A stretch of 64,000 bases of DNA from positions 124,001 to 188,000 of the forward strand of contig NZ_QAJP01000004.1 in the NCBI RefSeq assembly GCF_003852535.1, given 5' to 3'. Within the stretch, counting starts at the first letter, position 1; each line of letters starts with the position of its first letter. Under the pieces are notes generated by a model that was given only the letters and a program-made list of their open reading frames with translations, made no database searches and was not told the origin of the DNA. This document shows positions 1 through 64,000 of this stretch, piece after piece. The position numbers and the translations under genes were made by a program. This DNA is from Herminiimonas sp. KBW02 (lineage in GTDB: Bacteria; Pseudomonadota; Gammaproteobacteria; Burkholderiales; Burkholderiaceae_D).

Positions 1-483
1 GATCAGCACGACGTCTATGTGCGGCAGTTGTGCATAGTCGAGTGCGGGTGGCACTTTGCGTTGCGGGCCCATGAAGGTGAACGGCGACGCACGTTCCGAC
101 CAGATCGGGTCGGTGAGTATGTTGAGGCCGCGCATTTGTACCAGCACGGTGGCGTGGCCTATCCAGGTCGCGGTCGAGACTGTTTTATTCGCTTGCAACC
201 AGGCTGCATCTGCCTTGACGATCGGGAAGTGATAGCCGTTGGCTGGTGGTTTGGGCAAGCCTTGTGTCAGACGTTCCCATTGCCATTTCAGGAAGGAGCC
301 GCCGATGTCGCCTTGCAGGTAGTTGTTTTTGTAGAGCGGTGGCGCGGGACTGACGTAGGCGCGGTAGCAACCGTAGCTCGCCATGAGCAGAGTGGCCAGT
401 AAAGCCCATCGAAGACGACGCCGCGTCTTCGATGGTGGTGTCTGGGCAGATGAAACTGTCGGGGATGGTTCCGTACTGCTCAT
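1..483 (-). CDS. MBL-fold metallo-hydrolase, NAPE-PLD/UlaG-like (3' end cut by window)
   Basis: The visible 161 residues start with a basic stretch and one hydrophobic segment (about residues 22-38), a membrane anchor or signal. The motif ATWIGHATVLVQ, then LTDPIWSERASPF and GPQRKVPPAL, is typical of metallo-beta-lactamase-fold phosphodiesterases of the N-acyl-phosphatidylethanolamine phospholipase D type. The reading frame runs off the window at HIDVVLI, just before the expected HxHxDH metal-binding motif, so catalytic competence cannot be judged. The start is 13 bases after the end of parC on the same strand, so it may be co-transcribed. The true substrate is unknown. Confidence 0.8.
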   Translation of the reverse strand, partial: MSSTEPSPTVSSAQTPPSKTRRRLRWALLATLLMASYGCYRAYVSPAPPLYKNNYLQGDIGGSFLKWQWERLTQGLPKPPANGYHFPIVKADAAWLQANKTVSTATWIGHATVLVQMRGLNILTDPIWSERASPFTFMGPQRKVPPALDYAQLPHIDVVLI

Positions 484-496
484 GACTTTGCTTTAT

Positions 497-2809
497 CTAT
501 TTTTTCGGGCTGAGCGTGGTCGCTTTGATTTTCGATTCCAGCGCCTTGCCTTTGCGTGCACGTTTGCCGATGTGGATGCCGAGGCCGGCTGCAGACAACT
601 CTACTTCCTGTGCCTTGCCGCCGCGTCCGGCACCAGCGACGATGACGCCGCGCTGGCTGATCGGTTGTGCTGCCAGCAGTTTTTCGTTCTTTTCCAGATC
701 CATCAGGATCACGCCGCGACCACCTGCGGTGAGTGTCTTGATTTCATCAATGCCGAATACCAGCAGGCGTCCTTTTTCCGACAGGCAGGCAATTGCACTG
801 GCACCTTCGATCACAGGGCGTGGTGGCAATGGTTCATCGCCGTCGTCCAGTGTGATGAAGGCTTTGCCGCCACGTGTACGGCTGACCATGTCGCCGGATT
901 TGGCGGTGAAGCCGTAACCAGCGGTTGACGCCAGCAGCAGCGTGACATCAGCCGGGCCTGCGTAGTAATGCAGGATGCGGGTGCCGCTCGCCAGTTCAAC
1001 CAGCGTGGTGATAGGTACGCCATCGCCACGTGCGCCGGGCAGGGCAGAGACCGGCACCGAGTAGATGCGGCCGTTCGAACCGAATACCAGCAGCGAATCG
1101 ACGGTGCGGCATTCGAAGGTGTTGTACAGCGTGTCGCCTGCCTTGAAGGTGAACTGTGCTGCATCGTGGCCGTGGCCGGTACGTGCACGGACCCAGCCTT
1201 TTTGCGAGATGACGACTGTCACAGGCTCATCGATGACTTTGGTTTCGACCGAGGCTTTTTCTGCCACTTCGATCAGGGTGCGACGTGCGTCACCAAACTG
1301 TTTCTCATCTGCTTCGATTTCCTTGATGACCAGGCGCTTCATCGACGATGGATTGTCGAGCAGGTCTTGCAGGGTGGTTTTTTCGTTGCGCAGTTCGGCC
1401 AGTTCTTGCTGGATCTTGATGGTTTCCAGTCGCGCCAATTGTCGCAAGCGGATTTCCAGGATGTCGTCAGCCTGACGTTCTGACAAGCGGAAGGCATCCA
1501 TCAGTGCCGGTTTCGGTTCGTCCGATTCGCGGATGATTTTGATGACTTTATCGATATTCAGCAGGATGGCTTCGCGGCCTTCGAGGATATGGATGCGGTC
1601 GTCAACTTTTTGCAGGCGGAATTGGGTACGGCGGGTAATCGTGGTGAAGCGGAACTCGACCCATTCGCGCAGGATGTCGGCCAGCGACTTCTGGCGTGGA
1701 CGTCCGTCACCACCTATCATCACCAGATTGATGGAGACGCTGGTTTCCAGTGAGGTGTGCGCCAGTAGCAGATTGGTGAATTCGGTCTGGTCCTGGTTTT
1801 TTGATTTCGGTTCGAATACCAGACGTACCGGTGCATCGCGGCCTGATTCGTCGCGTACCGTATCCAGCATGGAGAGTACCGTTTGCTTGAGCGCCAGTTG
1901 TTCCGGTGACAGCGATTTCTTGCCCAGCTTGATCTTCGGATTGGTCAGCTCTTCGATTTCTTCCAGTACTTTTTGCGACGAAGTACCATGCGGCAGTTCG
2001 GTCACGACCGCTTGCCACTGGCCGCGCGCCATGTCTTCTATTTTCCAGGTGGCGCGTACTTTGACGCTGCCGCGACCGCTGGCGTAGATGTCGCTGATTG
2101 CGGTTGGGGAGGTGATGATCTGACCGCCGCCCGGGAAATCAGGTCCCGGTACGATGGCCATCAATTCTTCATGCGTCAGCTTAGGATTGCGTATCAGTGC
2201 AACCGCTGCCTTCGCTACTTCATGCAGGTTGTGTGAAGGAATCTCGGTCGCCATACCAACGGCAATACCGGACGCACCATTCAGCAGGACGAAAGGCAGG
2301 CGTGCGGGCAACAGCTTGGGTTCGTCGGTAGAGCCGTCGTAGTTGGGCTGGAAGTCCACTGTGCCCATATCGATTTCATCGAGCAGCAGCTTGGAGATCG
2401 GCGTCAGACGTGCTTCGGTATAACGCATCGCGGCGGCACCGTCGCCATCGCGCGAGCCGAAGTTACCCTGGCCGTCGATCAGCGGATAACGCAAGGAGAA
2501 GTCCTGTGCCATACGCACCAGCGCGTCATACACGGATTGATCGCCGTGCGGATGCAATTTACCGAGTACGTCACCCACCACGGCGGCAGATTTACGCGGC
2601 TTGGCGGCGGAGTTCAGTCCCAGTTCATTCATCGCAAACAGGATGCGGCGTTGTACCGGCTTCTGGCCGTCGCAGACATCCGGCAAGGCGCGTCCCTTAA
2701 CCACGGAGATGGCGTAATCCAGGTAAGCGCGTTCGGCGAAGGTGGCCAGTGTCAGCGCTTCACCGCCATCGGCAGGTGCTGGGTCGAAGAGATTGGCTTG
2801 ATCAGTCAT
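497..2809 (-). CDS. parC: DNA topoisomerase IV subunit A
   Basis: ParC is the breakage-reunion subunit of topoisomerase IV, which decatenates daughter chromosomes. At 770 residues it has the family length. The winged-helix/tower core holds the catalytic tyrosine at Y130 ([10 protein letters not shown]), after [11 protein letters not shown]. The quinolone-resistance region reads [11 protein letters not shown] around residues 86-96, with Gln at the position of E. coli Ser80 and Asp at that of Glu84. The C-terminal half carries beta-pinwheel-like repeats (for example [24 protein letters not shown]). It lies 51 bases downstream of parE on the same strand, so the two are probably one operon. It is a ParC rather than a GyrA because of its length and its partner. 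Confidence 0.96.
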
Positions 2810-2860
2810 TGTTGTTCTGAAAAATTATTCGATGTAGGTGAGGGCGTATATGCGTCGATA

Positions 2861-4846
<1,986 letters not shown>

Positions 4847-5219
4847 TCAATCGAATACTGGGTAAGGGTGCAGGAATTAGGGTGCTTAATTGCAAAACAG
4901 CATGAAATAGCAAAGTGTCTGCATTCTAATGAAAAAAGGCAATCCCCATTACTTTCCCTGTCTGTGATGCCGGACACAATACGTCGAATTGTGCCAAATT
5001 GTTAAATATAGTTATTTCCGTACGGCAATTCTGGCGTTTTTTTGTTAAAAGCGGTCAAATATATCTGTTTTGACAAATTCCCGACAAAATTGTGTGCTGG
5101 TCGGTACTACGCATCCTGAGCCAGATGGGTGCGTCTCAGATTTTATCAATGCATGCGTGTTGCATGGTAGTGGATTACGTGGTGCTGCGTCTCTGCAGCG
5201 CCGCCTCAACAACAAGCAG
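4847..5219. other. Divergent intergenic region between parE and the pseudo-receiver gene
   Basis: About 373 AT-rich bases separate the two divergent starts, so promoters for both genes should lie here. A TTGACA hexamer at 5070-5075 is a candidate -35 for the rightward gene, although the hexamer 17 bases on is a poor -10. A small inverted repeat (CACAAT, 7-base spacer, ATTGTG) lies at 4975-4993. The reading frame of the rightward gene is open from 5070, but that upstream part does not look like protein. I see no RNA gene. Confidence 0.4.
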
Positions 5220-6050
5220 ATGTCAGCTAACAGTATTCCTTTCGCGGTCCGCCTGATCGGTTTTAAACCGCAGGAGGTCGAAATTTTCGATGCCACTTTT
5301 GCCCTGGACCAAGGCAAGGGATACGGCTATATCCGCCTGTCGGAAGACAATCTGCAAGATCCTGATTTATACATCGCCAATGCCGAGGAGTTAAAAGCAT
5401 TGGTGGCTTTGTCCGACTTGCGCCCCAGCGATGTGCGGCCAGCCTTGCTGGTGGGGACGACCAGCATCCCTTTCCCTTATCCGAGCGTGGAGCGGCCGAT
5501 ACGCTGGCATCGTTTGTTCGATGCGCTCGATAAATTAGTCGAGAAGCGCGCCGACGCGCTGTCACGTCTGGAAGCTTCTGACGTGGTAGCCGTGCCGGAG
5601 CGCAGGCGGCGTGATCGTGTCGATATTGATCTCACCGATCCGGCCGAGTACCAGCGCATGCGTACCGAGCTGCCGAATGGCGGCGCAGTCCTCGTTATCG
5701 ATAAAACGCCGGCCTTCCGTGATTACATTGCTGAACTGCTGTTGCGTAACAAGACGGAAGTCTTGTGGGCGAGTAGCGAGGCCGAGGCCGAAGGTGCTTG
5801 CGCGCGTCAGCGCGTGGCAGTGGTGGTGATCAATACTTCGATGCAGGAAATTAATTCTTATCGCCTGTGCCAGACGGTGAAGGCGATACGTCCGGCGGAT
5901 CGCACCTCAGTGATTTTTCTCGTCAGTAAAAGCAGTGGCTACGATAGCGAGCAGGCGCGCCAGTCGGGTTCCGACGGCTACCTGACCAAGCCGGTGGCGG
6001 CACATCACTTCATCAGCGCCCTGAAGAAATTCATGCATTTGCCGCGCTGA
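5220..6050 (+). CDS. Response-regulator-like protein with degenerate receiver domain
   Basis: The 276-residue product has an N-terminal region of about 150 residues that I do not recognise, with a charged RRRRDR stretch near 128-133. A C-terminal CheY-like receiver fold spans about 155-272. The receiver is degenerate: the phospho-acceptor position reads VVVINTSM with Asn205 instead of Asp, and the usual acidic pair is a single Asp161. The conserved Lys257 is kept (GYLTKPV). The ATG at 5220 is chosen because conserved-looking sequence begins there and upstream codons include a promoter-like TTGACA. It is likely a phosphorylation-independent signalling or protein-interaction module. Its partner is unknown. 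Confidence 0.75.
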   Translation: MSANSIPFAVRLIGFKPQEVEIFDATFALDQGKGYGYIRLSEDNLQDPDLYIANAEELKALVALSDLRPSDVRPALLVGTTSIPFPYPSVERPIRWHRLFDALDKLVEKRADALSRLEASDVVAVPERRRRDRVDIDLTDPAEYQRMRTELPNGGAVLVIDKTPAFRDYIAELLLRNKTEVLWASSEAEAEGACARQRVAVVVINTSMQEINSYRLCQTVKAIRPADRTSVIFLVSKSSGYDSEQARQSGSDGYLTKPVAAHHFISALKKFMHLPR

Positions 6051-6062
6051 CGGCGACCTGAA

Positions 6063-7232
6063 TCATTTGCTGAGCATGCGCATTCCGCGTTCCAGACCTT
6101 CGAGGGTCAGCGGGTACATGCGGTTATCCATTTGTCGACGGATGATGGCGATGGACTGGCGATATTCCCAGATGTGTTCCGGTTCAGGATTGAGCCAGAT
6201 ATAGTTGGGAAAGGTCTTGGTAAAGCGCTGCAGCCATTCGGCTCCGGCTTCTTCATTGTGATAATCGACGGCGCCGCCTGCGTGCAATATCTCATACGGA
6301 CTCATGGTGGCATCGCCGACAAATATAACCTTGGTATCCGGTGTGTACTTGCGCAGTACATCCCAGGTGGAGAAGCGTTCAGTGCGCTTGCGCTGATTGT
6401 TGCGCCACAGCTGATCGTAGACGCAGTTATGGAAGTAGTAAAACTCCATATTCTTGAATTCGGTTCTGGCCGCGGAGAATAATTCTTCCGTGCGCTGGAT
6501 GTGGTCATCCATGGAACCGCCGACATCCAGCAGCATCAATACCTTGATATTGTTTTTGCGTTCCGGCTGCATCTTGATATCGAGATAGCCGGCATTGTTG
6601 GCCGTGGCGCGGACGGTATCGTCCAGTGAAAACTCATCGTGTGCGCCGTGACGGGCAAATTTGCGCAGGCGGCGTAAGGCCACCTTCACATTGCGCGTGC
6701 CGATTTCCTTCGATGCATCGTAATCGCGGTAGGTACGCTGCTCCCATACCTTGACTGCAGTGCGGTTGCGGCTTTCACCGCCTATGCGTATGCCTTCCGG
6801 ATTGGTGCCGCTGTTGCCGAATGGCGAAGTGCCGCCGGTACCTATCCATTTATTGCCGCCTTCGTGCCGTTCCTTCTGTTCCTGCAGCAATTGCTTCAGG
6901 CGCTCCTGCAGTTTGTCGTAACCGAATTTTTGCAGCGCTGCCAGGTCTTCCGGCGACAGTTTGCGCGCGGCATTCTTGAGCAGCCAGTCGAGCGGGATTA
7001 CAGCATTTTCTTCAAAGGCAGTACTGATGCCCTTGAAGTAGAGGCCGAAGGCGCGATCAAATTTGTCGAAATTCGATTCATCCTTGACCAGCGTCAGGCG
7101 CGCCAGGTAGTAAAAATCATCGAAGGAGAGGCTGATGACTTCTTTTTCCAATGCTTCGAGCAGCACCAGGAATTCCTTGATGGACACAGGAATTTTGGCG
7201 TCTTTCAGCGTGAAGAAAAAATCGATCAGCAC
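6063..7232 (-). CDS. CoxE-like von Willebrand factor A domain protein
   Basis: This 389-residue protein has a charged, helical N-terminal half and a C-terminal VWA domain starting near residue 230 (VLMLLDVGGSMDD). The MIDAS metal site reads DxGxS rather than the classical DxSxS; the later Asp is present in VGDATMS. VWA proteins of this type work with a MoxR-family AAA+ ATPase as a chaperone pair that remodels or activates other complexes. That partner lies 11 bases upstream in the same operon. The client is not evident from the neighbourhood. Confidence 0.88.
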   Translation of the reverse strand: MLIDFFFTLKDAKIPVSIKEFLVLLEALEKEVISLSFDDFYYLARLTLVKDESNFDKFDRAFGLYFKGISTAFEENAVIPLDWLLKNAARKLSPEDLAALQKFGYDKLQERLKQLLQEQKERHEGGNKWIGTGGTSPFGNSGTNPEGIRIGGESRNRTAVKVWEQRTYRDYDASKEIGTRNVKVALRRLRKFARHGAHDEFSLDDTVRATANNAGYLDIKMQPERKNNIKVLMLLDVGGSMDDHIQRTEELFSAARTEFKNMEFYYFHNCVYDQLWRNNQRKRTERFSTWDVLRKYTPDTKVIFVGDATMSPYEILHAGGAVDYHNEEAGAEWLQRFTKTFPNYIWLNPEPEHIWEYRQSIAIIRRQMDNRMYPLTLEGLERGMRMLSK

Positions 7233-7243
7233 GAACCTGTCCC

Positions 7244-8098
7244 TCAGCGATTGGTACGCGACATGAAGACCAGGCGCTCGAACAGATTGATGTCCTGTTC
7301 ATTCTTCAGCAATGCGCCATGCAGCGGCGGCACGATGGTTTTATCGTCCTGGCTGCGCAGTGCTTCCGGCGGGATGTCTTCGGCCAGCAAGAGTTTGAGC
7401 CAGTCCAGCAATTCCGAGGTAGAAGGTTTCTTCTTCAGGCCGCTGACTTCGCGTATCTGGTAAAACACTTCGAGCGCCTTGGCCAGCAGTTCGCGCTTCA
7501 GATTCGGGAAGTGCACGGCGACAATTTGTTCCATCGTGTCGCGGTCCGGGAACTTGATGTAATGGAAGAAGCAGCGGCGCAAAAAGGCGTCCGGCAGTTC
7601 TTTTTCGTTATTCGATGTAATAATGACGAGTGGTCTGTGCTTGGCTTTGACCATTTCGCGTGTTTCGTACACATAGAATTCCATGCGATCGAGTTCGCGC
7701 AGCAAGTCGTTCGGAAATTCGATATCCGCCTTGTCGATCTCATCAATCAGCAAAACAACTTGTTGGTCGGCGGCAAATGCCTGCCACAATACGCCCTTGA
7801 CGATGTAATTGCCGATGACCTTGACCCGCTCATCACCGAGCTGCGAGTCACGCAGGCGCGATACGGCATCGTACTCATACAGGCCTTGCTGGGCTTTTGT
7901 GGTGGATTTGATATGCCATTGCAGCAAGGGCATGCCCAGCGCTGCAGCGACTTCTTCAGCCAGCATGGTTTTGCCGGTACCTGGTTCACCCTTGATCAGC
8001 AACGGACGTTGCAAGGTCAGCGCTGCATTGACGGCCAGCTTCAGATCGCCGGTGGTGACATAGCTTTGGGAACCTTCGAAGCGTGTTTCTTGTCGCAT
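7244..8098 (-). CDS. MoxR-family AAA+ ATPase
   Basis: The 284 residues form a single AAA+ module. Walker A reads GEPGTGKTMLAEE near residue 37, Walker B LLIDEIDKAD, and a sensor-1-like ITSNNEKELPDAFLRRC carries the arginine finger region. Length and motifs fit the MoxR/RavA/CoxD group, which acts together with VWA-domain proteins. It is the first gene of a two-gene operon with the VWA protein downstream, and it starts about 115 bases from the divergent Gcr-family gene. Confidence 0.92.
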   Translation of the reverse strand: MRQETRFEGSQSYVTTGDLKLAVNAALTLQRPLLIKGEPGTGKTMLAEEVAAALGMPLLQWHIKSTTKAQQGLYEYDAVSRLRDSQLGDERVKVIGNYIVKGVLWQAFAADQQVVLLIDEIDKADIEFPNDLLRELDRMEFYVYETREMVKAKHRPLVIITSNNEKELPDAFLRRCFFHYIKFPDRDTMEQIVAVHFPNLKRELLAKALEVFYQIREVSGLKKKPSTSELLDWLKLLLAEDIPPEALRSQDDKTIVPPLHGALLKNEQDINLFERLVFMSRTNR

Positions 8099-8213
8099 GG
8101 CGGTGTCATTAAAATGAAAAGAAATCGGAGTATAAGCGAGAAAGGCTTAGTGAATGTAGCGCGGCGATAGTGGCCGCTACGCTTCAGAATAGCCTCTCCT
8201 TACAATAAATATA

Positions 8214-10352
8214 ATGAAAATCTCTTTCCTTAGAATCTTCGCAGTGTGGCGCAGATTCCGTCGCGGTGCATTGCGCCATCATGCCGATAATGCGCGCTAC
8301 CTGCAGCAGATCGAACCCCTGGCGCGGCGCGCCGATCCGAATGCCAGCTGGCATGCGCGCGCCAACTGGATGATCGATCTGGCTGACTGGATACGCCGCG
8401 AACCTAAAGTGTCGCTGCTCGACAAAGACGAGTGGAGCCGCATCAAGACCTTGCGCATCCGCTACATGCTGGACTGGCTGGATGAGCATCGCGATGTGCG
8501 ACAAATCGTGCAGGCAACCCTGCGCAAGACATTGCGTGAAGCGACCGGTCCTGAATTGTTTTCAGCGACCGGCTTGCCGCGTGAGTCGGCGTTCTTTTCC
8601 GAGCTGTCGGAACGGGCGGTCAAACGCCTACTGCCGCCGCCGCTGGGTCAGCATGATTTATCCACCTTGTTCACCGCGATGTTCCCGGATGAATCGGATG
8701 CCGACTGGTTGCTGGAGCTGGATCCCAAGACCCTGTCGCGCCTGTGGAAGCTGGGTGCCGATGACGGTATCGCGCACGGTTATCGCAAGCAGATCGATGA
8801 AGCCATGCTGTATCTGGTGACGATGGTGATCTCCATCGGCATCAGTCCTGCTTTCCGTCAACGGCTGGAACCACGCATGCCTTTGCTGGCAACCCCGTTC
8901 ATGGCTTTGCGTCGTGAACTGGAAAACTATCTGGTCACCAGTGAGCGCGATGAAGGTGCGTTGCGTAGTGTACGCATGTTGATTGCGGTCTGCCAGGCGC
9001 AGACGGACAAGATCTATGCGCATCTCGATGAGTACGGTGTGTCGGTTGGTCTTGTTTATAACGTCGAGCGCATGCGTGCGCAGTTGACGCGTGTGGCGCG
9101 CTTGCTGGATTTGCGCAATACCTCGCATGTGGAAGAAGGATCGGGGCAGGTACAGGCTGTGCTGGTGGATCTGATTATTGCGCATCACCGTCGTTCTTCG
9201 ATACGTGAACTGGTCAACCGCAGCTTCTCTCTGCTGGCGCGCAAGATGGTTGAGCGTAATGCCAGCCACGGTGAACACTACATCGCCAGTGACCGTCAGG
9301 AATATCGCGCAATGCTGAAAGCCGCCTTGCTGGGTGGTTTCATCACTGCGTTCACGGCCCTGGCCAAGGTCGGCATTACCGGGCTGGGTCTGGCGCACTT
9401 CTTTGAAGGTGCATTCCTCTCCATTAACTACGCAGTGAGCTTCTTGCTGATCACGGCAATCGGCGGCGTGCTGGCAACCAAGCAACCGGCGGTCACGGCA
9501 CCTGCCCTGGCGGCGCAGATGGGGGAGCTGGAAACGGTCGAGGGTTTGCGTGAACTGCTGGCAAAAATTGCCGCCTTGCTGCGCTCGCAGGCGGCGGCGG
9601 TGTTCGGTAACTTGCTGGCGGTCGCGCCAGTCATCATCGGGCTTTCGTTTGCCTTCCTGTACATGACCGGCAAACCGGTGATGAGTGCCGAGAAGGCGCA
9701 TGCCAGCATCGCTTCACTCTCCTTCGTCGGCGTTACACCGTTGTTTGCAGCTTTCACCGGCATCCTGCTGTGGATCGCCAGCCTGATTTCCGGCTTTGCC
9801 GATAACTGGTTTGCCTTGCGTCGGCTGAAGGAATCGATAGCGCATCATCGTCGTCTGGTGCATGCACTGGGTGCGGGCAGGGCGCAACGCTGGGCCGACT
9901 GGCTGGAGCACAATATCTCCAGCATCGTCGCCAACGTATCGTTGGCTATTCTGCTCGGGATGGTGCCAGTGATCGCCCATTTCTTTGGTTTGCCGCTGGA
10001 TGTGCGGCATGTGACCTTATCGACTGCAACGCTGGCGGCCGCGGTAACGACGCTGGGCTGGCAAGTGATGACGACGCCGGAGTTCTGGCTGGCTTGCGTT
10101 GGCATTATCGCGATAGGCTTGCTCAATGTCGGTGTGGCATTTGGCTGCGCACTGACGCTGGCCTTGCGTGCGCGTGATGTGCCGAAACGGGTGCGACGCC
10201 TGGTTTTCCGTGCCATGTTGCGGCGTTTTACCCTGACGCCGTATATCTTCTTCTGGCCAACCCAGCCGGAGGCGGCGACCCCCGCCGCACAGCTTGAAAA
10301 CGATGCCGAAAAAGGCCAAGAACAAGCACCGGCGCGGCCTCGCGACGAGTAG
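8214..10352 (+). CDS. Gcr-type 'site-specific recombinase' family membrane protein
   Basis: The 712-residue protein matches the family named after the gonococcal gcr 'site-specific recombinase'. The N-terminal ~370 residues are helical and charged. The C-terminal part has about seven hydrophobic segments, for example LLGGFITAFTALAKVGITGL, VIIGLSFAFLYMTG, ATLAAAVTTLGW and IIAIGLLNVGVAFGC. I see neither a serine-recombinase nor a tyrosine-recombinase active-site pattern. The sequence therefore suggests an integral membrane protein, and the family name should be treated with caution. The start codon lacks a strong Shine-Dalgarno. A stem-loop follows at 10374-10401. Confidence 0.8.
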   Translation: MKISFLRIFAVWRRFRRGALRHHADNARYLQQIEPLARRADPNASWHARANWMIDLADWIRREPKVSLLDKDEWSRIKTLRIRYMLDWLDEHRDVRQIVQATLRKTLREATGPELFSATGLPRESAFFSELSERAVKRLLPPPLGQHDLSTLFTAMFPDESDADWLLELDPKTLSRLWKLGADDGIAHGYRKQIDEAMLYLVTMVISIGISPAFRQRLEPRMPLLATPFMALRRELENYLVTSERDEGALRSVRMLIAVCQAQTDKIYAHLDEYGVSVGLVYNVERMRAQLTRVARLLDLRNTSHVEEGSGQVQAVLVDLIIAHHRRSSIRELVNRSFSLLARKMVERNASHGEHYIASDRQEYRAMLKAALLGGFITAFTALAKVGITGLGLAHFFEGAFLSINYAVSFLLITAIGGVLATKQPAVTAPALAAQMGELETVEGLRELLAKIAALLRSQAAAVFGNLLAVAPVIIGLSFAFLYMTGKPVMSAEKAHASIASLSFVGVTPLFAAFTGILLWIASLISGFADNWFALRRLKESIAHHRRLVHALGAGRAQRWADWLEHNISSIVANVSLAILLGMVPVIAHFFGLPLDVRHVTLSTATLAAAVTTLGWQVMTTPEFWLACVGIIAIGLLNVGVAFGCALTLALRARDVPKRVRRLVFRAMLRRFTLTPYIFFWPTQPEAATPAAQLENDAEKGQEQAPARPRDE

Positions 10353-10373
10353 GGGGTAGCTTTGTCGGATACT

Positions 10374-10401
10374 GTCCACGCTGCCGGAATTGAGCGTGGA
10401 C
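10374..10401 (+). terminator. Stem-loop after the Gcr-family gene
   Basis: Perfect 9-base arms (GTCCACGCT and AGCGTGGAC) are separated by a 10-base loop, starting 22 bases after the stop codon. There is no U-run after the stem, so it may be a weak terminator or an mRNA-stabilising hairpin. Confidence 0.4.
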
Positions 10402-10523
10402 GCTCCGATAGTCTTGGGGTAGAATCGAGCGGTTTTGGTGTGGCGAAGTCATAATTTCACTATATAAAAAGCTGTCCGCAGCCACGCCACCCGCAGGTTT
10501 CGTCTCACTTACCCATAGCTATC

Positions 10524-10844
10524 ATGAAAAAACTATTTGCGCTTCTCGCGCTCGCGGGTGTGGCTAACATCACTACCGCAGCGGAAATCGTTGGTGACGC
10601 TAAGGCGGGTGCCAACAAGGTGTCGATGTGTATCGGATGCCATGGCATCCCGGGATACAAGGCGACGTTTCCTGAGGTATACCAAGTTCCGATGATAGGT
10701 GGGCAGTCGGATAAATATATAGCGGCAGCTCTGCACGCATACAAAAAGGGTGATCGCAATCATCCTTCGATGCGCGGTATAGCCGAGAGCCTGTCGGACC
10801 AGGACATCGCTGACGTTGCTGCGTACTACGCGCAGCAGAAATAA
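10524..10844 (+). CDS. Class I cytochrome c (c553/c4-like monohaem), periplasmic
   Basis: This 106-residue protein has a Sec signal peptide ending near TTAA, a haem-binding CIGCH motif, and a likely axial methionine in HPSMRG. The pattern CxxCHG...IGGQ...Y..AL.AY..G.R.HPSM resembles one half of a dihaem cytochrome c4. It likely carries electrons in the periplasm to a terminal oxidase. It is followed after 12 bases by a second cytochrome of the same type, with a good ribosome site (AAGGAG) between them, so they form an operon. Confidence 0.9.
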   Translation: MKKLFALLALAGVANITTAAEIVGDAKAGANKVSMCIGCHGIPGYKATFPEVYQVPMIGGQSDKYIAAALHAYKKGDRNHPSMRGIAESLSDQDIADVAAYYAQQK

Positions 10845-10856
10845 GGAGAGCCTCAA

Positions 10857-11210
10857 ATGAAAAAAATCATCTCATTGGCGGTGCTCTCCCTGTCGACACT
10901 TGTTTCGTTGAATGCTGCGGCAGAGAGCAAAATCGACGCAGGCAAGGCAGCCGTAACCAAATTCAATTGCGCATCCTGCCACGGTGCCGATTTCAAAACC
11001 CCTATCGATCCTGCTTACCCTATTCTGGCTGGCCAGCATAAGGATTACCTGAAGCATGCGCTGGTTTCGTACAAGCGCGGCAACAAGGCATCGAACGGCC
11101 GCAGCAATCCGATCATGGAGCCGCTGGCCAAGCAGTTGTCGAACCAGGATATCGAAAATATCGCCGCGTATTTGCACAGCCTGCCGACCAATCTGGTACT
11201 GCGTAAATAA
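10857..11210 (+). CDS. Class I cytochrome c (c553/c4-like monohaem), periplasmic
   Basis: This 117-residue protein has a signal peptide cleaved near NAAAES, a CASCHG haem motif, and an axial methionine candidate in SNPIMEPLAKQL. It is homologous to the gene just upstream (shared ILAGQHKDYLKHALVSYKRG-type pattern). Together the two resemble the two halves of cytochrome c4 encoded as separate genes. A strong bidirectional terminator follows. Confidence 0.9.
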   Translation: MKKIISLAVLSLSTLVSLNAAAESKIDAGKAAVTKFNCASCHGADFKTPIDPAYPILAGQHKDYLKHALVSYKRGNKASNGRSNPIMEPLAKQLSNQDIENIAAYLHSLPTNLVLRK

Positions 11211-11237
11211 GTACTGTTGTAAGCACCGGCACGCAAT

Positions 11238-11267
11238 AAAAAAGCCACGCTCAGCGTGGCTTTTTTA
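11238..11267. terminator. Bidirectional Rho-independent terminator
   Basis: The stem GCCACGC/GCGTGGC has a 3-base loop, with an A-run before and a T6 run after. It can end the cytochrome operon from the left and the DUF1841 gene from the right. Confidence 0.9.
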
Positions 11268-11284
11268 TTCTCAGCGCCAACAAA

Positions 11285-11707
11285 TCAGCGGCGCTTGATG
11301 CATTCAATATAAGCGGCGCCATCCGGTGGCAAACCACTGCGCTGCGACGTCCAGATCATTTCTCCCAGGCACTCCATGATGTGATGGTGGGCTTCATGCT
11401 CGGAATCCAGGCGGCGTGCCAGTCCGGTATAGGCGGCGCGTATGCCGGGCGGCTGGTCGATCGAGATTTGTTCGGCGATCGATAAGTGCATGGACAGGTG
11501 CAGGAACGGGTTGGCCTGACCGGATTCCACCGTGTAATCCTGTGCCAGCGCTGCTTCGACGTCTGTCAACGCATCTGCGTATTCCGGGTGCTGGATGATC
11601 CAGTCACGGGCGATAGCCTCCAGCGGTGTGAGGATTTCATTCGCGCGCTGTTTGCGGAAGGTTTCGCAGAAAAAGCGGCGTACGTCGTGTTGTGAAGGTG
11701 TAAACAT
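11285..11707 (-). CDS. DUF1841 family protein
   Basis: This 140-residue soluble protein has the DUF1841 signature: an N-terminal MFTPSQHDVRRFF, a central NPFLHLSMHLSIAEQ, and a C-terminal HEAHHHIMECLGEMIW rich in histidines. The several conserved His and Glu residues could bind metal, but no function is known. I chose the start at 11707 because family members begin at the MF-P motif; a second ATG six codons upstream (11725) is possible. Neither start has a strong ribosome site. Confidence 0.85.
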   Translation of the reverse strand: MFTPSQHDVRRFFCETFRKQRANEILTPLEAIARDWIIQHPEYADALTDVEAALAQDYTVESGQANPFLHLSMHLSIAEQISIDQPPGIRAAYTGLARRLDSEHEAHHHIMECLGEMIWTSQRSGLPPDGAAYIECIKRR

Positions 11708-11879
11708 GGTGTTCAGAAGCTGCATAAAGCAGCATAAAAGAGCCGGACATTAGGCACAGATCGTCATTGTACGTGGCTTGGCGCTGAACTGCTGGCCTGG
11801 TTTCGGATACCATAGCGGCTATTGTTACCGATATAACCCTGATACAGACCCATCGGGGTATGCCTTTGAAACTCTGAAA

Positions 11880-12476
11880 ATGAAAGTCGCCATGTTGAAC
11901 CAGGAAGCGCTCGATACCCTCTTTACCAAAGCCCATACCAATACCGTCTGGACCGACAAGCCAGTGACCAACGGTCAGTTGCGTGAAATCTACGAATTAA
12001 TGAAGTGGGCGCCGACCTCGATGAATTCACAACCGGCCCGTATCGCCTTCATTAAATCGCCAGAAGCAAAAGCAAAGCTGGCTGCCTGCGTCTCTGGCGG
12101 TAATGTGCAGAAAGTATTGACTGCACCCATCACTGCCATTATCGGCATGGATATGGCCTTCCCGCGCAAGATGCCGCAATTGTTCCCGCACATGGATGCG
12201 CAATCGCTGTTCAATGCTGATGAAAAACTGACAGCAGACACCGCTTTCCGTAACTCTTCATTGCAAGGCGCTTACTTCATCATGGCAGCACGTGCCATCG
12301 GTCTGGATTGCGGCCCGATGTCGGGCTTCGATGCCGCGAAAGTGAATGAAGCTTTCTTCGTCGGTACCAAGGTACAAGCCAACTTCATTTGCAGCATCGG
12401 CTATGGCGACCACGAAAAAATCAAACCACGTTTGCCGCGTCTGACGTTTGAAGCGGCTTGCGCAATCGTGCTGTAA
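11880..12476 (+). CDS. RutE/HadB-like nitroreductase-family protein (malonic semialdehyde reductase type)
   Basis: This 198-residue FMN-dependent nitroreductase-fold protein matches the RutE group, which reduces malonic semialdehyde to 3-hydroxypropionate in uracil breakdown. Motifs include LREIYELMKWAPTSMNSQPAR, which binds FMN phosphate, and AIGLDCGPMSGFD. No other rut genes are nearby, so the physiological substrate here is uncertain. The ATG at 11892 (MLNQEALDTLF) is an equally plausible start. The open frame to its left is not conserved-looking. Confidence 0.85.
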   Translation: MKVAMLNQEALDTLFTKAHTNTVWTDKPVTNGQLREIYELMKWAPTSMNSQPARIAFIKSPEAKAKLAACVSGGNVQKVLTAPITAIIGMDMAFPRKMPQLFPHMDAQSLFNADEKLTADTAFRNSSLQGAYFIMAARAIGLDCGPMSGFDAAKVNEAFFVGTKVQANFICSIGYGDHEKIKPRLPRLTFEAACAIVL

Positions 12477-12497
12477 TAAGAGTGTAAAGCCGGGGGC

Positions 12498-13148
12498 TTA
12501 TACGCCCTTGGCAGGTAGCGGTGTCTTGGACTTGTATTCACACAAGTCCGCAATCACACAATTCCAGCACTTCGGCGTGCGTGCGATACAGGTGTAACGT
12601 CCGTGCAGGATGAGCCAGTGATGCGCATCCTGCTGGAATTCCGGTGCGACGAATTTCATCAGCTTCTGTTCGACGATATCGACGTTTTTGCCCGGCGCCA
12701 GGCCGGTGCGATTCGAGACGCGGAAGATGTGGGTGTCAACCGCTATCGTCGGTTCGCCGAAAGCAGTATTCATCACCACGTTCGCAGTCTTGCGACCGAC
12801 TCCCGGTAACGCTTCCAGTGCTTCGCGCGTGCGTGGCACTTCGCCGCCATGCTCGGCGATCAGGATGCGGCAGGTCTCAATGACGTTCTTCGCCTTGGTG
12901 CGATACAAGCCGATGGTCTGGATGTAAGGCATCAGGCCTTCGACGCCGAGCGCGTAGATTTTCTTCGGTGTGCCTGCATGCGGATACAGTTTGCGGGTCG
13001 CCTTGTTGACCGAGACATCGGTGGCTTGTGCCGACAGCAGCACAGCGATCAGTAACTGGAACGGGGTCTGGTATTCAAGTTCGGTAGTCGGGTGCGGATT
13101 GGCAGCGCGTAGTCGGGTAAAGATCTCGCGTCGTTTTTCTGCATTCAT
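12498..13148 (-). CDS. nth: Endonuclease III (DNA N-glycosylase/AP lyase)
   Basis: Nth removes oxidised pyrimidines and nicks the abasic site. The 216 residues carry the helix-hairpin-helix LPGVGRKTANVV with the catalytic Lys. The catalytic Asp follows in IAVDTHIFRVSNR. Four cysteines of the [4Fe-4S] loop are in CIARTPKCWNCVIADLC near the C-terminus. The start codon lies directly at the end of the rnfB-like gene upstream (1 base apart), so they are co-transcribed. The same linkage exists in E. coli, where nth ends the rsx operon. Confidence 0.95.
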   Translation of the reverse strand: MNAEKRREIFTRLRAANPHPTTELEYQTPFQLLIAVLLSAQATDVSVNKATRKLYPHAGTPKKIYALGVEGLMPYIQTIGLYRTKAKNVIETCRILIAEHGGEVPRTREALEALPGVGRKTANVVMNTAFGEPTIAVDTHIFRVSNRTGLAPGKNVDIVEQKLMKFVAPEFQQDAHHWLILHGRYTCIARTPKCWNCVIADLCEYKSKTPLPAKGV

Positions 13149-13841
13149 TTACTTGGCGTCCTTTTCCGCTTGTTCTTTTTTCAGGCGGGCGCGTTCTATC
13201 GCGGCCTGGATGATGGCTTTCTTGCGTGCCTGTTCAGCTTTTTCTTCTTCCGAAACCGGCGTTTCTGCCTGCACGGCTTGCAGTTTGGATGCGGCCTTGG
13301 CGGCCAGGCGGGCATCGTTTTCTTCTTTTTCGCGTTGCAGGCGCTGCGTGCGGAAATCATGGCGCGCGCGCGCGTCGTCCGCTTGCGCCTGTGACCACGC
13401 ATCCCAACCGCTCTTGCCGGGGGTGACATCGACCATCGCGATGCAATCGACCGGGCACGGTGCAACACACAGATCGCAACCGGTACACAGGTCGTTGACG
13501 ATGGTGTGCATTTGCTTGGCGGCGCCGACGATGGCATCGACCGGACACGCCTGTATGCACAGCGTGCAACCTATGCACAGGCTTTCGTCGATGACGGCAA
13601 CCGGACGCGGCCGTTCATGACCGTTGACCGGATTAATAGGGATGACAGGTTTGCCCAGCAATTGCGCCATACGCGCCACGCCTTCGATACCGCCGGGCGG
13701 GCATTGGTTGTAGTTGGCGCTACCGTCGGCTATCGCTTCCGCATACGGACGGCATGCGGGATAGCCGCACTTCGTACATTGCGTTTGGGGCAGCAGATCT
13801 TCAAGCTGATCGGCGAGCGATTTTTGGCTAGGTGGTGACAC
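13149..13841 (-). CDS. RnfB/RsxB-like ferredoxin subunit (orphan)
   Basis: This 230-residue iron-sulfur protein has an N-terminal [4Fe-4S] domain ([16 protein letters not shown]) and two ferredoxin clusters ([16 protein letters not shown] and [16 protein letters not shown]). A highly charged helical tail of about 85 residues follows (coiled-coil-like, [10 protein letters not shown] end). The N-terminal membrane anchor found in true RnfB is absent, and no other rnf subunit genes are in the window. The start is a GTG with a weak ribosome site. It forms an operon with nth, so it may serve electron delivery or redox sensing rather than a full Rnf pump. Confidence 0.85.
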
Positions 13842-13954
13842 AGCAGGCGTGTAAGGGATAAAACAAGATTATCGTCTTATCCGGGCGACTGCGCCAAATA
13901 GAAAAGGGCGGGAAGGGTGCTGCAGCCCGATTTTTTTGCTTCGGGCTGCGCTAA

Positions 13955-15190
13955 TTAAGAATGCTTCGCAATAAAGTCGGTAATTTTCGGACAAATGATC
14001 TCGCGCCATTTGCGACCGGAGAAGATACCGTAATGCCCACACTGCGGTGCGGTGAATTGCTGCTTGTTGGATTTGGCGATGGACGAACACAATTCCTGCG
14101 CTGCATGGGTCTGGCCCAGGCCGGAAATATCATCGCGTTCACCTTCGATGGTGAACAGCGCAACGGTCTTGATGTCTTGCGGCTTGACCAGCTTGCCTTC
14201 GACTTCCCAGGTACCCAGCGGCAGGCGGTGTTCCTGGAATACGGTCTTGATCGTTTCCAGATAATACTCCGCAGGCATGTCCAGCACTGCGTTGTACTCA
14301 TCGTAAAACTTGCGATGCTCTTCCGCCGATTCGTTGTCGCCTTCACGCAAGTGCATGTAGAAGTCCCAATGGCTTTGTGCATGACGGCCCGGATTCATCG
14401 CGATGAAACCGGCATGCTGCAGGAACCCCGGATAAACCTTGCGGCCAAAGCCGGGGTAGCTGGCGGGCACACTGTGTATGACCTGGTTTTCAAACCATGA
14501 ATACGGCTTTTCGGTAGCCAGATTGTTGACCTGGGTCGGCGACTTGCGTGGGTCGATGGGGCCGCCCATCATGGTCATTGATTTAGGCAGGTGTGGATCG
14601 CGCTCAGAGGCCATCAGCGAAATCGCAGCCAGTACCGGTACGGTCGGCTGGCACACCGAAATCACGTGCAGGTTAGGGCCGAGCTGACGGATGAAGTCCT
14701 GGATGTAGTAAATGTAATCGTGCAGGTGGAACGGGCCTTCAGTCAGCGGCACCATGCGCGCATCGCGCCAGTCGGTGATGTAGACGTCATGCTCGACCAG
14801 CAGGCTGCGCACGGTATCGCGTAGCAGGGTGGCGTGATGGCCGGACAATGGCGCAACCAGCAAAATGGTCGGTTGCTTGAGCGCAGCAAAGGCCTTCGCA
14901 CTCAAATCCTTCTTAAAATGCAGCAGCGTGCAGAAAGATTTTTCTTCTGCCACTTCTTCAAGAATCTTGACGTCCTTGCCCTTGATCGCGACCGAGCTGA
15001 TGCCGAAATGCGGCTTTTCGTAATCCTTGCCGAGGCGATACATCAATTCGTAACCGGCCGCGATAGGCTGCGCAAAAGGCGCATAGGCCAATGGAGAAAC
15101 AGGATCGCTGAACAACTTGGACGATGCTTCCGCCCATTGGATCAAGGGGCTGAGGAGACTGCGGTTGAGCTCATGCAATTGGTAAAGCAT
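13955..15190 (-). CDS. phaZ: Intracellular polyhydroxybutyrate depolymerase
   Basis: This 411-residue alpha/beta-hydrolase matches the intracellular PhaZ family of Cupriavidus type, which degrades native PHB granules. The nucleophile is the cysteine in HVISVCQPTVPVLAA (C180), as in PhaZa1, instead of a lipase-box serine. A catalytic His lies near the C-terminus (APQCGHYGIFSG), with Asp in IEGERDDISGLGQT. There is no signal peptide, consistent with a cytoplasmic role on granules. Phasin and PHA-granule genes lie elsewhere in the window, so the cell very likely stores PHA. Confidence 0.93.
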   Translation of the reverse strand: MLYQLHELNRSLLSPLIQWAEASSKLFSDPVSPLAYAPFAQPIAAGYELMYRLGKDYEKPHFGISSVAIKGKDVKILEEVAEEKSFCTLLHFKKDLSAKAFAALKQPTILLVAPLSGHHATLLRDTVRSLLVEHDVYITDWRDARMVPLTEGPFHLHDYIYYIQDFIRQLGPNLHVISVCQPTVPVLAAISLMASERDPHLPKSMTMMGGPIDPRKSPTQVNNLATEKPYSWFENQVIHSVPASYPGFGRKVYPGFLQHAGFIAMNPGRHAQSHWDFYMHLREGDNESAEEHRKFYDEYNAVLDMPAEYYLETIKTVFQEHRLPLGTWEVEGKLVKPQDIKTVALFTIEGERDDISGLGQTHAAQELCSSIAKSNKQQFTAPQCGHYGIFSGRKWREIICPKITDFIAKHS

Positions 15191-15353
15191 AGAGGCTTCT
15201 TTCGTTGGCGTTGGTCAATTGATTGTCGGGACAAAGCCATTATATTGCAATGCACCATTGATAACTATTCTACGTTTAACAACGCATATCGGATGCAAAG
15301 CGTAAATTAATTGCTTCAAAGACAATAATATTTGTTGCCGCGCCACACAATAA

Positions 15354-15385
15354 AAAACGCCCTGTGGCGAACCAGAGGGCGTTTT
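15354..15385 (-). terminator. Rho-independent terminator of fdxA
   Basis: Perfect 10-base arms (AAAACGCCCT and AGGGCGTTTT) enclose a 12-base loop. Read on the minus strand, the stem is followed by a U-run. It lies 17 bases after the fdxA stop codon. Confidence 0.85.
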
Positions 15386-15402
15386 GTCCGGGGTGCGGCA
15401 GC

Positions 15403-15726
15403 TTAGCGTGCCAGATACTGCAGCTTGTCGGTTTTGTCTTTCCACTCTTCGGCTTCGGCCATAGGAGGTTTGGTTTTGGTGATCGATGGCCATTCGCGCG
15501 ACAGTTCGACGTTCAGCTTGATGAAGTGCTGCTGGTCAGCCGGCACATCTTCTTCTGCATAGATGGCGTTGACAGGGCATTCAGCTACGCATACTGCGCA
15601 GTCGATACATTCATCCGGATCGATAGACAGGAAATTCGGGCCTTCGCGGAAGCAATCAACCGGACACACATCTACGCAGTCTGTGTAACGGCAAAGAATG
15701 CAGGAATCGGTTACTACGTGGGTCAT
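15403..15726 (-). CDS. fdxA: 7Fe ferredoxin (FdxA type)
   Basis: This 107-residue small electron carrier has the seven-iron pattern: CILCRYTDCVDVCPVDCF for the [3Fe-4S]/[4Fe-4S] pair and CIDCAVCVAECPVNAI for the second cluster. A C-terminal extension (EEWKDKTDKLQYLAR) is typical of proteobacterial FdxA. It is monocistronic, with its own terminator downstream. Confidence 0.94.
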   Translation of the reverse strand: MTHVVTDSCILCRYTDCVDVCPVDCFREGPNFLSIDPDECIDCAVCVAECPVNAIYAEEDVPADQQHFIKLNVELSREWPSITKTKPPMAEAEEWKDKTDKLQYLAR

Positions 15727-16014
15727 ACCAGTCCTAACTGTAAATATTGGAAGTAAGCATCGGCTGCCAGGTCGCGGCGGGGTGCATTTAAGACCCGCCT
15801 GATTGCAGCCGCAAAGCGTTGTATTTTAAGGCAAATCGCTGTTTCCCACAAACCGCTCTTATACCGATTCCAAATAAGTAAATGCGCCGGGCGTCTTAGG
15901 CGCGGGCGCAGCGTGCATTTTTTCGCCAGGAATAGGTCTGCAGATTCGCCCGGGATTGCTGAGTGGACATAATTTTTCTGGGCTAAAATGGCATCCCCTC
16001 AATACGGAGTCCCC

Positions 16015-17421
16015 ATGCGCGCAAATTTCCTCGTCGGTATGCTTGCCCTGAGCCCGGCCCTGTGTGGCGCGGCAGAATTAAATGGTAACGGCCTGTCAGT
16101 TTTGTGGGGGATTCCCTTCGCCGGTTTATTGCTCTCCATCGCACTTTGCCCATTGTTGACGCCGGGATTCTGGCATCATCATTTCGGCAAGCTGACTGCT
16201 GCGTGGTCGCTGGCTTTTTTGCTGCCTTGCGCCTATTTTTTCGGTGCGTCGACTGCCATACATGGTGCAGTACATGCGTTTGTCGCCGAATTCTTTCCTT
16301 TCCTGATCCTGATTACCTCGCTGTTTGTGGTGGCGGGCGGGATTTGTGTACGTGGCAATTTGCACGGTACGCCAGCCCTGAATACCGGCTTGCTGGCGAT
16401 AGGTACTTTCCTTGCCAGCTTTATGGGGACCACCGGCGCGGCGATGCTCTTGATCCGTCCGCTGATACGGGCTAACGATAATCGTAAGCACGCGGCGCAT
16501 ATCGTGATTTTCTTTATTTTCCTGGTCGCGAATGCCGGTGGTGCGCTGACACCACTGGGTGATCCGCCGCTGTTCCTCGGCTTCCTGAAAGGGGTCGATT
16601 TCTTCTGGACGGTCAAACATCTGTTCGCGCCGACCATATTCCTGTGCGTAGCGCTGCTGATTATTTTTTACCTGCTGGATAGCCACTACTATCACAAGCG
16701 CGAAGAAGTGAAGCCGCCTGAACTGGACCCGACACCGGATTCAGCAATCCGCTTCGAGGGTAAAATCAATTTCGTTTTATTGGGCGTGATCGTAGCCATG
16801 GTATTGCTGAGCGGTTTCTGGAAGCCCGGCATTTCCTACGTACTGTTCGGTAATACGCTGGAGCTGCAAAACCTGTTGCGCGATGCTTCCTTGATCGTGG
16901 TGATTTTCCTGTCGCTGGCAGTGACACCCAAGAGCGCACGCAGTGGTAATGAATTTTCCTGGGGACCGATACAGGAAGTCGGCAAGCTGTTTGCCGGTAT
17001 TTTCATCACCATCATTCCGGTGATTGCGATGCTGCGTGCCGGTGAAGCGGGTGCTTTTTCCGGTATCGTGCGCACCGTCACCGATGGCAGCGGCCAGCCT
17101 ATCAATGCCATGTATTTCTGGGCGACCGGCATCCTGTCCTCTTTCCTCGATAATGCACCGACCTATCTGGTTTTCTTCAATACTGCCGGTGGTGATGCGC
17201 AGACCCTGATGACTACACTGGCAGCTACGCTGGCAGCGATTTCCTGCGGTGCGGTTTTCATGGGTGCCAATAGTTATATCGGGAATGCACCGAACATGAT
17301 GGTCAAGGCGATAGCCGAGGAACGCGGTATCAAGATGCCATCCTTCTTCGGTTATATGGTCTGGTCGTGTGTGATTTTGATTCCCCTGTTTGTTTTAATG
17401 ACGTTCATTTTTTTCACCTGA
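16015..17421 (+). CDS. Sodium:proton antiporter / CitMHS-type ion transporter
   Basis: This 468-residue polytopic membrane protein has about 12 hydrophobic segments. Sequences such as GTTGAAMLLIRPLIRAN, NAGGALTPLGDPPLFLGFLKG and SSFLDNAPTYLVFFNTAGG are typical of the NhaD/CitMHS ion-transporter superfamily. Databases usually name this subgroup a sodium:proton antiporter, but an organic-acid substrate is possible. I chose the ATG at 16015, preceded by GGAG, over 15988. It lies 10 bases upstream of the hydroxyacid dehydrogenase gene and probably shares its transcript. Confidence 0.85.
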   Translation: MRANFLVGMLALSPALCGAAELNGNGLSVLWGIPFAGLLLSIALCPLLTPGFWHHHFGKLTAAWSLAFLLPCAYFFGASTAIHGAVHAFVAEFFPFLILITSLFVVAGGICVRGNLHGTPALNTGLLAIGTFLASFMGTTGAAMLLIRPLIRANDNRKHAAHIVIFFIFLVANAGGALTPLGDPPLFLGFLKGVDFFWTVKHLFAPTIFLCVALLIIFYLLDSHYYHKREEVKPPELDPTPDSAIRFEGKINFVLLGVIVAMVLLSGFWKPGISYVLFGNTLELQNLLRDASLIVVIFLSLAVTPKSARSGNEFSWGPIQEVGKLFAGIFITIIPVIAMLRAGEAGAFSGIVRTVTDGSGQPINAMYFWATGILSSFLDNAPTYLVFFNTAGGDAQTLMTTLAATLAAISCGAVFMGANSYIGNAPNMMVKAIAEERGIKMPSFFGYMVWSCVILIPLFVLMTFIFFT

Positions 17422-17431
17422 GGAGAGATAT

Positions 17432-18415
17432 ATGAAGGCGAAAGTACTCGTCGCGCGCGCGACGTTTCCCGACGTGATTGAACGCTTGCAGCAGCAGTTT
17501 GATGTCGAGTCGAATCAGGAAGACAAGATTTTTTCCCCTGCTGAATTACTGCAAAAAATGCAGGGCAAGGATGCGGTGGTGGTTACCGCCAGTGAAAAAA
17601 TAACGGCAGAAGTGATCGCCGCCAATCCGCAATTGAAAGCCATCTGCAACGTCGCTGTCGGTTACAACAATATCGATGTGGCAGCAGCAACCGCTGCCGG
17701 TGTGATGGTCACGAATACGCCGGATGTACTGAATGAAACCACCGCTGATTACGCGTGGACCCTGTTAATGTCGAACGCGCGCCGCGTGTGCGAATCCGAG
17801 CACTGGCTGCGTGCCGGTCACTGGAAGCACTGGCGTTTCGATAGCTTCCTCGGTGCCGATATCCACGGTGCGACGCTCGGTATCCTCGGCATGGGCCGCA
17901 TCGGGCAGGCGATAGCACGTCGTTCAACGGGCTTTGACATGAATGTGATTTATCACAATCGCTCGCGTGCGACACCGGAGCAGGAAGCGTATGCCAACAA
18001 TGCACGCTATGTAAGCAAGGAAGAATTGCTGCGCAGTGCCGATCACCTGATTCTGGTTTTGCCGTATTCGCCGCAAACGCATCACATCATCGGCGCGGCT
18101 GAACTGGCGCTGATGAAGCCGACTGCAACGCTGGTCAATATTGCGCGTGGCGGTATCGTCGATGATGTGGCGCTGATCGCTGCCTTGCGTGAGAAGCGCA
18201 TCGCATCGGCTGGCCTGGATGTGTTCGAAAACGAGCCGGCCTTGCATCCCGACTTCCTGACCTTGTCGAATGTGGTACTGACACCGCACATCGGTAGCGG
18301 CTCGGAAAAAACCCGCCGGGCGATGTCAGATTGTGCGTCGGCCAATCTGGCAGCGGCGATGAGCGGCCAGCGACCACCGAATTTACTCAACCCGGAAGTG
18401 AAAGCGAAGAAGTAA
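17432..18415 (+). CDS. D-isomer 2-hydroxyacid dehydrogenase (glyoxylate/hydroxypyruvate reductase type)
   Basis: This 327-residue NAD(P)-dependent dehydrogenase has the Rossmann motif GILGMGRIGQAIARR near residue 150. The catalytic triad is Arg in VNIARGGIVDD, Glu in DVFENEP and His in LTPHIGSGSE. Closest groups are D-glycerate dehydrogenase / glyoxylate reductase / gluconate 2-dehydrogenase (GhrB-like); the exact substrate cannot be read from sequence. A GGAGAG ribosome site precedes the ATG. Confidence 0.9.
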   Translation: MKAKVLVARATFPDVIERLQQQFDVESNQEDKIFSPAELLQKMQGKDAVVVTASEKITAEVIAANPQLKAICNVAVGYNNIDVAAATAAGVMVTNTPDVLNETTADYAWTLLMSNARRVCESEHWLRAGHWKHWRFDSFLGADIHGATLGILGMGRIGQAIARRSTGFDMNVIYHNRSRATPEQEAYANNARYVSKEELLRSADHLILVLPYSPQTHHIIGAAELALMKPTATLVNIARGGIVDDVALIAALREKRIASAGLDVFENEPALHPDFLTLSNVVLTPHIGSGSEKTRRAMSDCASANLAAAMSGQRPPNLLNPEVKAKK

Positions 18416-18419
18416 GCAC

Positions 18420-18704
18420 ATGGCAGATATCAGTATCACGCAGGAGCACCAGCTCCCGCTGCAACAGGCAAAAGACGCAGCACAAAAAGTCGCGGACAAA
18501 ATGGCGGCAGAATTTGATATGAGCACGCAATGGGATGGCGATACCCTGTCGTTCAAGCGTAGCGGTGTGGCCGGTACGCTGGCTTTGCGCGAGAAGGAAG
18601 CGCAAATCGATATCACACTGGACTTCCTGTTCAAGGCCTTCGCTGGCCCGCTGCAGGAGAAAGTAGCGCGCAATATGAAGAAGTATTTTGCTGAAGCGGC
18701 TTGA
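18420..18704 (+). CDS. Polyhydroxyalkanoic acid system family protein
   Basis: This 94-residue protein belongs to the PHA granule-region family. It contains a short alpha/beta pattern with FDMSTQWDGDTLSFKR and LDFLFKAFAGPLQEKVARNMKKYFAEA. Such proteins are found with PHA synthesis genes; their biochemical role is not established. The start is 4 bases after the dehydrogenase stop, so it is co-transcribed. A strong terminator follows. Confidence 0.85.
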   Translation: MADISITQEHQLPLQQAKDAAQKVADKMAAEFDMSTQWDGDTLSFKRSGVAGTLALREKEAQIDITLDFLFKAFAGPLQEKVARNMKKYFAEAA

Positions 18705-18724
18705 GTGTTTGCCCTGAGTCAAAT

Positions 18725-18753
18725 AAAAAAGCCCCGTCATGACGGGGCTTTTT
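18725..18753. terminator. Bidirectional Rho-independent terminator
   Basis: A perfect 18-base palindrome (GCCCCGTCATGACGGGGC) is flanked by A6 and T5 runs. It can serve both the rightward PHA-family gene and the leftward acyl-CoA-binding protein gene. Confidence 0.92.
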
Positions 18754-18766
18754 GTTGGGTGATGAA

Positions 18767-19021
18767 TCAGCCTTTCAGATCATTCACCAGGTCTATGTAC
18801 TGCTGCTTGGCATCGTCTTGCGACGTGCCTTTCAGATTGTTCCACGCATCCCATTTGGCACGGGCCACGAAGTCTGTCATCGCAGGTTGTTCACCGGTCG
18901 CATCGCCACCGCTGGCCTGTTTGAACAAACCATAGATTTTCAGCAGCGTCAGGTTGTCCGGACGCTCAGGTAAAGTCTTGGAGTCGGCCAGTGCTAGTTC
19001 GAATTGCTCTTGCAGGTTCAT
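18767..19021 (-). CDS. Acyl-CoA-binding protein (ACBP)
   Basis: This 84-residue four-helix protein has the ACBP hallmarks LTLLKIYGLFKQA and RAKWDAWNNLKG, the tyrosine and lysine positions that bind the acyl-CoA nucleotide. ACBPs buffer long-chain acyl-CoA pools in the cytoplasm. It is common in eukaryotes and scattered in Proteobacteria. A GGAAC ribosome site is present. It lies 63 bases downstream of the FKBP gene on the same strand. Confidence 0.93.
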   Translation of the reverse strand: MNLQEQFELALADSKTLPERPDNLTLLKIYGLFKQASGGDATGEQPAMTDFVARAKWDAWNNLKGTSQDDAKQQYIDLVNDLKG

Positions 19022-19084
19022 ATCTGTTCCTTTAAGAAAGTTGACAGGTGTATCCGTGAAGTCGGAAGCGTAGCGGAACGAGTC

Positions 19085-19441
19085 TTAAACGCCCAGCAAT
19101 TCCACTTCAAAAATCAGGGTAGCGTGCGGAGGAATGACGCCGCCTGCGCCGCGTGCGCCGTAGCCGAGCGACGATGGGATGATCAGGGTGCGGGTACCGC
19201 CGATTTTCATGCCTTGTACGCCTTCGTCCCAGCCCTTGATCACATGGCCAGCGCCGAGTGGGAATTGGAACGGATCGCCGCGATCCTTGCTCGAATCAAA
19301 TTTGGCGCCTGCGCTGCCGTCGTCGTTTTGCAGCCAGCCTGTGTAATGCACGGTTACGTGTGCGCCTGCTGTTGCTTCAGCGCCGTCGCCTACTACTTTG
19401 TCTTCGTATTGCAGGCCGGAGGAGGTCGAGGTGGTAGCCAT
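19085..19441 (-). CDS. FKBP-type peptidyl-prolyl cis-trans isomerase
   Basis: This 118-residue single-domain FKBP has [31 protein letters not shown] and [20 protein letters not shown], followed by LGYGARG and [14 protein letters not shown]. The aromatic pocket residues of active FKBPs are present. There is no signal peptide, so it is cytoplasmic. It catalyses proline isomerisation during protein folding. Confidence 0.95.
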
Positions 19442-19640
19442 GTGGTTCCTTTAAAAATGTAATCAGAAAGTGGTGCAGATTGTAGCAGGTGGAATTGGTT
19501 TTAACAGCCCGCGGCGCTGGCATGAGGCCGGGACAGGCGCGCTGCAGGCCGACACGGTAAAATGGCTGACCCGTACAGGGTGAGGTTTTCTTGCCCAGGC
19601 AGGTCGGTACGGAATAGATTTTTCTAAGGATATTTTCATC

Positions 19641-20534
19641 ATGCGCCCGGTATTCACTTCTTTCGGACGAGCACTTTTATCGCAATTGCATTTCAGGATG
19701 CTGATGCTGAGCGTGATCCCGTTTGTGTTGTCGATTATCGTCTGGGGTATAGGTTTGTGGCTGTACCTGCAAACCATGATTGACTGGCTGCAAAATTACT
19801 TTGTAGAAAATGACGGCTTTCGCGTCACCAACGAGTTGCTGATGTGGCTAGGCATGGGGGCACTCAAGACCGTAGTGGTGCCGCTGATTGCGATGTGGAT
19901 TTTGTTGCCGCTGATGATACTGACGGCGCTGATCTTTGTCGGCGTGATGGCGATGCCGGCCATCGTCAAACATGTAGGCAGCCGTCGTTACAAGGATCTG
20001 GAAGCACGCAAGGGCGGCACTTTCTTCGGCAGTCTGTGGATGTCGACTTCATCCTTCACGATCTTCCTCGTGCTGTGGCTGATTACCTTGCCGCTCTCGC
20101 TGATACCACCGCTGACCTTTATCATCCAGCCGCTGCTGTGGGGCTGGCTGACGTATCGCGTGATGGCGTATGACGCGCTGGCCGATCATGCCGATCCGGC
20201 GGAGCGCAAAATTATTTTGCGGATACACCGCTGGCAATTGCTGGTGATCGGTGCGATTACTGGCGCGATGGGCGCTGCGCCGACCTTGCTGTGGCTGGGT
20301 GGCGCTTTGTCGGTAATCTTTTTCCCGGTGCTGGCAGCGGGTGCGATCTGGTTATACGTGCTGGTTTTCATCTTCAGTGGCTTGTGGTTCCAGCATTACT
20401 GCATGGATGCACTGACGCAGTATCGCGCCGAACAGGCCGCAGCGGAAAGAGCGAAAGCGGCGACAGAGAGCATGATTGCCTTGCCTGCATCGGAAAACGA
20501 TCAGACCGACCCTACACACACACCTCATCCCTGA
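19641..20534 (+). CDS. EI24-domain (CysZ-like) integral membrane protein
   Basis: This 297-residue protein has about six to seven hydrophobic segments and fits the EI24/CysZ membrane family, with RVMAYDALADHAD as a recognisable motif. CysZ relatives move sulfate, but membership in this wider family does not prove that activity. A charged C-terminal tail of about 40 residues is probably cytosolic. An AAGGA-type site precedes the ATG. The next gene starts 16 bases after its stop, suggesting co-transcription. Confidence 0.8.
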   Translation: MRPVFTSFGRALLSQLHFRMLMLSVIPFVLSIIVWGIGLWLYLQTMIDWLQNYFVENDGFRVTNELLMWLGMGALKTVVVPLIAMWILLPLMILTALIFVGVMAMPAIVKHVGSRRYKDLEARKGGTFFGSLWMSTSSFTIFLVLWLITLPLSLIPPLTFIIQPLLWGWLTYRVMAYDALADHADPAERKIILRIHRWQLLVIGAITGAMGAAPTLLWLGGALSVIFFPVLAAGAIWLYVLVFIFSGLWFQHYCMDALTQYRAEQAAAERAKAATESMIALPASENDQTDPTHTPHP

Positions 20535-20550
20535 CGCAAGAAGGAAGAAC

Positions 20551-21351
20551 ATGGCATTCGGACTTATCATCATCGGCGACGAAATCCTCTCCGGCAAACG
20601 CAGTGACAAACATTTCCCCAAAGTGGTGGAGCTGCTGGCGGCACGCGGCTTGTCCCTGTCCTGGGTGGAAGTGGTGGGTGATGATAGGGCCCGAATTACC
20701 GCGACCCTGAAGCGCGGTTTTGCCAGCGACGACATCGTTTTCAGTTGCGGCGGCATAGGTGCGACGCCGGACGACCATACCCGGCAATGTGCGGCGGCAG
20801 CGCTCGGCGTGCCGGTCGAGCTGCATCCGGAAGCAAAACAAAAAATCCAGGAACGCATGCTGGAGATGGCGCAGGAAGCGAATGTACCGTTTGATCTGAA
20901 CAAGCCGGAAAACCTGCATCGCCTGAAGATGGGTGAGTTCCCGCAAGGTGCGGAGATTGTACCGAATCCATACAACAAGATTCCCGGGTTTGCGATCCGT
21001 CACGGCAACGGTGGTGCGCATTACTTCATGCCGGGCTTCCCGGTAATGGCGTGGCCGATGATTGAATGGATACTCGATACCCACTATCCACATCTGTTCC
21101 ACCAGTTCGCGCACTTCGAGAAATCAGTATTGGTCTACCAGGCCATGGAATCGGCACTGACGCCGCTGATGGAAGAGATAGAGAACGAATTCCCGCAAGT
21201 CAAAGTATTCAGCCTGCCGAGTGTCGGTGATGCGAATACGCGCCGTCATATCGAACTGGGCGTCAAGGGCGATGCAGAGCAGGGCGCGCTGGCCTTTGAC
21301 AAATTGCTGGCAGAGTTGAAGCGGCGCAAGCTGGAGCTGCAGCACCTGTGA
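20551..21351 (+). CDS. Molybdopterin-binding domain protein (CinA N-terminal-like)
   Basis: This 266-residue protein starts with the MoCF-biosynthesis fold: GLIIIGDEILSGKRSDKHF and DDIVFSCGGIGATPDDHTR, as in the N-terminal part of CinA. The deamidase domain of full CinA is absent. The later half (HYFMPGFPVMAWPMIEWIL) is as in the short CinA-like proteins. The ATG at 20551 follows AAGGAAG. Function may be nucleotide or cofactor hydrolysis; it is not established. Confidence 0.85.
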   Translation: MAFGLIIIGDEILSGKRSDKHFPKVVELLAARGLSLSWVEVVGDDRARITATLKRGFASDDIVFSCGGIGATPDDHTRQCAAAALGVPVELHPEAKQKIQERMLEMAQEANVPFDLNKPENLHRLKMGEFPQGAEIVPNPYNKIPGFAIRHGNGGAHYFMPGFPVMAWPMIEWILDTHYPHLFHQFAHFEKSVLVYQAMESALTPLMEEIENEFPQVKVFSLPSVGDANTRRHIELGVKGDAEQGALAFDKLLAELKRRKLELQHL

Positions 21352-21367
21352 TGAACAGGCGGCGGTC

Positions 21368-22453
21368 TTAGCCTTGCCGTGGGAAGGTCACGACGTGGTC
21401 GGCTTCAAGGCGTATGCCGATACGTTCACCTAATGCATGGTCATGATGTGAGGGCACCAGTGCCAGCAATTGCTGGCCGCTAGGCAGCTTCAGGGTGTAG
21501 AGGAATTCTGCGCCGCGGAAAGCCTTGCGTATCACTTCCGCCCTCAGCGGACTGTTATCGTCATGTATCACGTCGTCAGCACGCAGCAAGACATCCACTT
21601 GTCCTTGCGTATCCACCGCACAAACCGGCAAGCCCTGACATAGCGGCAAGGTCCCCAGTTCTATCGCGACATCCTGCTGATCCACGGTGCCGGATACGAA
21701 TACGCCCTGGCCGATGAAGTCAGCGACGAAGCGGCTGGCCGGACGATGGTAGAGGTTGTACGCCTGATCCCATTGCACGATGACGCCGTTCTGCATCACA
21801 CCGATCTGGTCGGCTATCGCAAATGCTTCATGCTGGTCATGTGTCACCAGTACCGCGGTGGTGCCGACTTCTTTCAGGATGTCGCGTACTTCACTGGCGA
21901 GTCGTTCACGCAAATCCACATCAAGATTGGAGAAAGGTTCGTCCAGCAGCAAGAGATCAGGTTGCGGCGCGAGTGCGCGTGCCAGTGCGACGCGTTGTTG
22001 CTGACCGCCGGAGAGTTCATGCGGGAATTTTTTTTCCTGTGCCTGCAAGCCGACCAGTTCCAGTAATTTCTTAATCCGTACATTGCGTTCACTGGTGGCT
22101 AACTTGCGCAAGCCGAAGCCGATATTGTCGCCTACGGTTAAATGCGGGAACAGGGCGTAGTCCTGGAATACCACGCCGACGTGGCGGGCTTCCGGCACGG
22201 TCGTGTGCTGTGCGTTGCTGAGCTCTTTGCCACCCAGTGCGATACGTCCTGCAATCAGCGATTCAAAGCCGGCAATCGCGCGCAGCACGGTCGTCTTGCC
22301 GCAACCCGATTGCCCGAGCAGGCAGCCGATCTCGCCGCGCTGCAAGGCGAAGGACAGGCTGTGCACGATCTCATGCATCTGCGTGCCGAGCTGGTAGCCG
22401 ACGCGGATAGATTCAACCTGTAAATGCGCGGGCGGGAGAGGAATGGCTGACAT
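21368..22453 (-). CDS. Iron(III)-type ABC transporter ATP-binding protein (FbpC-like)
   Basis: This 361-residue ATPase has Walker A (GQSGCGKTTVLRA), the Q-loop, the signature [15 protein letters not shown], Walker B (LLLLDEPFSNLD) and the H-loop (LVTHDQHEAFAIAD). A C-terminal TOBE-like region (residues 270-360) follows. It resembles FbpC/PotA-type importers of ferric iron or polyamine. The permease gene is divergent, 105 bases away, and no periplasmic binding protein is encoded nearby. Confidence 0.9.
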   Translation of the reverse strand: MSAIPLPPAHLQVESIRVGYQLGTQMHEIVHSLSFALQRGEIGCLLGQSGCGKTTVLRAIAGFESLIAGRIALGGKELSNAQHTTVPEARHVGVVFQDYALFPHLTVGDNIGFGLRKLATSERNVRIKKLLELVGLQAQEKKFPHELSGGQQQRVALARALAPQPDLLLLDEPFSNLDVDLRERLASEVRDILKEVGTTAVLVTHDQHEAFAIADQIGVMQNGVIVQWDQAYNLYHRPASRFVADFIGQGVFVSGTVDQQDVAIELGTLPLCQGLPVCAVDTQGQVDVLLRADDVIHDDNSPLRAEVIRKAFRGAEFLYTLKLPSGQQLLALVPSHHDHALGERIGIRLEADHVVTFPRQG

Positions 22454-22558
22454 GAGGCACAGTGTTCCGGAAATAATTGGCGGGATGAAACGGGCTATTG
22501 ATTATAATTCTCGTTTCGCCCGTCGCGGGCGTATTCGTGCTTTTTTATATACAGGGTT

Positions 22559-24196
22559 ATGGGCGTGCATAAAGGACAACGCGGATCACTGCATCCCTTG
22601 CTGCTGGTTTCGCTTGCGATCGCCGTGCTGGTCGGCATGCCGGTCGCCGGTGTGCTGTCCAACCTGCTGTCAGGCGGTGAAAGTGCAGAGCTCAGTACCT
22701 TTGCGCATTTGTGGGCCACGGTGCTGCCGGAATATATAGGCAATAGTCTGTTGCTGGCGCTGATCGTCACCGTACTGACCGCCGTGCTGGGGATAGGCTG
22801 TGCGTGGCTGGTCGCCGTCTTCAATTTCCCCGGTAAAAAATTCTTTGAATGGGCGCTGATCCTGCCGCTGGCGATGCCGGCTTATGTGGTCGCGTATGCT
22901 TACACTGATTTCCTGCAATTTACCGGTCCGGTGCAAAGCGGCTTGCGCGCCTTGTTTGGCTGGCAGGGACCGACCTACTGGTTCCCGCAGATACGTTCGG
23001 TCGGCGGTGCTGGTTTGCTGTTCGCCTTTGTCCTGTATCCATATGTCTATCTGCTGGCGCGCAATGCTTTCATCGAACGCAGTCCGCGCATGTGGGATGC
23101 GGCGCGCACCTTGGGTGCGAGTCCGTGGCAAGCCTTCTTCCAGGTGAGTCTGCCGTTGGCGCGGCCTGCTGCCGTCGCCGGGATTGCACTGGCGCTGATG
23201 GAAACGCTGGCTGACTATGGTGCCGTCGCCTACTTCGGGGTGCCGACACTGACGACAGGCATTTACAAATCCTGGTACATCTTTTCTGATCGTAACGCTG
23301 CTGCGCAGATCGCTGGTGTGTTGCTGCTGGCCGTGATGGCGCTGATGCTGATGGAGCAAAAGAGTCGTGGTCGCGCACGTTACTACGCAGTGGGGGCGCG
23401 TAGCGCGGCGCAAAGATTGACGACGCTGCAAGGTCGACAGGGCTGGACGGCGACGGCTTTCTGCGCGTTGCCGGTCGTGCTGGGTTTCGTCGCGCCGCTG
23501 GCCATTCTGTTGCACTTGTTGTGGCAGGAAGAAGCAATCAGCTTCAGCGCACGCTATATAGGCTGGTTAAAAAACACGATCATCCTCGGCGGCGTCACCG
23601 CCCTGATCGCGGTCGCGATTTGCGTCTTGCTTGCATATGCAGCGCGCGTGTCCAACAGCAAGGTGCAAGCACTCTGCAATCGCATCGTCAGCATGGGCTA
23701 TGCGATACCGGGTGCGGTGATTGCAGTCGGTATCCTGATTCCTTTGTCCTATCTCGATAACTGGAATGCGCAGCACGGCGTGGCACTGGTATTGAGCGGT
23801 AGCGTGATCGCCTTGGTATATGCCTACCTGGTGCGCTTCCTCGCGGTTTCTTTCCAGACTGTACAAGCGGGTTTGCTGAAGATTACTCCGGCGATGGATG
23901 CCAGCGCACGTAGTCTCGGTGACGGACTCGGCGCAATGCTGATGCGCATACATGTGCCTTTGCTTTGGCGCAGTGTGTTGACGGCTGGTTTGCTGGTCTT
24001 TGTCGATGTGGTGAAAGAGTTGCCTGCGACGCTGACGATACGCCCGTTCAACTTCGATACGCTGGCGGTGATTACGCATCAGCTGGCATCCGATGAACGC
24101 TTGGGTGAAGCGGCGCTACCTGCATTGACCATCGTCCTGATCGCTATCGTGCCGGTCGTCATCCTCGCCCGTGCAATCGCCGTCGGCAGGCGCTGA
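22559..24196 (+). CDS. Iron(III)-type ABC transporter permease (FbpB-like, two-domain)
   Basis: This 545-residue protein holds two BPD-transporter inner-membrane domains with about 12 hydrophobic segments. EAA-loop-like motifs are RMWDAARTLGASPWQAFFQVSLP and MDASARSLGDGLGAMLMRIHVP. Fused permeases of this kind serve ferric-iron importers (FbpB/SfuB). It pairs with the divergent ATPase gene; the substrate-binding protein must be encoded elsewhere. Confidence 0.9.
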   Translation: MGVHKGQRGSLHPLLLVSLAIAVLVGMPVAGVLSNLLSGGESAELSTFAHLWATVLPEYIGNSLLLALIVTVLTAVLGIGCAWLVAVFNFPGKKFFEWALILPLAMPAYVVAYAYTDFLQFTGPVQSGLRALFGWQGPTYWFPQIRSVGGAGLLFAFVLYPYVYLLARNAFIERSPRMWDAARTLGASPWQAFFQVSLPLARPAAVAGIALALMETLADYGAVAYFGVPTLTTGIYKSWYIFSDRNAAAQIAGVLLLAVMALMLMEQKSRGRARYYAVGARSAAQRLTTLQGRQGWTATAFCALPVVLGFVAPLAILLHLLWQEEAISFSARYIGWLKNTIILGGVTALIAVAICVLLAYAARVSNSKVQALCNRIVSMGYAIPGAVIAVGILIPLSYLDNWNAQHGVALVLSGSVIALVYAYLVRFLAVSFQTVQAGLLKITPAMDASARSLGDGLGAMLMRIHVPLLWRSVLTAGLLVFVDVVKELPATLTIRPFNFDTLAVITHQLASDERLGEAALPALTIVLIAIVPVVILARAIAVGRR

Positions 24197-24216
24197 ATTA
24201 AAAAACAGGATAAAAA

Positions 24217-24243
24217 AATGCCCCGCAGTAGGGGGCATAAAAA
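24217..24243. terminator. Stem-loop terminator between permease and phasin genes
   Basis: The stem TGCCCC/GGGGCA is flanked by an A-run on the left and an A-rich stretch on the right. It gives a U-run for the leftward phasin transcript and may partly serve the rightward permease gene. Confidence 0.7.
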
Positions 24244-24291
24244 TGGCGCTGCAGTGTGAGTCTGCGGCCAGTGAGGAGACTCGGTGACGTA

Positions 24292-24858
24292 TTACGATTT
24301 GCGTGTGCGTGTGGTGGTTTTTTCTGCTGCGCTGACAAACTGATTTGCCGCAGCGTTCAAATTACCTTCCAGTGCTTCTACCGCTTGCTTGGTGGTTTTC
24401 GACAGTTGTTCGTAACCGGCGTTGGCATTGCCGATTGCCGACTTCAGGATAGAGATCGCGTTTTCCGAACCAGCTGGTGCGTTCTTGCTCAGCTCGTCGA
24501 TCAGCGACAAGACCTTGCGATTGGTTTCAGCGATTTGTGTTTCTGCGGCCTTGGTAAATTCAGCCTGGGTGCTGGTCGCGATGCTGGCCAGGTGACGGCC
24601 ATACGCCAATGCTTTTTCAGCATTCGGTTGTGCGTGTGAAGCGCTCAGCGAAAAGAATTCTTGCGGGTCTTTGGCGGTAGCCAGCTTCTGTGCAGTTGCG
24701 CTGGATTCCTGCAAAGATGTTTTTGCGGCATTCAGGTTCAGATCGACGATTTTCTGTACGCTGTCGAACGTGGTGCTGGCCAGCGAATTCAGAATTGCCA
24801 GTTGTGCTTCAAACTGATGTTTGGTGGCAGCGGAAAATTGTTCTGGGATAGTAAACAT
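24292..24858 (-). CDS. phaP: Phasin family protein
   Basis: This 188-residue, helix-rich, Ala/Ser/Lys-rich protein matches the phasin family that coats PHA granules. Markers are the N-terminal TIPEQFSAATKHQFEAQLA, a middle part with AASHAQP-like repeats, and an Ala-rich amphipathic tail ending TTTRTRKS. A strong GGAG ribosome site stands before the ATG, as expected for an abundant protein. It is monocistronic with a terminator. Confidence 0.92.
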   Translation of the reverse strand: MFTIPEQFSAATKHQFEAQLAILNSLASTTFDSVQKIVDLNLNAAKTSLQESSATAQKLATAKDPQEFFSLSASHAQPNAEKALAYGRHLASIATSTQAEFTKAAETQIAETNRKVLSLIDELSKNAPAGSENAISILKSAIGNANAGYEQLSKTTKQAVEALEGNLNAAANQFVSAAEKTTTRTRKS

Positions 24859-25100
24859 GGGCTACTCCTTTATATGAAGGGCATATCTAACTACATGGGT
24901 TAAAATTCTGTTGTGCGTCGCAACATGAACTCATTTTTAGCCATTGCAAACGGCATGTCAAGTACTTTTTTGTTGCGTTGCACAAAATCAATATCCAGCC
25001 CGGAAAACAGAGCTTTCCCGCTGTAGTAAGGCCGTTTTCCCGGTATGGGGCGGCGACAAAGATAATGCGGGCGCACATAGACGCCGCACAGAAAGCAGAA

Positions 25101-25991
25101 ATGTCCACAGAAGCACGCAGTACCACTAGTCCCTGGCTGGCAGCCATGCCGTTTTTCTTCGTACTGATCTGGAGCACGGGCTTCATCGTCGCGAAATTCG
25201 GCCTGCCTTATGCGCCGCCGCTGACCTTCCTCGCCTTGCGCTTTATCGGCGTACTCATCATCCTGCTGCCGCTGGTTTTGCTGCTGCGTGCGCCGTGGCC
25301 GGTCGGCACCATGCGGCACATCGCCGTGGCCGGCATTCTGGTGCAGGCGGGTTATCTGGCTGGCGTCTGGTGCGCGATCAAGCTCGGCATGCCGGCCGGT
25401 TTGTCGGCGCTGATCGTCGGCATGCAGCCGGTGCTGACAGCCTTTGCCGCACCGCTAATCGGTGAGCGGGTACGGCCGCGGCAATGGATAGGTCTGATCT
25501 TTGGCCTGTGCGGTGTCGCGCTGGTGGTGGCCAACAAAATCACGGTGATCGGCCTGACCTGGGGCAGCATTGCGCTGTGCGTGATGGCCTTGCTGTCGAT
25601 TACGATAGGAACCATGTACCAGAAGCGTTATTGCCCGCACTTTGATCTGCGTACCGGCACTATCATCCAGTTCGCGGCATCTTCTGTCGTGGTGGTACCG
25701 CTGGCGATGATCTTCGAAGATTTCTCCCCCGCTTTGCAGACTGTGGAGTGGACCCCCAGCTTCATAGGCGCATTGCTATGGTCTGTGGTTGCACTTTCGA
25801 TAGGCGCGATCTTCCTGTTGTTTGCCCTGATACGAAAAAGCGCAGCGACACAAGTCACCAGCCTCCTGTATCTGACACCGCCAACCACTGCCTTGATGGC
25901 ATGGGCAGCGTTCGGCGAGGTCTTTAGCCTGATCGGGATCGCAGGCATGTTGCTTGCTGTAATAGGGGTGGCTTTTGTGGTGAAAAAGTAG
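25101..25991 (+). CDS. EamA/DMT-family transporter
   Basis: This 296-residue protein has about ten hydrophobic segments in two EamA repeats. The opening motif FFVLIWSTGFIVAKFGLPYAPPLTFLALRF and the second-repeat motif LLYLTPPTTALMAWAAFGE are family-typical. DMT exporters move metabolites or drugs; the substrate is unknown. The ATG at 25101 is chosen because homologous sequence begins just after it. The frame is open leftward to 24978. Confidence 0.88.
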   Translation: MSTEARSTTSPWLAAMPFFFVLIWSTGFIVAKFGLPYAPPLTFLALRFIGVLIILLPLVLLLRAPWPVGTMRHIAVAGILVQAGYLAGVWCAIKLGMPAGLSALIVGMQPVLTAFAAPLIGERVRPRQWIGLIFGLCGVALVVANKITVIGLTWGSIALCVMALLSITIGTMYQKRYCPHFDLRTGTIIQFAASSVVVVPLAMIFEDFSPALQTVEWTPSFIGALLWSVVALSIGAIFLLFALIRKSAATQVTSLLYLTPPTTALMAWAAFGEVFSLIGIAGMLLAVIGVAFVVKK

Positions 25992-26029
25992 TTCGTTTCA
26001 GACTACTCTCCTATGAAAACCATTGTTTT

Positions 26030-26047
26030 GCGGAAATTAATTTCCGC
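26030..26047. promoter_or_regulatory. Perfect 18-bp palindrome upstream of the PBP7-like gene
   Basis: The palindrome has arms GCGGAAATT and AATTTCCGC. It lies 38 bases after the EamA stop codon and about 105 bases upstream of the promoter candidate of the endopeptidase gene. It could be an operator or part of a terminator; no T-run follows directly. Confidence 0.45.
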
Positions 26048-26151
26048 CAAAATCCTCATTATTTTTCATAAAAATTGCACCAATAGTGTGAAAAAAAAGA
26101 TATCGATAGTTAGAAAATAGATTAATGAAAACAGCTAACTACCTAATTATC

Positions 26152-26179
26152 TTGCACATTTTCCGATATTTGCTAAACT
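26152..26179 (+). promoter_or_regulatory. Candidate sigma70 promoter of the PBP7-like gene
   Basis: TTGCAC and TAAACT are separated by 16 bases, ending 38 bases before the chosen ATG at 26218. This fit also supports the downstream start over the ATG at 26125, which would lie upstream of the -35. Confidence 0.5.
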
Positions 26180-26217
26180 GCAAGCCATATTTCATCGTAC
26201 GTTTTGGGGAGTCGCAG

Positions 26218-27447
26218 ATGCTTAAGTCCGCGCTGGGGATATTTTTTTCGTTATTTGTCATTTTCAACGCCCCCACGGCGCTGGCTAAAGAGCCGAGCTC
26301 TTCTACGGCTAAAAAGTCGACTGCCAAAAAGGCTGCGTCGGCTGCTCCAGCCAAATCAGCTTCCAAAGCAACGGCCAAAACCGCATCCAAAAAGACCAGC
26401 AGCACTAAATCCACCGGCAGCAAGAAAGCCGCAGCCCCGGCCAAGAGCACAGGTAGAGCAGGCAGCAAGCAGGCAGCGGCATCCGGCAAAAACACCAAAC
26501 AGGCACGTACCACTACTTCGCTGAACAGCAATGAAAAGCTGGTAAAGAAAGAAGTCGTCGTCCGCGGCAAAAAGAAAGTCATCTACCAACGCGTAGCGAA
26601 ACCAGTCATGACAGTCGTGCCTCCGGTGCTGACTGCAGGCGACATCGCCGGTCTCAACATGACACGCGATTCTTTGGCACTCGCATCGAACGTCGCGCTG
26701 GTACTGGACCAATCGACATCGGCCGTATTGTTTGAAAAAAATGCGAACGTGACTTTGCCGATTGCATCGATCACCAAACTGATGACCGGCCTGGTCGTGG
26801 TTGAAGCACAGCAGGATATGAATGAAATCCTGGAAGTGACTGAAGAAGATATCGATCGCGAAAAAAATAGTTCGTCACGTCTGCGCGTCGGTTCGCAATT
26901 GTCCCGTGCAAACATGCTGCACATTGCATTGATGAGTTCAGAAAACCGCGCTGCATCGGCACTGGGTCGTCACTACCCGGGCGGCCTCCGCGCTTTCGTC
27001 GCAGCGATGAATGCGAAAGCACGTACACTCGGCATGAACGGGACGCATTATGTAGACTCGACCGGCCTGTCCAGCAATAACGTGGCAAGCGCTGCCGACC
27101 TGGCCAAGCTGGTGATCGCAGCTTCCAATCACTCGATACTGCGCCAGTATTCGACCGATACCAAATATGTAGTTGAACCAGGTGGTCGTGCCCTGCAATA
27201 CGCAAATTCGAATCGTCTGGTCAATAATCCTGATTGGGAAATCGGTATCCAGAAGACCGGCTACATCTCTGAAGCAGGTCGCTGCCTCGTGATGCAAGCC
27301 AATATTAATGGTCGTCCTATCGTCATGATCTTCCTGGATTCCAAAGGCAAGTTCTCCCGTCTCGGTGACGCAGCACGCATACGCAAGTGGCTGGAAACCC
27401 AGCACCCGCAAAACGTTGCGGGCAAGCGCAGACCGGTTGAGAGTTAA
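26218..27447 (+). CDS. pbpG: D-alanyl-D-alanine endopeptidase, PBP7-like, with Lys/Ala-rich linker
   Basis: This 409-residue periplasmic S11 peptidase cleaves DD-crosslinks in peptidoglycan. A signal peptide (residues 1-23, ending ALA) is followed by a long Lys/Ala/Ser/Thr-rich stretch (about 25-100) that resembles histone-H1-like tails. The catalytic domain has S184xxK187 (ASITKLMTG), S241-E-N243 and K346TG. The start at 26218 has GGGGAG and a signal peptide; the frame is open upstream. The linker is far longer than in E. coli PBP7 and may bind anionic wall polymers. A terminator follows. Confidence 0.9.
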   Translation: MLKSALGIFFSLFVIFNAPTALAKEPSSSTAKKSTAKKAASAAPAKSASKATAKTASKKTSSTKSTGSKKAAAPAKSTGRAGSKQAAASGKNTKQARTTTSLNSNEKLVKKEVVVRGKKKVIYQRVAKPVMTVVPPVLTAGDIAGLNMTRDSLALASNVALVLDQSTSAVLFEKNANVTLPIASITKLMTGLVVVEAQQDMNEILEVTEEDIDREKNSSSRLRVGSQLSRANMLHIALMSSENRAASALGRHYPGGLRAFVAAMNAKARTLGMNGTHYVDSTGLSSNNVASAADLAKLVIAASNHSILRQYSTDTKYVVEPGGRALQYANSNRLVNNPDWEIGIQKTGYISEAGRCLVMQANINGRPIVMIFLDSKGKFSRLGDAARIRKWLETQHPQNVAGKRRPVES

Positions 27448-27461
27448 GCGCAATACATAAT

Positions 27462-27492
27462 AAAAAAGGCGAACTACGGTTCGCCTTTTTTT
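27462..27492. terminator. Bidirectional Rho-independent terminator
   Basis: The stem GGCGAAC/GTTCGCC has a TACG loop, A6 before and T7 after. It serves the endopeptidase gene and the convergent IclR gene. Confidence 0.93.
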
Positions 27493-27517
27493 ATTGCCAC
27501 TCGAATAGCTGCTGTGT

Positions 27518-28300
27518 TTAGTGTGTTTCGCTATAGCCCAGCGCTGCTGAAATCTGTTTGGCCGTATCCATCAGATCAGCCAGCCATTCTTCCTGCAGGC
27601 GATCTGCCGGAGCCGAGATGGAGAGACCTGCGATCAACCTGCCGGTGTCGTCATGGATGCCGGCCGCCATGCAACGCACGCCCAGTTCGAGTTCTTCATT
27701 GTCGCGTGCATAACCGTGCAGGCGCACTTGCTTGAGTTCGCCTTCCAGCTTCTTCAGGTCGGTAATCGAATTCTTGTTGTGACCGGCGAGACCGGTACGG
27801 GTGGCATATGCCTGCACCATGCGCGGTTCATCGATGGACAGAAAGAGCTTGCCGGTCGAGGTCAGGTGCAAAGGCGCACGACCGCCGACGGCGCGTACCA
27901 CCTGCATGCCGGAGCGTTCCGAGAAGGCGCGGTCGATGTAGATGATTTCATCGTTTTGCCGTACCGACAGATTTACGGTTTGATTGGTTTTGCGGTGCAA
28001 GTGACGCATCAGATCCAGCGCCGCTTCACGCACATCGAGGCGACTTTTGACGATATTGCCCAGTTCAAGCAGACGCATGCCGAGCCGGTAAGTGCCGGGT
28101 TCGGAACGGTCGACAAAGCGTTTGATAACCAGGTCGTTGAGGATGCGATGCGCAGTGGAAGGATGCAGACCGGTAACGCTGGAGAGCTCTTTCAGGCTGA
28201 CCGGATCCGGGTATAGTGCCAGGGCATCCAGCAGCGCCACCATGCGTTCTATGACTTGTATCGAGGTTTTGTCCGTCTCTGCATTTATTGCTGTTTTCAT
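27518..28300 (-). CDS. IclR-family transcriptional regulator
   Basis: This 260-residue regulator has an N-terminal winged helix (VSLKELSSVTGLHPSTAHRILNDL) and a C-terminal IclR effector domain (about 100-255) with GKLFLS and ELGVRCMAAGIHDDTGRLIAGLS. The ATG at 28300 is chosen because the conserved part begins just after it; the frame is open to 28369. No catabolic operon lies next to it, so its target is not evident. Confidence 0.9.
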   Translation of the reverse strand: MKTAINAETDKTSIQVIERMVALLDALALYPDPVSLKELSSVTGLHPSTAHRILNDLVIKRFVDRSEPGTYRLGMRLLELGNIVKSRLDVREAALDLMRHLHRKTNQTVNLSVRQNDEIIYIDRAFSERSGMQVVRAVGGRAPLHLTSTGKLFLSIDEPRMVQAYATRTGLAGHNKNSITDLKKLEGELKQVRLHGYARDNEELELGVRCMAAGIHDDTGRLIAGLSISAPADRLQEEWLADLMDTAKQISAALGYSETH

Positions 28301-28548
28301 GTTCTGGTTTGTGCATTGCAGTCCAGACTTTATATCACATTGTGAAAGATGACAAAAGTCTACTTTCATTTAATTGCAGAAGGACAAGCTTGCTTAACGT
28401 CATGTTCACGTTTATCCGGTGATAATCGCTGTTTTCCTGCTTCCTCTCCGGCGCTTGTGCCCGGTGAGGCTTGCGCCGATAATCGCAGCAGTTTGCTGCA
28501 CTGCATGTTGATGCAGTCTTATCGTTTTCCACCTACACCGTGTATTGC

Positions 28549-28950
28549 ATGACTAATCAAGAACAACCTGTTAGCGAATTTAAAAGCAAAAGCGGCTTGA
28601 AGCGCATCGTTTCCGCACTTGGATATTCGATCGCGGGCTTCAAGACGGCATGGAAAGGTGAGCATGCATTCCGGCAGGAATTGTTTGTCGTTGTGATCGC
28701 GACGATAGCCGCATTGCTGTTGCCAGTGTCCGCATTGCAGAAGCTTTTGTTGATCGGTGTGTTTGTGCTGGTATTGATAGTCGAACTATTGAACTCGGCG
28801 ATTGAAGCAGTCGTTGATCGCGTTTCGCTGGAGCGCAATCCATTGTCGAAGAATGCCAAGGATTTTGGCAGTGCTGCGGTAATGCTTGCCTTGTTTCTGG
28901 CAGGGGCCACCTGGCTGGTGATTTTGTGGCCTTTGTTTATCGATGGATGA
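28549..28950 (+). CDS. dgkA: Diacylglycerol kinase
   Basis: This 133-residue membrane enzyme phosphorylates diacylglycerol released by lipid and glycan turnover. It has three transmembrane segments after an N-terminal amphipathic helix. The motifs HAFRQELFVV and VELLNSAIEAVVDRVSLERNP hold the catalytic glutamates typical of the prokaryotic DgkA family. An alternative ATG three codons upstream exists. Confidence 0.92.
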   Translation: MTNQEQPVSEFKSKSGLKRIVSALGYSIAGFKTAWKGEHAFRQELFVVVIATIAALLLPVSALQKLLLIGVFVLVLIVELLNSAIEAVVDRVSLERNPLSKNAKDFGSAAVMLALFLAGATWLVILWPLFIDG

Positions 28951-29040
28951 GCATGAAGGTTGGATCGTGCTGTCACCTTAATGACCAACTGCCGACTACT
29001 GCTTGTTATAATCTGTCCAATTCAACCAGCCGGAACGAAT

Positions 29041-29862
29041 ATGCTGAATCAAGAACAAAAAACTGAATTTCATAAAAATGGATATTTACTAGTAGAGTCT
29101 GTTTTTACAACTGAAGAATCTGCCAAGCTTCGCCTTGATTTGATGAATATTTTCGATTCTGATAGTACGTTCGAAGGCGACGAAAACGGTGGTAACGGTA
29201 GTCGGAGTACAAGAAACAACCTCTGGACACGTTACCCACAACTTCGTTGGCTTATGGAGCATAAAAAATTCATTGCATGTATAAAATCGATTGCAGGCGA
29301 TGATGCTGCTTTGATACCAGAGATGGGCGCTCATAAATCAGGCTACGGAGGCTGGCATAAAGACACTGGCTCTCAAGAATCTAGAGGCCATATGTTCCAA
29401 TGGGAGCGCGATTTTTTGATGTTTAATGCAGCAATTTATCTTCAGGAAAACGGTTCATCTGGCGGAGGGCTTGACGTTGTTCCAGGCTCTCACAACGAGC
29501 CAGACAAAATTGCAGGGAGGCCGAATTTTTGGAAAAAGCTACAACAAAAGGCTTTGCAGCTCGGACTTATCAAGAGCATCAAACCGTACAATCCAAGCGG
29601 TTATTCAATACCTAACAAGGTGGGTGACCTTGTGCTCTTCAATTTTCGAATCGTTCATCGGTCGACCCCTCACGCGGGTGCTCTTCCAGAAACCACGAAG
29701 TACGCGCTGTTTTTCGCATGTAGCGCAAACAATGAACATGCAATTAGCTATACCAATTACATTCGCACACGAAGTGGCTATAAATACTTCAATGACAATC
29801 CACTTTACACTGATGAAGTAAAAGCTATTGCATCCAGCTGCAATTTGCGACTTGTTGAGTAG
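29041..29862 (+). CDS. Phytanoyl-CoA dioxygenase (PhyH) family protein
   Basis: This 273-residue Fe(II)/2-oxoglutarate-dependent oxygenase-like protein has the metal triad H106-x-D108 (GGWHKDTGS) and a distal His206 (FRIVHRSTPH). The double-stranded beta-helix core is recognisable (YLQENGSSGGGLDVVPGSHN). The substrate is unknown; relatives hydroxylate lipids, amino acids or natural-product intermediates. The gene and the gap after it are clearly more AT-rich than neighbours, with different codon choice (many AAA, ATT, AAT), suggesting horizontal acquisition. No strong ribosome site is seen. Confidence 0.85.
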   Translation: MLNQEQKTEFHKNGYLLVESVFTTEESAKLRLDLMNIFDSDSTFEGDENGGNGSRSTRNNLWTRYPQLRWLMEHKKFIACIKSIAGDDAALIPEMGAHKSGYGGWHKDTGSQESRGHMFQWERDFLMFNAAIYLQENGSSGGGLDVVPGSHNEPDKIAGRPNFWKKLQQKALQLGLIKSIKPYNPSGYSIPNKVGDLVLFNFRIVHRSTPHAGALPETTKYALFFACSANNEHAISYTNYIRTRSGYKYFNDNPLYTDEVKAIASSCNLRLVE

Positions 29863-30175
29863 GATAATATTTTTGTGCCCTTCGCGATAGTAACTTGGTA
29901 TATCCATCCTAAGGCTCCGCGATGAATGCCGGATCGATGAGACTGTTGATGATTTGTAGACTCGATTTTGGAGGAAAAGCAAGAGGAAAACCAAGCTCCG
30001 AGAGATCGTAAAGCAATGTATCGTGCTGGGTCTCCTAAAAAAGTGTCCGCAGGAGACAAACGTGTCAACGGTAAGCATTCAACCGACAGTCGCTCTAATG
30101 CTGTAATAAGGAAGATATAATAAAAAACGGCGTAACAAGGACACTCACCTTGTTACGCCGTTTTCAGTTTACAGC
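29863..30175. other. Gap of about 310 bases after the PhyH gene
   Basis: AT-rich like the PhyH gene. No frame in it gives a recognisable protein. It may hold the decayed end of an acquired segment. The last part carries the strong terminator at 30122-30164. Confidence 0.45.
30122..30164. terminator. Strong bidirectional terminator
   Basis: Perfect 17-base arms (first AAAACGGCGTAACAAGG) enclose a 7-base loop, ending in TTTT; on the minus strand the stem ends in U-rich sequence. It lies 11 bases after the leftward FMN-reductase stop. Confidence 0.93.
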
Positions 30176-30730
30176 TCAGATATTGCGTTCTATCCAGAGA
30201 TCGAAAGCGATCAGGAATTTCTTCAGAAACTCAGCGGTCGAGGGCTCGGTAATATCGCCTTTCGCATCGAATAGCTTGCCGCCGTTACCGATGTAGGCTT
30301 CCGGTTGCGGCATGGTCGGTACATTGACCGACGCCAGCACCTGACGCAAATGATGATTGGCGCCAAAGCCACCGACCGCACCCGGCGAGACGCTGACGAC
30401 GGCGCCGGGTTTGCCGCTCCATGCACTTTGGCCGTATGGTCGTGAGCCGGTATCGATCGCATTTTTCAGCACGCCAGGCACTGAGCGATTGTATTCAGGT
30501 GTAACGAACAGTACTGCATTTGCCGTTTTGATCTTGTGCTTGAAATCACTGATAGCAGGCGTAGGCGTGTCTTCCTGGTCCTGATTGAAAAGCGGCAGAT
30601 CGCCGATTTCCACTATGTGCAGGCTTAATGAATCAGGTGCCAGCTTGATGAGCGCATGTGCCATCTTGCGATTCATGGAGTCCTTGCGCAGACTGCCGAC
30701 GACAACAGCGACGTTATAAGTTTTACTCAT
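30176..30730 (-). CDS. NADPH-dependent FMN reductase family protein
   Basis: This 184-residue flavodoxin-like reductase has VVVGSLRKDSMNRKMAHAL for the FMN phosphate loop and FVTPEYNRSVPGVLKNAIDTGSRP, typical of the chromate/quinone reductase group (YieF-like). It likely reduces FMN, quinones or metal oxyanions with NAD(P)H. AGGAAGG precedes the ATG. Confidence 0.9.
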   Translation of the reverse strand: MSKTYNVAVVVGSLRKDSMNRKMAHALIKLAPDSLSLHIVEIGDLPLFNQDQEDTPTPAISDFKHKIKTANAVLFVTPEYNRSVPGVLKNAIDTGSRPYGQSAWSGKPGAVVSVSPGAVGGFGANHHLRQVLASVNVPTMPQPEAYIGNGGKLFDAKGDITEPSTAEFLKKFLIAFDLWIERNI

Positions 30731-30837
30731 GACCTTCCTTTCATGGGAGAAGTGCTGCGTTTACTTATTGGCTAATGCGTATTGCCTGACTATCAGTGAG
30801 CAGGGTGTTTAACCCTGCTTACACGTTCATGCTGGCA

Positions 30838-31887
30838 TCATGATGCCGGATTCGGATGGCGGTTGTGGATTTCTTCGATACCGTTCAATACTGCTTCATC
30901 CAGTTCCAGATTGATGCTGTCCAGATTGCTTTGTAATTGTGGCAGCGTGGTTGCACCGATAATCGTACTCGTTAAAAACGGTCGTGTGTTGACATATGCC
31001 AATGCCATCTGCGCAGGATCGAGACCATGCTTGTGCGCCAGTGCGACATAGGCCGCCACTGCTGTTTCCACTTGCGGCGCCTTGTAACGCACAAAACGTT
31101 CAAACAGGGTGATGCGACCGTCGGCCGGGCGTGCACCGTTCAGGTATTTGCCGGATAGCACACCGAACGCGAGTGGCGAGTAGGCGAGCAAACCTATCTG
31201 CTCCTGATGCGAGAACTCCGACAAGGCGATTTCAAAATAACGATTCACCAGGCTGTAAGGATTTTGGATGCTGACGATGCGCGGCAAGTTCAATTGTTCC
31301 GATGCGCGCAGGAATTGCGCGAGTCCCCACGGCGTTTCATTCGATACGCCGATGTACCGTATCTTGCCCTGTTTGACGAAATCAGCCAGCACCGACAAGG
31401 TCTCGGCGATAGGCACGGTTTCTTCATCCGGGAAGTGCGTGTAATTCTGGCGGCCGAAAATATTCACACTGCGATCCGGCCAGTGCAACTGATACACATC
31501 GATGTAATCCGTTTGCAGGCGTTCCAGGTTGCCATTTAAAGCTTCGGTCAGGCTGGTGCGGTCAAAACTGGTCTGGCCATTGCGTACATGTTGTGGCTGG
31601 TGTGGCAGGCGGGCCGGACCGGCGGCTTTGGTGGCGATGATCAATTGATCGCGTTTACCGGATTTTTTGAGCCAGGTGCCGAGATAGCGTTCGGTCAGGC
31701 CCTGGGTTTCGGGTTTGGGTGGTACCGGGTACATCTCGGCGGCGTCGATCAGGTTGACGCCGGCGGCGATCGCCATATCCAGTTGCGCGTGGGCTTCTGC
31801 TTCGGTGTTCTGTTCGCCCCAGGTCATGGTGCCAAGTGCGATATTGCTTACTTTGATATCTGTTTTTCCAAGTTGCTGATACTTCAT
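30838..31887 (-). CDS. tas: Tas-like aldo/keto reductase
   Basis: This 349-residue NADPH-dependent oxidoreductase closely matches E. coli Tas across its length: [14 protein letters not shown] start, [52 protein letters not shown] and a [15 protein letters not shown] end. The catalytic Asp, Tyr, Lys and His positions of the superfamily appear present. The ATG at 31887 has AAAGGA nine bases upstream; the open frame extends left to 32025. It is divergent from sbp, with a 27-bp palindrome between. Confidence 0.9.
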
Positions 31888-31987
31888 TGCATGCATTCCT
31901 TTCAGGGTTGGCTTTTTTAGTCTAGCAACAAATGAAGAATGGGGTGCAAGCTGGAAAAGATGGGATTCTTCAGCAGAAGACGAGATA

Positions 31988-32014
31988 TTCCTTATGCATA
32001 AAACGCATAAGGAA
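31988..32014. promoter_or_regulatory. 27-bp perfect inverted repeat between tas-like gene and sbp
   Basis: Arms of ten bases (TTCCTTATGC and GCATAAGGAA) flank a 7-base AT-rich spacer. It lies about 100 bases upstream of the tas-like start and 80 bases upstream of the sbp start. Position and form fit the operator of a dimeric regulator, plausibly a CysB/Cbl/SsuR-type LysR protein acting on sulfur genes. That assignment is inference. Confidence 0.6.
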
Positions 32015-32095
32015 CGAAGAAACAATTCGTTTTGTTTTTGTCGGCAGCAATTTAATCTTCAATCTCCAGAAACGAAATCGCTCAAGGGGAAGAAA

Positions 32096-33100
32096 ATGTT
32101 GCTGAAGAAATTGCTAGGAACGGCATTCGCAATTGCGCTGGTTGCGCCTAGCGTACACGCTGCCGAAGTGTCGTTGTTGAACGTTTCGTACGATCCGACA
32201 CGTGAACTGTATCAGGAATTTAACAAAGCTTTCGCTAAAGAGTGGAAAGCTAAAGCCGGTGATGACCTCAAACTGAAAACATCGCATGGCGGCTCCGGCA
32301 AACAAGGCCGTGCCGTGATCGACGGTCTGGAAGCAGACGTGGTCACCCTGGCGCTGGCATATGACATCGACGCGATTGCAGAGCATGGCCTGCTGGCTAA
32401 AGACTGGCAAAAACGCTTGCCGCACAATAGCTCGCCTTACACCTCGACCATCGTGTTCCTGGTCCGTAAAGGCAATCCTAAAGGCATCAAGGACTGGAAC
32501 GATCTGGTAAAACCAGGCGTATCGGTCATCACACCAAATCCTAAAACATCGGGCGGCGCGCGCTGGAACCACCTGGCAGCATGGTTGTATGCATTGAAAC
32601 AACCAGGCGGTACTGAAGCAACAGCAACCGACTTCATCTCGAAACTGTATAAAAACGTACCAGTACTGGATTCCGGTGCACGCGGTTCGACCACTACTTT
32701 CGTTGAGCGCGGTATCGGCGACGTGCTGCTGGCATGGGAAAACGAAGCCATCCTGGCAATCAAGGAACTCGGCCCGGACAAGGTTGAAATCGTTGCTCCG
32801 TCCGCCAGTATCCTGGCTGAGCCACCAGTTGCAGTTGTCGACAAAGTCGTTGATCGTCGCGGCACACGCAAAGTTGCTGAAGCTTACCTGAAGTACTTGT
32901 ACTCGACCGAAGGTCAGGAAATCGCAGCGCAAAACTACTATCGTCCTATTGATGAAAAAGTAGCGAAGAAATACGCATCGCAATTCCCGAAACTGAAGTT
33001 GTACACGATTGCGGATGTAGGCGGCTGGACAGCAGCACAGAAGAAGCACTTCTCTGATGGCGGCGTGTTCGACCAGATCTATCAACCAGGTAAAAAATAA
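32096..33100 (+). CDS. sbp: Sulfate/thiosulfate-binding periplasmic protein
   Basis: This 334-residue ABC binding protein has a signal peptide cleaved at VHAAE. Family motifs include [41 protein letters not shown] and [16 protein letters not shown], matching Sbp/CysP. It captures sulfate or thiosulfate for a CysTWA importer that is not in this window. AAGGGGA precedes the ATG. It lies 24 bases upstream of ssuE and probably shares the transcript. Confidence 0.94.
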
Positions 33101-33124
33101 TCTGCATCATTCTTTGGAACAGAA

Positions 33125-33715
33125 ATGAATATTTTGTTGCTCGCGGGTAGTCCTTCAACACCGTCACGTTCTACCCGCTTGCTGCATCACGTAGGCGAAA
33201 GACTGGCACTGCTCGGACATCGTTATGTGAAGCTGCATGTACGTGATTTGCCTGCCCAGGCACTGGTGCATGCAGATTTCAATGATGAGTTGTTGCGGGT
33301 GGCACGGGAACAGGTCGCACAGGCGGATGCAGTTGTGATTGCTACGCCGGTCTACAAGGCGGCGTACAGCGGGATACTGAAGGCCTTCCTCGACCTGCTG
33401 CCACAGGATGGCTTGCGTGGGAAACTGGTCTTGCCCCTGGCAACAGGTGGCAGCCAGTCTCATATGCTGGCTCTCGATTATGGTTTGCGGCCTGTGTTGT
33501 CGGCGCTGGATGCCAAGCATGTATTGCCGAGCATTTATGCGACGGACTTGCAGATCAACTGGTCTGCAGAGCAGGGTTTGACACTGGATCCTGCGATTGC
33601 CAAACGCGTAAGCGATGGCATAGAGAACCTTTCCGCCAGCTTGTCTGCGCTGAATGAAGTAGCACTCAACGAGTTCGACTCGATTCCTTTCTCCAGTGTG
33701 CGTTGCAGTGTTTGA
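33125..33715 (+). CDS. ssuE: NADPH-dependent FMN reductase for sulfonate metabolism
   Basis: This 196-residue flavodoxin-fold enzyme supplies FMNH2 to the alkanesulfonate monooxygenase SsuD. Its N-terminal LLLAGSPSTPSRSTRLLHHV and its central ATPVYKAAYSGILKAFLDLLPQDGLRGK match SsuE. Context is decisive: it heads the ssuADCBF genes and follows sbp. Confidence 0.93.
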   Translation: MNILLLAGSPSTPSRSTRLLHHVGERLALLGHRYVKLHVRDLPAQALVHADFNDELLRVAREQVAQADAVVIATPVYKAAYSGILKAFLDLLPQDGLRGKLVLPLATGGSQSHMLALDYGLRPVLSALDAKHVLPSIYATDLQINWSAEQGLTLDPAIAKRVSDGIENLSASLSALNEVALNEFDSIPFSSVRCSV

Positions 33716-33849
33716 TTGAGCGTTAGTTTGAACGCTGCTACGTCCATAGCTTAGCCGCACAAATATCTATCCGGTAGTTGGAAAAAATCGGTGCTGCGGC
33801 ACCGGTGGGGAAACTTTTTCTCAAAATTTTGCATAACAAGGAAAACGAC

Positions 33850-34830
33850 ATGAGCAATGCGAACGATAAGCGTCAGGCCAAGCGCCGCACATTGGGATAT
33901 TTGTCAGCGGCAGCAGTAGGTGCACTTAGTATCGGTTTACCGAATTTCGTCGGGGCACAAAACAAAACGGTGTTACGTATTGGTTACCAGAAGTACGGCA
34001 CGCTGGTGATCCTGAAAGGCCGCGGCTCGCTCGAGAAGCGCCTGGCAGCAGAAAACATAGAAGTGAAATGGACAGAATTCCCGGCTGGTCCGGTACTGCT
34101 GGAAGGCTTGAATGTAGGCAGCATCGACTTCGGCACGGTAGGTGAAGCGCCACCTATCTTTGCGCAGGCGGCAGGTGCGGACCTGGTGTATGTCGGCAAT
34201 GAGCCACCTTCGCCGACCAGCGAAGCGATTATCGTACCCAAGGGTTCGACCCTGAAAACCGTGGCCGACCTCAAAGGCAAAAAAGTCGCACTGAACAAAG
34301 GTTCGAATGTGCATTACCTGCTGGTCAAGGCGCTGGAAAAAGCAGGCCTCGACTACAAAGATATCGAAACCATCTTCCTCGCCCCAGCAGATGCACGTGC
34401 AGCGTTTGAACGCGGCAGTGTTGATGCGTGGGCGATCTGGGATCCATTCCTGGCCGCAGCGGAAAAGCAAATCGGTGCACGGGTACTGGCTGACGGTACC
34501 GGCATCGTTGCTAATCACCAGTTCTTCCTGGCATCGCGCACCTACGCCGAAAAGAATCCAAAAATTATCTCCATCTTGCTGGACGAACTGGATCAGGTTG
34601 ACCAGTGGAGCAGCAAGAACCTGAAAGAAGTCACGAATATATTGGCGGCGCAGACCGGTCTCGATCAACCGAGTGTAGAGCTGGCAGCCAAGCGTTACTC
34701 ATACGGCGTTAAGCCGGTAACCGCAGAAGTCATCGCAGAACAGCAAAAGATTGCAGACGTATTCAGCAATCTGAAACTGATCCCGAAAAAAATCACAGTC
34801 AAGGATGCGCTGGTCTCGGCCAAGCGTTAA
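33850..34830 (+). CDS. ssuA: Aliphatic sulfonate-binding periplasmic protein
   Basis: This 326-residue ABC binding protein starts with an N-terminal region KRRTLGYLSAAAVGALSIG, which looks like a twin-arginine (Tat) signal rather than a plain Sec signal. The mature part has RIGYQKYGTLVILKGRG, GSIDFGTVGEAPPIFAQAAGAD and RAAFERGSVDAWAIWDPF, typical of SsuA. It delivers alkanesulfonates to SsuBC. The ATG at 33850 follows AAGG. A 134-base gap separates it from ssuE. Confidence 0.94.
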   Translation: MSNANDKRQAKRRTLGYLSAAAVGALSIGLPNFVGAQNKTVLRIGYQKYGTLVILKGRGSLEKRLAAENIEVKWTEFPAGPVLLEGLNVGSIDFGTVGEAPPIFAQAAGADLVYVGNEPPSPTSEAIIVPKGSTLKTVADLKGKKVALNKGSNVHYLLVKALEKAGLDYKDIETIFLAPADARAAFERGSVDAWAIWDPFLAAAEKQIGARVLADGTGIVANHQFFLASRTYAEKNPKIISILLDELDQVDQWSSKNLKEVTNILAAQTGLDQPSVELAAKRYSYGVKPVTAEVIAEQQKIADVFSNLKLIPKKITVKDALVSAKR

Positions 34831-34877
34831 GTAATGCAGCAAGGCGCTAGCGCCAGTTTGTTTGAAGGAATGAGATC

Positions 34878-36032
34878 ATGAGTTTGAATGTATTTTGGTT
34901 TTTGCCGACACATGGCGACAGCCGTTATCTGGGTACTTCCAAAGGTGCGCGTCAGGTTGATTTCGATTATCTGAAACAGGTCGCTGTATCGGCAGATACG
35001 CTGGGTTACGACGGCGTATTGCTGCCGACCGGCCGTTCGTGCGAAGACGCATGGGTGGCCGCATCAAGTCTGATCGGCGAAACCAAGAAACTGAAATTCC
35101 TGGTCGCGGTACGCCCGGGTTTGAGTACACCAGGTCTTGCCGTGCGCATGGCAGCTACTTTCGATCGTTTGTCGAAAGGCCGTTTGTTGATCAATGTCGT
35201 GACCGGTGGCGATCAGGCCGAACTGGAAGCGGATGGCTTGCATGCGAGTCATTCCGAGCGTTACGAAATCACCGATGAGTTTCTGAAAGTATGGCGCGCC
35301 TCCCTGTCGGGTGAGGGCGGTGATGCCGGCTACGATTTCGCAGGCAAACATATCCAGGTCAAGGGCGCAAAGACCTTGTACCCGCCAGTACAAAAACCAT
35401 ATCCGCCGCTGTACTTCGGCGGCTCGTCACCAGCAGCGCATGAATTGGCTGCAGAACAAGTCGATGTCTACCTGACCTGGGGTGAGCCACCAGCAGCAGT
35501 GGCAGAAAAAATTGCCGACATGCGTGCACGTGCCGCTAAACACGGCCGTACCCTGAAGTTCGGCATACGCCTGCACGTGATCGTGCGCGAAACCAATGAA
35601 GAGGCATGGAAAGCAGCTGATGAATTGATCAAGTACGTCGACGACGATCTGATCGCACGGGCGCAGGCTTCCTTCAACAAGATGGATTCGGAAGGCCAAC
35701 GCCGCATGGCTGCATTGCATGGCGGTAAAAGGGACAAGCTCGAAGTGTCGCCTAACCTGTGGGCCGGGGTAGGGCTGGTACGTGGTGGTGCAGGTACTGC
35801 ACTGGTGGGTGATCCGGAAACGGTGGCCGCACGTATGCAGGAATATGCAGACCTCGGTATCGAAACCTTCATCCTGTCCGGCTACCCGCATTTAGAGGAG
35901 TCCTATCGCTTTGCCGAATTGGTATTCCCATTGCTGGGAAAAGGCCGGGAACGTTCGGGTGAAGCGGTCTTGACCGGCCCATTCGGTGAGGTCATTTCCA
36001 ATGACATCCTGCCTAAAGTTTCACAGAGCTAA
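34878..36032 (+). CDS. ssuD: FMNH2-dependent alkanesulfonate monooxygenase
   Basis: This 384-residue enzyme of the bacterial luciferase-like family cleaves the C-S bond of alkanesulfonates to give sulfite and aldehyde. It begins with the typical [19 protein letters not shown], has the active-site Cys in GRSCEDAWV, and contains a conserved Arg in [12 protein letters not shown]. Length equals that of E. coli SsuD (381). It requires reduced flavin from SsuE. A GAAGGA ribosome site is present. Confidence 0.96.
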
Positions 36033-36041
36033 GGAATTCTG

Positions 36042-36872
36042 ATGAGTGCCGTTCTTCCCAACCTCGCAACCGGCAGCACTGCCGCAGCCAAGACACCGTC
36101 AACCTGGCGCGCCAGCGGTTTGAAAAAACTGGTGCCGTGGATAGTGCCTGTCCTGTTAATCAGTGTGTGGCAACTCGCTTCGCAAATTGGCTGGCTCTCC
36201 AGCCGCATCTTGCCGGAGCCGTTTGCCGTAGCGAAAGCAGCATGGGAGCTGGCACTGTCCGGAGAATTGTGGACCCACGTCAAGGTCAGCCTGTGGCGTG
36301 CGACTACCAGCTTCGCGGTAGGCGGCGGGCTGGGCTTGTTGCTGGGTCTGTTGACTGGCACCTTCAAGACCGCAGAGACCTTGCTGGATACCACTTTGCA
36401 GATGATTCGCAATATTCCGGCGCTGGCACTGATTCCACTGGTGATCCTGTGGTTCGGTATCGAAGAAACTTCGAAGATTTTCCTGGTCGCGGTGGGGGTG
36501 TTCTTCCCGGTATATCTGAACACCTTCCACGGCATACGATCGGTCGATAAAGGCCTGATCGAGATGGCGAAGAGCTATGGCTTGTCGGGCTGGTCGCTGT
36601 ATCGCGATGTGATTTTGCCTGGTGCCTTGCCTTCGATATTGGTGGGTGTGCGTTTCTCGCTGGGTCTCGTATGGGTTCTATTGATTGTGGCGGAGACGAT
36701 CTCGGCGCAATCCGGTATCGGTTACATGACGATGAATGCACGTGAGTTCCTGCAAACCGACATCGTACTGGTGGGCATCCTGCTGTATGCATTGCTCGGC
36801 AAGCTGGCTGACGTGGTATCACGCACGCTGGAGGGTTACTGGTTGCGCTGGCATCCCGGTTACCGTCATTAA
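36042..36872 (+). CDS. ssuC: Aliphatic sulfonate ABC transporter permease
   Basis: This 276-residue protein has about six hydrophobic segments of the BPD-transporter permease fold. The EAA loop region reads [29 protein letters not shown], and the conserved [11 protein letters not shown] precedes it. It is located between ssuD and ssuB. Nine bases separate it from ssuD. Confidence 0.95.
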
Positions 36873-36886
36873 GAATGAGACAGGTT

Positions 36887-37720
36887 ATGCACATTAATCA
36901 AACAGAACAGCAAGTATTGTCTGCTACGCCCGATGCGCGACGTGGCATACGCGTCGCGGTTGAGAGCCTGTACAAATCCTATAGCGGTCGTGAAGTACTG
37001 AAAGCGATCGAACTGACATTGGAACCCGGTGAATTTGTCGCCGTGGTTGGCCGCAGTGGCTGCGGTAAAAGCACCTTGCTGCGCCTGGTGGCGGAACTGG
37101 AAACCGCAGACAGCGGCACGCTGACCTTTGGCGACGGCAAGACGCCGCCGGAAACACGCATCATGTTCCAGGACTCGCGCCTGTTGCCATGGAAGCGTGT
37201 GCTCGATAACGTCGCGCTCGGTTTGCCGAAGAAGGATGATGCACTGCAAGCCTTGCGCCAGGTCGGTCTGGAAGAACGTGCCGGCGAATGGCCAGCTGTC
37301 CTGTCCGGCGGTCAGCGTCAGCGCGTGGCGCTGGCACGTGCGCTGGTGCATGACCCTGAATTGTTATTGCTGGATGAGCCGCTCGGTGCACTCGATGCAC
37401 TGACGCGTATCGAGATGCAGCAGTTGATCGAAACCTTATGGCAAAAGCGCGGCTTTACCGCCTTGCTGGTCACGCACGATGTACAGGAAGCGATTGCATT
37501 GGCGGATCGTGTTGTCCTGATCGAGGATGGCCGTATCACGCTGGATGAACGCATACCACTGGCACGGCCACGTGCGCGCGGCAATGCCACTTTTGCGCAA
37601 CTGGAAGAAAGAATCCTGGCGCATGTATTGCAGATTCCACCTTCCGCTGACGCTGATGATTCTTCCCTGGGCGATGTGTCACTGCTGAAAACAGTGAACC
37701 AGTTTGCCTGGGCTGTTTAA
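36887..37720 (+). CDS. ssuB: Aliphatic sulfonate ABC transporter ATP-binding protein
   Basis: This 277-residue ATPase has Walker A ([13 protein letters not shown]), signature [15 protein letters not shown], Walker B ([12 protein letters not shown]) and H-loop ([14 protein letters not shown]). It energises sulfonate import through SsuC. An ATG at 36875, three bases after the ssuC stop, is an alternative start; I prefer 36887, which has GAGA six bases upstream. Confidence 0.94.
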
Positions 37721-37778
37721 GCAGTACGTTTACCCAGTTTTATCGAAATAGATTTTTAACCCACACGAAGGAAATAGC

Positions 37779-37997
37779 ATGAGCATCGAAAAAATCAACG
37801 CACGTAATCAATTCAAAGGAAAAATCAGCACCATCATCGAAGGTCCGGTCGTATCGGAAGTCGATGTGGAAACACCTGCCGGTATCGTGACTTCGGTCAT
37901 CACCACACGTTCGGTCAAGGATCTGGAATTGAAAATCGGTACCGAAGTGGTGGCATTGGTGAAAGCGACTGAAGTGTCGCTCGCCAAACTGTTATGA
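37779..37997 (+). CDS. ssuF: Molbindin-type molybdopterin-binding (Mop/TOBE) protein
   Basis: This 72-residue protein is a single Mop/TOBE domain (starting SIEKINARNQFKGKI, ending VKATEVSLAKLL). In Pseudomonas putida a similar gene, ssuF, ends the ssu operon and is needed for growth on some sulfur sources; the position here is the same. It may bind molybdate or another oxyanion. Why sulfonate use needs it is not known. GGAA precedes the ATG. Confidence 0.92.
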   Translation: MSIEKINARNQFKGKISTIIEGPVVSEVDVETPAGIVTSVITTRSVKDLELKIGTEVVALVKATEVSLAKLL

Positions 37998-38010
37998 ACC
38001 TAAGGCGCTT

Positions 38011-38047
38011 CTGAAAGCGTGCCTGCGATGGGCGCAGGCGCTTTCAG
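38011..38047 (+). terminator. Large stem-loop between ssuF and the EAL-like gene
   Basis: About 15 paired bases (outer arms CTGAAAGCG and CGCTTTCAG, inner CCTGCG and CGCAGG) have a 2-base bulge and a 5-base loop. There is no U-run. It can be a partial terminator or a processing/stability element that sets lower expression of the two downstream genes. Confidence 0.55.
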
Positions 38048-38077
38048 ATGTCTCCTTGATGATCAAGGAAGAGCAGT

Positions 38078-38923
38078 ATGACTTTCCCCGCCTTGCAACA
38101 ATACTTATCGCGCCTGCACGATAAGCCCCAGGCCGACAGTAGCTTGTGGCTGGACCCGCAGGGACGTGCCCACGGACGCTACTTCAATTCGACGCTGACC
38201 AGTGCCTTCCAGCCGATACGCACGCCGGAATCCGGCGGCATCGTCGGTGTGCAGGGTTTCATGCGCAGCTATTCGAGGAACGACACCGGCCTGAGCATCT
38301 GGAAACTGCTGGATACCGGCGCCACCGATGAGCAATCGATAGAGCTGGATAGGCTGTGCCGTCTGCTGCATGCTGTGAACTTCTATCGCCAGCCAGAGAT
38401 GGTTGATTACGATCTCTACCTCAGCGTGCATGCGCGTTTGCTGGCGGCAGTCGATAGTAATCACGGCATGTCCTTCCGCCGCATACTCGATGTACTCGGT
38501 TTGCCGCACAAAAAAATCGTTTTGCAATTGCCGCTGATCCAGCCGGATCAGGCCTGGCTGCTGAACTACGTCGCCGATAATTACCGACGCAATGGTTTTC
38601 GCCTCGCGGTGAATGCAGCGAATGCACGCCAGGGACTGGATTTGCTGGCGCAGGTACAGCCGGATGTGATCAAGGTCGATGTACGCGAAATCACCGATGA
38701 AGCAGCTACCCTGGATTTGCTCAGCGTGGCAGGTGAGAAGAATGTGAAGCTGGTTTTCAAACGTGTAGAATCAACGTTGATTTACGAAAAGCTGCGCACG
38801 CTGGGTGCCCAGGCACATCAAACCATACTGGCGCAGGGTTACTTGTGGGATCAACCGAAGGCGAGCTTTGCACAAGATGCAAGCGAACCGGAAGCCATAG
38901 CGACGGCAGGCCTGGAATCATGA
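38078..38923 (+). CDS. Catalytically degenerate EAL-domain protein
   Basis: This 281-residue cytosolic protein has a recognisable EAL fold (FQPI at 44-47, IKVDV near 204-208, GYLWDQP near the end). The signature motif reads VQGF instead of EAL. The Asn of LSVN is His, the Glu of LExTE is Gln (VLQLP), the DDFG metal motif is NAAN, and the Glu of the AEGVE segment is Lys. It therefore should not hydrolyse cyclic-di-GMP. It may be a binding or regulatory protein. AAGGAAGAG precedes the ATG. It overlaps the next gene by ATGA. Confidence 0.88.
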   Translation: MTFPALQQYLSRLHDKPQADSSLWLDPQGRAHGRYFNSTLTSAFQPIRTPESGGIVGVQGFMRSYSRNDTGLSIWKLLDTGATDEQSIELDRLCRLLHAVNFYRQPEMVDYDLYLSVHARLLAAVDSNHGMSFRRILDVLGLPHKKIVLQLPLIQPDQAWLLNYVADNYRRNGFRLAVNAANARQGLDLLAQVQPDVIKVDVREITDEAATLDLLSVAGEKNVKLVFKRVESTLIYEKLRTLGAQAHQTILAQGYLWDQPKASFAQDASEPEAIATAGLES

Positions 38924-39471
38924 CTCTCCCTTATTTATCTGATTATCGTGTGCTGGTAGTACCGGGCCTGCATGGCAGCGGTCCCGAGCATTGGCAATCG
39001 CGCTGGGAACATTTGTATCCGAGCTTCCAGCGCGTGGTGCAGGACGACTGGTCGCAACCCGACCTGACACGCTGGGCGCGGCGCATGAGTGAGGTCTTGA
39101 GCGAGTCGGATCAGCCTACGTTGATCGTCGCACATAGTTTCGGCTGTCTGACCACCATGCAGGCAGCCAGCCATGGCCGCTTTGATCTGGCTGGTGCATT
39201 GCTGGTAGCGCCGGCAGATCCGGAGAAATTCGGCGTCGACGATATCTTGCGCGATGCGCGTCTGCCATGCCCTTCCATCGTCATCGGCAGCAGCAATGAT
39301 CCATGGATGGCAAGCAATCGGGCCGCTTACTGGGCGGATGTCTGGGGTTGTGGCTTCCTCAGTGCGGGTGCACTCGGACATATCAATGCGGAATCGAATC
39401 TGGGCGATTGGGAGCAGGGCTTACGCCAGTTGCAGACCTTGCTGGACATGGTGCATCCCAGCTGCAACTAG
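38920..39471 (+). CDS. RBBP9/YdeN-family serine hydrolase
   Basis: This 183-residue small alpha/beta hydrolase opens with VLVVPGLHGSGPEHWQSRWE. The nucleophile Ser is in VAHSFGCLTT, Asp in SSNDPWM and His in GALGHINAES, a complete triad. The family includes RBBP9 and bacterial YdeN; substrates are unknown. The start overlaps the stop of the EAL-like gene by four bases, so translation is coupled and the two proteins probably act together. Confidence 0.9.
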   Translation: MTLPYLSDYRVLVVPGLHGSGPEHWQSRWEHLYPSFQRVVQDDWSQPDLTRWARRMSEVLSESDQPTLIVAHSFGCLTTMQAASHGRFDLAGALLVAPADPEKFGVDDILRDARLPCPSIVIGSSNDPWMASNRAAYWADVWGCGFLSAGALGHINAESNLGDWEQGLRQLQTLLDMVHPSCN

Positions 39472-39485
39472 TGTGCTGACGGCTG

Positions 39486-39854
39486 TTATTTGAAGGTTTG
39501 CAGATAAGCCAGCAAGTCCGTCAGTTGCTTCTCATCACTGATGCCGAAAAAGCGCATCTTGTTACCCGGCACCACATCATCGGTCGATTTAATGAAGGCG
39601 CGCAGGTTTGCCTCCGTCCACACGACGCGAGAGGAACGCATCGCCGTCGAGTACTTATAATCTTTGGTCGTTCCTGCAGTACGTCCCACGATGCCATTCA
39701 AATGCGGGCCAAAAGTGCCACGTGCAGATGGTCCTACCTGATGGCAGTTTGAGCATTTTGCAAACACCCGTTTGCCTGCCGCGACATCGCCTGCTGCGTG
39801 GCTGGCGGAGGCCAGTACGCCGAGTGCGAGCGACAGTAATAATTCTCTATGCAT
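39486..39854 (-). CDS. Class I cytochrome c (c2/c550-like)
   Basis: This 122-residue periplasmic monohaem cytochrome has a signal peptide ending near SHAAGD, a haem motif CSNCHQVG, a mitochondrial-type GPHLNGIVGRTAG, and an axial Met in VPGNKMRFFG. It probably shuttles electrons between a dehydrogenase or bc1 complex and an oxidase. The ATG at 39854 (MHRELLLSLALG) fits a signal peptide best; an upstream ATG at 39902 is possible. Confidence 0.92.
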   Translation of the reverse strand: MHRELLLSLALGVLASASHAAGDVAAGKRVFAKCSNCHQVGPSARGTFGPHLNGIVGRTAGTTKDYKYSTAMRSSRVVWTEANLRAFIKSTDDVVPGNKMRFFGISDEKQLTDLLAYLQTFK

Positions 39855-40039
39855 TTTCTTGGTACGCGTACTGGTCTGATAACAGACCAGCGTACGTTTC
39901 ATCGATAGGGGTAGCAGAAACGCACAGAGTGTAACAAAGTCGGGGGCTGGGTGCAGCGGAGCGAGGTAGTAGTACCAGACATCGGCAGTGTGATTGCTGC
40001 TGGTGAATCCTATGTGCTGTATTCCTGTGGAAATCAGAG

Positions 40040-40972
40040 CTACATCCCGATCGTGGTTTTCTTAATCTTGAATGTGTTGCGGCAACGCGGATAGTTCAGG
40101 CATTTCCAGAAGTGATTATTCTGGTGTTCCTTCACGATCATCTTGATTCCGCAAGAAGGACAGCTAGGCGTTCTGTAGTCACCACTGAAAGCAAACTTTG
40201 CGAGTGCATCCTGGTGCGTGCTGTCGAGTTGCAGTATGCGTTGCAGGAAAGCTTCGCCATCCAGTAGCTGAATAGGATTGCTGCTACCGAATTCCAGTGC
40301 CTCGCTGGTATAGCTACCGCTGGTGATGAAGATGCCTCGTTCCACTTTCTCGTGCACCATGACACCGAGCAGTTCGCGCAATTCCCTGACGCCGTTTGCT
40401 TTGCTGTTCCATGCCTTGCATTGAACGATGGCGATAGGATGTGTGAGGTCGGAACGGTAGAGGCGCACATCGATACCGCCATCAGGACCGCTGGCTTGCG
40501 TGACTGCCTTGAAGTTCAGCGTTTCATAATATTTTGCGCATAGCAGCTCGAAGCGCTTCCATTCCAGCGACCGTAAAGAACTCAGGCTCCATGCGGGGAT
40601 GACGGCTGTGTCACCGGTTTGATGTAACGATGATGCCTGTGCGTGATTACCCCATGCCTGGTCAAGCGCAGAGACAGGTATCGGTTTCTGTCTGGAAGCC
40701 GTGGGTTCTTTGCGTGGGCGCTGTTCCGTTCTGACGGCGGTCTTTTTTTTGCCGATAAAAGCAATAAATGCGATCAGTCCGAATATCGGAAACGCCAGCC
40801 ACGCCAGTGATTGCGATAAGCGGGATAAGCTGACAAGAATAGGGTTACCTGCGAATAGCGCAGGAATAATCCAGCGCAGGAAAAAATATACGCCTACGCC
40901 CATCACGGCACTGACCCACCATGGCGATGCAAGCAAATTCTCCAGACCGGATTTTCTTTTGTGCCTGCGCAT
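40040..40972 (-). CDS. Membrane-anchored Mrr-like restriction endonuclease with zinc ribbon
   Basis: This 310-residue protein has two hydrophobic segments near the N-terminus (about 18-40 and 54-73), then an Mrr-cat nuclease domain with GPDGGIDVRLYRSDLTHPI and IVQCKAW (catalytic D168 and Q184-x-K186). A C-terminal topoisomerase-type zinc ribbon (CPSCG...CLNYPRC) follows. Such proteins are annotated as Mrr-like type IV restriction enzymes; a role in cleaving modified or stalled DNA is inferred. The ATG at 40972 is favoured over 41047. No modification gene is nearby. Confidence 0.85.
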   Translation of the reverse strand: MRRHKRKSGLENLLASPWWVSAVMGVGVYFFLRWIIPALFAGNPILVSLSRLSQSLAWLAFPIFGLIAFIAFIGKKKTAVRTEQRPRKEPTASRQKPIPVSALDQAWGNHAQASSLHQTGDTAVIPAWSLSSLRSLEWKRFELLCAKYYETLNFKAVTQASGPDGGIDVRLYRSDLTHPIAIVQCKAWNSKANGVRELRELLGVMVHEKVERGIFITSGSYTSEALEFGSSNPIQLLDGEAFLQRILQLDSTHQDALAKFAFSGDYRTPSCPSCGIKMIVKEHQNNHFWKCLNYPRCRNTFKIKKTTIGM

Positions 40973-41076
40973 TGCTGGGTATTGCCCGCATCTCAGATTA
41001 TGGAAGTGCGTCATTACACGCCAGAATCCTGTTTTTGGGCATCCCATAGGTATGGGATAGTGTGTACAGCTGTAAA

Positions 41077-41113
41077 AAAGCCGACTTAACGTCAGACGCT
41101 AAGTCGGCTTTTG
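41077..41113. terminator. Bidirectional Rho-independent terminator
   Basis: Perfect 13-base arms (AAAAGCCGACTTA first) are separated by an 11-base loop, with an A-run and T-run at the ends. It ends the leftward aminotransferase transcript, 34 bases after its stop. Confidence 0.92.
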
Positions 41114-41147
41114 TTTATGCATGCACAGGGCATGCATGTCACCTGTA

Positions 41148-42275
41148 TCAGGCCATGCTATCCAGAGCTTTGGACAGATTGGCTACCGTGCGCTCGATGT
41201 TGTGCAGCTTGTCGAGGCCGAACAGGCCGACGCGGAAGGATTTGAAGTCTGGACGTTCATCGCACTGCAATGGCACGCCAGCTGCGGTTTGCAAACCGGC
41301 TGCAACAAATTTCTTGGCCGACTGGATGCCGTCGTCATTGGTGTAGCTGACGACTACACCTGGCGCCTGGAAGCCTTCGGCTGCCACGCTCTTGTAGCCT
41401 TTGGAGACCAGCAGGGCGCGCACTTTGTCGCCCAGTTCCTGTTGCTCGGCACGGACTTTGTCGAAGCCATAAGCTGCGGTTTCTTCCATCACGCCACGCA
41501 GGATGGTGAGTGCGTCGGTCGGCATGGTGGTGTGGTAAGCCACTGCACCTTGCTCGTACGATTCCATGATTTGCAGCCATTTGCGCAGGTCGCAAGCAAA
41601 GCTGGTGCTTTGTGTGGATTCGATTTTTTCGCGGGCCAGGGCGCTCAGCATCACGAAGGCACAACCGGCGGAAGCGCTCCAGCCTTTTTGCGGCGCGCTG
41701 ATGAGGATATCGACGCCGGTCGCTTGCATGTCGACCCAGATAGTGCCGGAAGCGATGCAGTCGAGGACGAACAAGCCGCCTACCGAATGCACTGCATCCG
41801 AAACCTGACGCAGGTAGTCGTCCGGCAGCATGATGCCGGAAGCGGTTTCTACGTGTGGTGCAAACACGACCGCAGGTTTGATTTCTTTAATGGTCGCGAC
41901 GACTTCAGCGATAGGCGCAGGTGCGAATGGTGCTTGTGCCGAGTCTTCCAGCTGACGTGCTTTCAATACCGTGGTCGCGGCAGGAATGCTGCCGGTGTCC
42001 AGGATTTGGGTCCAGCGATAGCTGAACCAGCCGTTGCGCAGGATCAGGCATTGCTGCTTGGTTGCGAACTGACGGGCAACCGCTTCCATGCCGAAGGTAC
42101 CGCTACCTGGCATGACGATGGCGGATTGCGCCTTGTAGACATGTTTTAAAGTCTTGGAAATGTCACGCATGACGCCCTGGAAGCGTTCGGACATGTGATT
42201 GATCGCACGATCTGTGTAGACGACGGAGTATTCAAGAAGACCGTCGGGATCGACGTTGGGTAAGAGACCTGGCAC
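41148..42275 (-). CDS. Class V aminotransferase, alanine/serine-glyoxylate type
   Basis: This 375-residue PLP enzyme of the AGXT/SgaA group has the PLP lysine in ISAPQKGWSASAG and the PLP-anchoring region VLDCIASGTIWVDM. The opening MPGSGTFGMEAVAR binds phosphate. It interconverts glyoxylate, pyruvate, serine, alanine or glycine; the exact pair is uncertain. The start is a GTG with GGAG seven bases upstream. The gene downstream of the formyltransferase-ACT gene on the same strand, it may share one-carbon/glycine metabolism. Confidence 0.88.
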   Translation of the reverse strand: MPGLLPNVDPDGLLEYSVVYTDRAINHMSERFQGVMRDISKTLKHVYKAQSAIVMPGSGTFGMEAVARQFATKQQCLILRNGWFSYRWTQILDTGSIPAATTVLKARQLEDSAQAPFAPAPIAEVVATIKEIKPAVVFAPHVETASGIMLPDDYLRQVSDAVHSVGGLFVLDCIASGTIWVDMQATGVDILISAPQKGWSASAGCAFVMLSALAREKIESTQSTSFACDLRKWLQIMESYEQGAVAYHTTMPTDALTILRGVMEETAAYGFDKVRAEQQELGDKVRALLVSKGYKSVAAEGFQAPGVVVSYTNDDGIQSAKKFVAAGLQTAAGVPLQCDERPDFKSFRVGLFGLDKLHNIERTVANLSKALDSMA

Positions 42276-42473
42276 GTTTGCTCCAGCAATAATAAAGAAA
42301 TTCGGCCCGAACAGGGATTACCTGACCAGGCCACAAAAGGCACGAAATGCCGAAAAGGAGAGATTTTACCAAAGTAGTGCGCTGAACTCTGGTTAATGCT
42401 CAGAATGTCCGCCGAATTACCACCTAATTAGCTATTTGGCATGTCGGAATGATAATCCGGCGGATATTTGGTT

Positions 42474-43625
42474 TTAGGCTGCCGGCTTCTCACCGAGGGC
42501 GATATCGACCGTCATCTCATGGGCCAGTGCGCCCAGTTCCTGACGCAGCTCATCGATGGACAGCTTGCCCGGAACCAGCAGGTGCGCGCCGATTTTGAAG
42601 GTTTGCTTGCCGGAGACGCCGCTACGGGTGATTTCGGTGTGTATGCTTTCGATGCTGATATTGCGCTCGGCCAGCATCCTGGTCAGGCTGCTGACGATGC
42701 CGACGCGGTCATCGCCGACCAGTTCGAGTTCGACGCTCTTGATCGAATCGGACAGATTTGCGCCATCGCTCTTCGCCACGACCACTTGCAGGCCACTGGA
42801 ATCCAGGCTGCGCAATGCATTGGTCAATGCATCAGCGTTTTCACGTGGTACATCGAAGTGCACCATGCCGGCGAATTCACCTGCCAGGCGTGTCATGCGG
42901 CTGGCGGCCCAGTTGGCGCCGTACCGTTCTGCACGTTCGGCCAGTGAGCGCACGATGCCGTGGCGGTCGGTGCCGACGATGGAAACGATGAGGGCGACGG
43001 TGTTGGACTCGACTTCTTCTGCCAGCACTACCGAGCGACGGATCATCGGTGCCTTGGTGGCGAAGCGCTGGTCTTGCTCAAACGCTGGCAGAGCGCCGTG
43101 TTCCGCTGCGTAGTGAATGACCTGGCTCAGCAGTTTCAGGCCCATAGGTGCGAGTGCACGCTCCCACAGTTCCCGTGCGCTTTCGCCTTTTTCAACGAAG
43201 CACCAGTCTTGCGCGGCAATCGCACCGGCATCCCAACCGTCGGCCAGATGATAGATGGAGCCGCCGGCGATAGGGTCGCCTTCAAGGATGGTCCATTCAA
43301 CTGCAGCAATGCCACGGTGTCTAGGCAACAGGGATGGGTGATAACCGATACCGCCGAGGCGTGCGCGCGCCAATGCTTCATCGCTGACGCGGGCATGGGT
43401 GTGAGCGGCGAGGATGACGTCGGTGCCTTCGGCGATGGCTTCACCTGGCACGAAGCGCGGGTTTTCCATCACATGTAGCGGTACACCGGCTGCACGGGCA
43501 GCTTGTGCCAGGCGATCATCTTCCGACGGCGCGACCACGCTGGTGAATTCGATACCTTCTTCCTTGCGCAGCGTCTCAAATACCAAGGCGCCGAAATAGC
43601 GCGAACCTACCAAAGCACATTTCAT
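42474..43625 (-). CDS. Formyltransferase domain fused to two C-terminal ACT domains
   Basis: The N-terminal ~200 residues of this 383-residue protein are a formyl-transferase fold of the Fmt/PurN/PurU type: VGSRYFGALVFETL, the active-site loop IGYHPSLLPRHRG, and WDAGAIAAQDW. The catalytic His96 and Asp132 are present, but the Asn two residues before His is Gly94. The remainder holds two ACT domains (about 211-290 and 300-375; VSIVGTDRHGIVRSLAE and LELVGDDRVGIVSSLTRML) as in GcvR or PurU. PurU has ACT first, so the order is reversed here. Substrate is unknown. Confidence 0.88.
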   Translation of the reverse strand: MKCALVGSRYFGALVFETLRKEEGIEFTSVVAPSEDDRLAQAARAAGVPLHVMENPRFVPGEAIAEGTDVILAAHTHARVSDEALARARLGGIGYHPSLLPRHRGIAAVEWTILEGDPIAGGSIYHLADGWDAGAIAAQDWCFVEKGESARELWERALAPMGLKLLSQVIHYAAEHGALPAFEQDQRFATKAPMIRRSVVLAEEVESNTVALIVSIVGTDRHGIVRSLAERAERYGANWAASRMTRLAGEFAGMVHFDVPRENADALTNALRSLDSSGLQVVVAKSDGANLSDSIKSVELELVGDDRVGIVSSLTRMLAERNISIESIHTEITRSGVSGKQTFKIGAHLLVPGKLSIDELRQELGALAHEMTVDIALGEKPAA

Positions 43626-43857
43626 TTTTATCTATCCCTCAATTTATCTAAAAGCGTTAAATACAAATTTGCAACTCGGGCGTGCAAGGTGTCATGCACT
43701 GCCTTGAAAACTAGCGCTATACGGGTAGCCGTATGACGATATGAACTGGTGCCTGAGGCTGCTGAATGCGCAGCGGATTTTCAATATACAGCGCGCAAGG
43801 ATACCAGAAAGGGATCGCCGGTAAGCCACGTCAGAGTTGACCATACGGCAAGCAGCC

Positions 43858-44769
43858 TTACGATTTTTTCCCTTTATTAAACGACGCCACAGGCTCACGT
43901 GCCTGCGCAATAAAGGCTTGCAGATAATCGGTATCGAGGTCAGCTTCGCGGGCGCCGAGGAAAATCTGTTTGGCGATACCGTCCGCTCCCAGGCGCACTG
44001 GGACCACGTCCATTTTGCTGGCATATTCCTGCACCAGCCAGCGTGGCAATGCCGCTACACCGCGCCCGCTGGCCACCATTTGCAACATGATGTCGGTGGT
44101 CTCTATGGTTTTGTGACGTTTTGGTGTGATTCCCGCAGGCAGCAGGAACTGGTTGTAGATGTCGAGACGGTCGGTGGCCACCGGATACGTGATCAGGACT
44201 TCATTCATCAACTGTTCCGGTTCGACATATTTCACTTTGGCCAGCACATGGTTACGCGGCACGACCAGCACTTGCTCATAGTCGAACACGGGTTCGAAGC
44301 GCAGGCCGGGTTTGTACAGCGGGTCTGGTGTGACCAGCAAATCGATTTCATATGCAAACAAGGCGCCGATGCCGCCGAACTGGAATTTCTGTTTCACGTC
44401 GACATCGACATCAGGCCAGGCTGTCAGGTAAGGCGACACTACTTTCAGCAGCCATTGATAGCAGGGATGGCATTCCATGCCTATGCGCAAGGCACCGCGT
44501 TCGCCTTGAGAAAACTGGCGCAGCCGTTCTTCGGCCAGCGTCAGTTGCGGCAGTACGCGATTGGCGACCGCCAGCAAATATTGCCCCGCTTGCGTCAGGC
44601 GCAGCGCACGTCCTTCGCGCACCCAGATGTCAGTGCCGAGTTGCTGCTCCAGTTTCTTCATGCTGTGACTCAGCGCAGATTGCGTGACGTGCAGCACGTT
44701 GGCGGCCCCGGTCAGGGAGCCTTGCTTTTCTACTTCGAGGACGACGGCGAGGTGGATGCGCTCTAACAT
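43858..44769 (-). CDS. metR: LysR-family regulator of methionine synthesis
   Basis: This 303-residue LysR protein has an N-terminal winged helix (GSLTGAANVLHVTQSALSHSMKKLEQQLG) and a C-terminal periplasmic-binding-like effector domain with the MetR-type opening GALRIGMECHPCYQWLLKV. It is divergent from metE, and a MetR-box-like site lies between them. It is expected to activate metE with homocysteine as coregulator. Confidence 0.92.
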   Translation of the reverse strand: MLERIHLAVVLEVEKQGSLTGAANVLHVTQSALSHSMKKLEQQLGTDIWVREGRALRLTQAGQYLLAVANRVLPQLTLAEERLRQFSQGERGALRIGMECHPCYQWLLKVVSPYLTAWPDVDVDVKQKFQFGGIGALFAYEIDLLVTPDPLYKPGLRFEPVFDYEQVLVVPRNHVLAKVKYVEPEQLMNEVLITYPVATDRLDIYNQFLLPAGITPKRHKTIETTDIMLQMVASGRGVAALPRWLVQEYASKMDVVPVRLGADGIAKQIFLGAREADLDTDYLQAFIAQAREPVASFNKGKKS

Positions 44770-44786
44770 GGGCTTAATTCAATGCA

Positions 44787-44799
44787 TGAGTAAAATTCA
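44787..44799. promoter_or_regulatory. MetR-box-like operator between metR and metE
   Basis: TGAGTAAAATTCA differs from the TGAA-N5-TTCA MetR consensus at one base. A GATAAT hexamer at 44811-44816 is a candidate -10 for metE, placing the box where a LysR activator would touch RNA polymerase. Confidence 0.6.
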
Positions 44800-44877
44800 T
44801 GTATGTCTGAGATAATACCATTTTACTTCATGGATTGCGCGTCCTATTATTCTCGTTCTTGTTTTCTGGAGCGAACC

Positions 44878-47169
44878 ATGACCACCATACACAACCTCGG
44901 CTTTCCCCGTATCGGCGCAAAGCGTGAATTGAAATTTGCACTCGAATCCTACTGGAAGGGCGAGTCCTCGCGCGACGCCCTGAAAGACCTGGGTGCACAA
45001 CTGCGCAAACGCCACTGGGATAACCAGGTCGGTCTGGATCTGGTGCCGGTCGGCGACTTTGCGTTCTACGATCAAATGCTCGACATGAGCTTCACCCTGG
45101 GCAACCTGCCTGAACGCGTGCGCGGTTTCCACGGCGACGCGCTGGACAATTACTTCCGTGTTGCGCGTGGCCGTTCGGCGCAGGGTGCAGAAGACCATAG
45201 CGCATGCTGTGGCGGTGTCGCGGCTGGCGAAATGACCAAGTGGTTCGATACCAACTACCACTACATCGTGCCTGAGTTCACAGCTGCAACCGAATTCAAA
45301 CTCGACACTACTCGTCTGCTGGAACAACTGGCAGAAGCCAAAGCGCAAGGCGTAAAAGCCAAGCCGGTCATCATCGGCCCTATTACTTACCTGGCGCAAG
45401 GCAAGGCCAAGGATGATTTGTACAAACTGGCTTTGTTGCCGCGTTTGTTGCCCGTGTACGCACAATTGCTGGATGCGCTCGCGGCACAAGGTGTGGAATG
45501 GGTACAGATAGACGAACCTATCCTCGTCACTGAACTGGATACCGATTGGCAAAATGCTTTCAAAGCCGCCTACGAGCAACTGAAAAATAGTCGCGTCAAA
45601 TTGTTGCTGGCAACTTACTTTGGTCAATTGCTGGAAAACCGCACACTGGCCGCCAGCCTGCCGGTAGCAGGTTTGCACGTCGATGCGATCAATGGTCGTG
45701 ATGATGTATTGCCGCTGATCGATTTGCTGGCTGCTGACAAGGTGTTGTCGCTGGGCGTGATTAACGGTCGCAACATCTGGAAAACCGATCTGACTGCGGT
45801 ACTGGATTGGGTTGAGCCATTGGCGCAGCGTCTGGGCGACCGCCTGTGGGTCGCACCGTCGTGCTCCCTGTTGCACGTGCCGGTCGATCTGAACAGCGAA
45901 CAAAAACTGGATACAGAGATCAAGTCCTGGCTCGCCTACGCGATTCAGAAGCTGGATGAATTGCGCGTGCTGGGTAAAGCATTGCGCACTGGTCGTGATT
46001 CGGTGAAAGCCGAGCTGGCTGAGAACAAGGCAGCGCTGGCAGCACGCCGTGCGTCGCCACGTGTCAACAATCCGACAGTGCAGGCAGCGATTGCGAAGAT
46101 TGATGCAGGCCTGGGCAAACGTGACAGCACTTATGCGCTGCGTGCGAAGAAACAGGCAGCCTTGCTGAAATTGCCTGCTTACCCGACCACGACTATCGGT
46201 TCCTTCCCGCAAACCGCTGAAATCCGTCACGCCCGCAGCGAATTCAAGGCTGGCCGTCTGGATGATGCGAGCTACAAGACTGCGATGCAGGCTGAGATCG
46301 AACGCAGTGTGCGCGAACAGGAAGCACTGGGCCTGGACGTGCTGGTGCACGGTGAAGCAGAGCGTAACGACATGGTCGAATACTTTGGCGAACAACTGCA
46401 AGGCTACGCCTTCAGCCAGTTCGGCTGGGTCCAGTCCTATGGTTCGCGTTGCGTGAAACCGCCTATCCTGTTCGGCGACATCAGCCGTCCGCAAGCGATG
46501 ACCGTCGAGTGGAGCACCTATGCACAATCGCTGACCGAGAAGCCGATGAAAGGCATGCTCACCGGTCCGGTCACCATGTTGAACTGGTCCTTCGTGCGTG
46601 ACGATCAGCCGCGTTCGGTATCGTGCAAACAACTGGCGCTGGCGATCCGTGACGAAGTGCTGGATCTGGAAAAAGCTGGTGTGCATGTGATCCAGATTGA
46701 TGAAGCTGCATTGCGCGAAGGTTTGCCACTGCGCAAGTCGCAATGGCAGGATTACCTGGACTGGGCGGTGGAGTCGTTCCGCATTACTGCAAATGGCGTG
46801 GAAGATGAAACCCAGATCCATACCCATATGTGCTATTCGGAGTTCAACGACATCATCGCGTCTATCGCCGATATGGATGCCGACGTGATCACCATCGAAA
46901 CATCGCGTTCAGATATGGAGTTGCTCGATGCATTCGACAACTTCAACTACCCGAACGAGATTGGACCTGGTGTTTATGACATCCACTCGCCGAATATTCC
47001 GACCCAGGAGCACATGGTGCAACTGATGAAGAAAGCGGCAGAGCGCGTCCCGGCAGAGCGCCTGTGGGTGAATCCCGACTGTGGCCTGAAAACCCGTCAA
47101 TGGGCCGAAGTGTTGCCGGCACTGAATAACATGGTGGCAGCAGCGAAGACGTTGCGCGCAGCAGCATGA
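44878..47169 (+). CDS. metE: Cobalamin-independent methionine synthase
   Basis: This 763-residue zinc enzyme transfers methyl from 5-methyltetrahydrofolate (polyglutamate) to homocysteine. It starts [13 protein letters not shown]. The C-terminal domain holds zinc ligands in [11 protein letters not shown] (His and Cys), ITIETSRSD (Glu) and NPDCGLKTR (Cys). The ATG at 44878 follows TGGAG; the frame is open upstream to 44803 through the promoter. It is expressed under MetR control by inference. A terminator follows. Confidence 0.97.
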
Positions 47170-47193
47170 CTCAGGTTGCATCATAGTTCATAC

Positions 47194-47221
47194 AAAAAGC
47201 CCGCTGTTAGCGGGCTTTTTT
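47194..47221 (+). terminator. Rho-independent terminator of metE
   Basis: The stem AGCCCGC/GCGGGCT has a 5-base loop and a T-run, beginning 24 bases after the metE stop. Confidence 0.93.
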
Positions 47222-47368
47222 CTTTATCGGTATATTTAACGGAGATTTAATTCCTCGGCAGCGCCGGACAATATAAGATCTAGGCATTGCCTGCTTTGCG
47301 AACTCTGGTGCACACTGTGTAGTCAGAGAGCTTATCCCGGTTCGATGAAATCAGAAGGAGTCTCCATC

Positions 47369-47824
47369 ATGAAATTCCCAGTTAGTGTGCGTCTGGCTTG
47401 CCTTGCTGCAATAAGTGGTCTTGCTTTAACAGCGCATGCCGAGAGTCTGCCGTCATCGGCGTCGAGCGCTGGTTCCGCATCCAGCGGCAGCGTCTCCGCA
47501 TCGCTGCATGAATCCAGCGACAGTTCGAGCAAGAATGAAAAACGTGCGGATGGTGACTACCGCATCATCGATGTGGCCGAAGCACCAGAACGCGCCGATT
47601 TCCGCCGCGTCACCATGCAGGCAGATGCCTCACAGCAACGCATCGTACTCGACCTGCCGGCCAATATCCTCGATAAACAAGGTCTGGGTCGCGGTGACCT
47701 GGTCTACGCACAGAACCGCGTATATGGGCTGGAATTTGCGCGCAGCGATACGCGTGAAGCCTTCTACCTGGTGCTGGCCGATAAATGGCATGAAGAACTC
47801 ACACCGCGCATAGTGGGTCTGTGA
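47369..47824 (+). CDS. Secreted Ser-rich protein, unknown function
   Basis: This 151-residue protein has a signal peptide (residues 1-24, ending AHA) and a low-complexity Ser-rich stretch at about 27-60. A compact C-terminal domain follows, with RRVTMQADASQQRIVLDLPA and YAQNRVYGLEFARSD. I do not recognise the family. AGAAGGAG precedes the ATG strongly. The stop overlaps the GTG start of the DUF2145 gene (GTGA), so the two proteins are made together and probably act together in the periplasm. Confidence 0.75.
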   Translation: MKFPVSVRLACLAAISGLALTAHAESLPSSASSAGSASSGSVSASLHESSDSSSKNEKRADGDYRIIDVAEAPERADFRRVTMQADASQQRIVLDLPANILDKQGLGRGDLVYAQNRVYGLEFARSDTREAFYLVLADKWHEELTPRIVGL

Positions 47825-48759
47825 GGTTCGGGCAAGTCTTGGTATCCGCGCTGACACTGGTCGGCGCGCTGATTGTCACCAGTGCGGTCACCAGCACCGC
47901 ATACGCCGCTTCCGGCTCATCAGCCGCATCCAATTTCTGTGATCGCGCACATCAACTAACGGCAGCACAGCAAGACCGCATCTTGCGCTTTGCCGGTGTT
48001 GTGCGTGAAGAGCTGGCTGCTATTCATTCCGATACTGTCCTGATCAGCCGTTCCGGCCTCGATCTGTCACGTTTCCAGATACGTTATTCGCATGCCGCCA
48101 TTGCATGGCGTGATGAAGACAAGGTATGGACCGCGCGTCAGCTCTACTATGCCTGCGAAGAAGAACGGCCGCGTATTTTTGATCAGGGCATGGCGGGTTT
48201 TGCGATGGGTATCGACAATCCTTCGCTTGGTTATATCTCTATCGTCAAGCTGCCTGAGCAAGCAGCGCAGAGCTTGCGCCAGGCGGCACTGGATAAACCA
48301 CGCGCGCTACGTTTGCTGGCGGCGACCTACAGCGCCAATGCTTATGTCTATGCGCTTAACTACCAAAACTGCAATCAGTGGGTAATGGAGACCATGGCTG
48401 CAGGTTGGGGTGATTTGCCCGACGGCGAGGACTTGCGTGCACGTGCACAGCGCTGGTTGCAGCAGGCGCATTATGCGCCGGAGCCGACGGCTGTTAATTC
48501 ACATTGGTTGATGTTTGCCTCCAGCTTCGTCCCCTTGCTGCATCTGGATGATCATCCGGCCGAGGATAGGTACGCACTCAAGCTGAAAATCAGTTTGCCC
48601 GCTACGGTTGAAACCTTTGTCCATGAACAGTATCCGGACAGTGAACGCGTAGAGATCTGCCATGACGGCAAGCAAGTCGTCGTGCATAGAGGCTGGACGC
48701 CGATAGCCGATGGTTGTGTACCCGCAGCGGGTGACCGGGTTGTGCCATTGGATAGCTGA
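47821..48759 (+). CDS. DUF2145 periplasmic protein
   Basis: This 312-residue protein has an N-terminal signal (about 1-28, ending AYAAS) and the DUF2145 pattern: RFAGVVREELAAIHSDTVLISRSGLDL, the RYSHAAIAW box, and VYALNYQNCNQWVMETMAAG. The Cys and His in this last region resemble a NlpC/P60-like or lipase catalytic cluster, but that is only suggestive. The start is a GTG overlapping the upstream stop. No enzymatic function is established. Confidence 0.85.
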   Translation: MRFGQVLVSALTLVGALIVTSAVTSTAYAASGSSAASNFCDRAHQLTAAQQDRILRFAGVVREELAAIHSDTVLISRSGLDLSRFQIRYSHAAIAWRDEDKVWTARQLYYACEEERPRIFDQGMAGFAMGIDNPSLGYISIVKLPEQAAQSLRQAALDKPRALRLLAATYSANAYVYALNYQNCNQWVMETMAAGWGDLPDGEDLRARAQRWLQQAHYAPEPTAVNSHWLMFASSFVPLLHLDDHPAEDRYALKLKISLPATVETFVHEQYPDSERVEICHDGKQVVVHRGWTPIADGCVPAAGDRVVPLDS

Positions 48760-48868
48760 GTGTCTGCTTGCCGACTGATCTGCGATCCTGACTCGCTGAG
48801 ATGGAATTATTTTGCGACATGGTCATGGCTGTGTGTAAACTACCGCCTTACTCATTTTTAGCTGAACC

Positions 48869-49678
48869 ATGACCACCATTACCGTCAACGAAGACCTGAA
48901 AGCCTATATCGATCCATTGACCAGCGACGAATATGCGGCGCTGGAACGCAGCCTGCTGGCGGAAGGTTGCCGTGATGCGCTGGTGTTGTGGGGCGACTTG
49001 CTGATCGACGGTCATAATCGTTACGGTATCTGCCAGAAACACGGCATTCCCTTCAACACGAGACAGAACGAAACCTTCAAGTCGATGGCCGATGTTCATC
49101 TGTGGATGATAGACAATCATCTGGGACGCCGCAGCGTGTCTGACTTCCAGCGCGGCATACTGGCGTTGCGCAAGAAGGAGATACTGTCGACGCGTGTGGC
49201 ACAAGTAAAAGAAAGCACTCCTGCCGAAGCAGATGCTGAAGCCAGCACCGCAAGCATAGCCGAGCCGACCTTGAAACGTGATGTCATCGCCAAGGAAGCA
49301 CGTATCAGCAGCGTGACGCTGGGCCAGATCGAAAAAATCCAAAAGACCGCAACACCGGAACTGGTGCATGCGGTAAAGACAGGCGTGGTGTCGATTAATG
49401 CCGCCGCCGCGATTTCTTCGCTGCCGGAAGAGAAGCAGAAAGAAGCAGTCGCCGGTGGCAAGAAGGAGTTACGTCAGGCTGCGCGCCAGGTACGTGAAGC
49501 AAAACTGCCGCCTAAGCCTGAGCCGGTACCACCGCCAGACGATGCGACACCGGATCAAATCACCATCCATAAACTGAACCTGAAAATCGCTGAGTTGAAC
49601 GAAGAGCGCGATCAGTTGAAAAAGAAAGTGCAACACTTGACGATCGCCCTTGCGGAAGCACGTGACGCGTCGCGATAA
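48869..49678 (+). CDS. Orphan ParB-like nuclease-domain protein
   Basis: This 269-residue protein opens with a ParB/Srx-like N-terminal domain (ALVLWGDLLIDGHNRYGICQKHGIPF) with conserved His-Asn-Arg. A middle helical part has the Ala/Glu-rich AEADAEASTASIAE and a possible DNA-binding helix (IAKEARISSVTLGQIEKIQ). It ends in a coiled coil (about 230-265, LNLKIAELNEERDQLKKKV). No parA lies nearby, and a chromosomal partition role is unlikely. It may be a phage- or plasmid-derived regulator. Confidence 0.8.
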   Translation: MTTITVNEDLKAYIDPLTSDEYAALERSLLAEGCRDALVLWGDLLIDGHNRYGICQKHGIPFNTRQNETFKSMADVHLWMIDNHLGRRSVSDFQRGILALRKKEILSTRVAQVKESTPAEADAEASTASIAEPTLKRDVIAKEARISSVTLGQIEKIQKTATPELVHAVKTGVVSINAAAAISSLPEEKQKEAVAGGKKELRQAARQVREAKLPPKPEPVPPPDDATPDQITIHKLNLKIAELNEERDQLKKKVQHLTIALAEARDASR

Positions 49679-49890
49679 TTATGGTTTGGGCAACGTACTG
49701 GGCATACATGTGCGCATGTTTTAACAATATTTTCTGACATAGCAGTTGCTTGTTGGGAATGACAATTGTTACTCCCTATCCTGAATGTTTTCTTATCCAG
49801 TTTTTCTTGCCGTCAACTTTGCTCCAGCGTAGACTTTTCTGCAATCAGGTTCTGAATTAAATATGGGAACCGGACAGGGAGAAGCTCGCT

Positions 49891-51264
49891 ATGGATATGT
49901 CGGTAAATTTCAGCCGAAAGCAATCGTTGCGTATGCGGCGTGCCTTGCTGCTGAGCGCTATCGTACTGACTATCATTTCCTTGTTATGGGGCGGGTATTT
50001 TATCGCCCGGGAGAATTGGGATGTCTGGCCTCTTAACGTGGTGTCCCTGGCGGTTGCCGCTACGACCGTGGTTCTGACATCGCGTGGTCACATCCGTGCT
50101 GCTTCCATCACAATGTTTTGCGCGGTGTATCTCATCCTTTGCGTATTCTGTACTTTCCTTGATGTGCCGACGGCGGATGCGCCGCGCTCCAATCAGAATT
50201 ATTTCCTCGTAGTCGCGCTGTTTGCGTGGCTGGTCTTCAAGGGTGATAAACCCTGGCTCAGGCACGGCATGGTATTCATGGCGCTGTTGGGCTTTATCTT
50301 CTTTGCCAGTAGTTCATGGGTGCCGACCACCGCTTATGCCCTGGGGCCGGATGTCCGGGTGAGCGGCACCTGGATACACAACATCGTGGTAACTGGTTTG
50401 CTCTGGACCCTGTTATGGGTGATGCAGGCAGACCTTTCTGAACGTAATGTAATGGAAGCAGATTTGCGCAAGGCAGTGGCAGCGAATCAGTTGGTGCTGT
50501 ATTACCAGCCGCAGACCGGCAATGACGGGCGTATCGTGGGAGCAGAGGCGCTGCTGCGCTGGAAACATCCGGTGAAAGGCATGGTGTCGCCGGCAGATTT
50601 CATTCCGCTGGCCGAGCAAACCGGCTTGATCCTGCCGATAGGGCATTGGGTGCTGGGTATGGCGTGTGCCCAGTTGCGCACCTGGGCCGCCAATCCGGCG
50701 ACTGCACATCTGAGTCTGGCGATCAATGTCAGTGCGCTGCAGTTCAAGCAGCCGGATTTCGTCAGCCAGCTGGTGTCGGTGCTGGATCGTTCCGGAATAG
50801 ATCCGACCAAACTCGAACTGGAATTGACAGAAAGCATGCTGGTCAACGATGTGAACGACATCATCGCCAAGATGCATGCACTCAAGGAAAAGGGCGTACG
50901 CCTGTCGCTGGATGATTTCGGTACCGGTTATTCATCCCTCAGCTATCTGAAGAAACTGCCGCTGGACCAGCTCAAGATCGATCAGTCGTTTGTGCGCGAC
51001 ATGCTGTTCGATTCGAATGATGTGGCAATTGTGCGTACGGTAGTGGAACTGGCGCGTGGCATGGGTTTGCACGTGATAGCAGAAGGTGTGGAAACGCAGG
51101 AGCAAAAGCAATTCCTGGCCGAGCTGGGTTGCCTTTCCTTTCAGGGTTACCTCTTGAGTCGCCCCGTGCCGACTGCCGAGTTTGAAGTAGTGGTGCTGGC
51201 GCATAATAATGCGGCCAGGCTGGCGGACCAGGGCGCAGTGACAGCGGCGCTGATAGAGAGTTAA
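49891..51264 (+). CDS. Membrane-bound EAL-domain cyclic-di-GMP phosphodiesterase
   Basis: The 457 residues start with a sensory membrane part of about five to six hydrophobic segments (about 15-175). An EAL domain (about 200-445) follows with the intact motifs EALLRWKHP, INVSALQF, LELELTES, LDDFGTGYSSL, LKIDQSFVRD and VIAEGVETQEQ, so it should be active. No GGDEF domain is present. It has GGGAGA before the ATG. It likely lowers c-di-GMP in response to a membrane signal; the ligand is unknown. Confidence 0.93.
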   Translation: MDMSVNFSRKQSLRMRRALLLSAIVLTIISLLWGGYFIARENWDVWPLNVVSLAVAATTVVLTSRGHIRAASITMFCAVYLILCVFCTFLDVPTADAPRSNQNYFLVVALFAWLVFKGDKPWLRHGMVFMALLGFIFFASSSWVPTTAYALGPDVRVSGTWIHNIVVTGLLWTLLWVMQADLSERNVMEADLRKAVAANQLVLYYQPQTGNDGRIVGAEALLRWKHPVKGMVSPADFIPLAEQTGLILPIGHWVLGMACAQLRTWAANPATAHLSLAINVSALQFKQPDFVSQLVSVLDRSGIDPTKLELELTESMLVNDVNDIIAKMHALKEKGVRLSLDDFGTGYSSLSYLKKLPLDQLKIDQSFVRDMLFDSNDVAIVRTVVELARGMGLHVIAEGVETQEQKQFLAELGCLSFQGYLLSRPVPTAEFEVVVLAHNNAARLADQGAVTAALIES

Positions 51265-51323
51265 TTTAAAGAATGCCGTTGCGTCCTTTGGGCGTGTACC
51301 AGATGATATTTTTCAAATGCACT

Positions 51324-52376
51324 TCAGTTGATCTGCTGTGGCAGCAACTCTTGTTCTGCCGGCGTCCATAGCGGTATTTCGATTTCATCTTTCGCCGCAG
51401 CCACGCTCATCTTGTCCGGCAGGGCGACGCCATTCCGTATCGCAGTCAGTTCCGCCAGGATGGAGATTGCGATTTCTGCCGGTGTCTTGCTGCCGATATA
51501 CAAACCGATGGGGCCGTGCAGGCGTTGCAATTGCGCGTCGCTGAGATCAAACTCCTTCAGTCGCTCGCGACGGCGTGTATTGTTGACGCGTGAACCAATT
51601 GCGCCGACATAAAATGCTTCCGACTTCAATGCTTCCATGAGTGCGAGGTCATCCAGCTTGGGATCATGCGTGAGCGCGACTACAGCCGTGCGGCTATCCA
51701 TCTTCATTTCAAGTACCAAGTCATCCGGCATGGCATGGATGACTTCTACCCCCGGCACTTGCCACGCCAGGCGATACTCTTCACGCGGATCACACACCAC
51801 CACCTGGTAATCGAGACCGGTCGCAATTTGCGCAAGGAATTGCGATAGTTGTCCGGCGCCGATGATCAGCAAACGCCAGCGCGGGCCGTGGATGGTGGTC
51901 AGCACACCCAGTGTGAGTTCCAGTGTCGCACCGGTTTCAGCAGGGGCGATGCGTACCGCGCCACTCAGCAAGTCAAGCTGACGCATGACCAGTTCGTGGC
52001 GCGTGACGTGTGCCAGCAATTGTCTGATCCTGCTTTTTGCAGAAAGCGGTTCTATCACCAGCTTGATGGTGCCGCCGCAAGGCAGGCCAAAACGGTAGGC
52101 TTCTTCCGCGCTGATCCCATAGGTGAGCAGTTCAGGTGCGTTGCGCTTGCCGTCTGCATTGCTTTCCGCATCACGTACGCGTGCTATCAGGTCGTCTTCT
52201 ATGCAACCGCCGGAGACGGAGCCTATGATGCGTCCGTCATGGCGTATTACCATCATGGCGCCGACCGGACGCGGACTGGAACCCCAGGTCTGAATGACGG
52301 TCACCAGTTCGCAGGCATGACCCTCATCCAGCCACGCATCGGCGGCCTTGAGTACTTCGAGATCGATGCTATCCAT
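51324..52376 (-). CDS. xdhC: XdhC/CoxI-family molybdenum cofactor insertion protein
   Basis: This 350-residue chaperone matures molybdenum hydroxylases by handling and sulfurating the cofactor. The N-terminal XdhC/CoxI domain has QTWGSSPRPVGAMMV and VSGGCIEDDLI. The C-terminal NAD-binding-like domain has LLIIGAGQLSQFLAQIA, YVGAIGSR and IGLYIGSKTPAEIAISILAEL. It follows the iorB-like gene by 17 bases in the same operon, making the maturation role likely. Confidence 0.92.
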   Translation of the reverse strand: MDSIDLEVLKAADAWLDEGHACELVTVIQTWGSSPRPVGAMMVIRHDGRIIGSVSGGCIEDDLIARVRDAESNADGKRNAPELLTYGISAEEAYRFGLPCGGTIKLVIEPLSAKSRIRQLLAHVTRHELVMRQLDLLSGAVRIAPAETGATLELTLGVLTTIHGPRWRLLIIGAGQLSQFLAQIATGLDYQVVVCDPREEYRLAWQVPGVEVIHAMPDDLVLEMKMDSRTAVVALTHDPKLDDLALMEALKSEAFYVGAIGSRVNNTRRRERLKEFDLSDAQLQRLHGPIGLYIGSKTPAEIAISILAELTAIRNGVALPDKMSVAAAKDEIEIPLWTPAEQELLPQQIN

Positions 52377-52393
52377 GGCTATTCCTTATTTGC

Positions 52394-54742
52394 TCAGGAT
52401 GTTTTTGCCTGCAGCTGATTACGTAAAGGCAGGTCGCGTATGCGCTTGCCGGTAGCAGCAAAAATGGCATTGCACAGAGCAGGAGCTATCGGTGGTGTGG
52501 CTGGTTCGCCGACGCCGCCCAAAGGCACATCAAAATCATGTTTGACAAAGTGCACACGGATTTCACGTGGTGCATCCATCGAGCGCATGACTTCATACTC
52601 ATGGAAGTTGCCTTGTTCAGCCCGACCATCCTTGAAGGTGATTTCACCCGTCAACGCCAGGCTGAGTCCCATGATGCAAGCGCCTTCCAGCTGCGAGCGG
52701 ATACGATCCGGATTGATCTGCGGCCCGCAGTCGACGGCGATGTCGACGCGCGGTACGGACAGTTCACCCTTGGCGTTGACGACCGCTTCAATGACGACAG
52801 CGACATAGGTGACGAAGCTGTAACTGACTGCAAGGCCGAGTCCATGTCCTTTCGCCAACTTGCGTCCCCAGCCTGCTTTTTCGGTAGCGAGCGTAATGGT
52901 CTTACGCATGCGGCCGGTATCCAGCGGATAGCGCTCAGGCGATTCACCGTAGTTCCATTCATCCGCCATATCCCTGGGATTGATTTTGCGCGACGGGCCG
53001 ATCAGATCCAGCAGGTAGTCGCGATGATCGCGTTTGGCGGCTGCCGCCAGTTCGGCGACAAAGGATTGAATCGCAAAGACGTGCGGGATGTTAGAGACTG
53101 AACGGAACCAGCCTATGCGGGTATGCGCTTCGACTTCCGGTGCTTCGACACGGAAGTTGGGGATGGTGAACGGGATGTTGACTGCGGACATACCGAGTTC
53201 GAACGGCTGTTCGCCTTTGGCGCCTTCAGCGAAGATCGAAGCAATAGTCGGCGCAGCAGTGCGATGCAGCCAGGCAGTCGGCCTGCCGGCCGTATCGAGT
53301 GATACTTCGAGTCGCTCGACGGATACGGTATGGAAGTAGTCATTGTGAATATCATCTTCCCGCGTCCACGTCACTTTGACCGGCACACCCTTCATCGCTT
53401 GCGACAGCAAGGCCGCTTCTGCTGCGAAGTCAGGTTTGGACTTGCGACCGAAGCCGCCGCCCAGCAATGTGACGTGCACGGTGACATCTTCCGGTTTGAG
53501 TTTGAGGTGGGTGGCGATGATTTCGCGTGTCGCTTGTGGCGCCTGTACGCAGGCCCACACCTCGCACTTGCCGTTGCTGACTTGCGCGGTTGCAGCTGGT
53601 GGCTCCATCGTCGCGTGTGCGATATGCGGCAGATAGTATTCCGCTTCCATGCGACGCGATGATTTGGACAGCGTACTCATGGTGTCGCCATTATTACGTA
53701 CCACTTTCGCTGGTTTGCGCGCTGCTTCCTGCAAAGTCTTTTTATATTCAACCGAGTTGTAGCTGGCGTGCTTACCGTCATCCCAGGTGATTTTCAGTGC
53801 TTCACGACCTTTCATGGCCGCCCAGGTGTTGCTCGCGACCACGGCAATGCCGCCCAGCGGATGGAAGCCGGCGGGCGCCGGGCTGCTTTTCAGTTCGACT
53901 ACCTGGATGACGCCGGGTACTTTCAGTGCCGCTGATGCATCGAAGCTGGTCACTTTGCCGCCCATCACCAACGGGCGTGCAATGACGGCGTACAGCATGC
54001 CGGGCAGGCGCGTATCTATACCGTAATGCGTGTTGCCAGTGACGATGTTTTTGAAATCGATGCCGCGTGTGCTTTCCTTGCCGATGTAACGGAATTCGGC
54101 AGGTTTTTTCAGACGTAAATCCTTGGCCGCTGGCGGTGTGATTTTTGCGGCGGCATCTGCCAGTGCGCCATAGCCGAGACGACGGCCGGACCTGGTGTGT
54201 ACCACTTCATGCTTGCTCGCACGGACTTCATCCGGTTTGACATTCCATTGCTGCGCTGCTGCGATTTCCAGCATCTGGCGTGCGGCGGCACCGACCCGGC
54301 GCATAGGCTCAAAGGAATGGCGCATGCTGCGTGAACCATCGGTATTCTGGTTGCCGTACTTTTCTTCCAGACCCAGCGCCTGAACTACCTTGACCTTGCT
54401 CCAGTCGGCTTCGAGTTCATCGGCCACGACCATAGGCAAGCTGGTACGCACGCCTTGTCCCATCTCGGAACGATGCGCGACGATGGTGACGATGCCGTCG
54501 CTACCTATCGAAACAAAGGCCAGCGTGTCATCCACCAGGCCGCCGGGCATGGCGTCACCACCATATTTTTTGATTTCATCGCTGGTCGCGGCGCGTACTA
54601 CGCCGGAGGCGCCGACCGTCAGTGCCAGGCCGGTGAGGGCGCCTACGCCTTTGAGCCAGGTGCGGCGGCTCATCGATGGTAGGGTGGGCAGGTTCAATTC
54701 GGTATGGTCCGCGTTATTATCGTTTTCAAATATGGTGCTCAT
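52394..54742 (-). CDS. iorB: Molybdopterin-binding subunit of xanthine-oxidase-family enzyme (IorB-like)
   Basis: This 782-residue large subunit is exported in a folded state: a Tat signal SRRTWLKGVGALTGLALTVG lies at about 24-43. It has two Mo-cofactor domains typical of isoquinoline 1-oxidoreductase beta subunits, with LLGGGFGRKSKPDFAAEAA and the catalytic Glu in LGGVGEPATPP. The enzyme hydroxylates an N-heterocycle or oxidises an aldehyde. The ATG at 54742 touches the end of iorA; the frame is open further upstream into that gene. The substrate is not deducible. Confidence 0.92.
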   Translation of the reverse strand: MSTIFENDNNADHTELNLPTLPSMSRRTWLKGVGALTGLALTVGASGVVRAATSDEIKKYGGDAMPGGLVDDTLAFVSIGSDGIVTIVAHRSEMGQGVRTSLPMVVADELEADWSKVKVVQALGLEEKYGNQNTDGSRSMRHSFEPMRRVGAAARQMLEIAAAQQWNVKPDEVRASKHEVVHTRSGRRLGYGALADAAAKITPPAAKDLRLKKPAEFRYIGKESTRGIDFKNIVTGNTHYGIDTRLPGMLYAVIARPLVMGGKVTSFDASAALKVPGVIQVVELKSSPAPAGFHPLGGIAVVASNTWAAMKGREALKITWDDGKHASYNSVEYKKTLQEAARKPAKVVRNNGDTMSTLSKSSRRMEAEYYLPHIAHATMEPPAATAQVSNGKCEVWACVQAPQATREIIATHLKLKPEDVTVHVTLLGGGFGRKSKPDFAAEAALLSQAMKGVPVKVTWTREDDIHNDYFHTVSVERLEVSLDTAGRPTAWLHRTAAPTIASIFAEGAKGEQPFELGMSAVNIPFTIPNFRVEAPEVEAHTRIGWFRSVSNIPHVFAIQSFVAELAAAAKRDHRDYLLDLIGPSRKINPRDMADEWNYGESPERYPLDTGRMRKTITLATEKAGWGRKLAKGHGLGLAVSYSFVTYVAVVIEAVVNAKGELSVPRVDIAVDCGPQINPDRIRSQLEGACIMGLSLALTGEITFKDGRAEQGNFHEYEVMRSMDAPREIRVHFVKHDFDVPLGGVGEPATPPIAPALCNAIFAATGKRIRDLPLRNQLQAKTS

Positions 54743-54743
54743 C

Positions 54744-55205
54744 TTATGGACCCTTCTTCGCGGAGGCTTGTTTGATCGCAGCGCGTATGCGTGTGTAGGT
54801 ACCGCAGCGGCAGATATTTCCACTCATCGCCGATTCAATTTCGGCATCGGTAGGGTGCGGCGTGGTTTTCAGCAAGGCGGTGGCGGACATGATTTGTCCG
54901 GACTGGCAGTAGCCGCATTGCGGCACGCCGAGATCTGTCCACGCCTGTTGTACGCGCTTGCCTACCTTGTCTTCCGCCATCGCCTCAATGGTGGTGATTT
55001 TTTGCCCGACTGCGGCGGAAACCGGTGTAATGCACGAGCGTATCGCCTGGCCGTTGAGATGTACTGTGCAGGCGCCGCACAGCGCCATGCCGCAACCGAA
55101 CTTCGTGCCCGTCATCCCCAGGTGGTCGCGTAATGCCCACAGCAAGGGAGTATCGTCAGACAGGTCCATTTGATGTTGTTTGCCGTTGATAGTGAGAGTC
55201 GCCAT
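54744..55205 (-). CDS. iorA: [2Fe-2S] subunit of xanthine-oxidase-family enzyme (IorA-like)
   Basis: This 153-residue subunit holds a plant-type [2Fe-2S] cluster ([19 protein letters not shown]) and a C-terminal four-helix cluster domain ([21 protein letters not shown]). It passes electrons from the Mo site, presumably to a cytochrome. The ATG at 55205 is chosen because the mature fold begins there; the frame is open to 55304. It begins the iorA-iorB-xdhC operon, divergent from a LysR regulator. Confidence 0.93.
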
Positions 55206-55295
55206 GATTTTTTGGAGTGAGGAGGGATGAGTTGCGGGTGGGCTATCAGTATCTGCAGTCCTGAACGCACAATAAATGAAAATGTTAAGATTTGA

Positions 55296-55316
55296 GAATT
55301 CCAAAATATGGAATTC
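55296..55316. promoter_or_regulatory. 21-bp palindrome between iorA and the LysR gene
   Basis: Perfect 7-base arms (GAATTCC and GGAATTC) flank a 7-base A/T spacer. It lies 90 bases upstream of iorA and about 50 bases upstream of the LysR gene. This fits a LysR-type regulatory site controlling both. Confidence 0.6.
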
Positions 55317-55365
55317 GCATCAGCGCTATCTGAAAAGCGCATAACGAACAAAAAAGGTGCAAAAC

Positions 55366-56280
55366 GTGCTCAATCGCCTGGAAATGCTTAGACTTTTCTG
55401 TGCCGCTGCAGATTCAAACAGTTTCAAGGAAGCTGCCGCCCGGCTGGGGACTTCACCACAGGCGATTACGCGTGCCGTCAAAGAGCTGGAAGAGGCGGTA
55501 GGCGAGGTGCTGTTCCATCGTAATACACGCGGTATGCAGATTACGGAGTTCGGCACCCAGCTGGCTGAACATGCGCGTGAGATGGTGACGGGTGTGGACA
55601 GTTTGTTTCGTCCCAGCGATAGCCATTCCGACAAGGATCTGGCTGGTGTGGTGCGTATCACTGCACCGAGTACGATTGGACGGCGCTACCTGTTGCGCTC
55701 CCTGCTGCCTTTATTAAGTCGCTACCCAGGCATCAAACTGGAGTTGAGCGTTACCAACCTGGTCACCCATGTCGTCGATAAAAAAATCGATATAGGTGTG
55801 CGCATCGGCTTGCCCAGGGACAACCGCTTTGTGGTGCGCCCGGTTGCCAAGGTCGATTTCTTTGTCGTCGCTACGCCGGAATTTATTGCCAAGTGGGGCA
55901 AGCCGCGCTACCCGCAGGATTTATCAGCAGTGCCGACGATAGAACTGACAGACGGCAATACCGGGCGTATATGGCCATGGTACTTCTCCGGCGGCCAGCA
56001 ATTCACGCCCAGCATGCCGGTGCTGGTGACCGACGATCCGGAAGTGGAGTGCGATGCCGTGCTGGCGGGTATGGGCTACGGGCAAATTTCGAATCACCTG
56101 GCTGAGCAGCACATACGAGCCGGCCGTTTGCTGACGGTGCTGGACGAGTATCAGCCCGAGCCGTGGGAACTCTATGTCTATCGTCCGCAGCGCGGGCCGG
56201 TGCCGGCACGTATCCGGCTGGTCTTTGATCGCATCGTTGAGATACTGTCAGACCCGGATACTTTTAATGATGGCGTTTAA
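55366..56280 (+). CDS. LysR-family transcriptional regulator
   Basis: This 304-residue LysR protein has an N-terminal helix-turn-helix (SNSFKEAAARLGTSPQAITRAVKELEEAVG) and a C-terminal co-inducer domain. The start is a GTG at 55366 with AAGG eight bases upstream; a GTG at 55357 and an ATG at 55384 are alternatives. It is divergent from iorA-iorB-xdhC and probably regulates them. Its stop codon overlaps, in convergence, that of the MocA-like gene. Confidence 0.9.
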   Translation: MLNRLEMLRLFCAAADSNSFKEAAARLGTSPQAITRAVKELEEAVGEVLFHRNTRGMQITEFGTQLAEHAREMVTGVDSLFRPSDSHSDKDLAGVVRITAPSTIGRRYLLRSLLPLLSRYPGIKLELSVTNLVTHVVDKKIDIGVRIGLPRDNRFVVRPVAKVDFFVVATPEFIAKWGKPRYPQDLSAVPTIELTDGNTGRIWPWYFSGGQQFTPSMPVLVTDDPEVECDAVLAGMGYGQISNHLAEQHIRAGRLLTVLDEYQPEPWELYVYRPQRGPVPARIRLVFDRIVEILSDPDTFNDGV

Positions 56281-56885
56281 ATCGTGGTGTTGAGGTCGGC
56301 CGAGGTATCGATGTCGTGATGTATGCCGGGGTCGTCAACTTCCACTTTGGTGAGCGGGTGCGTTTTTAATAGCGTGCGCGCACCCTGATCACCCCCCAGT
56401 TGCAGCAACTCATCTATGTGTTTACTGCTGAAAGCAACCGGATTACCGCGCTGCCCCTGATAAAACGGCGCGACCATATCGGCCCCTTTGCGGAGTGCGT
56501 CTGCCAGTACTGCAATCGTGCTCTGCTGCACATTCGGCATATCTGCCAACGCAATGACCCATCCTGCTGCATGTCTGCGTTGCGTCAACGCACATACCAA
56601 TGACACGCCCATACCCTGGTCAGCTTCCGGGCAGATGGCAAGCTGGCATCCCAATGCCGACAATTCGCGCGCGACTGCGTCATCCACATTACGCACAACG
56701 GCTGTGACTTGCGGCAATGCAGAGATTAATTTTTTGGCGGCCGCGACGACGACCTTGTCGCCTTGCCGGGTGATTTGCAGTAATTTGTTTTGCGCGCCGG
56801 ACGGATCAAAGCGGGTGCCTCGACCTGCCGCCAGCAAGATGCCGACGATTTGCTCGTGATCGGGTGACTGCATGCCTGGCTTCAT
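56277..56885 (-). CDS. MocA-like molybdenum cofactor cytidylyltransferase
   Basis: This 202-residue NTP-transferase has the nucleotide-binding motif GILLAAGRGTRFDPSG...NKLLQ and IALADMPNVQQ, matching MocA, which adds CMP to molybdopterin for xanthine-oxidase-type enzymes. It overlaps the response regulator stop by four bases (ATGA), so it is co-translated with the two-component system. The nearby iorAB and xdhC give a direct use for it. Confidence 0.87.
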   Translation of the reverse strand: MKPGMQSPDHEQIVGILLAAGRGTRFDPSGAQNKLLQITRQGDKVVVAAAKKLISALPQVTAVVRNVDDAVARELSALGCQLAICPEADQGMGVSLVCALTQRRHAAGWVIALADMPNVQQSTIAVLADALRKGADMVAPFYQGQRGNPVAFSSKHIDELLQLGGDQGARTLLKTHPLTKVEVDDPGIHHDIDTSADLNTTI

Positions 56886-57514
56886 ATCTTGAGTTTTTCC
56901 GAGATCTTGACGAGATCTGCGAGGGATGCCGCTTCCATCTTGCGCATGGCTGCGCCGCGGCGTACTTTGACCGTGACCTCACTCAGGTTCAGGGTAGCAG
57001 CAATTTGTTTATTGAGCAGGCCTTGCACGACCAGCTGCACGACTTGCTGCTCACCTGTGGTGAGTGAATCCCAGCGTTTCTGCAGTTGTGCTGCAACCGC
57101 ATGTTCCGCGCGTGCCTGACGATTTATTTCTATGCCGTGCTGGATCGCATCCAGTAAGTCCTGATCACGAAAAGGTTTGGTCAGGAATTCGATCGCACCA
57201 TTCTTCATCGCTTGCACGCCCATCGCGATGTCGCCATGTCCGGTAATGAAGATGGTCGGCAGTTGTATGCCGAGTTCTGTCATTTGACGATGGAAGTCCA
57301 TGCCGCTTTGTCCCGGCATGCGGATATCCAGCACCAGGCAGCCTGGTGCATCTGCCATCTTGTGTCCGAGGAATGCCATGGTCGAGCCGAAGGATACAGA
57401 ATGTAATCCTACCGATGCCAGCAAGTCCTCCAGTGCGGCGCGCACCGAACTGTCGTCATCGATGATGTAGACGATGGCTTGTTCATGGCTGCTTGCTGAT
57501 GCGCCTGCATTCAT
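56882..57514 (-). CDS. FixJ-like response regulator
   Basis: This 210-residue regulator has a receiver domain (IIDDDSSVRAALEDLL, phospho-acceptor in VLDIRMPGQSGM, Lys in LTKPF) and a LuxR-type helix-turn-helix (LTTGEQQVVQLVVQGLLNKQIAATLNL-like, shortened here). The ATG at 57514 follows GGAG and overlaps the kinase stop by four bases. It is the cognate partner of the upstream kinase. Confidence 0.93.
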   Translation of the reverse strand: MNAGASASSHEQAIVYIIDDDSSVRAALEDLLASVGLHSVSFGSTMAFLGHKMADAPGCLVLDIRMPGQSGMDFHRQMTELGIQLPTIFITGHGDIAMGVQAMKNGAIEFLTKPFRDQDLLDAIQHGIEINRQARAEHAVAAQLQKRWDSLTTGEQQVVQLVVQGLLNKQIAATLNLSEVTVKVRRGAAMRKMEAASLADLVKISEKLKI

Positions 57515-58581
57515 AGTGTGTTCTCCTTTGCACTCAGCAGGCTGAACTGAAAAATTGCACCGCCGTCGGGATTTTGCTCGGCCCATATGCGGCCGCCGTT
57601 GGCTTCGATGATAGTGCGGCTGATCGCCAGGCCGAGTCCGATACCGCTGCCTTTGGTGGTCCAGAACGGATCGAACATTTGCGCCATGGTGCCAGTGGCA
57701 AAGCCGCTGCCGCTATCGACCAGTGTGAACTGTACCGTTTGTGCGTCGCGCCGTGCGGACAGGATTTTCATTTCTTTCTTTTTATCCGGGTTGGCTGCCA
57801 TCGCTTCGCTTGCATTCAGCATCATGTTAACGATGACTTGCTGGATTTGCACCCGGTCTGCCACTACCAACGGCAGGTTTTCATCCAGGCTGACGGCGAT
57901 GACTATGCCATGTGCTTCCACATCACTGCGTGAAATAGCGAGTACTTCAAGTACGGCCTGGTTCAGGTCGAAGTGGCTCTTGTGTGGCAGTTCGCCCCTG
58001 GTCAGGCCGCGCACGCGCGCGATGATGTCGCTGGCCCGGTGCGCGTCGCCGAGTATGCGCTCTACTGCCTGCCGTGCCTTGTCCAGATTGGGCGGTTGCT
58101 GGTCCAGCCAGCGCTGGCAGGCATTGCCGCTGGTTGCGATGGCGGCGAGCGGCTGATTGACTTCATGCGCGATGGAGGTAGTCAGTTCACCCAGGCTAGT
58201 CACGCGCGCAATGCGCAGGAGTTGCGCCTGCGCCTGCTGCGCGGCAGCTTGCGCCGCATTCATTTTCAGTGCCAGGTATGTGGTAATGGCGATGGCGATG
58301 ATGCTGATGCAGGAGTTGATCAGGCCGACCTGGTAGGAACCGAATTTAGTCAGTCCGAAGCTGAGTATGGTCAGGAAGATACAAAGACCGGCGAGGATGA
58401 TCAGTGCCCGTGCCGAGATCAGACGCACCGCGACCAGGATCACGGCAGTGTAGAAGCCGGCGGCGGCGACCGCATAGTCGGTCACGGTGTCTGCCACGAA
58501 GATGACCGCCATGACGGCGAGCAGGCCCGCCATGCTCAGGACGCGATGGGATCGCAAAGGTCTGCCGATGTCGTGTTTCAT
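57511..58581 (-). CDS. Membrane histidine kinase
   Basis: This 356-residue kinase has four or so hydrophobic segments in residues 10-110, a short coiled linker, the phospho-His box TTSIAHEVNQPLAAIA, and the catalytic boxes N (VNMMLNASEAM), G1 (VDSGSGF) and G2 (GSGIGLGLAISRT). There is no PAS domain, unlike FixL, so the membrane part may itself sense. It is the first gene of the kinase-regulator-MocA operon. The signal is unknown. Confidence 0.92.
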   Translation of the reverse strand: MKHDIGRPLRSHRVLSMAGLLAVMAVIFVADTVTDYAVAAAGFYTAVILVAVRLISARALIILAGLCIFLTILSFGLTKFGSYQVGLINSCISIIAIAITTYLALKMNAAQAAAQQAQAQLLRIARVTSLGELTTSIAHEVNQPLAAIATSGNACQRWLDQQPPNLDKARQAVERILGDAHRASDIIARVRGLTRGELPHKSHFDLNQAVLEVLAISRSDVEAHGIVIAVSLDENLPLVVADRVQIQQVIVNMMLNASEAMAANPDKKKEMKILSARRDAQTVQFTLVDSGSGFATGTMAQMFDPFWTTKGSGIGLGLAISRTIIEANGGRIWAEQNPDGGAIFQFSLLSAKENTL

Positions 58582-58703
58582 ATTAAATGGTTCGAGAGGG
58601 TGATCCGCCGGTTATACCTGCTCCGACAGTAATATAACCGTATCTGTTCCCAGGCAGATACTTAGTTGTTGCCAGGCCCGCAAGGACGTTCGGACGGTAT
58701 GGC

Positions 58704-59825
58704 TTACTCTTCCGAACTGGCGTTCCAGAACGCTTGTTGTACGCCATGTTCCTGCAGCAGGACGGTCATGACGTTGTCCAGCTCTTCGGCCTCAATCGCG
58801 GTGGCATAGAGGGTGGCCTCGATTTCCACATCATTGTTGCCGAACGGATGCTGATCGACTGCGCGTACCGGATAGTTGGACTCTTCCAGTAATGCCACCA
58901 TTTTTTCATGCACCTCGGCTTGCCATTCGCGCTCGCAGATGACGTAGACGGTATAGGTTGCTTCACTGAATTCTTCCTGCAACGGACGGCGGTTGATACG
59001 GTTGACGACCGGGCGCAGCAAAGTATTGGAAGCCAGTACGAACATCGCTGCCAGTACGGCTTCCGGAAACATTTTGGCGCCGGCGCAGCAACCGACGGCA
59101 GCGGAGCCCCACAGCGTGGCGGCAGTATTCAGGCCGAACACATTTGAGCCTTCTTTCATGATTGCACCGGCGCCGAGGAAGCCGATGCCGGAAACAACAT
59201 ACGCGACGACTTGCAGCGGACCGGGCGAGCCGCCATGTACATCATGGAAACGTACTGCGAGATCGACGAAGACGGCGGCGCCGACCGCCACCAGTGTGTT
59301 GGTGCGCAAGCCAGCGGTACGTTGCCGTATCTGGCGTTCCAGGCCGATAACGGCGCCGAGTATAAAGGCAACGCTCAGGCTGGCGAGCGAACCCAGCCAG
59401 ACCGAGAATTGAAAAGTAGGCCAAATCATGAGCTTGCTCCGGTTTTTCTTTGTGAGGATGAATGTTAAGTTTTTGCCGTGGCGGAGGAGCACGGCTGCGA
59501 TTTGTGCATCACGTATGTTCACGTAAAGCATGTCGCCTGCCTGCACGGCAGCATGTGCCGGTATTTTCACAATACGTTTGCGCTTGCCTTTCAGGACGCG
59601 ATAAGTGACCAGCGCAAAATTGTTATCGACGGCGGATGAGATAGTGTCAGGATGATCGTCCTGGATTAAGCTTGCCAGGACGTCACGTTTGCTCGATACC
59701 TGCTCTACTATTGCTACGCGCCATCCTTCTGAATAATCGTATTTACCTTCATATAAGGTGGTGCAGGCTGTTGCTATCGGTAGCAGAATGGCTAGTACGA
59801 TCATGCTCAGCTTTGAGCCGTTCAT
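58704..59825 (-). CDS. Lipoprotein-like domain fused in frame to MgtC/SapB-family protein
   Basis: The 373-residue frame has an N-terminal signal with a lipobox-like TAC (Cys21) and a periplasmic-looking part up to about 120. An MgtC/SapB membrane domain then starts at M133 (MIWPTFQFSVW), with LGAVIGLERQIRQRTAGLRTN and GIGFLGAGAIMKEG, and a C-terminal ACT-like cytosolic domain. M133 (59429) has its own ribosome site (GGAGC), so an independent 241-residue MgtC is likely made too. There is no stop codon between. It follows czcC by 13 bases. Confidence 0.8.
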   Translation of the reverse strand: MNGSKLSMIVLAILLPIATACTTLYEGKYDYSEGWRVAIVEQVSSKRDVLASLIQDDHPDTISSAVDNNFALVTYRVLKGKRKRIVKIPAHAAVQAGDMLYVNIRDAQIAAVLLRHGKNLTFILTKKNRSKLMIWPTFQFSVWLGSLASLSVAFILGAVIGLERQIRQRTAGLRTNTLVAVGAAVFVDLAVRFHDVHGGSPGPLQVVAYVVSGIGFLGAGAIMKEGSNVFGLNTAATLWGSAAVGCCAGAKMFPEAVLAAMFVLASNTLLRPVVNRINRRPLQEEFSEATYTVYVICEREWQAEVHEKMVALLEESNYPVRAVDQHPFGNNDVEIEATLYATAIEAEELDNVMTVLLQEHGVQQAFWNASSEE

Positions 59826-59838
59826 GGATATATCAGGT

Positions 59839-61164
59839 TCAGAGTGATGGTTGCTCGCCGATAGCAAGCTGCAGCTGGACGGTAGCGATCGCCATATCAG
59901 CTTCAGACTGCAGATACGCGAGATAGGCCTCATCAGCGGAGCGTTGTGCCGCCAGTAACTCAAGCAATGAAGCTTCACCATTGCGGTAGGACAGGCGTAT
60001 TCCTTCCAGCATGCGGTTCGCATTGCCTAGCACGTCTTTGCGGTAATGATCTACATTTTCGTGCGCTGCCATAAAGCGCTGATGGGCTGTACGCACATCC
60101 GATTCTGCTTTGAGTTGGGCATGATTCAGTTCCAGCATGGCTTGCGTGACGGCGGATTCAGCTTGCACGATATCGCCACGATTGAGTCGCGATAGTGGAA
60201 TAGGAATAGTGATCGACAGCGCCAGCACATTGGAACGTGAAGTTGCGTCTATCGCATTACCCCCATTGTCGAAGCCACCGGGATAGCCGCGGGTGGCTTC
60301 AACGCCGAGCGATACCGTCGGATCGACCGAGCGATTGGCACGCGTGAGCGATGCATTATCGCGTGCGTGCTCCAGGGCAGCGCGTGCGATCAGGACGTCC
60401 TGGCGTGATTGCAATGCTTCCGGTATCAAGGTTGCGACGTCGCTGCCGCGCTCGAACGGTGTAAAGCTGCACTCCAGCGCCCCTTGGCCAAAAATGTCTT
60501 CGACCCGACGCCCCAGGAGGAGCGAGAGTTCCAGTCGTGCTGATGTTGCCTCTGCGCGTGACTGTGTTACATCGGCCCGGAACTGATCGCGTTCCACCCT
60601 TGATTGCAATAATTCGATGCCGCCGACATCGCCAGCCTTGCGTCGTACTTCATTGATACGCACAATTTCGGACAAGGCTTTGAGCGTATATTCCTTGCGC
60701 TCCAGTACATCGCGGGTGCGGCACGCTTCAGCAAAGGCAAGTGCTGAATCGCTGTAAAGCTGCTGTCTGAAGCCGGCGACCGTCGCTTCGGTCAAGGTTA
60801 CATTGCTGCGGGCCGACTTGATGCGTGCATCGCGTTTGCCACCGGTCTCTATTGTCATGCTGAGTGACGGGCCTCGGCTGACAGGTCTGGGATGAATCGC
60901 TTTGACGGTTTCACGCGATGCGCTGTAGGTGAACTCGGGGTCTGGTCGGATACCTGCGATGCCAACGCCTGCTTCTGCAGATACGATGGTTTCACGTTGT
61001 GCTGCCAGTTCCAGACTGTTTGCTTCGACTGCGTTCAGATAGTTTTTGAAATTCAGTTTAGTCGTTTGCACGTTCTGGGCGTGAATGCCGTTCGCTCCCA
61101 GTCCGCCCAGCCCGAGTATCAGCATGTTCAGCAACTGGTTGATAGCGATTTTCTTCAATGTCAT
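59839..61164 (-). CDS. czcC: CzcC-type outer membrane efflux protein
   Basis: This 441-residue TolC-family protein has a signal peptide ending near IHAQ and two OEP repeats rich in heptads (for example NAVEANSLELAAQRETIVSA). It forms the outer membrane channel of a heavy-metal RND pump. It starts 25 bases after czcA with GGAGC. The metal (Co, Zn, Cd or Ni) cannot be read from this subunit. Confidence 0.9.
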   Translation of the reverse strand: MTLKKIAINQLLNMLILGLGGLGANGIHAQNVQTTKLNFKNYLNAVEANSLELAAQRETIVSAEAGVGIAGIRPDPEFTYSASRETVKAIHPRPVSRGPSLSMTIETGGKRDARIKSARSNVTLTEATVAGFRQQLYSDSALAFAEACRTRDVLERKEYTLKALSEIVRINEVRRKAGDVGGIELLQSRVERDQFRADVTQSRAEATSARLELSLLLGRRVEDIFGQGALECSFTPFERGSDVATLIPEALQSRQDVLIARAALEHARDNASLTRANRSVDPTVSLGVEATRGYPGGFDNGGNAIDATSRSNVLALSITIPIPLSRLNRGDIVQAESAVTQAMLELNHAQLKAESDVRTAHQRFMAAHENVDHYRKDVLGNANRMLEGIRLSYRNGEASLLELLAAQRSADEAYLAYLQSEADMAIATVQLQLAIGEQPSL

Positions 61165-61189
61165 GTTCAGCTCCGTTCTGGTTCAGCTG

Positions 61190-64000
61190 TTATGTCGACG
61201 AGCCGACTTCATCAGAAGCGTGGTCTGCTGGATGCGCGTTTTTTTGCGTCGCTTTCTGCAGTGCTGCGGCTTCGACGCGGGCTTCTATCAATTGGTAGAG
61301 GGCGGGTAGCATGAGCAGAGTCAGGGCGGTAGCGCTGATCAATCCAAATACCACCACCGTAGCGAGCGGACGCTGTACGTCGCTACCGAGGCCGGTGGCC
61401 AGCATCGCCGGCGCTAGGCCGAAGGCCGCAACTGTCGCTGTCATAAGCACCGGCCGCATGCGACTGGTCGCGCCTTCCAGCACCGCCTCCCGCAGGGATT
61501 TACCTTCATCCCGCCGCAAGCGATTGATTTGCGCCACCATCAGCACACCGCCGAGTACCGCAACGCCGAATAAGGCAATGAAGCCGACTGCGCTCGAGAC
61601 ATTCAGTGTCATACCGCGCAGATGTAGTCCGGCGAAGCCGCCGACCATGGCCAGTGGCACCACCCCCAGTACCAGCAAAGGCTGGCGCAGATTACCGAAT
61701 TCGGCGAATAACAACAGCAACATGATGCCCAGCGTCAACGGCAGGATGACGAACAAACGTGCTTCTGCGCGCTGCAAGTTCTCAAACTGGCCGCCCCATT
61801 CAATGTGCAGGCGTTGCTTGTCGTACTCGACTTCTTGTTCTATCGCCGGCTGTGCTTCGGCCAGGAAACTGGCCAGATCGCGCCCGCGTACATTCAGCTT
61901 GACCAGGATGTGACGTTCGCCGCGTTCACGAACGATGACGCTCTGGCCGGTGGTCGTAGTGATATGCGCAACATCGGCCAGCGGAATCTTTGCACCATTG
62001 ACGGCGGTGAGACGCAGATCGGCAATCGCTTGCGGGTTGGCGCGCGTTTCCGGTGAGAATCGTACGGTCATGTCGTAGTTCTTTTCGCCTACATACAATT
62101 GCCCGATGGAGGCGCCGCCTATCCCGGTCGAAATTAACTGTGCAACGTCGGCTGCATTGATGCCATAACGTGCGGCCGCAGCCCGGTCCAGGTCGATGCG
62201 CAGGTTGGGCAGCGGAGGTTCTACATCCACTACCACATCGGCTGCGCCTGGCACCTTGCGCAATGTGACGGCCACTTCCTCTGCGATACGGCGGTCTTCT
62301 TCCAGATCGGGGCCAAATATTTTCACCGTCAAGTCGCTATGCGCGCCGGACAGTTTGTCTTGCACACCATCTATCATCGGTTGCATGAAACCGATGGCAT
62401 AGCCCGGCATCTGCGCATAACGTTCACCCAGGCGACGTATCAGTTCCTGTTTGCTGATGCCGGATTTCCACTCACCGTAGGGATGCAAGCCTATGCTTGC
62501 TTCGATATGCGAAGGCGTCCAGTAATCGGTGCCGTCATCGTTGCGGCCGGTTTGCGTAATCACGGTGGAGACTTCCGCAAATTCCAGTGTTGCCTTGCGT
62601 AGCTCGGTGGCCATTTCGCTGGCTTTGTCCAGCGTGATGCCGGACGGCATCTGCACTTGTAACCAGATCGAACCTTCATCCAGGTAGGGCAAGAAATCCC
62701 GGCCGATGGTGCCAGCCAGCAGCATTAGCGTGACCAACATGGCAGCGATACTGGCTGCAAGCCAGCGCCAGTGTCCCACCGTACGATGGAGGAAAGCGGC
62801 GTAGCGTGTGTTCAGCCGTTCCAGCACCAGGTTGTGGAAGATTTTGCGTGGTCGACGGAATGCCAGCCATGCCAGGCCGGGTGTCAGCATCAGAGCGACC
62901 GCGAGTGCGCCGACCAGTGCCGCGCCGACCGCATACGCCATCGGTGAAAACAGCTTGTACTCTATGCGTTCAAAAGCGAATAGCGGCAGATAGGCAGCGG
63001 CGATAACGCTCATGCCAAAGAAGATGGGACGCGCTACCTGCAGCGTGGCGGTGATGGCGTCACGCGGCGTCAATACTTTCCCTTCCTGTTTTTCGCGTCG
63101 TCGCAGGATGTTTTCCACGACTACCACCGCACCATCGACCAGAATGCCAAAGTCGATCGCGCCCAGCGACAGCAGATTGGCCGGTACCTTGGCATGGTGC
63201 ATGAAGATGAAAGCGAACAGAAGTGCCAGCGGCACCGTAAGTGCGACGATCAATGCGGCACGCGGGCTGCCGAGGAAGAGCAGCAGTACCAGCGTGACGA
63301 CGATCATGCCTTCCAGCAGGGTCTTGCCGACTGTTTGCGTCGTACTCTCGATCAGGCTGCTGCGATCCAGGTACGGCACCAGCTTGACGCCGCGCGGCAG
63401 CAGTTTGTCATTGATCTCACGTACGGCGTCGTGAATACCGTTCAAGGCAATCGACGGATTACTATCCTTGAGCAGCAGGATGACGCCGGAAATCGAATCC
63501 GCCTTGTCGTCCTTGCCGAGGATGCCGCGCCGTTCGACATTGCCGTAAGTGAGTTTGCCCAGATCCTTGGTGAGGACCGGCACGCCGCCTACACTTTTGA
63601 TGACGACATTTCCCATATCATCCAGTGAGCGCAGCAGGCCGACGCCACGTACGACATAAGACTGTTCGCCACGATCGATGACGCTGCCGCCGCCGCTTTG
63701 ATTGTTGGCATTAATGGCGTCTATCACTTCACTCAGCGTAAGGCCGTATTGGGTAAGGCGTGCCGGATCGAGTTCCAGCATGAACTGGGTGGTGAGACCA
63801 CCGTAGTTGGTGATATCGACTACGCCTTGTACTTTCTTCAGGCGCGGCATCACGGTCCAGAATTGCAATTCGGATAGTTCACGCAGGCTATGTGTATTGC
63901 TTTCCAGCGTATAGCGATAGATTTCACCGGTCGGCGACGTGTACGGATCCAGCGCAGCTTTGGCGTCGTATGGCAGATCGACTTCATTCAGACGTTCCTG
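61190..64000 (-). CDS. czcA: HME-RND heavy-metal efflux pump inner membrane subunit (5' end cut by window)
   Basis: The visible 937 residues lack only the N-terminal ~100 of a full CzcA. The key motif LGAIDFGILVDGAVVVVENI is that of the divalent-metal group (HME1/2: Co, Zn, Cd or Ni), not the copper/silver group. Further RND hallmarks are APATGLVPLL-like transmembrane repeats and the LNVSSAVGFIALFGVAVLGG block. It exports metal using proton flow together with CzcC and, presumably, a CzcB adaptor encoded beyond 64000. Confidence 0.94.
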   Translation of the reverse strand, partial: QERLNEVDLPYDAKAALDPYTSPTGEIYRYTLESNTHSLRELSELQFWTVMPRLKKVQGVVDITNYGGLTTQFMLELDPARLTQYGLTLSEVIDAINANNQSGGGSVIDRGEQSYVVRGVGLLRSLDDMGNVVIKSVGGVPVLTKDLGKLTYGNVERRGILGKDDKADSISGVILLLKDSNPSIALNGIHDAVREINDKLLPRGVKLVPYLDRSSLIESTTQTVGKTLLEGMIVVTLVLLLFLGSPRAALIVALTVPLALLFAFIFMHHAKVPANLLSLGAIDFGILVDGAVVVVENILRRREKQEGKVLTPRDAITATLQVARPIFFGMSVIAAAYLPLFAFERIEYKLFSPMAYAVGAALVGALAVALMLTPGLAWLAFRRPRKIFHNLVLERLNTRYAAFLHRTVGHWRWLAASIAAMLVTLMLLAGTIGRDFLPYLDEGSIWLQVQMPSGITLDKASEMATELRKATLEFAEVSTVITQTGRNDDGTDYWTPSHIEASIGLHPYGEWKSGISKQELIRRLGERYAQMPGYAIGFMQPMIDGVQDKLSGAHSDLTVKIFGPDLEEDRRIAEEVAVTLRKVPGAADVVVDVEPPLPNLRIDLDRAAAARYGINAADVAQLISTGIGGASIGQLYVGEKNYDMTVRFSPETRANPQAIADLRLTAVNGAKIPLADVAHITTTTGQSVIVRERGERHILVKLNVRGRDLASFLAEAQPAIEQEVEYDKQRLHIEWGGQFENLQRAEARLFVILPLTLGIMLLLLFAEFGNLRQPLLVLGVVPLAMVGGFAGLHLRGMTLNVSSAVGFIALFGVAVLGGVLMVAQINRLRRDEGKSLREAVLEGATSRMRPVLMTATVAAFGLAPAMLATGLGSDVQRPLATVVVFGLISATALTLLMLPALYQLIEARVEAAALQKATQKNAHPADHASDEVGSST

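What the first reader, a model, noticed from the sequence alone, without database searches (positions are those of the whole stretch)
42474..43625. Inverted PurU: formyltransferase followed by two ACT domains, with catalytic Asn changed to Gly
PurU carries ACT first and formyltransferase second. Here the order is reversed and there are two ACT domains of GcvR type. The active-site loop has His96 and the later Asp132, but the Asn two residues before His, needed in Fmt, PurN and PurU, is Gly94. The neighbour is a glyoxylate-type aminotransferase. It may be an amino-acid-regulated formyl hydrolase or a formyl-donor sensor rather than a classical transferase.
Basis: partly seen in the sequence, partly recalled or inferred. 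Interest (0 to 1): 0.7.

Follow-up and report, generated by a model that had tools for sequence, protein, structure and literature searches.

The report
Formyltransferase fused to two ACT domains
A bacterium carries an uncharacterised enzyme that joins a formyl-folate-handling half to two amino-acid-sensing domains, an arrangement that looks new but whose odd active-site residue is normal for its branch of the family, a branch that also turns up in phages beside a DNA-modification-like gene set.

Summary
ORF 42474-43625 (-) encodes 383 aa: Formyl_trans_N (10-168), then two GcvR-type ACT domains. Gly94, His96, Ser98 and Asp132 are invariant in the 81 of 81 fusions examined; 128 further relatives were not fetched.

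The 'inverted PurU' reading fails. The formyltransferase half belongs to a clade with Gly (rarely Ala) at this site, sister to the FDH/ALDH1L1 hydrolase lineage. FDH has Ile there, so loss of Asn is a lineage trait and does not imply a dead enzyme (PMC4388273). PurU coexists in 28 of 34 fusion genomes tested.

Best reading: an amino-acid-gated enzyme that removes formyl from 10-formyl-THF, probably a hydrolase. A specific acceptor is the main rival. A dead sensor is unlikely. The aminotransferase next door is recurrent but not obligate (23 of 80 loci, two gene orders).

Unexpected: relatives form a phage gene set, Com - ATPase/GNAT - formyltransferase; the middle gene adjoins the formyltransferase in 21 of 21 viral loci found.

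The parts
42474..43625 (-). Fusion protein, 383 aa: formyltransferase half followed by two ACT domains
   Evidence: ORF; Pfam; 81 members examined
43026..43625 (-). Formyltransferase half, residues 1-200: Gly94, His96, Ser98, Arg104, Asp132 of the AHTHARV...GGIGYHPSLLPRHRG...GWDAG motifs
   Evidence: Formyl_trans_N 10-168; PHROG 9240 1-192, 146.9 bits; motif conservation
42780..42992 (-). First ACT domain, residues 212-282, DRHGIV loop motif at 220-225
   Evidence: ACT_6; D220 81/81, R221 80/81, G223 80/81
42567..42734 (-). Second ACT domain core, residues 298-353, DDRVGIV motif at 305-311
   Evidence: ACT_4/ACT; D306 81/81, G309, I310 and V311 80/81 each
41148..42275 (-). Class V (serine-pyruvate-like) aminotransferase, same strand, 198 bp downstream of the fusion stop; recurrent neighbour
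   Evidence: Pfam Aminotran_5; 3ke3 E 6e-143; adjacent in 23 of 80 loci

Best explanation
A 10-formyl-tetrahydrofolate-using enzyme of the FDH (ALDH1L1) hydrolase lineage. It most likely splits 10-formyl-THF to THF and formate (water as acceptor) with the His96/Ser98/Asp132 set, and is gated by one or more small amino acids (glycine or serine are the first candidates) bound by the C-terminal ACT pair. It would act like PurU, balancing formyl-THF against THF, but it arose independently: a small chromosomal formyltransferase of the 'Gly clade' gained a GcvR-like ACT pair, most simply once. Shown: domain order, conservation, lineage, one clade of fusions in the trees made, coexistence with PurU. 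Inferred: substrate, reaction, ligand, direction of regulation.
For: Nearest solved sequences are the FDH hydrolase domains (4qpc E 5.8e-22), and FDH is the best formyltransferase match of the model by Foldseek (E 2.5e-15). Catalytic residues are invariant in 81 of 81. FDH, which has Ile at this site, hydrolyses 10-formyl-THF; Ile104 to Ala leaves about 50% and to Asn under 10% of the activity (PMC4388273 section 15), so a small non-Asn residue is compatible with hydrolysis. The Gly clade (100/99) is sister to FDH plus FDH-like proteins (96/92; joint node 94/91). The fusions form one clade (95/97) inside a group with ACT-less chromosomal proteins (100/100). ACT loop motifs are kept and the ACT half matches a putative GcvR and another two-ACT protein. 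Outside the aminotransferase pairing I saw no recurrent partner: in the 45 largest neighbour clusters printed, or in 25 of the 57 non-adjacent loci listed by eye. That suits a metabolic balancer without a dedicated pathway.
Against: 28 of 34 fusion genomes tested already have PurU, so a second deformylase would be partly redundant. Phage relatives in the same clade sit beside an ATPase/GNAT protein, where transfer makes more sense than hydrolysis. The loop that carries FDH Phe89 differs here: Arg79 in 78 of 81, with a His77 in 81 of 81. The nearest relatives lack the ACT pair, so the reaction does not need it. No activity or ligand was tested. The model is of low confidence in the ACT half and in part of the active-site loop (101-110, mean pLDDT 56).
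Confidence: 0.4

Rival explanations
1. A formyltransferase to a specific small acceptor, either a thiol (CoA or another pantetheine, as proposed for HypX and described for FDH's carrier arm) or an amine made by the neighbouring aminotransferase, with the ACT pair giving feedback control.
For: FDH hands its formyl to a 4'-phosphopantetheine thiol (PMC8748788 passages) and HypX is proposed to make formyl-CoA (PMC6802093 Discussion part 1). The clade has phage members beside an ATPase/GNAT protein in 21 of 21 viral loci found. The aminotransferase is adjacent in 23 of 80 loci in both gene orders. The fusion coexists with PurU in 28 of 34 genomes.
Against: No conserved acceptor-binding domain or pathway gene seen. 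Of 26 fusion genomes tested, all chosen because the aminotransferase is not adjacent, 14 lack it at E<=1e-20 and 12 have it elsewhere. Formyl_trans_C is absent, though PurN-sized proteins do without it.
Confidence: 0.33
2. A catalytically inert sensor of formyl-folate or amino acids that signals through the ACT pair.
For: Asn missing; GcvR-type ACT pairs are regulatory (general knowledge of E. coli GcvR, recalled).
Against: His, Ser and Asp of the catalytic set in 81 of 81; 61 of 71 invariant positions in the enzyme half, up to 8 of them by search selection; FDH with a non-Asn residue is active.
Confidence: 0.07
3. An inverted, rearranged PurU.
For: Same domain types, opposite order.
Against: 11.2 bits to the PurU model against a cut-off of 285.95; the tree separates PurN plus PurU from all other rows (100/100) and joins the fusion with FDH (one PurU row, very long branch, and the tree was rooted on PurN/PurU); true PurU coexists.
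Confidence: 0.02

Closest known systems
10-formyltetrahydrofolate dehydrogenase (FDH, ALDH1L1), N-terminal hydrolase domain
   Same: YHPSLLPRHRG motif, His/Ser/Asp set, no Asn two residues before His, nearest solved sequence and best formyltransferase fold match
   Different: Gly instead of Ile; no C-terminal OB-like subdomain, carrier or dehydrogenase domain; ACT pair instead
PHROG 9240 small formyltransferases (Mu-like and Gordonia phages) and their chromosomal ACT-less homologues
   Same: Same clade, Gly (or Ala) at the site, AHxH-type loop motif in most
   Different: About 200 aa with no ACT domains; the phage members examined are paired with an ATPase/GNAT protein
PurU, 10-formyl-THF deformylase
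   Same: Formyltransferase fold plus ACT regulation; likely same substrate
   Different: One ACT, placed first; Asn kept; different lineage
GcvR and other stand-alone tandem-ACT proteins
   Same: C-terminal half is a tandem ACT_6-type pair; stand-alone pairs about 50% identical exist (49% in L132; 51% in L131, whose matched stretch holds one stop)
   Different: Fused to an enzyme; 22.4 bits to the GcvR model, cut-off 267
HypX N-terminal domain
   Same: FDH-related formyl-THF domain, proposed to use a thiol acceptor (PMC6802093)
   Different: Fused to a crotonase-type domain; not among the 60 hits shown

Membership tests
PurU (TIGR00655) | Whole-protein score over the curated cut-off | tested here: not met
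   11.2 bits against 285.95
PurU (TIGR00655) | ACT first, formyltransferase second, Asn-x-His motif | tested here: not met
   Order reversed; Gly94 in 81 of 81
FDH hydrolase lineage | His106/Ser108/Asp142 set in HxSLLPxxxG context | tested here: met
   His96, Ser98, Asp132 in 81 of 81
FDH hydrolase lineage | Ile at the pre-His position and a C-terminal subdomain | tested here: not met
   Gly94; no Formyl_trans_C hit
FDH hydrolase lineage | 10-formyl-THF hydrolysis | not testable with these tools
   Needs an assay
Gly-clade formyltransferases (PHROG 9240) | Profile match and clade placement | tested here: met
   146.9 bits, E 1.2e-42; clade of 28 rows at 100/99
GcvR | Score over the curated GcvR cut-off, stand-alone two-ACT protein | tested here: not met
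   22.4 bits against 267
Tandem ACT_6-type regulatory pair | Two ACT domains with DRxGI loop | tested here: met
Tandem ACT_6-type regulatory pair | Amino-acid binding | not testable with these tools
   Needs a binding assay
Fmt (TIGR00460) | Score over the curated cut-off | tested here: not met
   63.8 bits against 201.5

The most novel reading that the evidence does not exclude
The Gly clade is a branch of formyl-THF enzymes that make a formyl thioester (for example formyl-CoA) instead of formylating amines. In Mu-like and Gordonia phages the adjacent ATPase/GNAT protein would use it to put a formyl-type group on DNA bases. In Burkholderiales the same chemistry was taken into core metabolism and placed under amino-acid control by an ACT pair.
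Probability: 0.12. Interest if true: 0.8.

Novelty: new variant of a known kind. Interest (0 to 1): 0.45.

Why it matters
If it is an ACT-gated formyl-THF hydrolase, bacteria evolved amino-acid control of the formyl-folate pool at least twice, from two branches of the formyltransferase fold and with opposite domain order. If it is a transferase, its acceptor is an unknown piece of one-carbon metabolism. The clade also contains a conserved phage gene pair next to a Com-type regulator, which points to an untested role of formyl-folate in phage DNA modification.

Tried and rejected
Frameshift or assembly artefact: rejected, since 80 of 80 kept loci match both halves. 'Inverted PurU': rejected. 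Gly94 as an oddity of this protein: rejected. PurU replacement: not supported, since PurU is present in 28 of 34 fusion genomes tested and absent in 6 (G003, G007, G339, G417, G795, G798; the completeness of the 23 genomes reached through loci is not given). Aminotransferase as obligate partner: rejected. Of 26 fusion genomes without adjacency, 14 lack it and 12 have it elsewhere, while 6 of 6 fusion-free genomes of the genus have it. Neighbour clustering over the 80 loci: among the 45 largest clusters printed I saw no other neighbour recurring across unrelated flanks; the rest are antisense or shadow frames, or synteny shared mostly within Polaromonas/Comamonadaceae-type contigs (this reading is mine). 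Contexts of the ACT-less homologues gave no pathway outside phages; two of the four plasmid records opened have no usable annotation. Plasmids: 0 of 154 matching records cover 80% of the fusion. A first script printed some loci on the wrong strand and was replaced. The second-look fold comparison was unavailable.

Sampling limits: the 80 loci are the best of 208 relatives, and each was found through one of two peptide patterns, so conservation at residues 1-8 and 137-143 is partly by selection and distant fusions may be missed.

Literature: eight searches. In the titles and abstract starts listed I saw no paper on a formyltransferase-ACT-ACT protein or on a phage Com-GNAT-formyltransferase gene set. 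The library lacks most subscription journals. Three papers were opened, in part: PMC4388273 (section 15 and passages), PMC6802093 (Discussion part 1 and passages), PMC8748788 (passages).

Full report
Observation. The ORF at 42474-43625 (-) is 383 aa. Pfam finds Formyl_trans_N at 10-168 and two ACT domains at 212-282 and about 298-353. The model (mean pLDDT 75.8, pTM 0.52; formyltransferase half mostly above 80, with 56 at 101-110 and 30 at 191-200; ACT half weaker) matches FDH hydrolase domains (4qpc, E 2.5e-15) and two-ACT proteins (2nyi, E 2.8e-16; 1u8s, a putative GcvR, E 2.4e-12) by Foldseek. By sequence the nearest solved proteins are FDH hydrolase domains (E 5.8e-22 to 9.6e-20) and then 2nyi (1.1e-13).

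The family. In the genus, 7 of 13 genomes (own included) carry the full fusion, 5 carry only an ACT-less relative of 39-43% identity, and 1 (G004, 90% complete) carries neither. In an even draw from the order, 4 of 399 genomes have a full-length fusion at E<=1e-25; from the class, only the own genome of 369 does at E<=1e-20. A scan of GTDB genomes gave 208 relatives, of which the best 80 were kept. Most carry Betaproteobacterial names (Herminiimonas, Noviherbaspirillum, Massilia, Polaromonas, Thiomonas, Paraburkholderia, Caballeronia, Rhodocyclaceae and others); one MAG is labelled Alphaproteobacteria (L125) and three only Proteobacteria or Pseudomonadota (L055, L089, L108). All 80 match both halves; three are cut by contig ends or frame (L064, L090, L094) but cover the active site. 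None of 154 matching plasmid records covers 80% of the fusion.

Active site. Over 81 sequences (80 loci plus window) Gly94, Tyr95, His96, Ser98, Arg104 and Asp132 never vary. Of 71 invariant positions, 61 lie in the formyltransferase half and 10 in the ACT half (columns with fewer than 70 letters were skipped). Caveat: the loci were found through the patterns MKCALVGS and AAQDWCF, so up to 8 of the 61 are favoured by selection; the catalytic positions are outside the patterns. Asp220 and Asp306 of the two ACT loops are invariant. Residue 79, which aligns without gaps with FDH Phe89, is Arg in 78 and Phe in 3 of 81. The loop has His77 in 81 of 81 fusions and in 17 of 17 sequences of a wider alignment, and His75 in 80 of 81 fusions. 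Two Ala-type phage members (L178, L179) lack His77.

Is the missing Asn odd? In the proteins whose motif I printed, Asn stands at this position in 13 of 13 that look like Fmt, ArnA-like, PurN or PurU, Gln in 5 of 5 bacterial FDH-like proteins, and Gly in 15 of 15 ACT-less relatives. In 21 viral relatives it is Gly in 18 and Ala in 3, and Gly in 8 of 8 further homologues. FDH has Ile there. PMC4388273 (section 15 read in full, other passages by search) states that the Asn of Fmt, ArnA and GART corresponds to Ile104 of FDH, and that changing Ile104 to Ala or Asn leaves about 50% or under 10% of hydrolase activity. So the substitution marks a lineage and does not mean a dead enzyme.

Lineage. A tree of 42 formyltransferase domains, rooted on one PurN and one PurU row, places 14 fusions, ACT-less and phage proteins in one clade (100/99), sister to FDH plus FDH-like proteins (96/92; joint node 94/91). 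PurN and PurU are split from all the rest at 100/100. PurU has a very long branch, so its own place is unsure. Its bootstrap had not fully settled, and many forks among the phage rows are open. The simplest history is one gain of the ACT pair. Stand-alone ACT pairs of about 50% identity to the C-terminal half exist in the same order (49% in L132; 51% in L131 with one stop in the match).

Relation to PurU and GcvR. The own genome has four Formyl_trans_N genes, one of them PurU. Among 34 fusion-bearing genomes tested, 28 have PurU at E<=1e-40 and 6 do not. In all 34 the strongest ACT_6 match lies in the fusion, judged by position or, for the 23 genomes reached through loci, by frame length (380-538 aa). 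The weaker matches fall in the fusion or in other frames, some of PurU and some of 850-1143 aa (reading the long frames as GlnD is mine).

Neighbours. The class V aminotransferase lies next to the fusion in 23 of 80 loci on the same strand: 10 with the fusion first, 13 with the aminotransferase first (several loci have short flanks, so this is a lower bound). Flanks beyond the pair mostly differ between genomes; L043 shares one further gene with the window (48869-49678, 85% identical). Of 26 fusion genomes without adjacency, 14 lack the aminotransferase at E<=1e-20 and 12 have it elsewhere; 6 of 6 fusion-free genomes of the genus have it. Its closest solved relative is 3ke3, deposited as a putative serine-pyruvate aminotransferase. 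It supports a link to serine/glyoxylate metabolism but is not a required partner.

Mechanism. Shown: conserved catalytic set, FDH lineage, tandem ACT with kept loop motifs, one clade of fusions, coexistence with PurU. Inferred: 10-formyl-THF as substrate, hydrolysis as the main reaction, glycine or serine as ligand. FDH in the full enzyme passes its formyl to a 4'-phosphopantetheine thiol (PMC8748788, passages) and HypX is proposed to pass it to CoA (PMC6802093, Discussion part 1). A thiol acceptor is therefore a serious rival to water.

Phage relatives. Formyltransferases of this clade in five genomes of the window's order (L133, L134, L135, L137, L138) sit directly after an ABC-ATPase/GNAT-like protein. 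In IMG/VR, 21 loci were found with one of them as query; all 21 have the ATPase/GNAT gene directly upstream, overlapping by a few bases in most, and 20 of 21 have a Com-like zinc-ribbon ORF before it (the Com matches are short, E 3.5e-15 to 1.4e-4). One Com-like protein passes the Pfam Zn_ribbon_Com cut-off. The GNAT domain passes a Pfam cut-off in L137 and is below it in the two phage records checked; the ABC_tran match passes in all three but is short. Of 55 phage records matched by this formyltransferase (15 covering at least 80% of it), two were opened. Pseudomonas phage Komp_PAO1_1, which has a Mu Gam-like gene, has the pair after its tail-fibre genes. Gordonia phage Sisko has ParB-like, ATPase and formyltransferase as genes 1-3 before the terminase. 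In phage Mu, Com activates translation of the DNA-modifying Mom (abstract start of PMC6483171 seen). I infer, not show, a DNA-modification role.

Novelty. The architecture is not covered by any NCBIfam model above its cut-off, and the four searches on it listed no title or abstract start that describes it. I rate it a new variant of a known kind. Mending these facts on a second check did not change my odds.

Noticed in passing
L159-L179 (viral contigs), L133-L135, L137, L138, L157, L158, L209: Conserved phage gene set: Com-like zinc ribbon, ABC-ATPase/GNAT protein (PHROG 11143, unknown function), formyltransferase (PHROG 9240). ATPase/GNAT beside the formyltransferase in 21 of 21 viral loci found, Com-like in 20 of 21.
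   Followed up: partly
L158:1-2464: Gordonia phage Sisko carries ParB-like, ATPase/GNAT-like and formyltransferase genes as its first three; the last is annotated 'tRNA-methyltransferase'.
   Followed up: partly
L177, L178, L179: Three viral formyltransferases have Ala instead of Gly at the Asn position; two of them (L178, L179) also lose the loop His77.
   Followed up: no
G000-G012 (genus of the window): The fusion (7 genomes) and an ACT-less relative (5 genomes) never occur together in the 13 genomes; G004 has neither.
   Followed up: partly
L206, L207, L208, L210, L211: A stand-alone chromosomal formyltransferase close to the fusion occurs in large genomes of another class of the phylum, without evident partner genes.
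   Followed up: partly
window 43858-47169: MetR-like LysR regulator (224.7 bits, below its cut-off of 382) divergent from metE (over cut-off), beside the fusion; neither was seen near the fusion in L042-L044.
   Followed up: partly
window 34878-37720: Alkanesulfonate monooxygenase SsuD (over cut-off) followed by genes that look like its ABC transporter (by eye).
   Followed up: no
window 40040-41047 (-): ORF that looks like an Mrr-type restriction endonuclease domain with a C-terminal zinc finger (by eye; no search run).
   Followed up: no
L058 downstream of the fusion: A tryptophanase-like ORF on the opposite strand next to the fusion in one MAG (by eye).
   Followed up: no
L212 (Delftia plasmid pKV29): An IncP conjugative plasmid carries a stand-alone formyltransferase of this clade beside a sterol-desaturase-family gene.
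   Followed up: no
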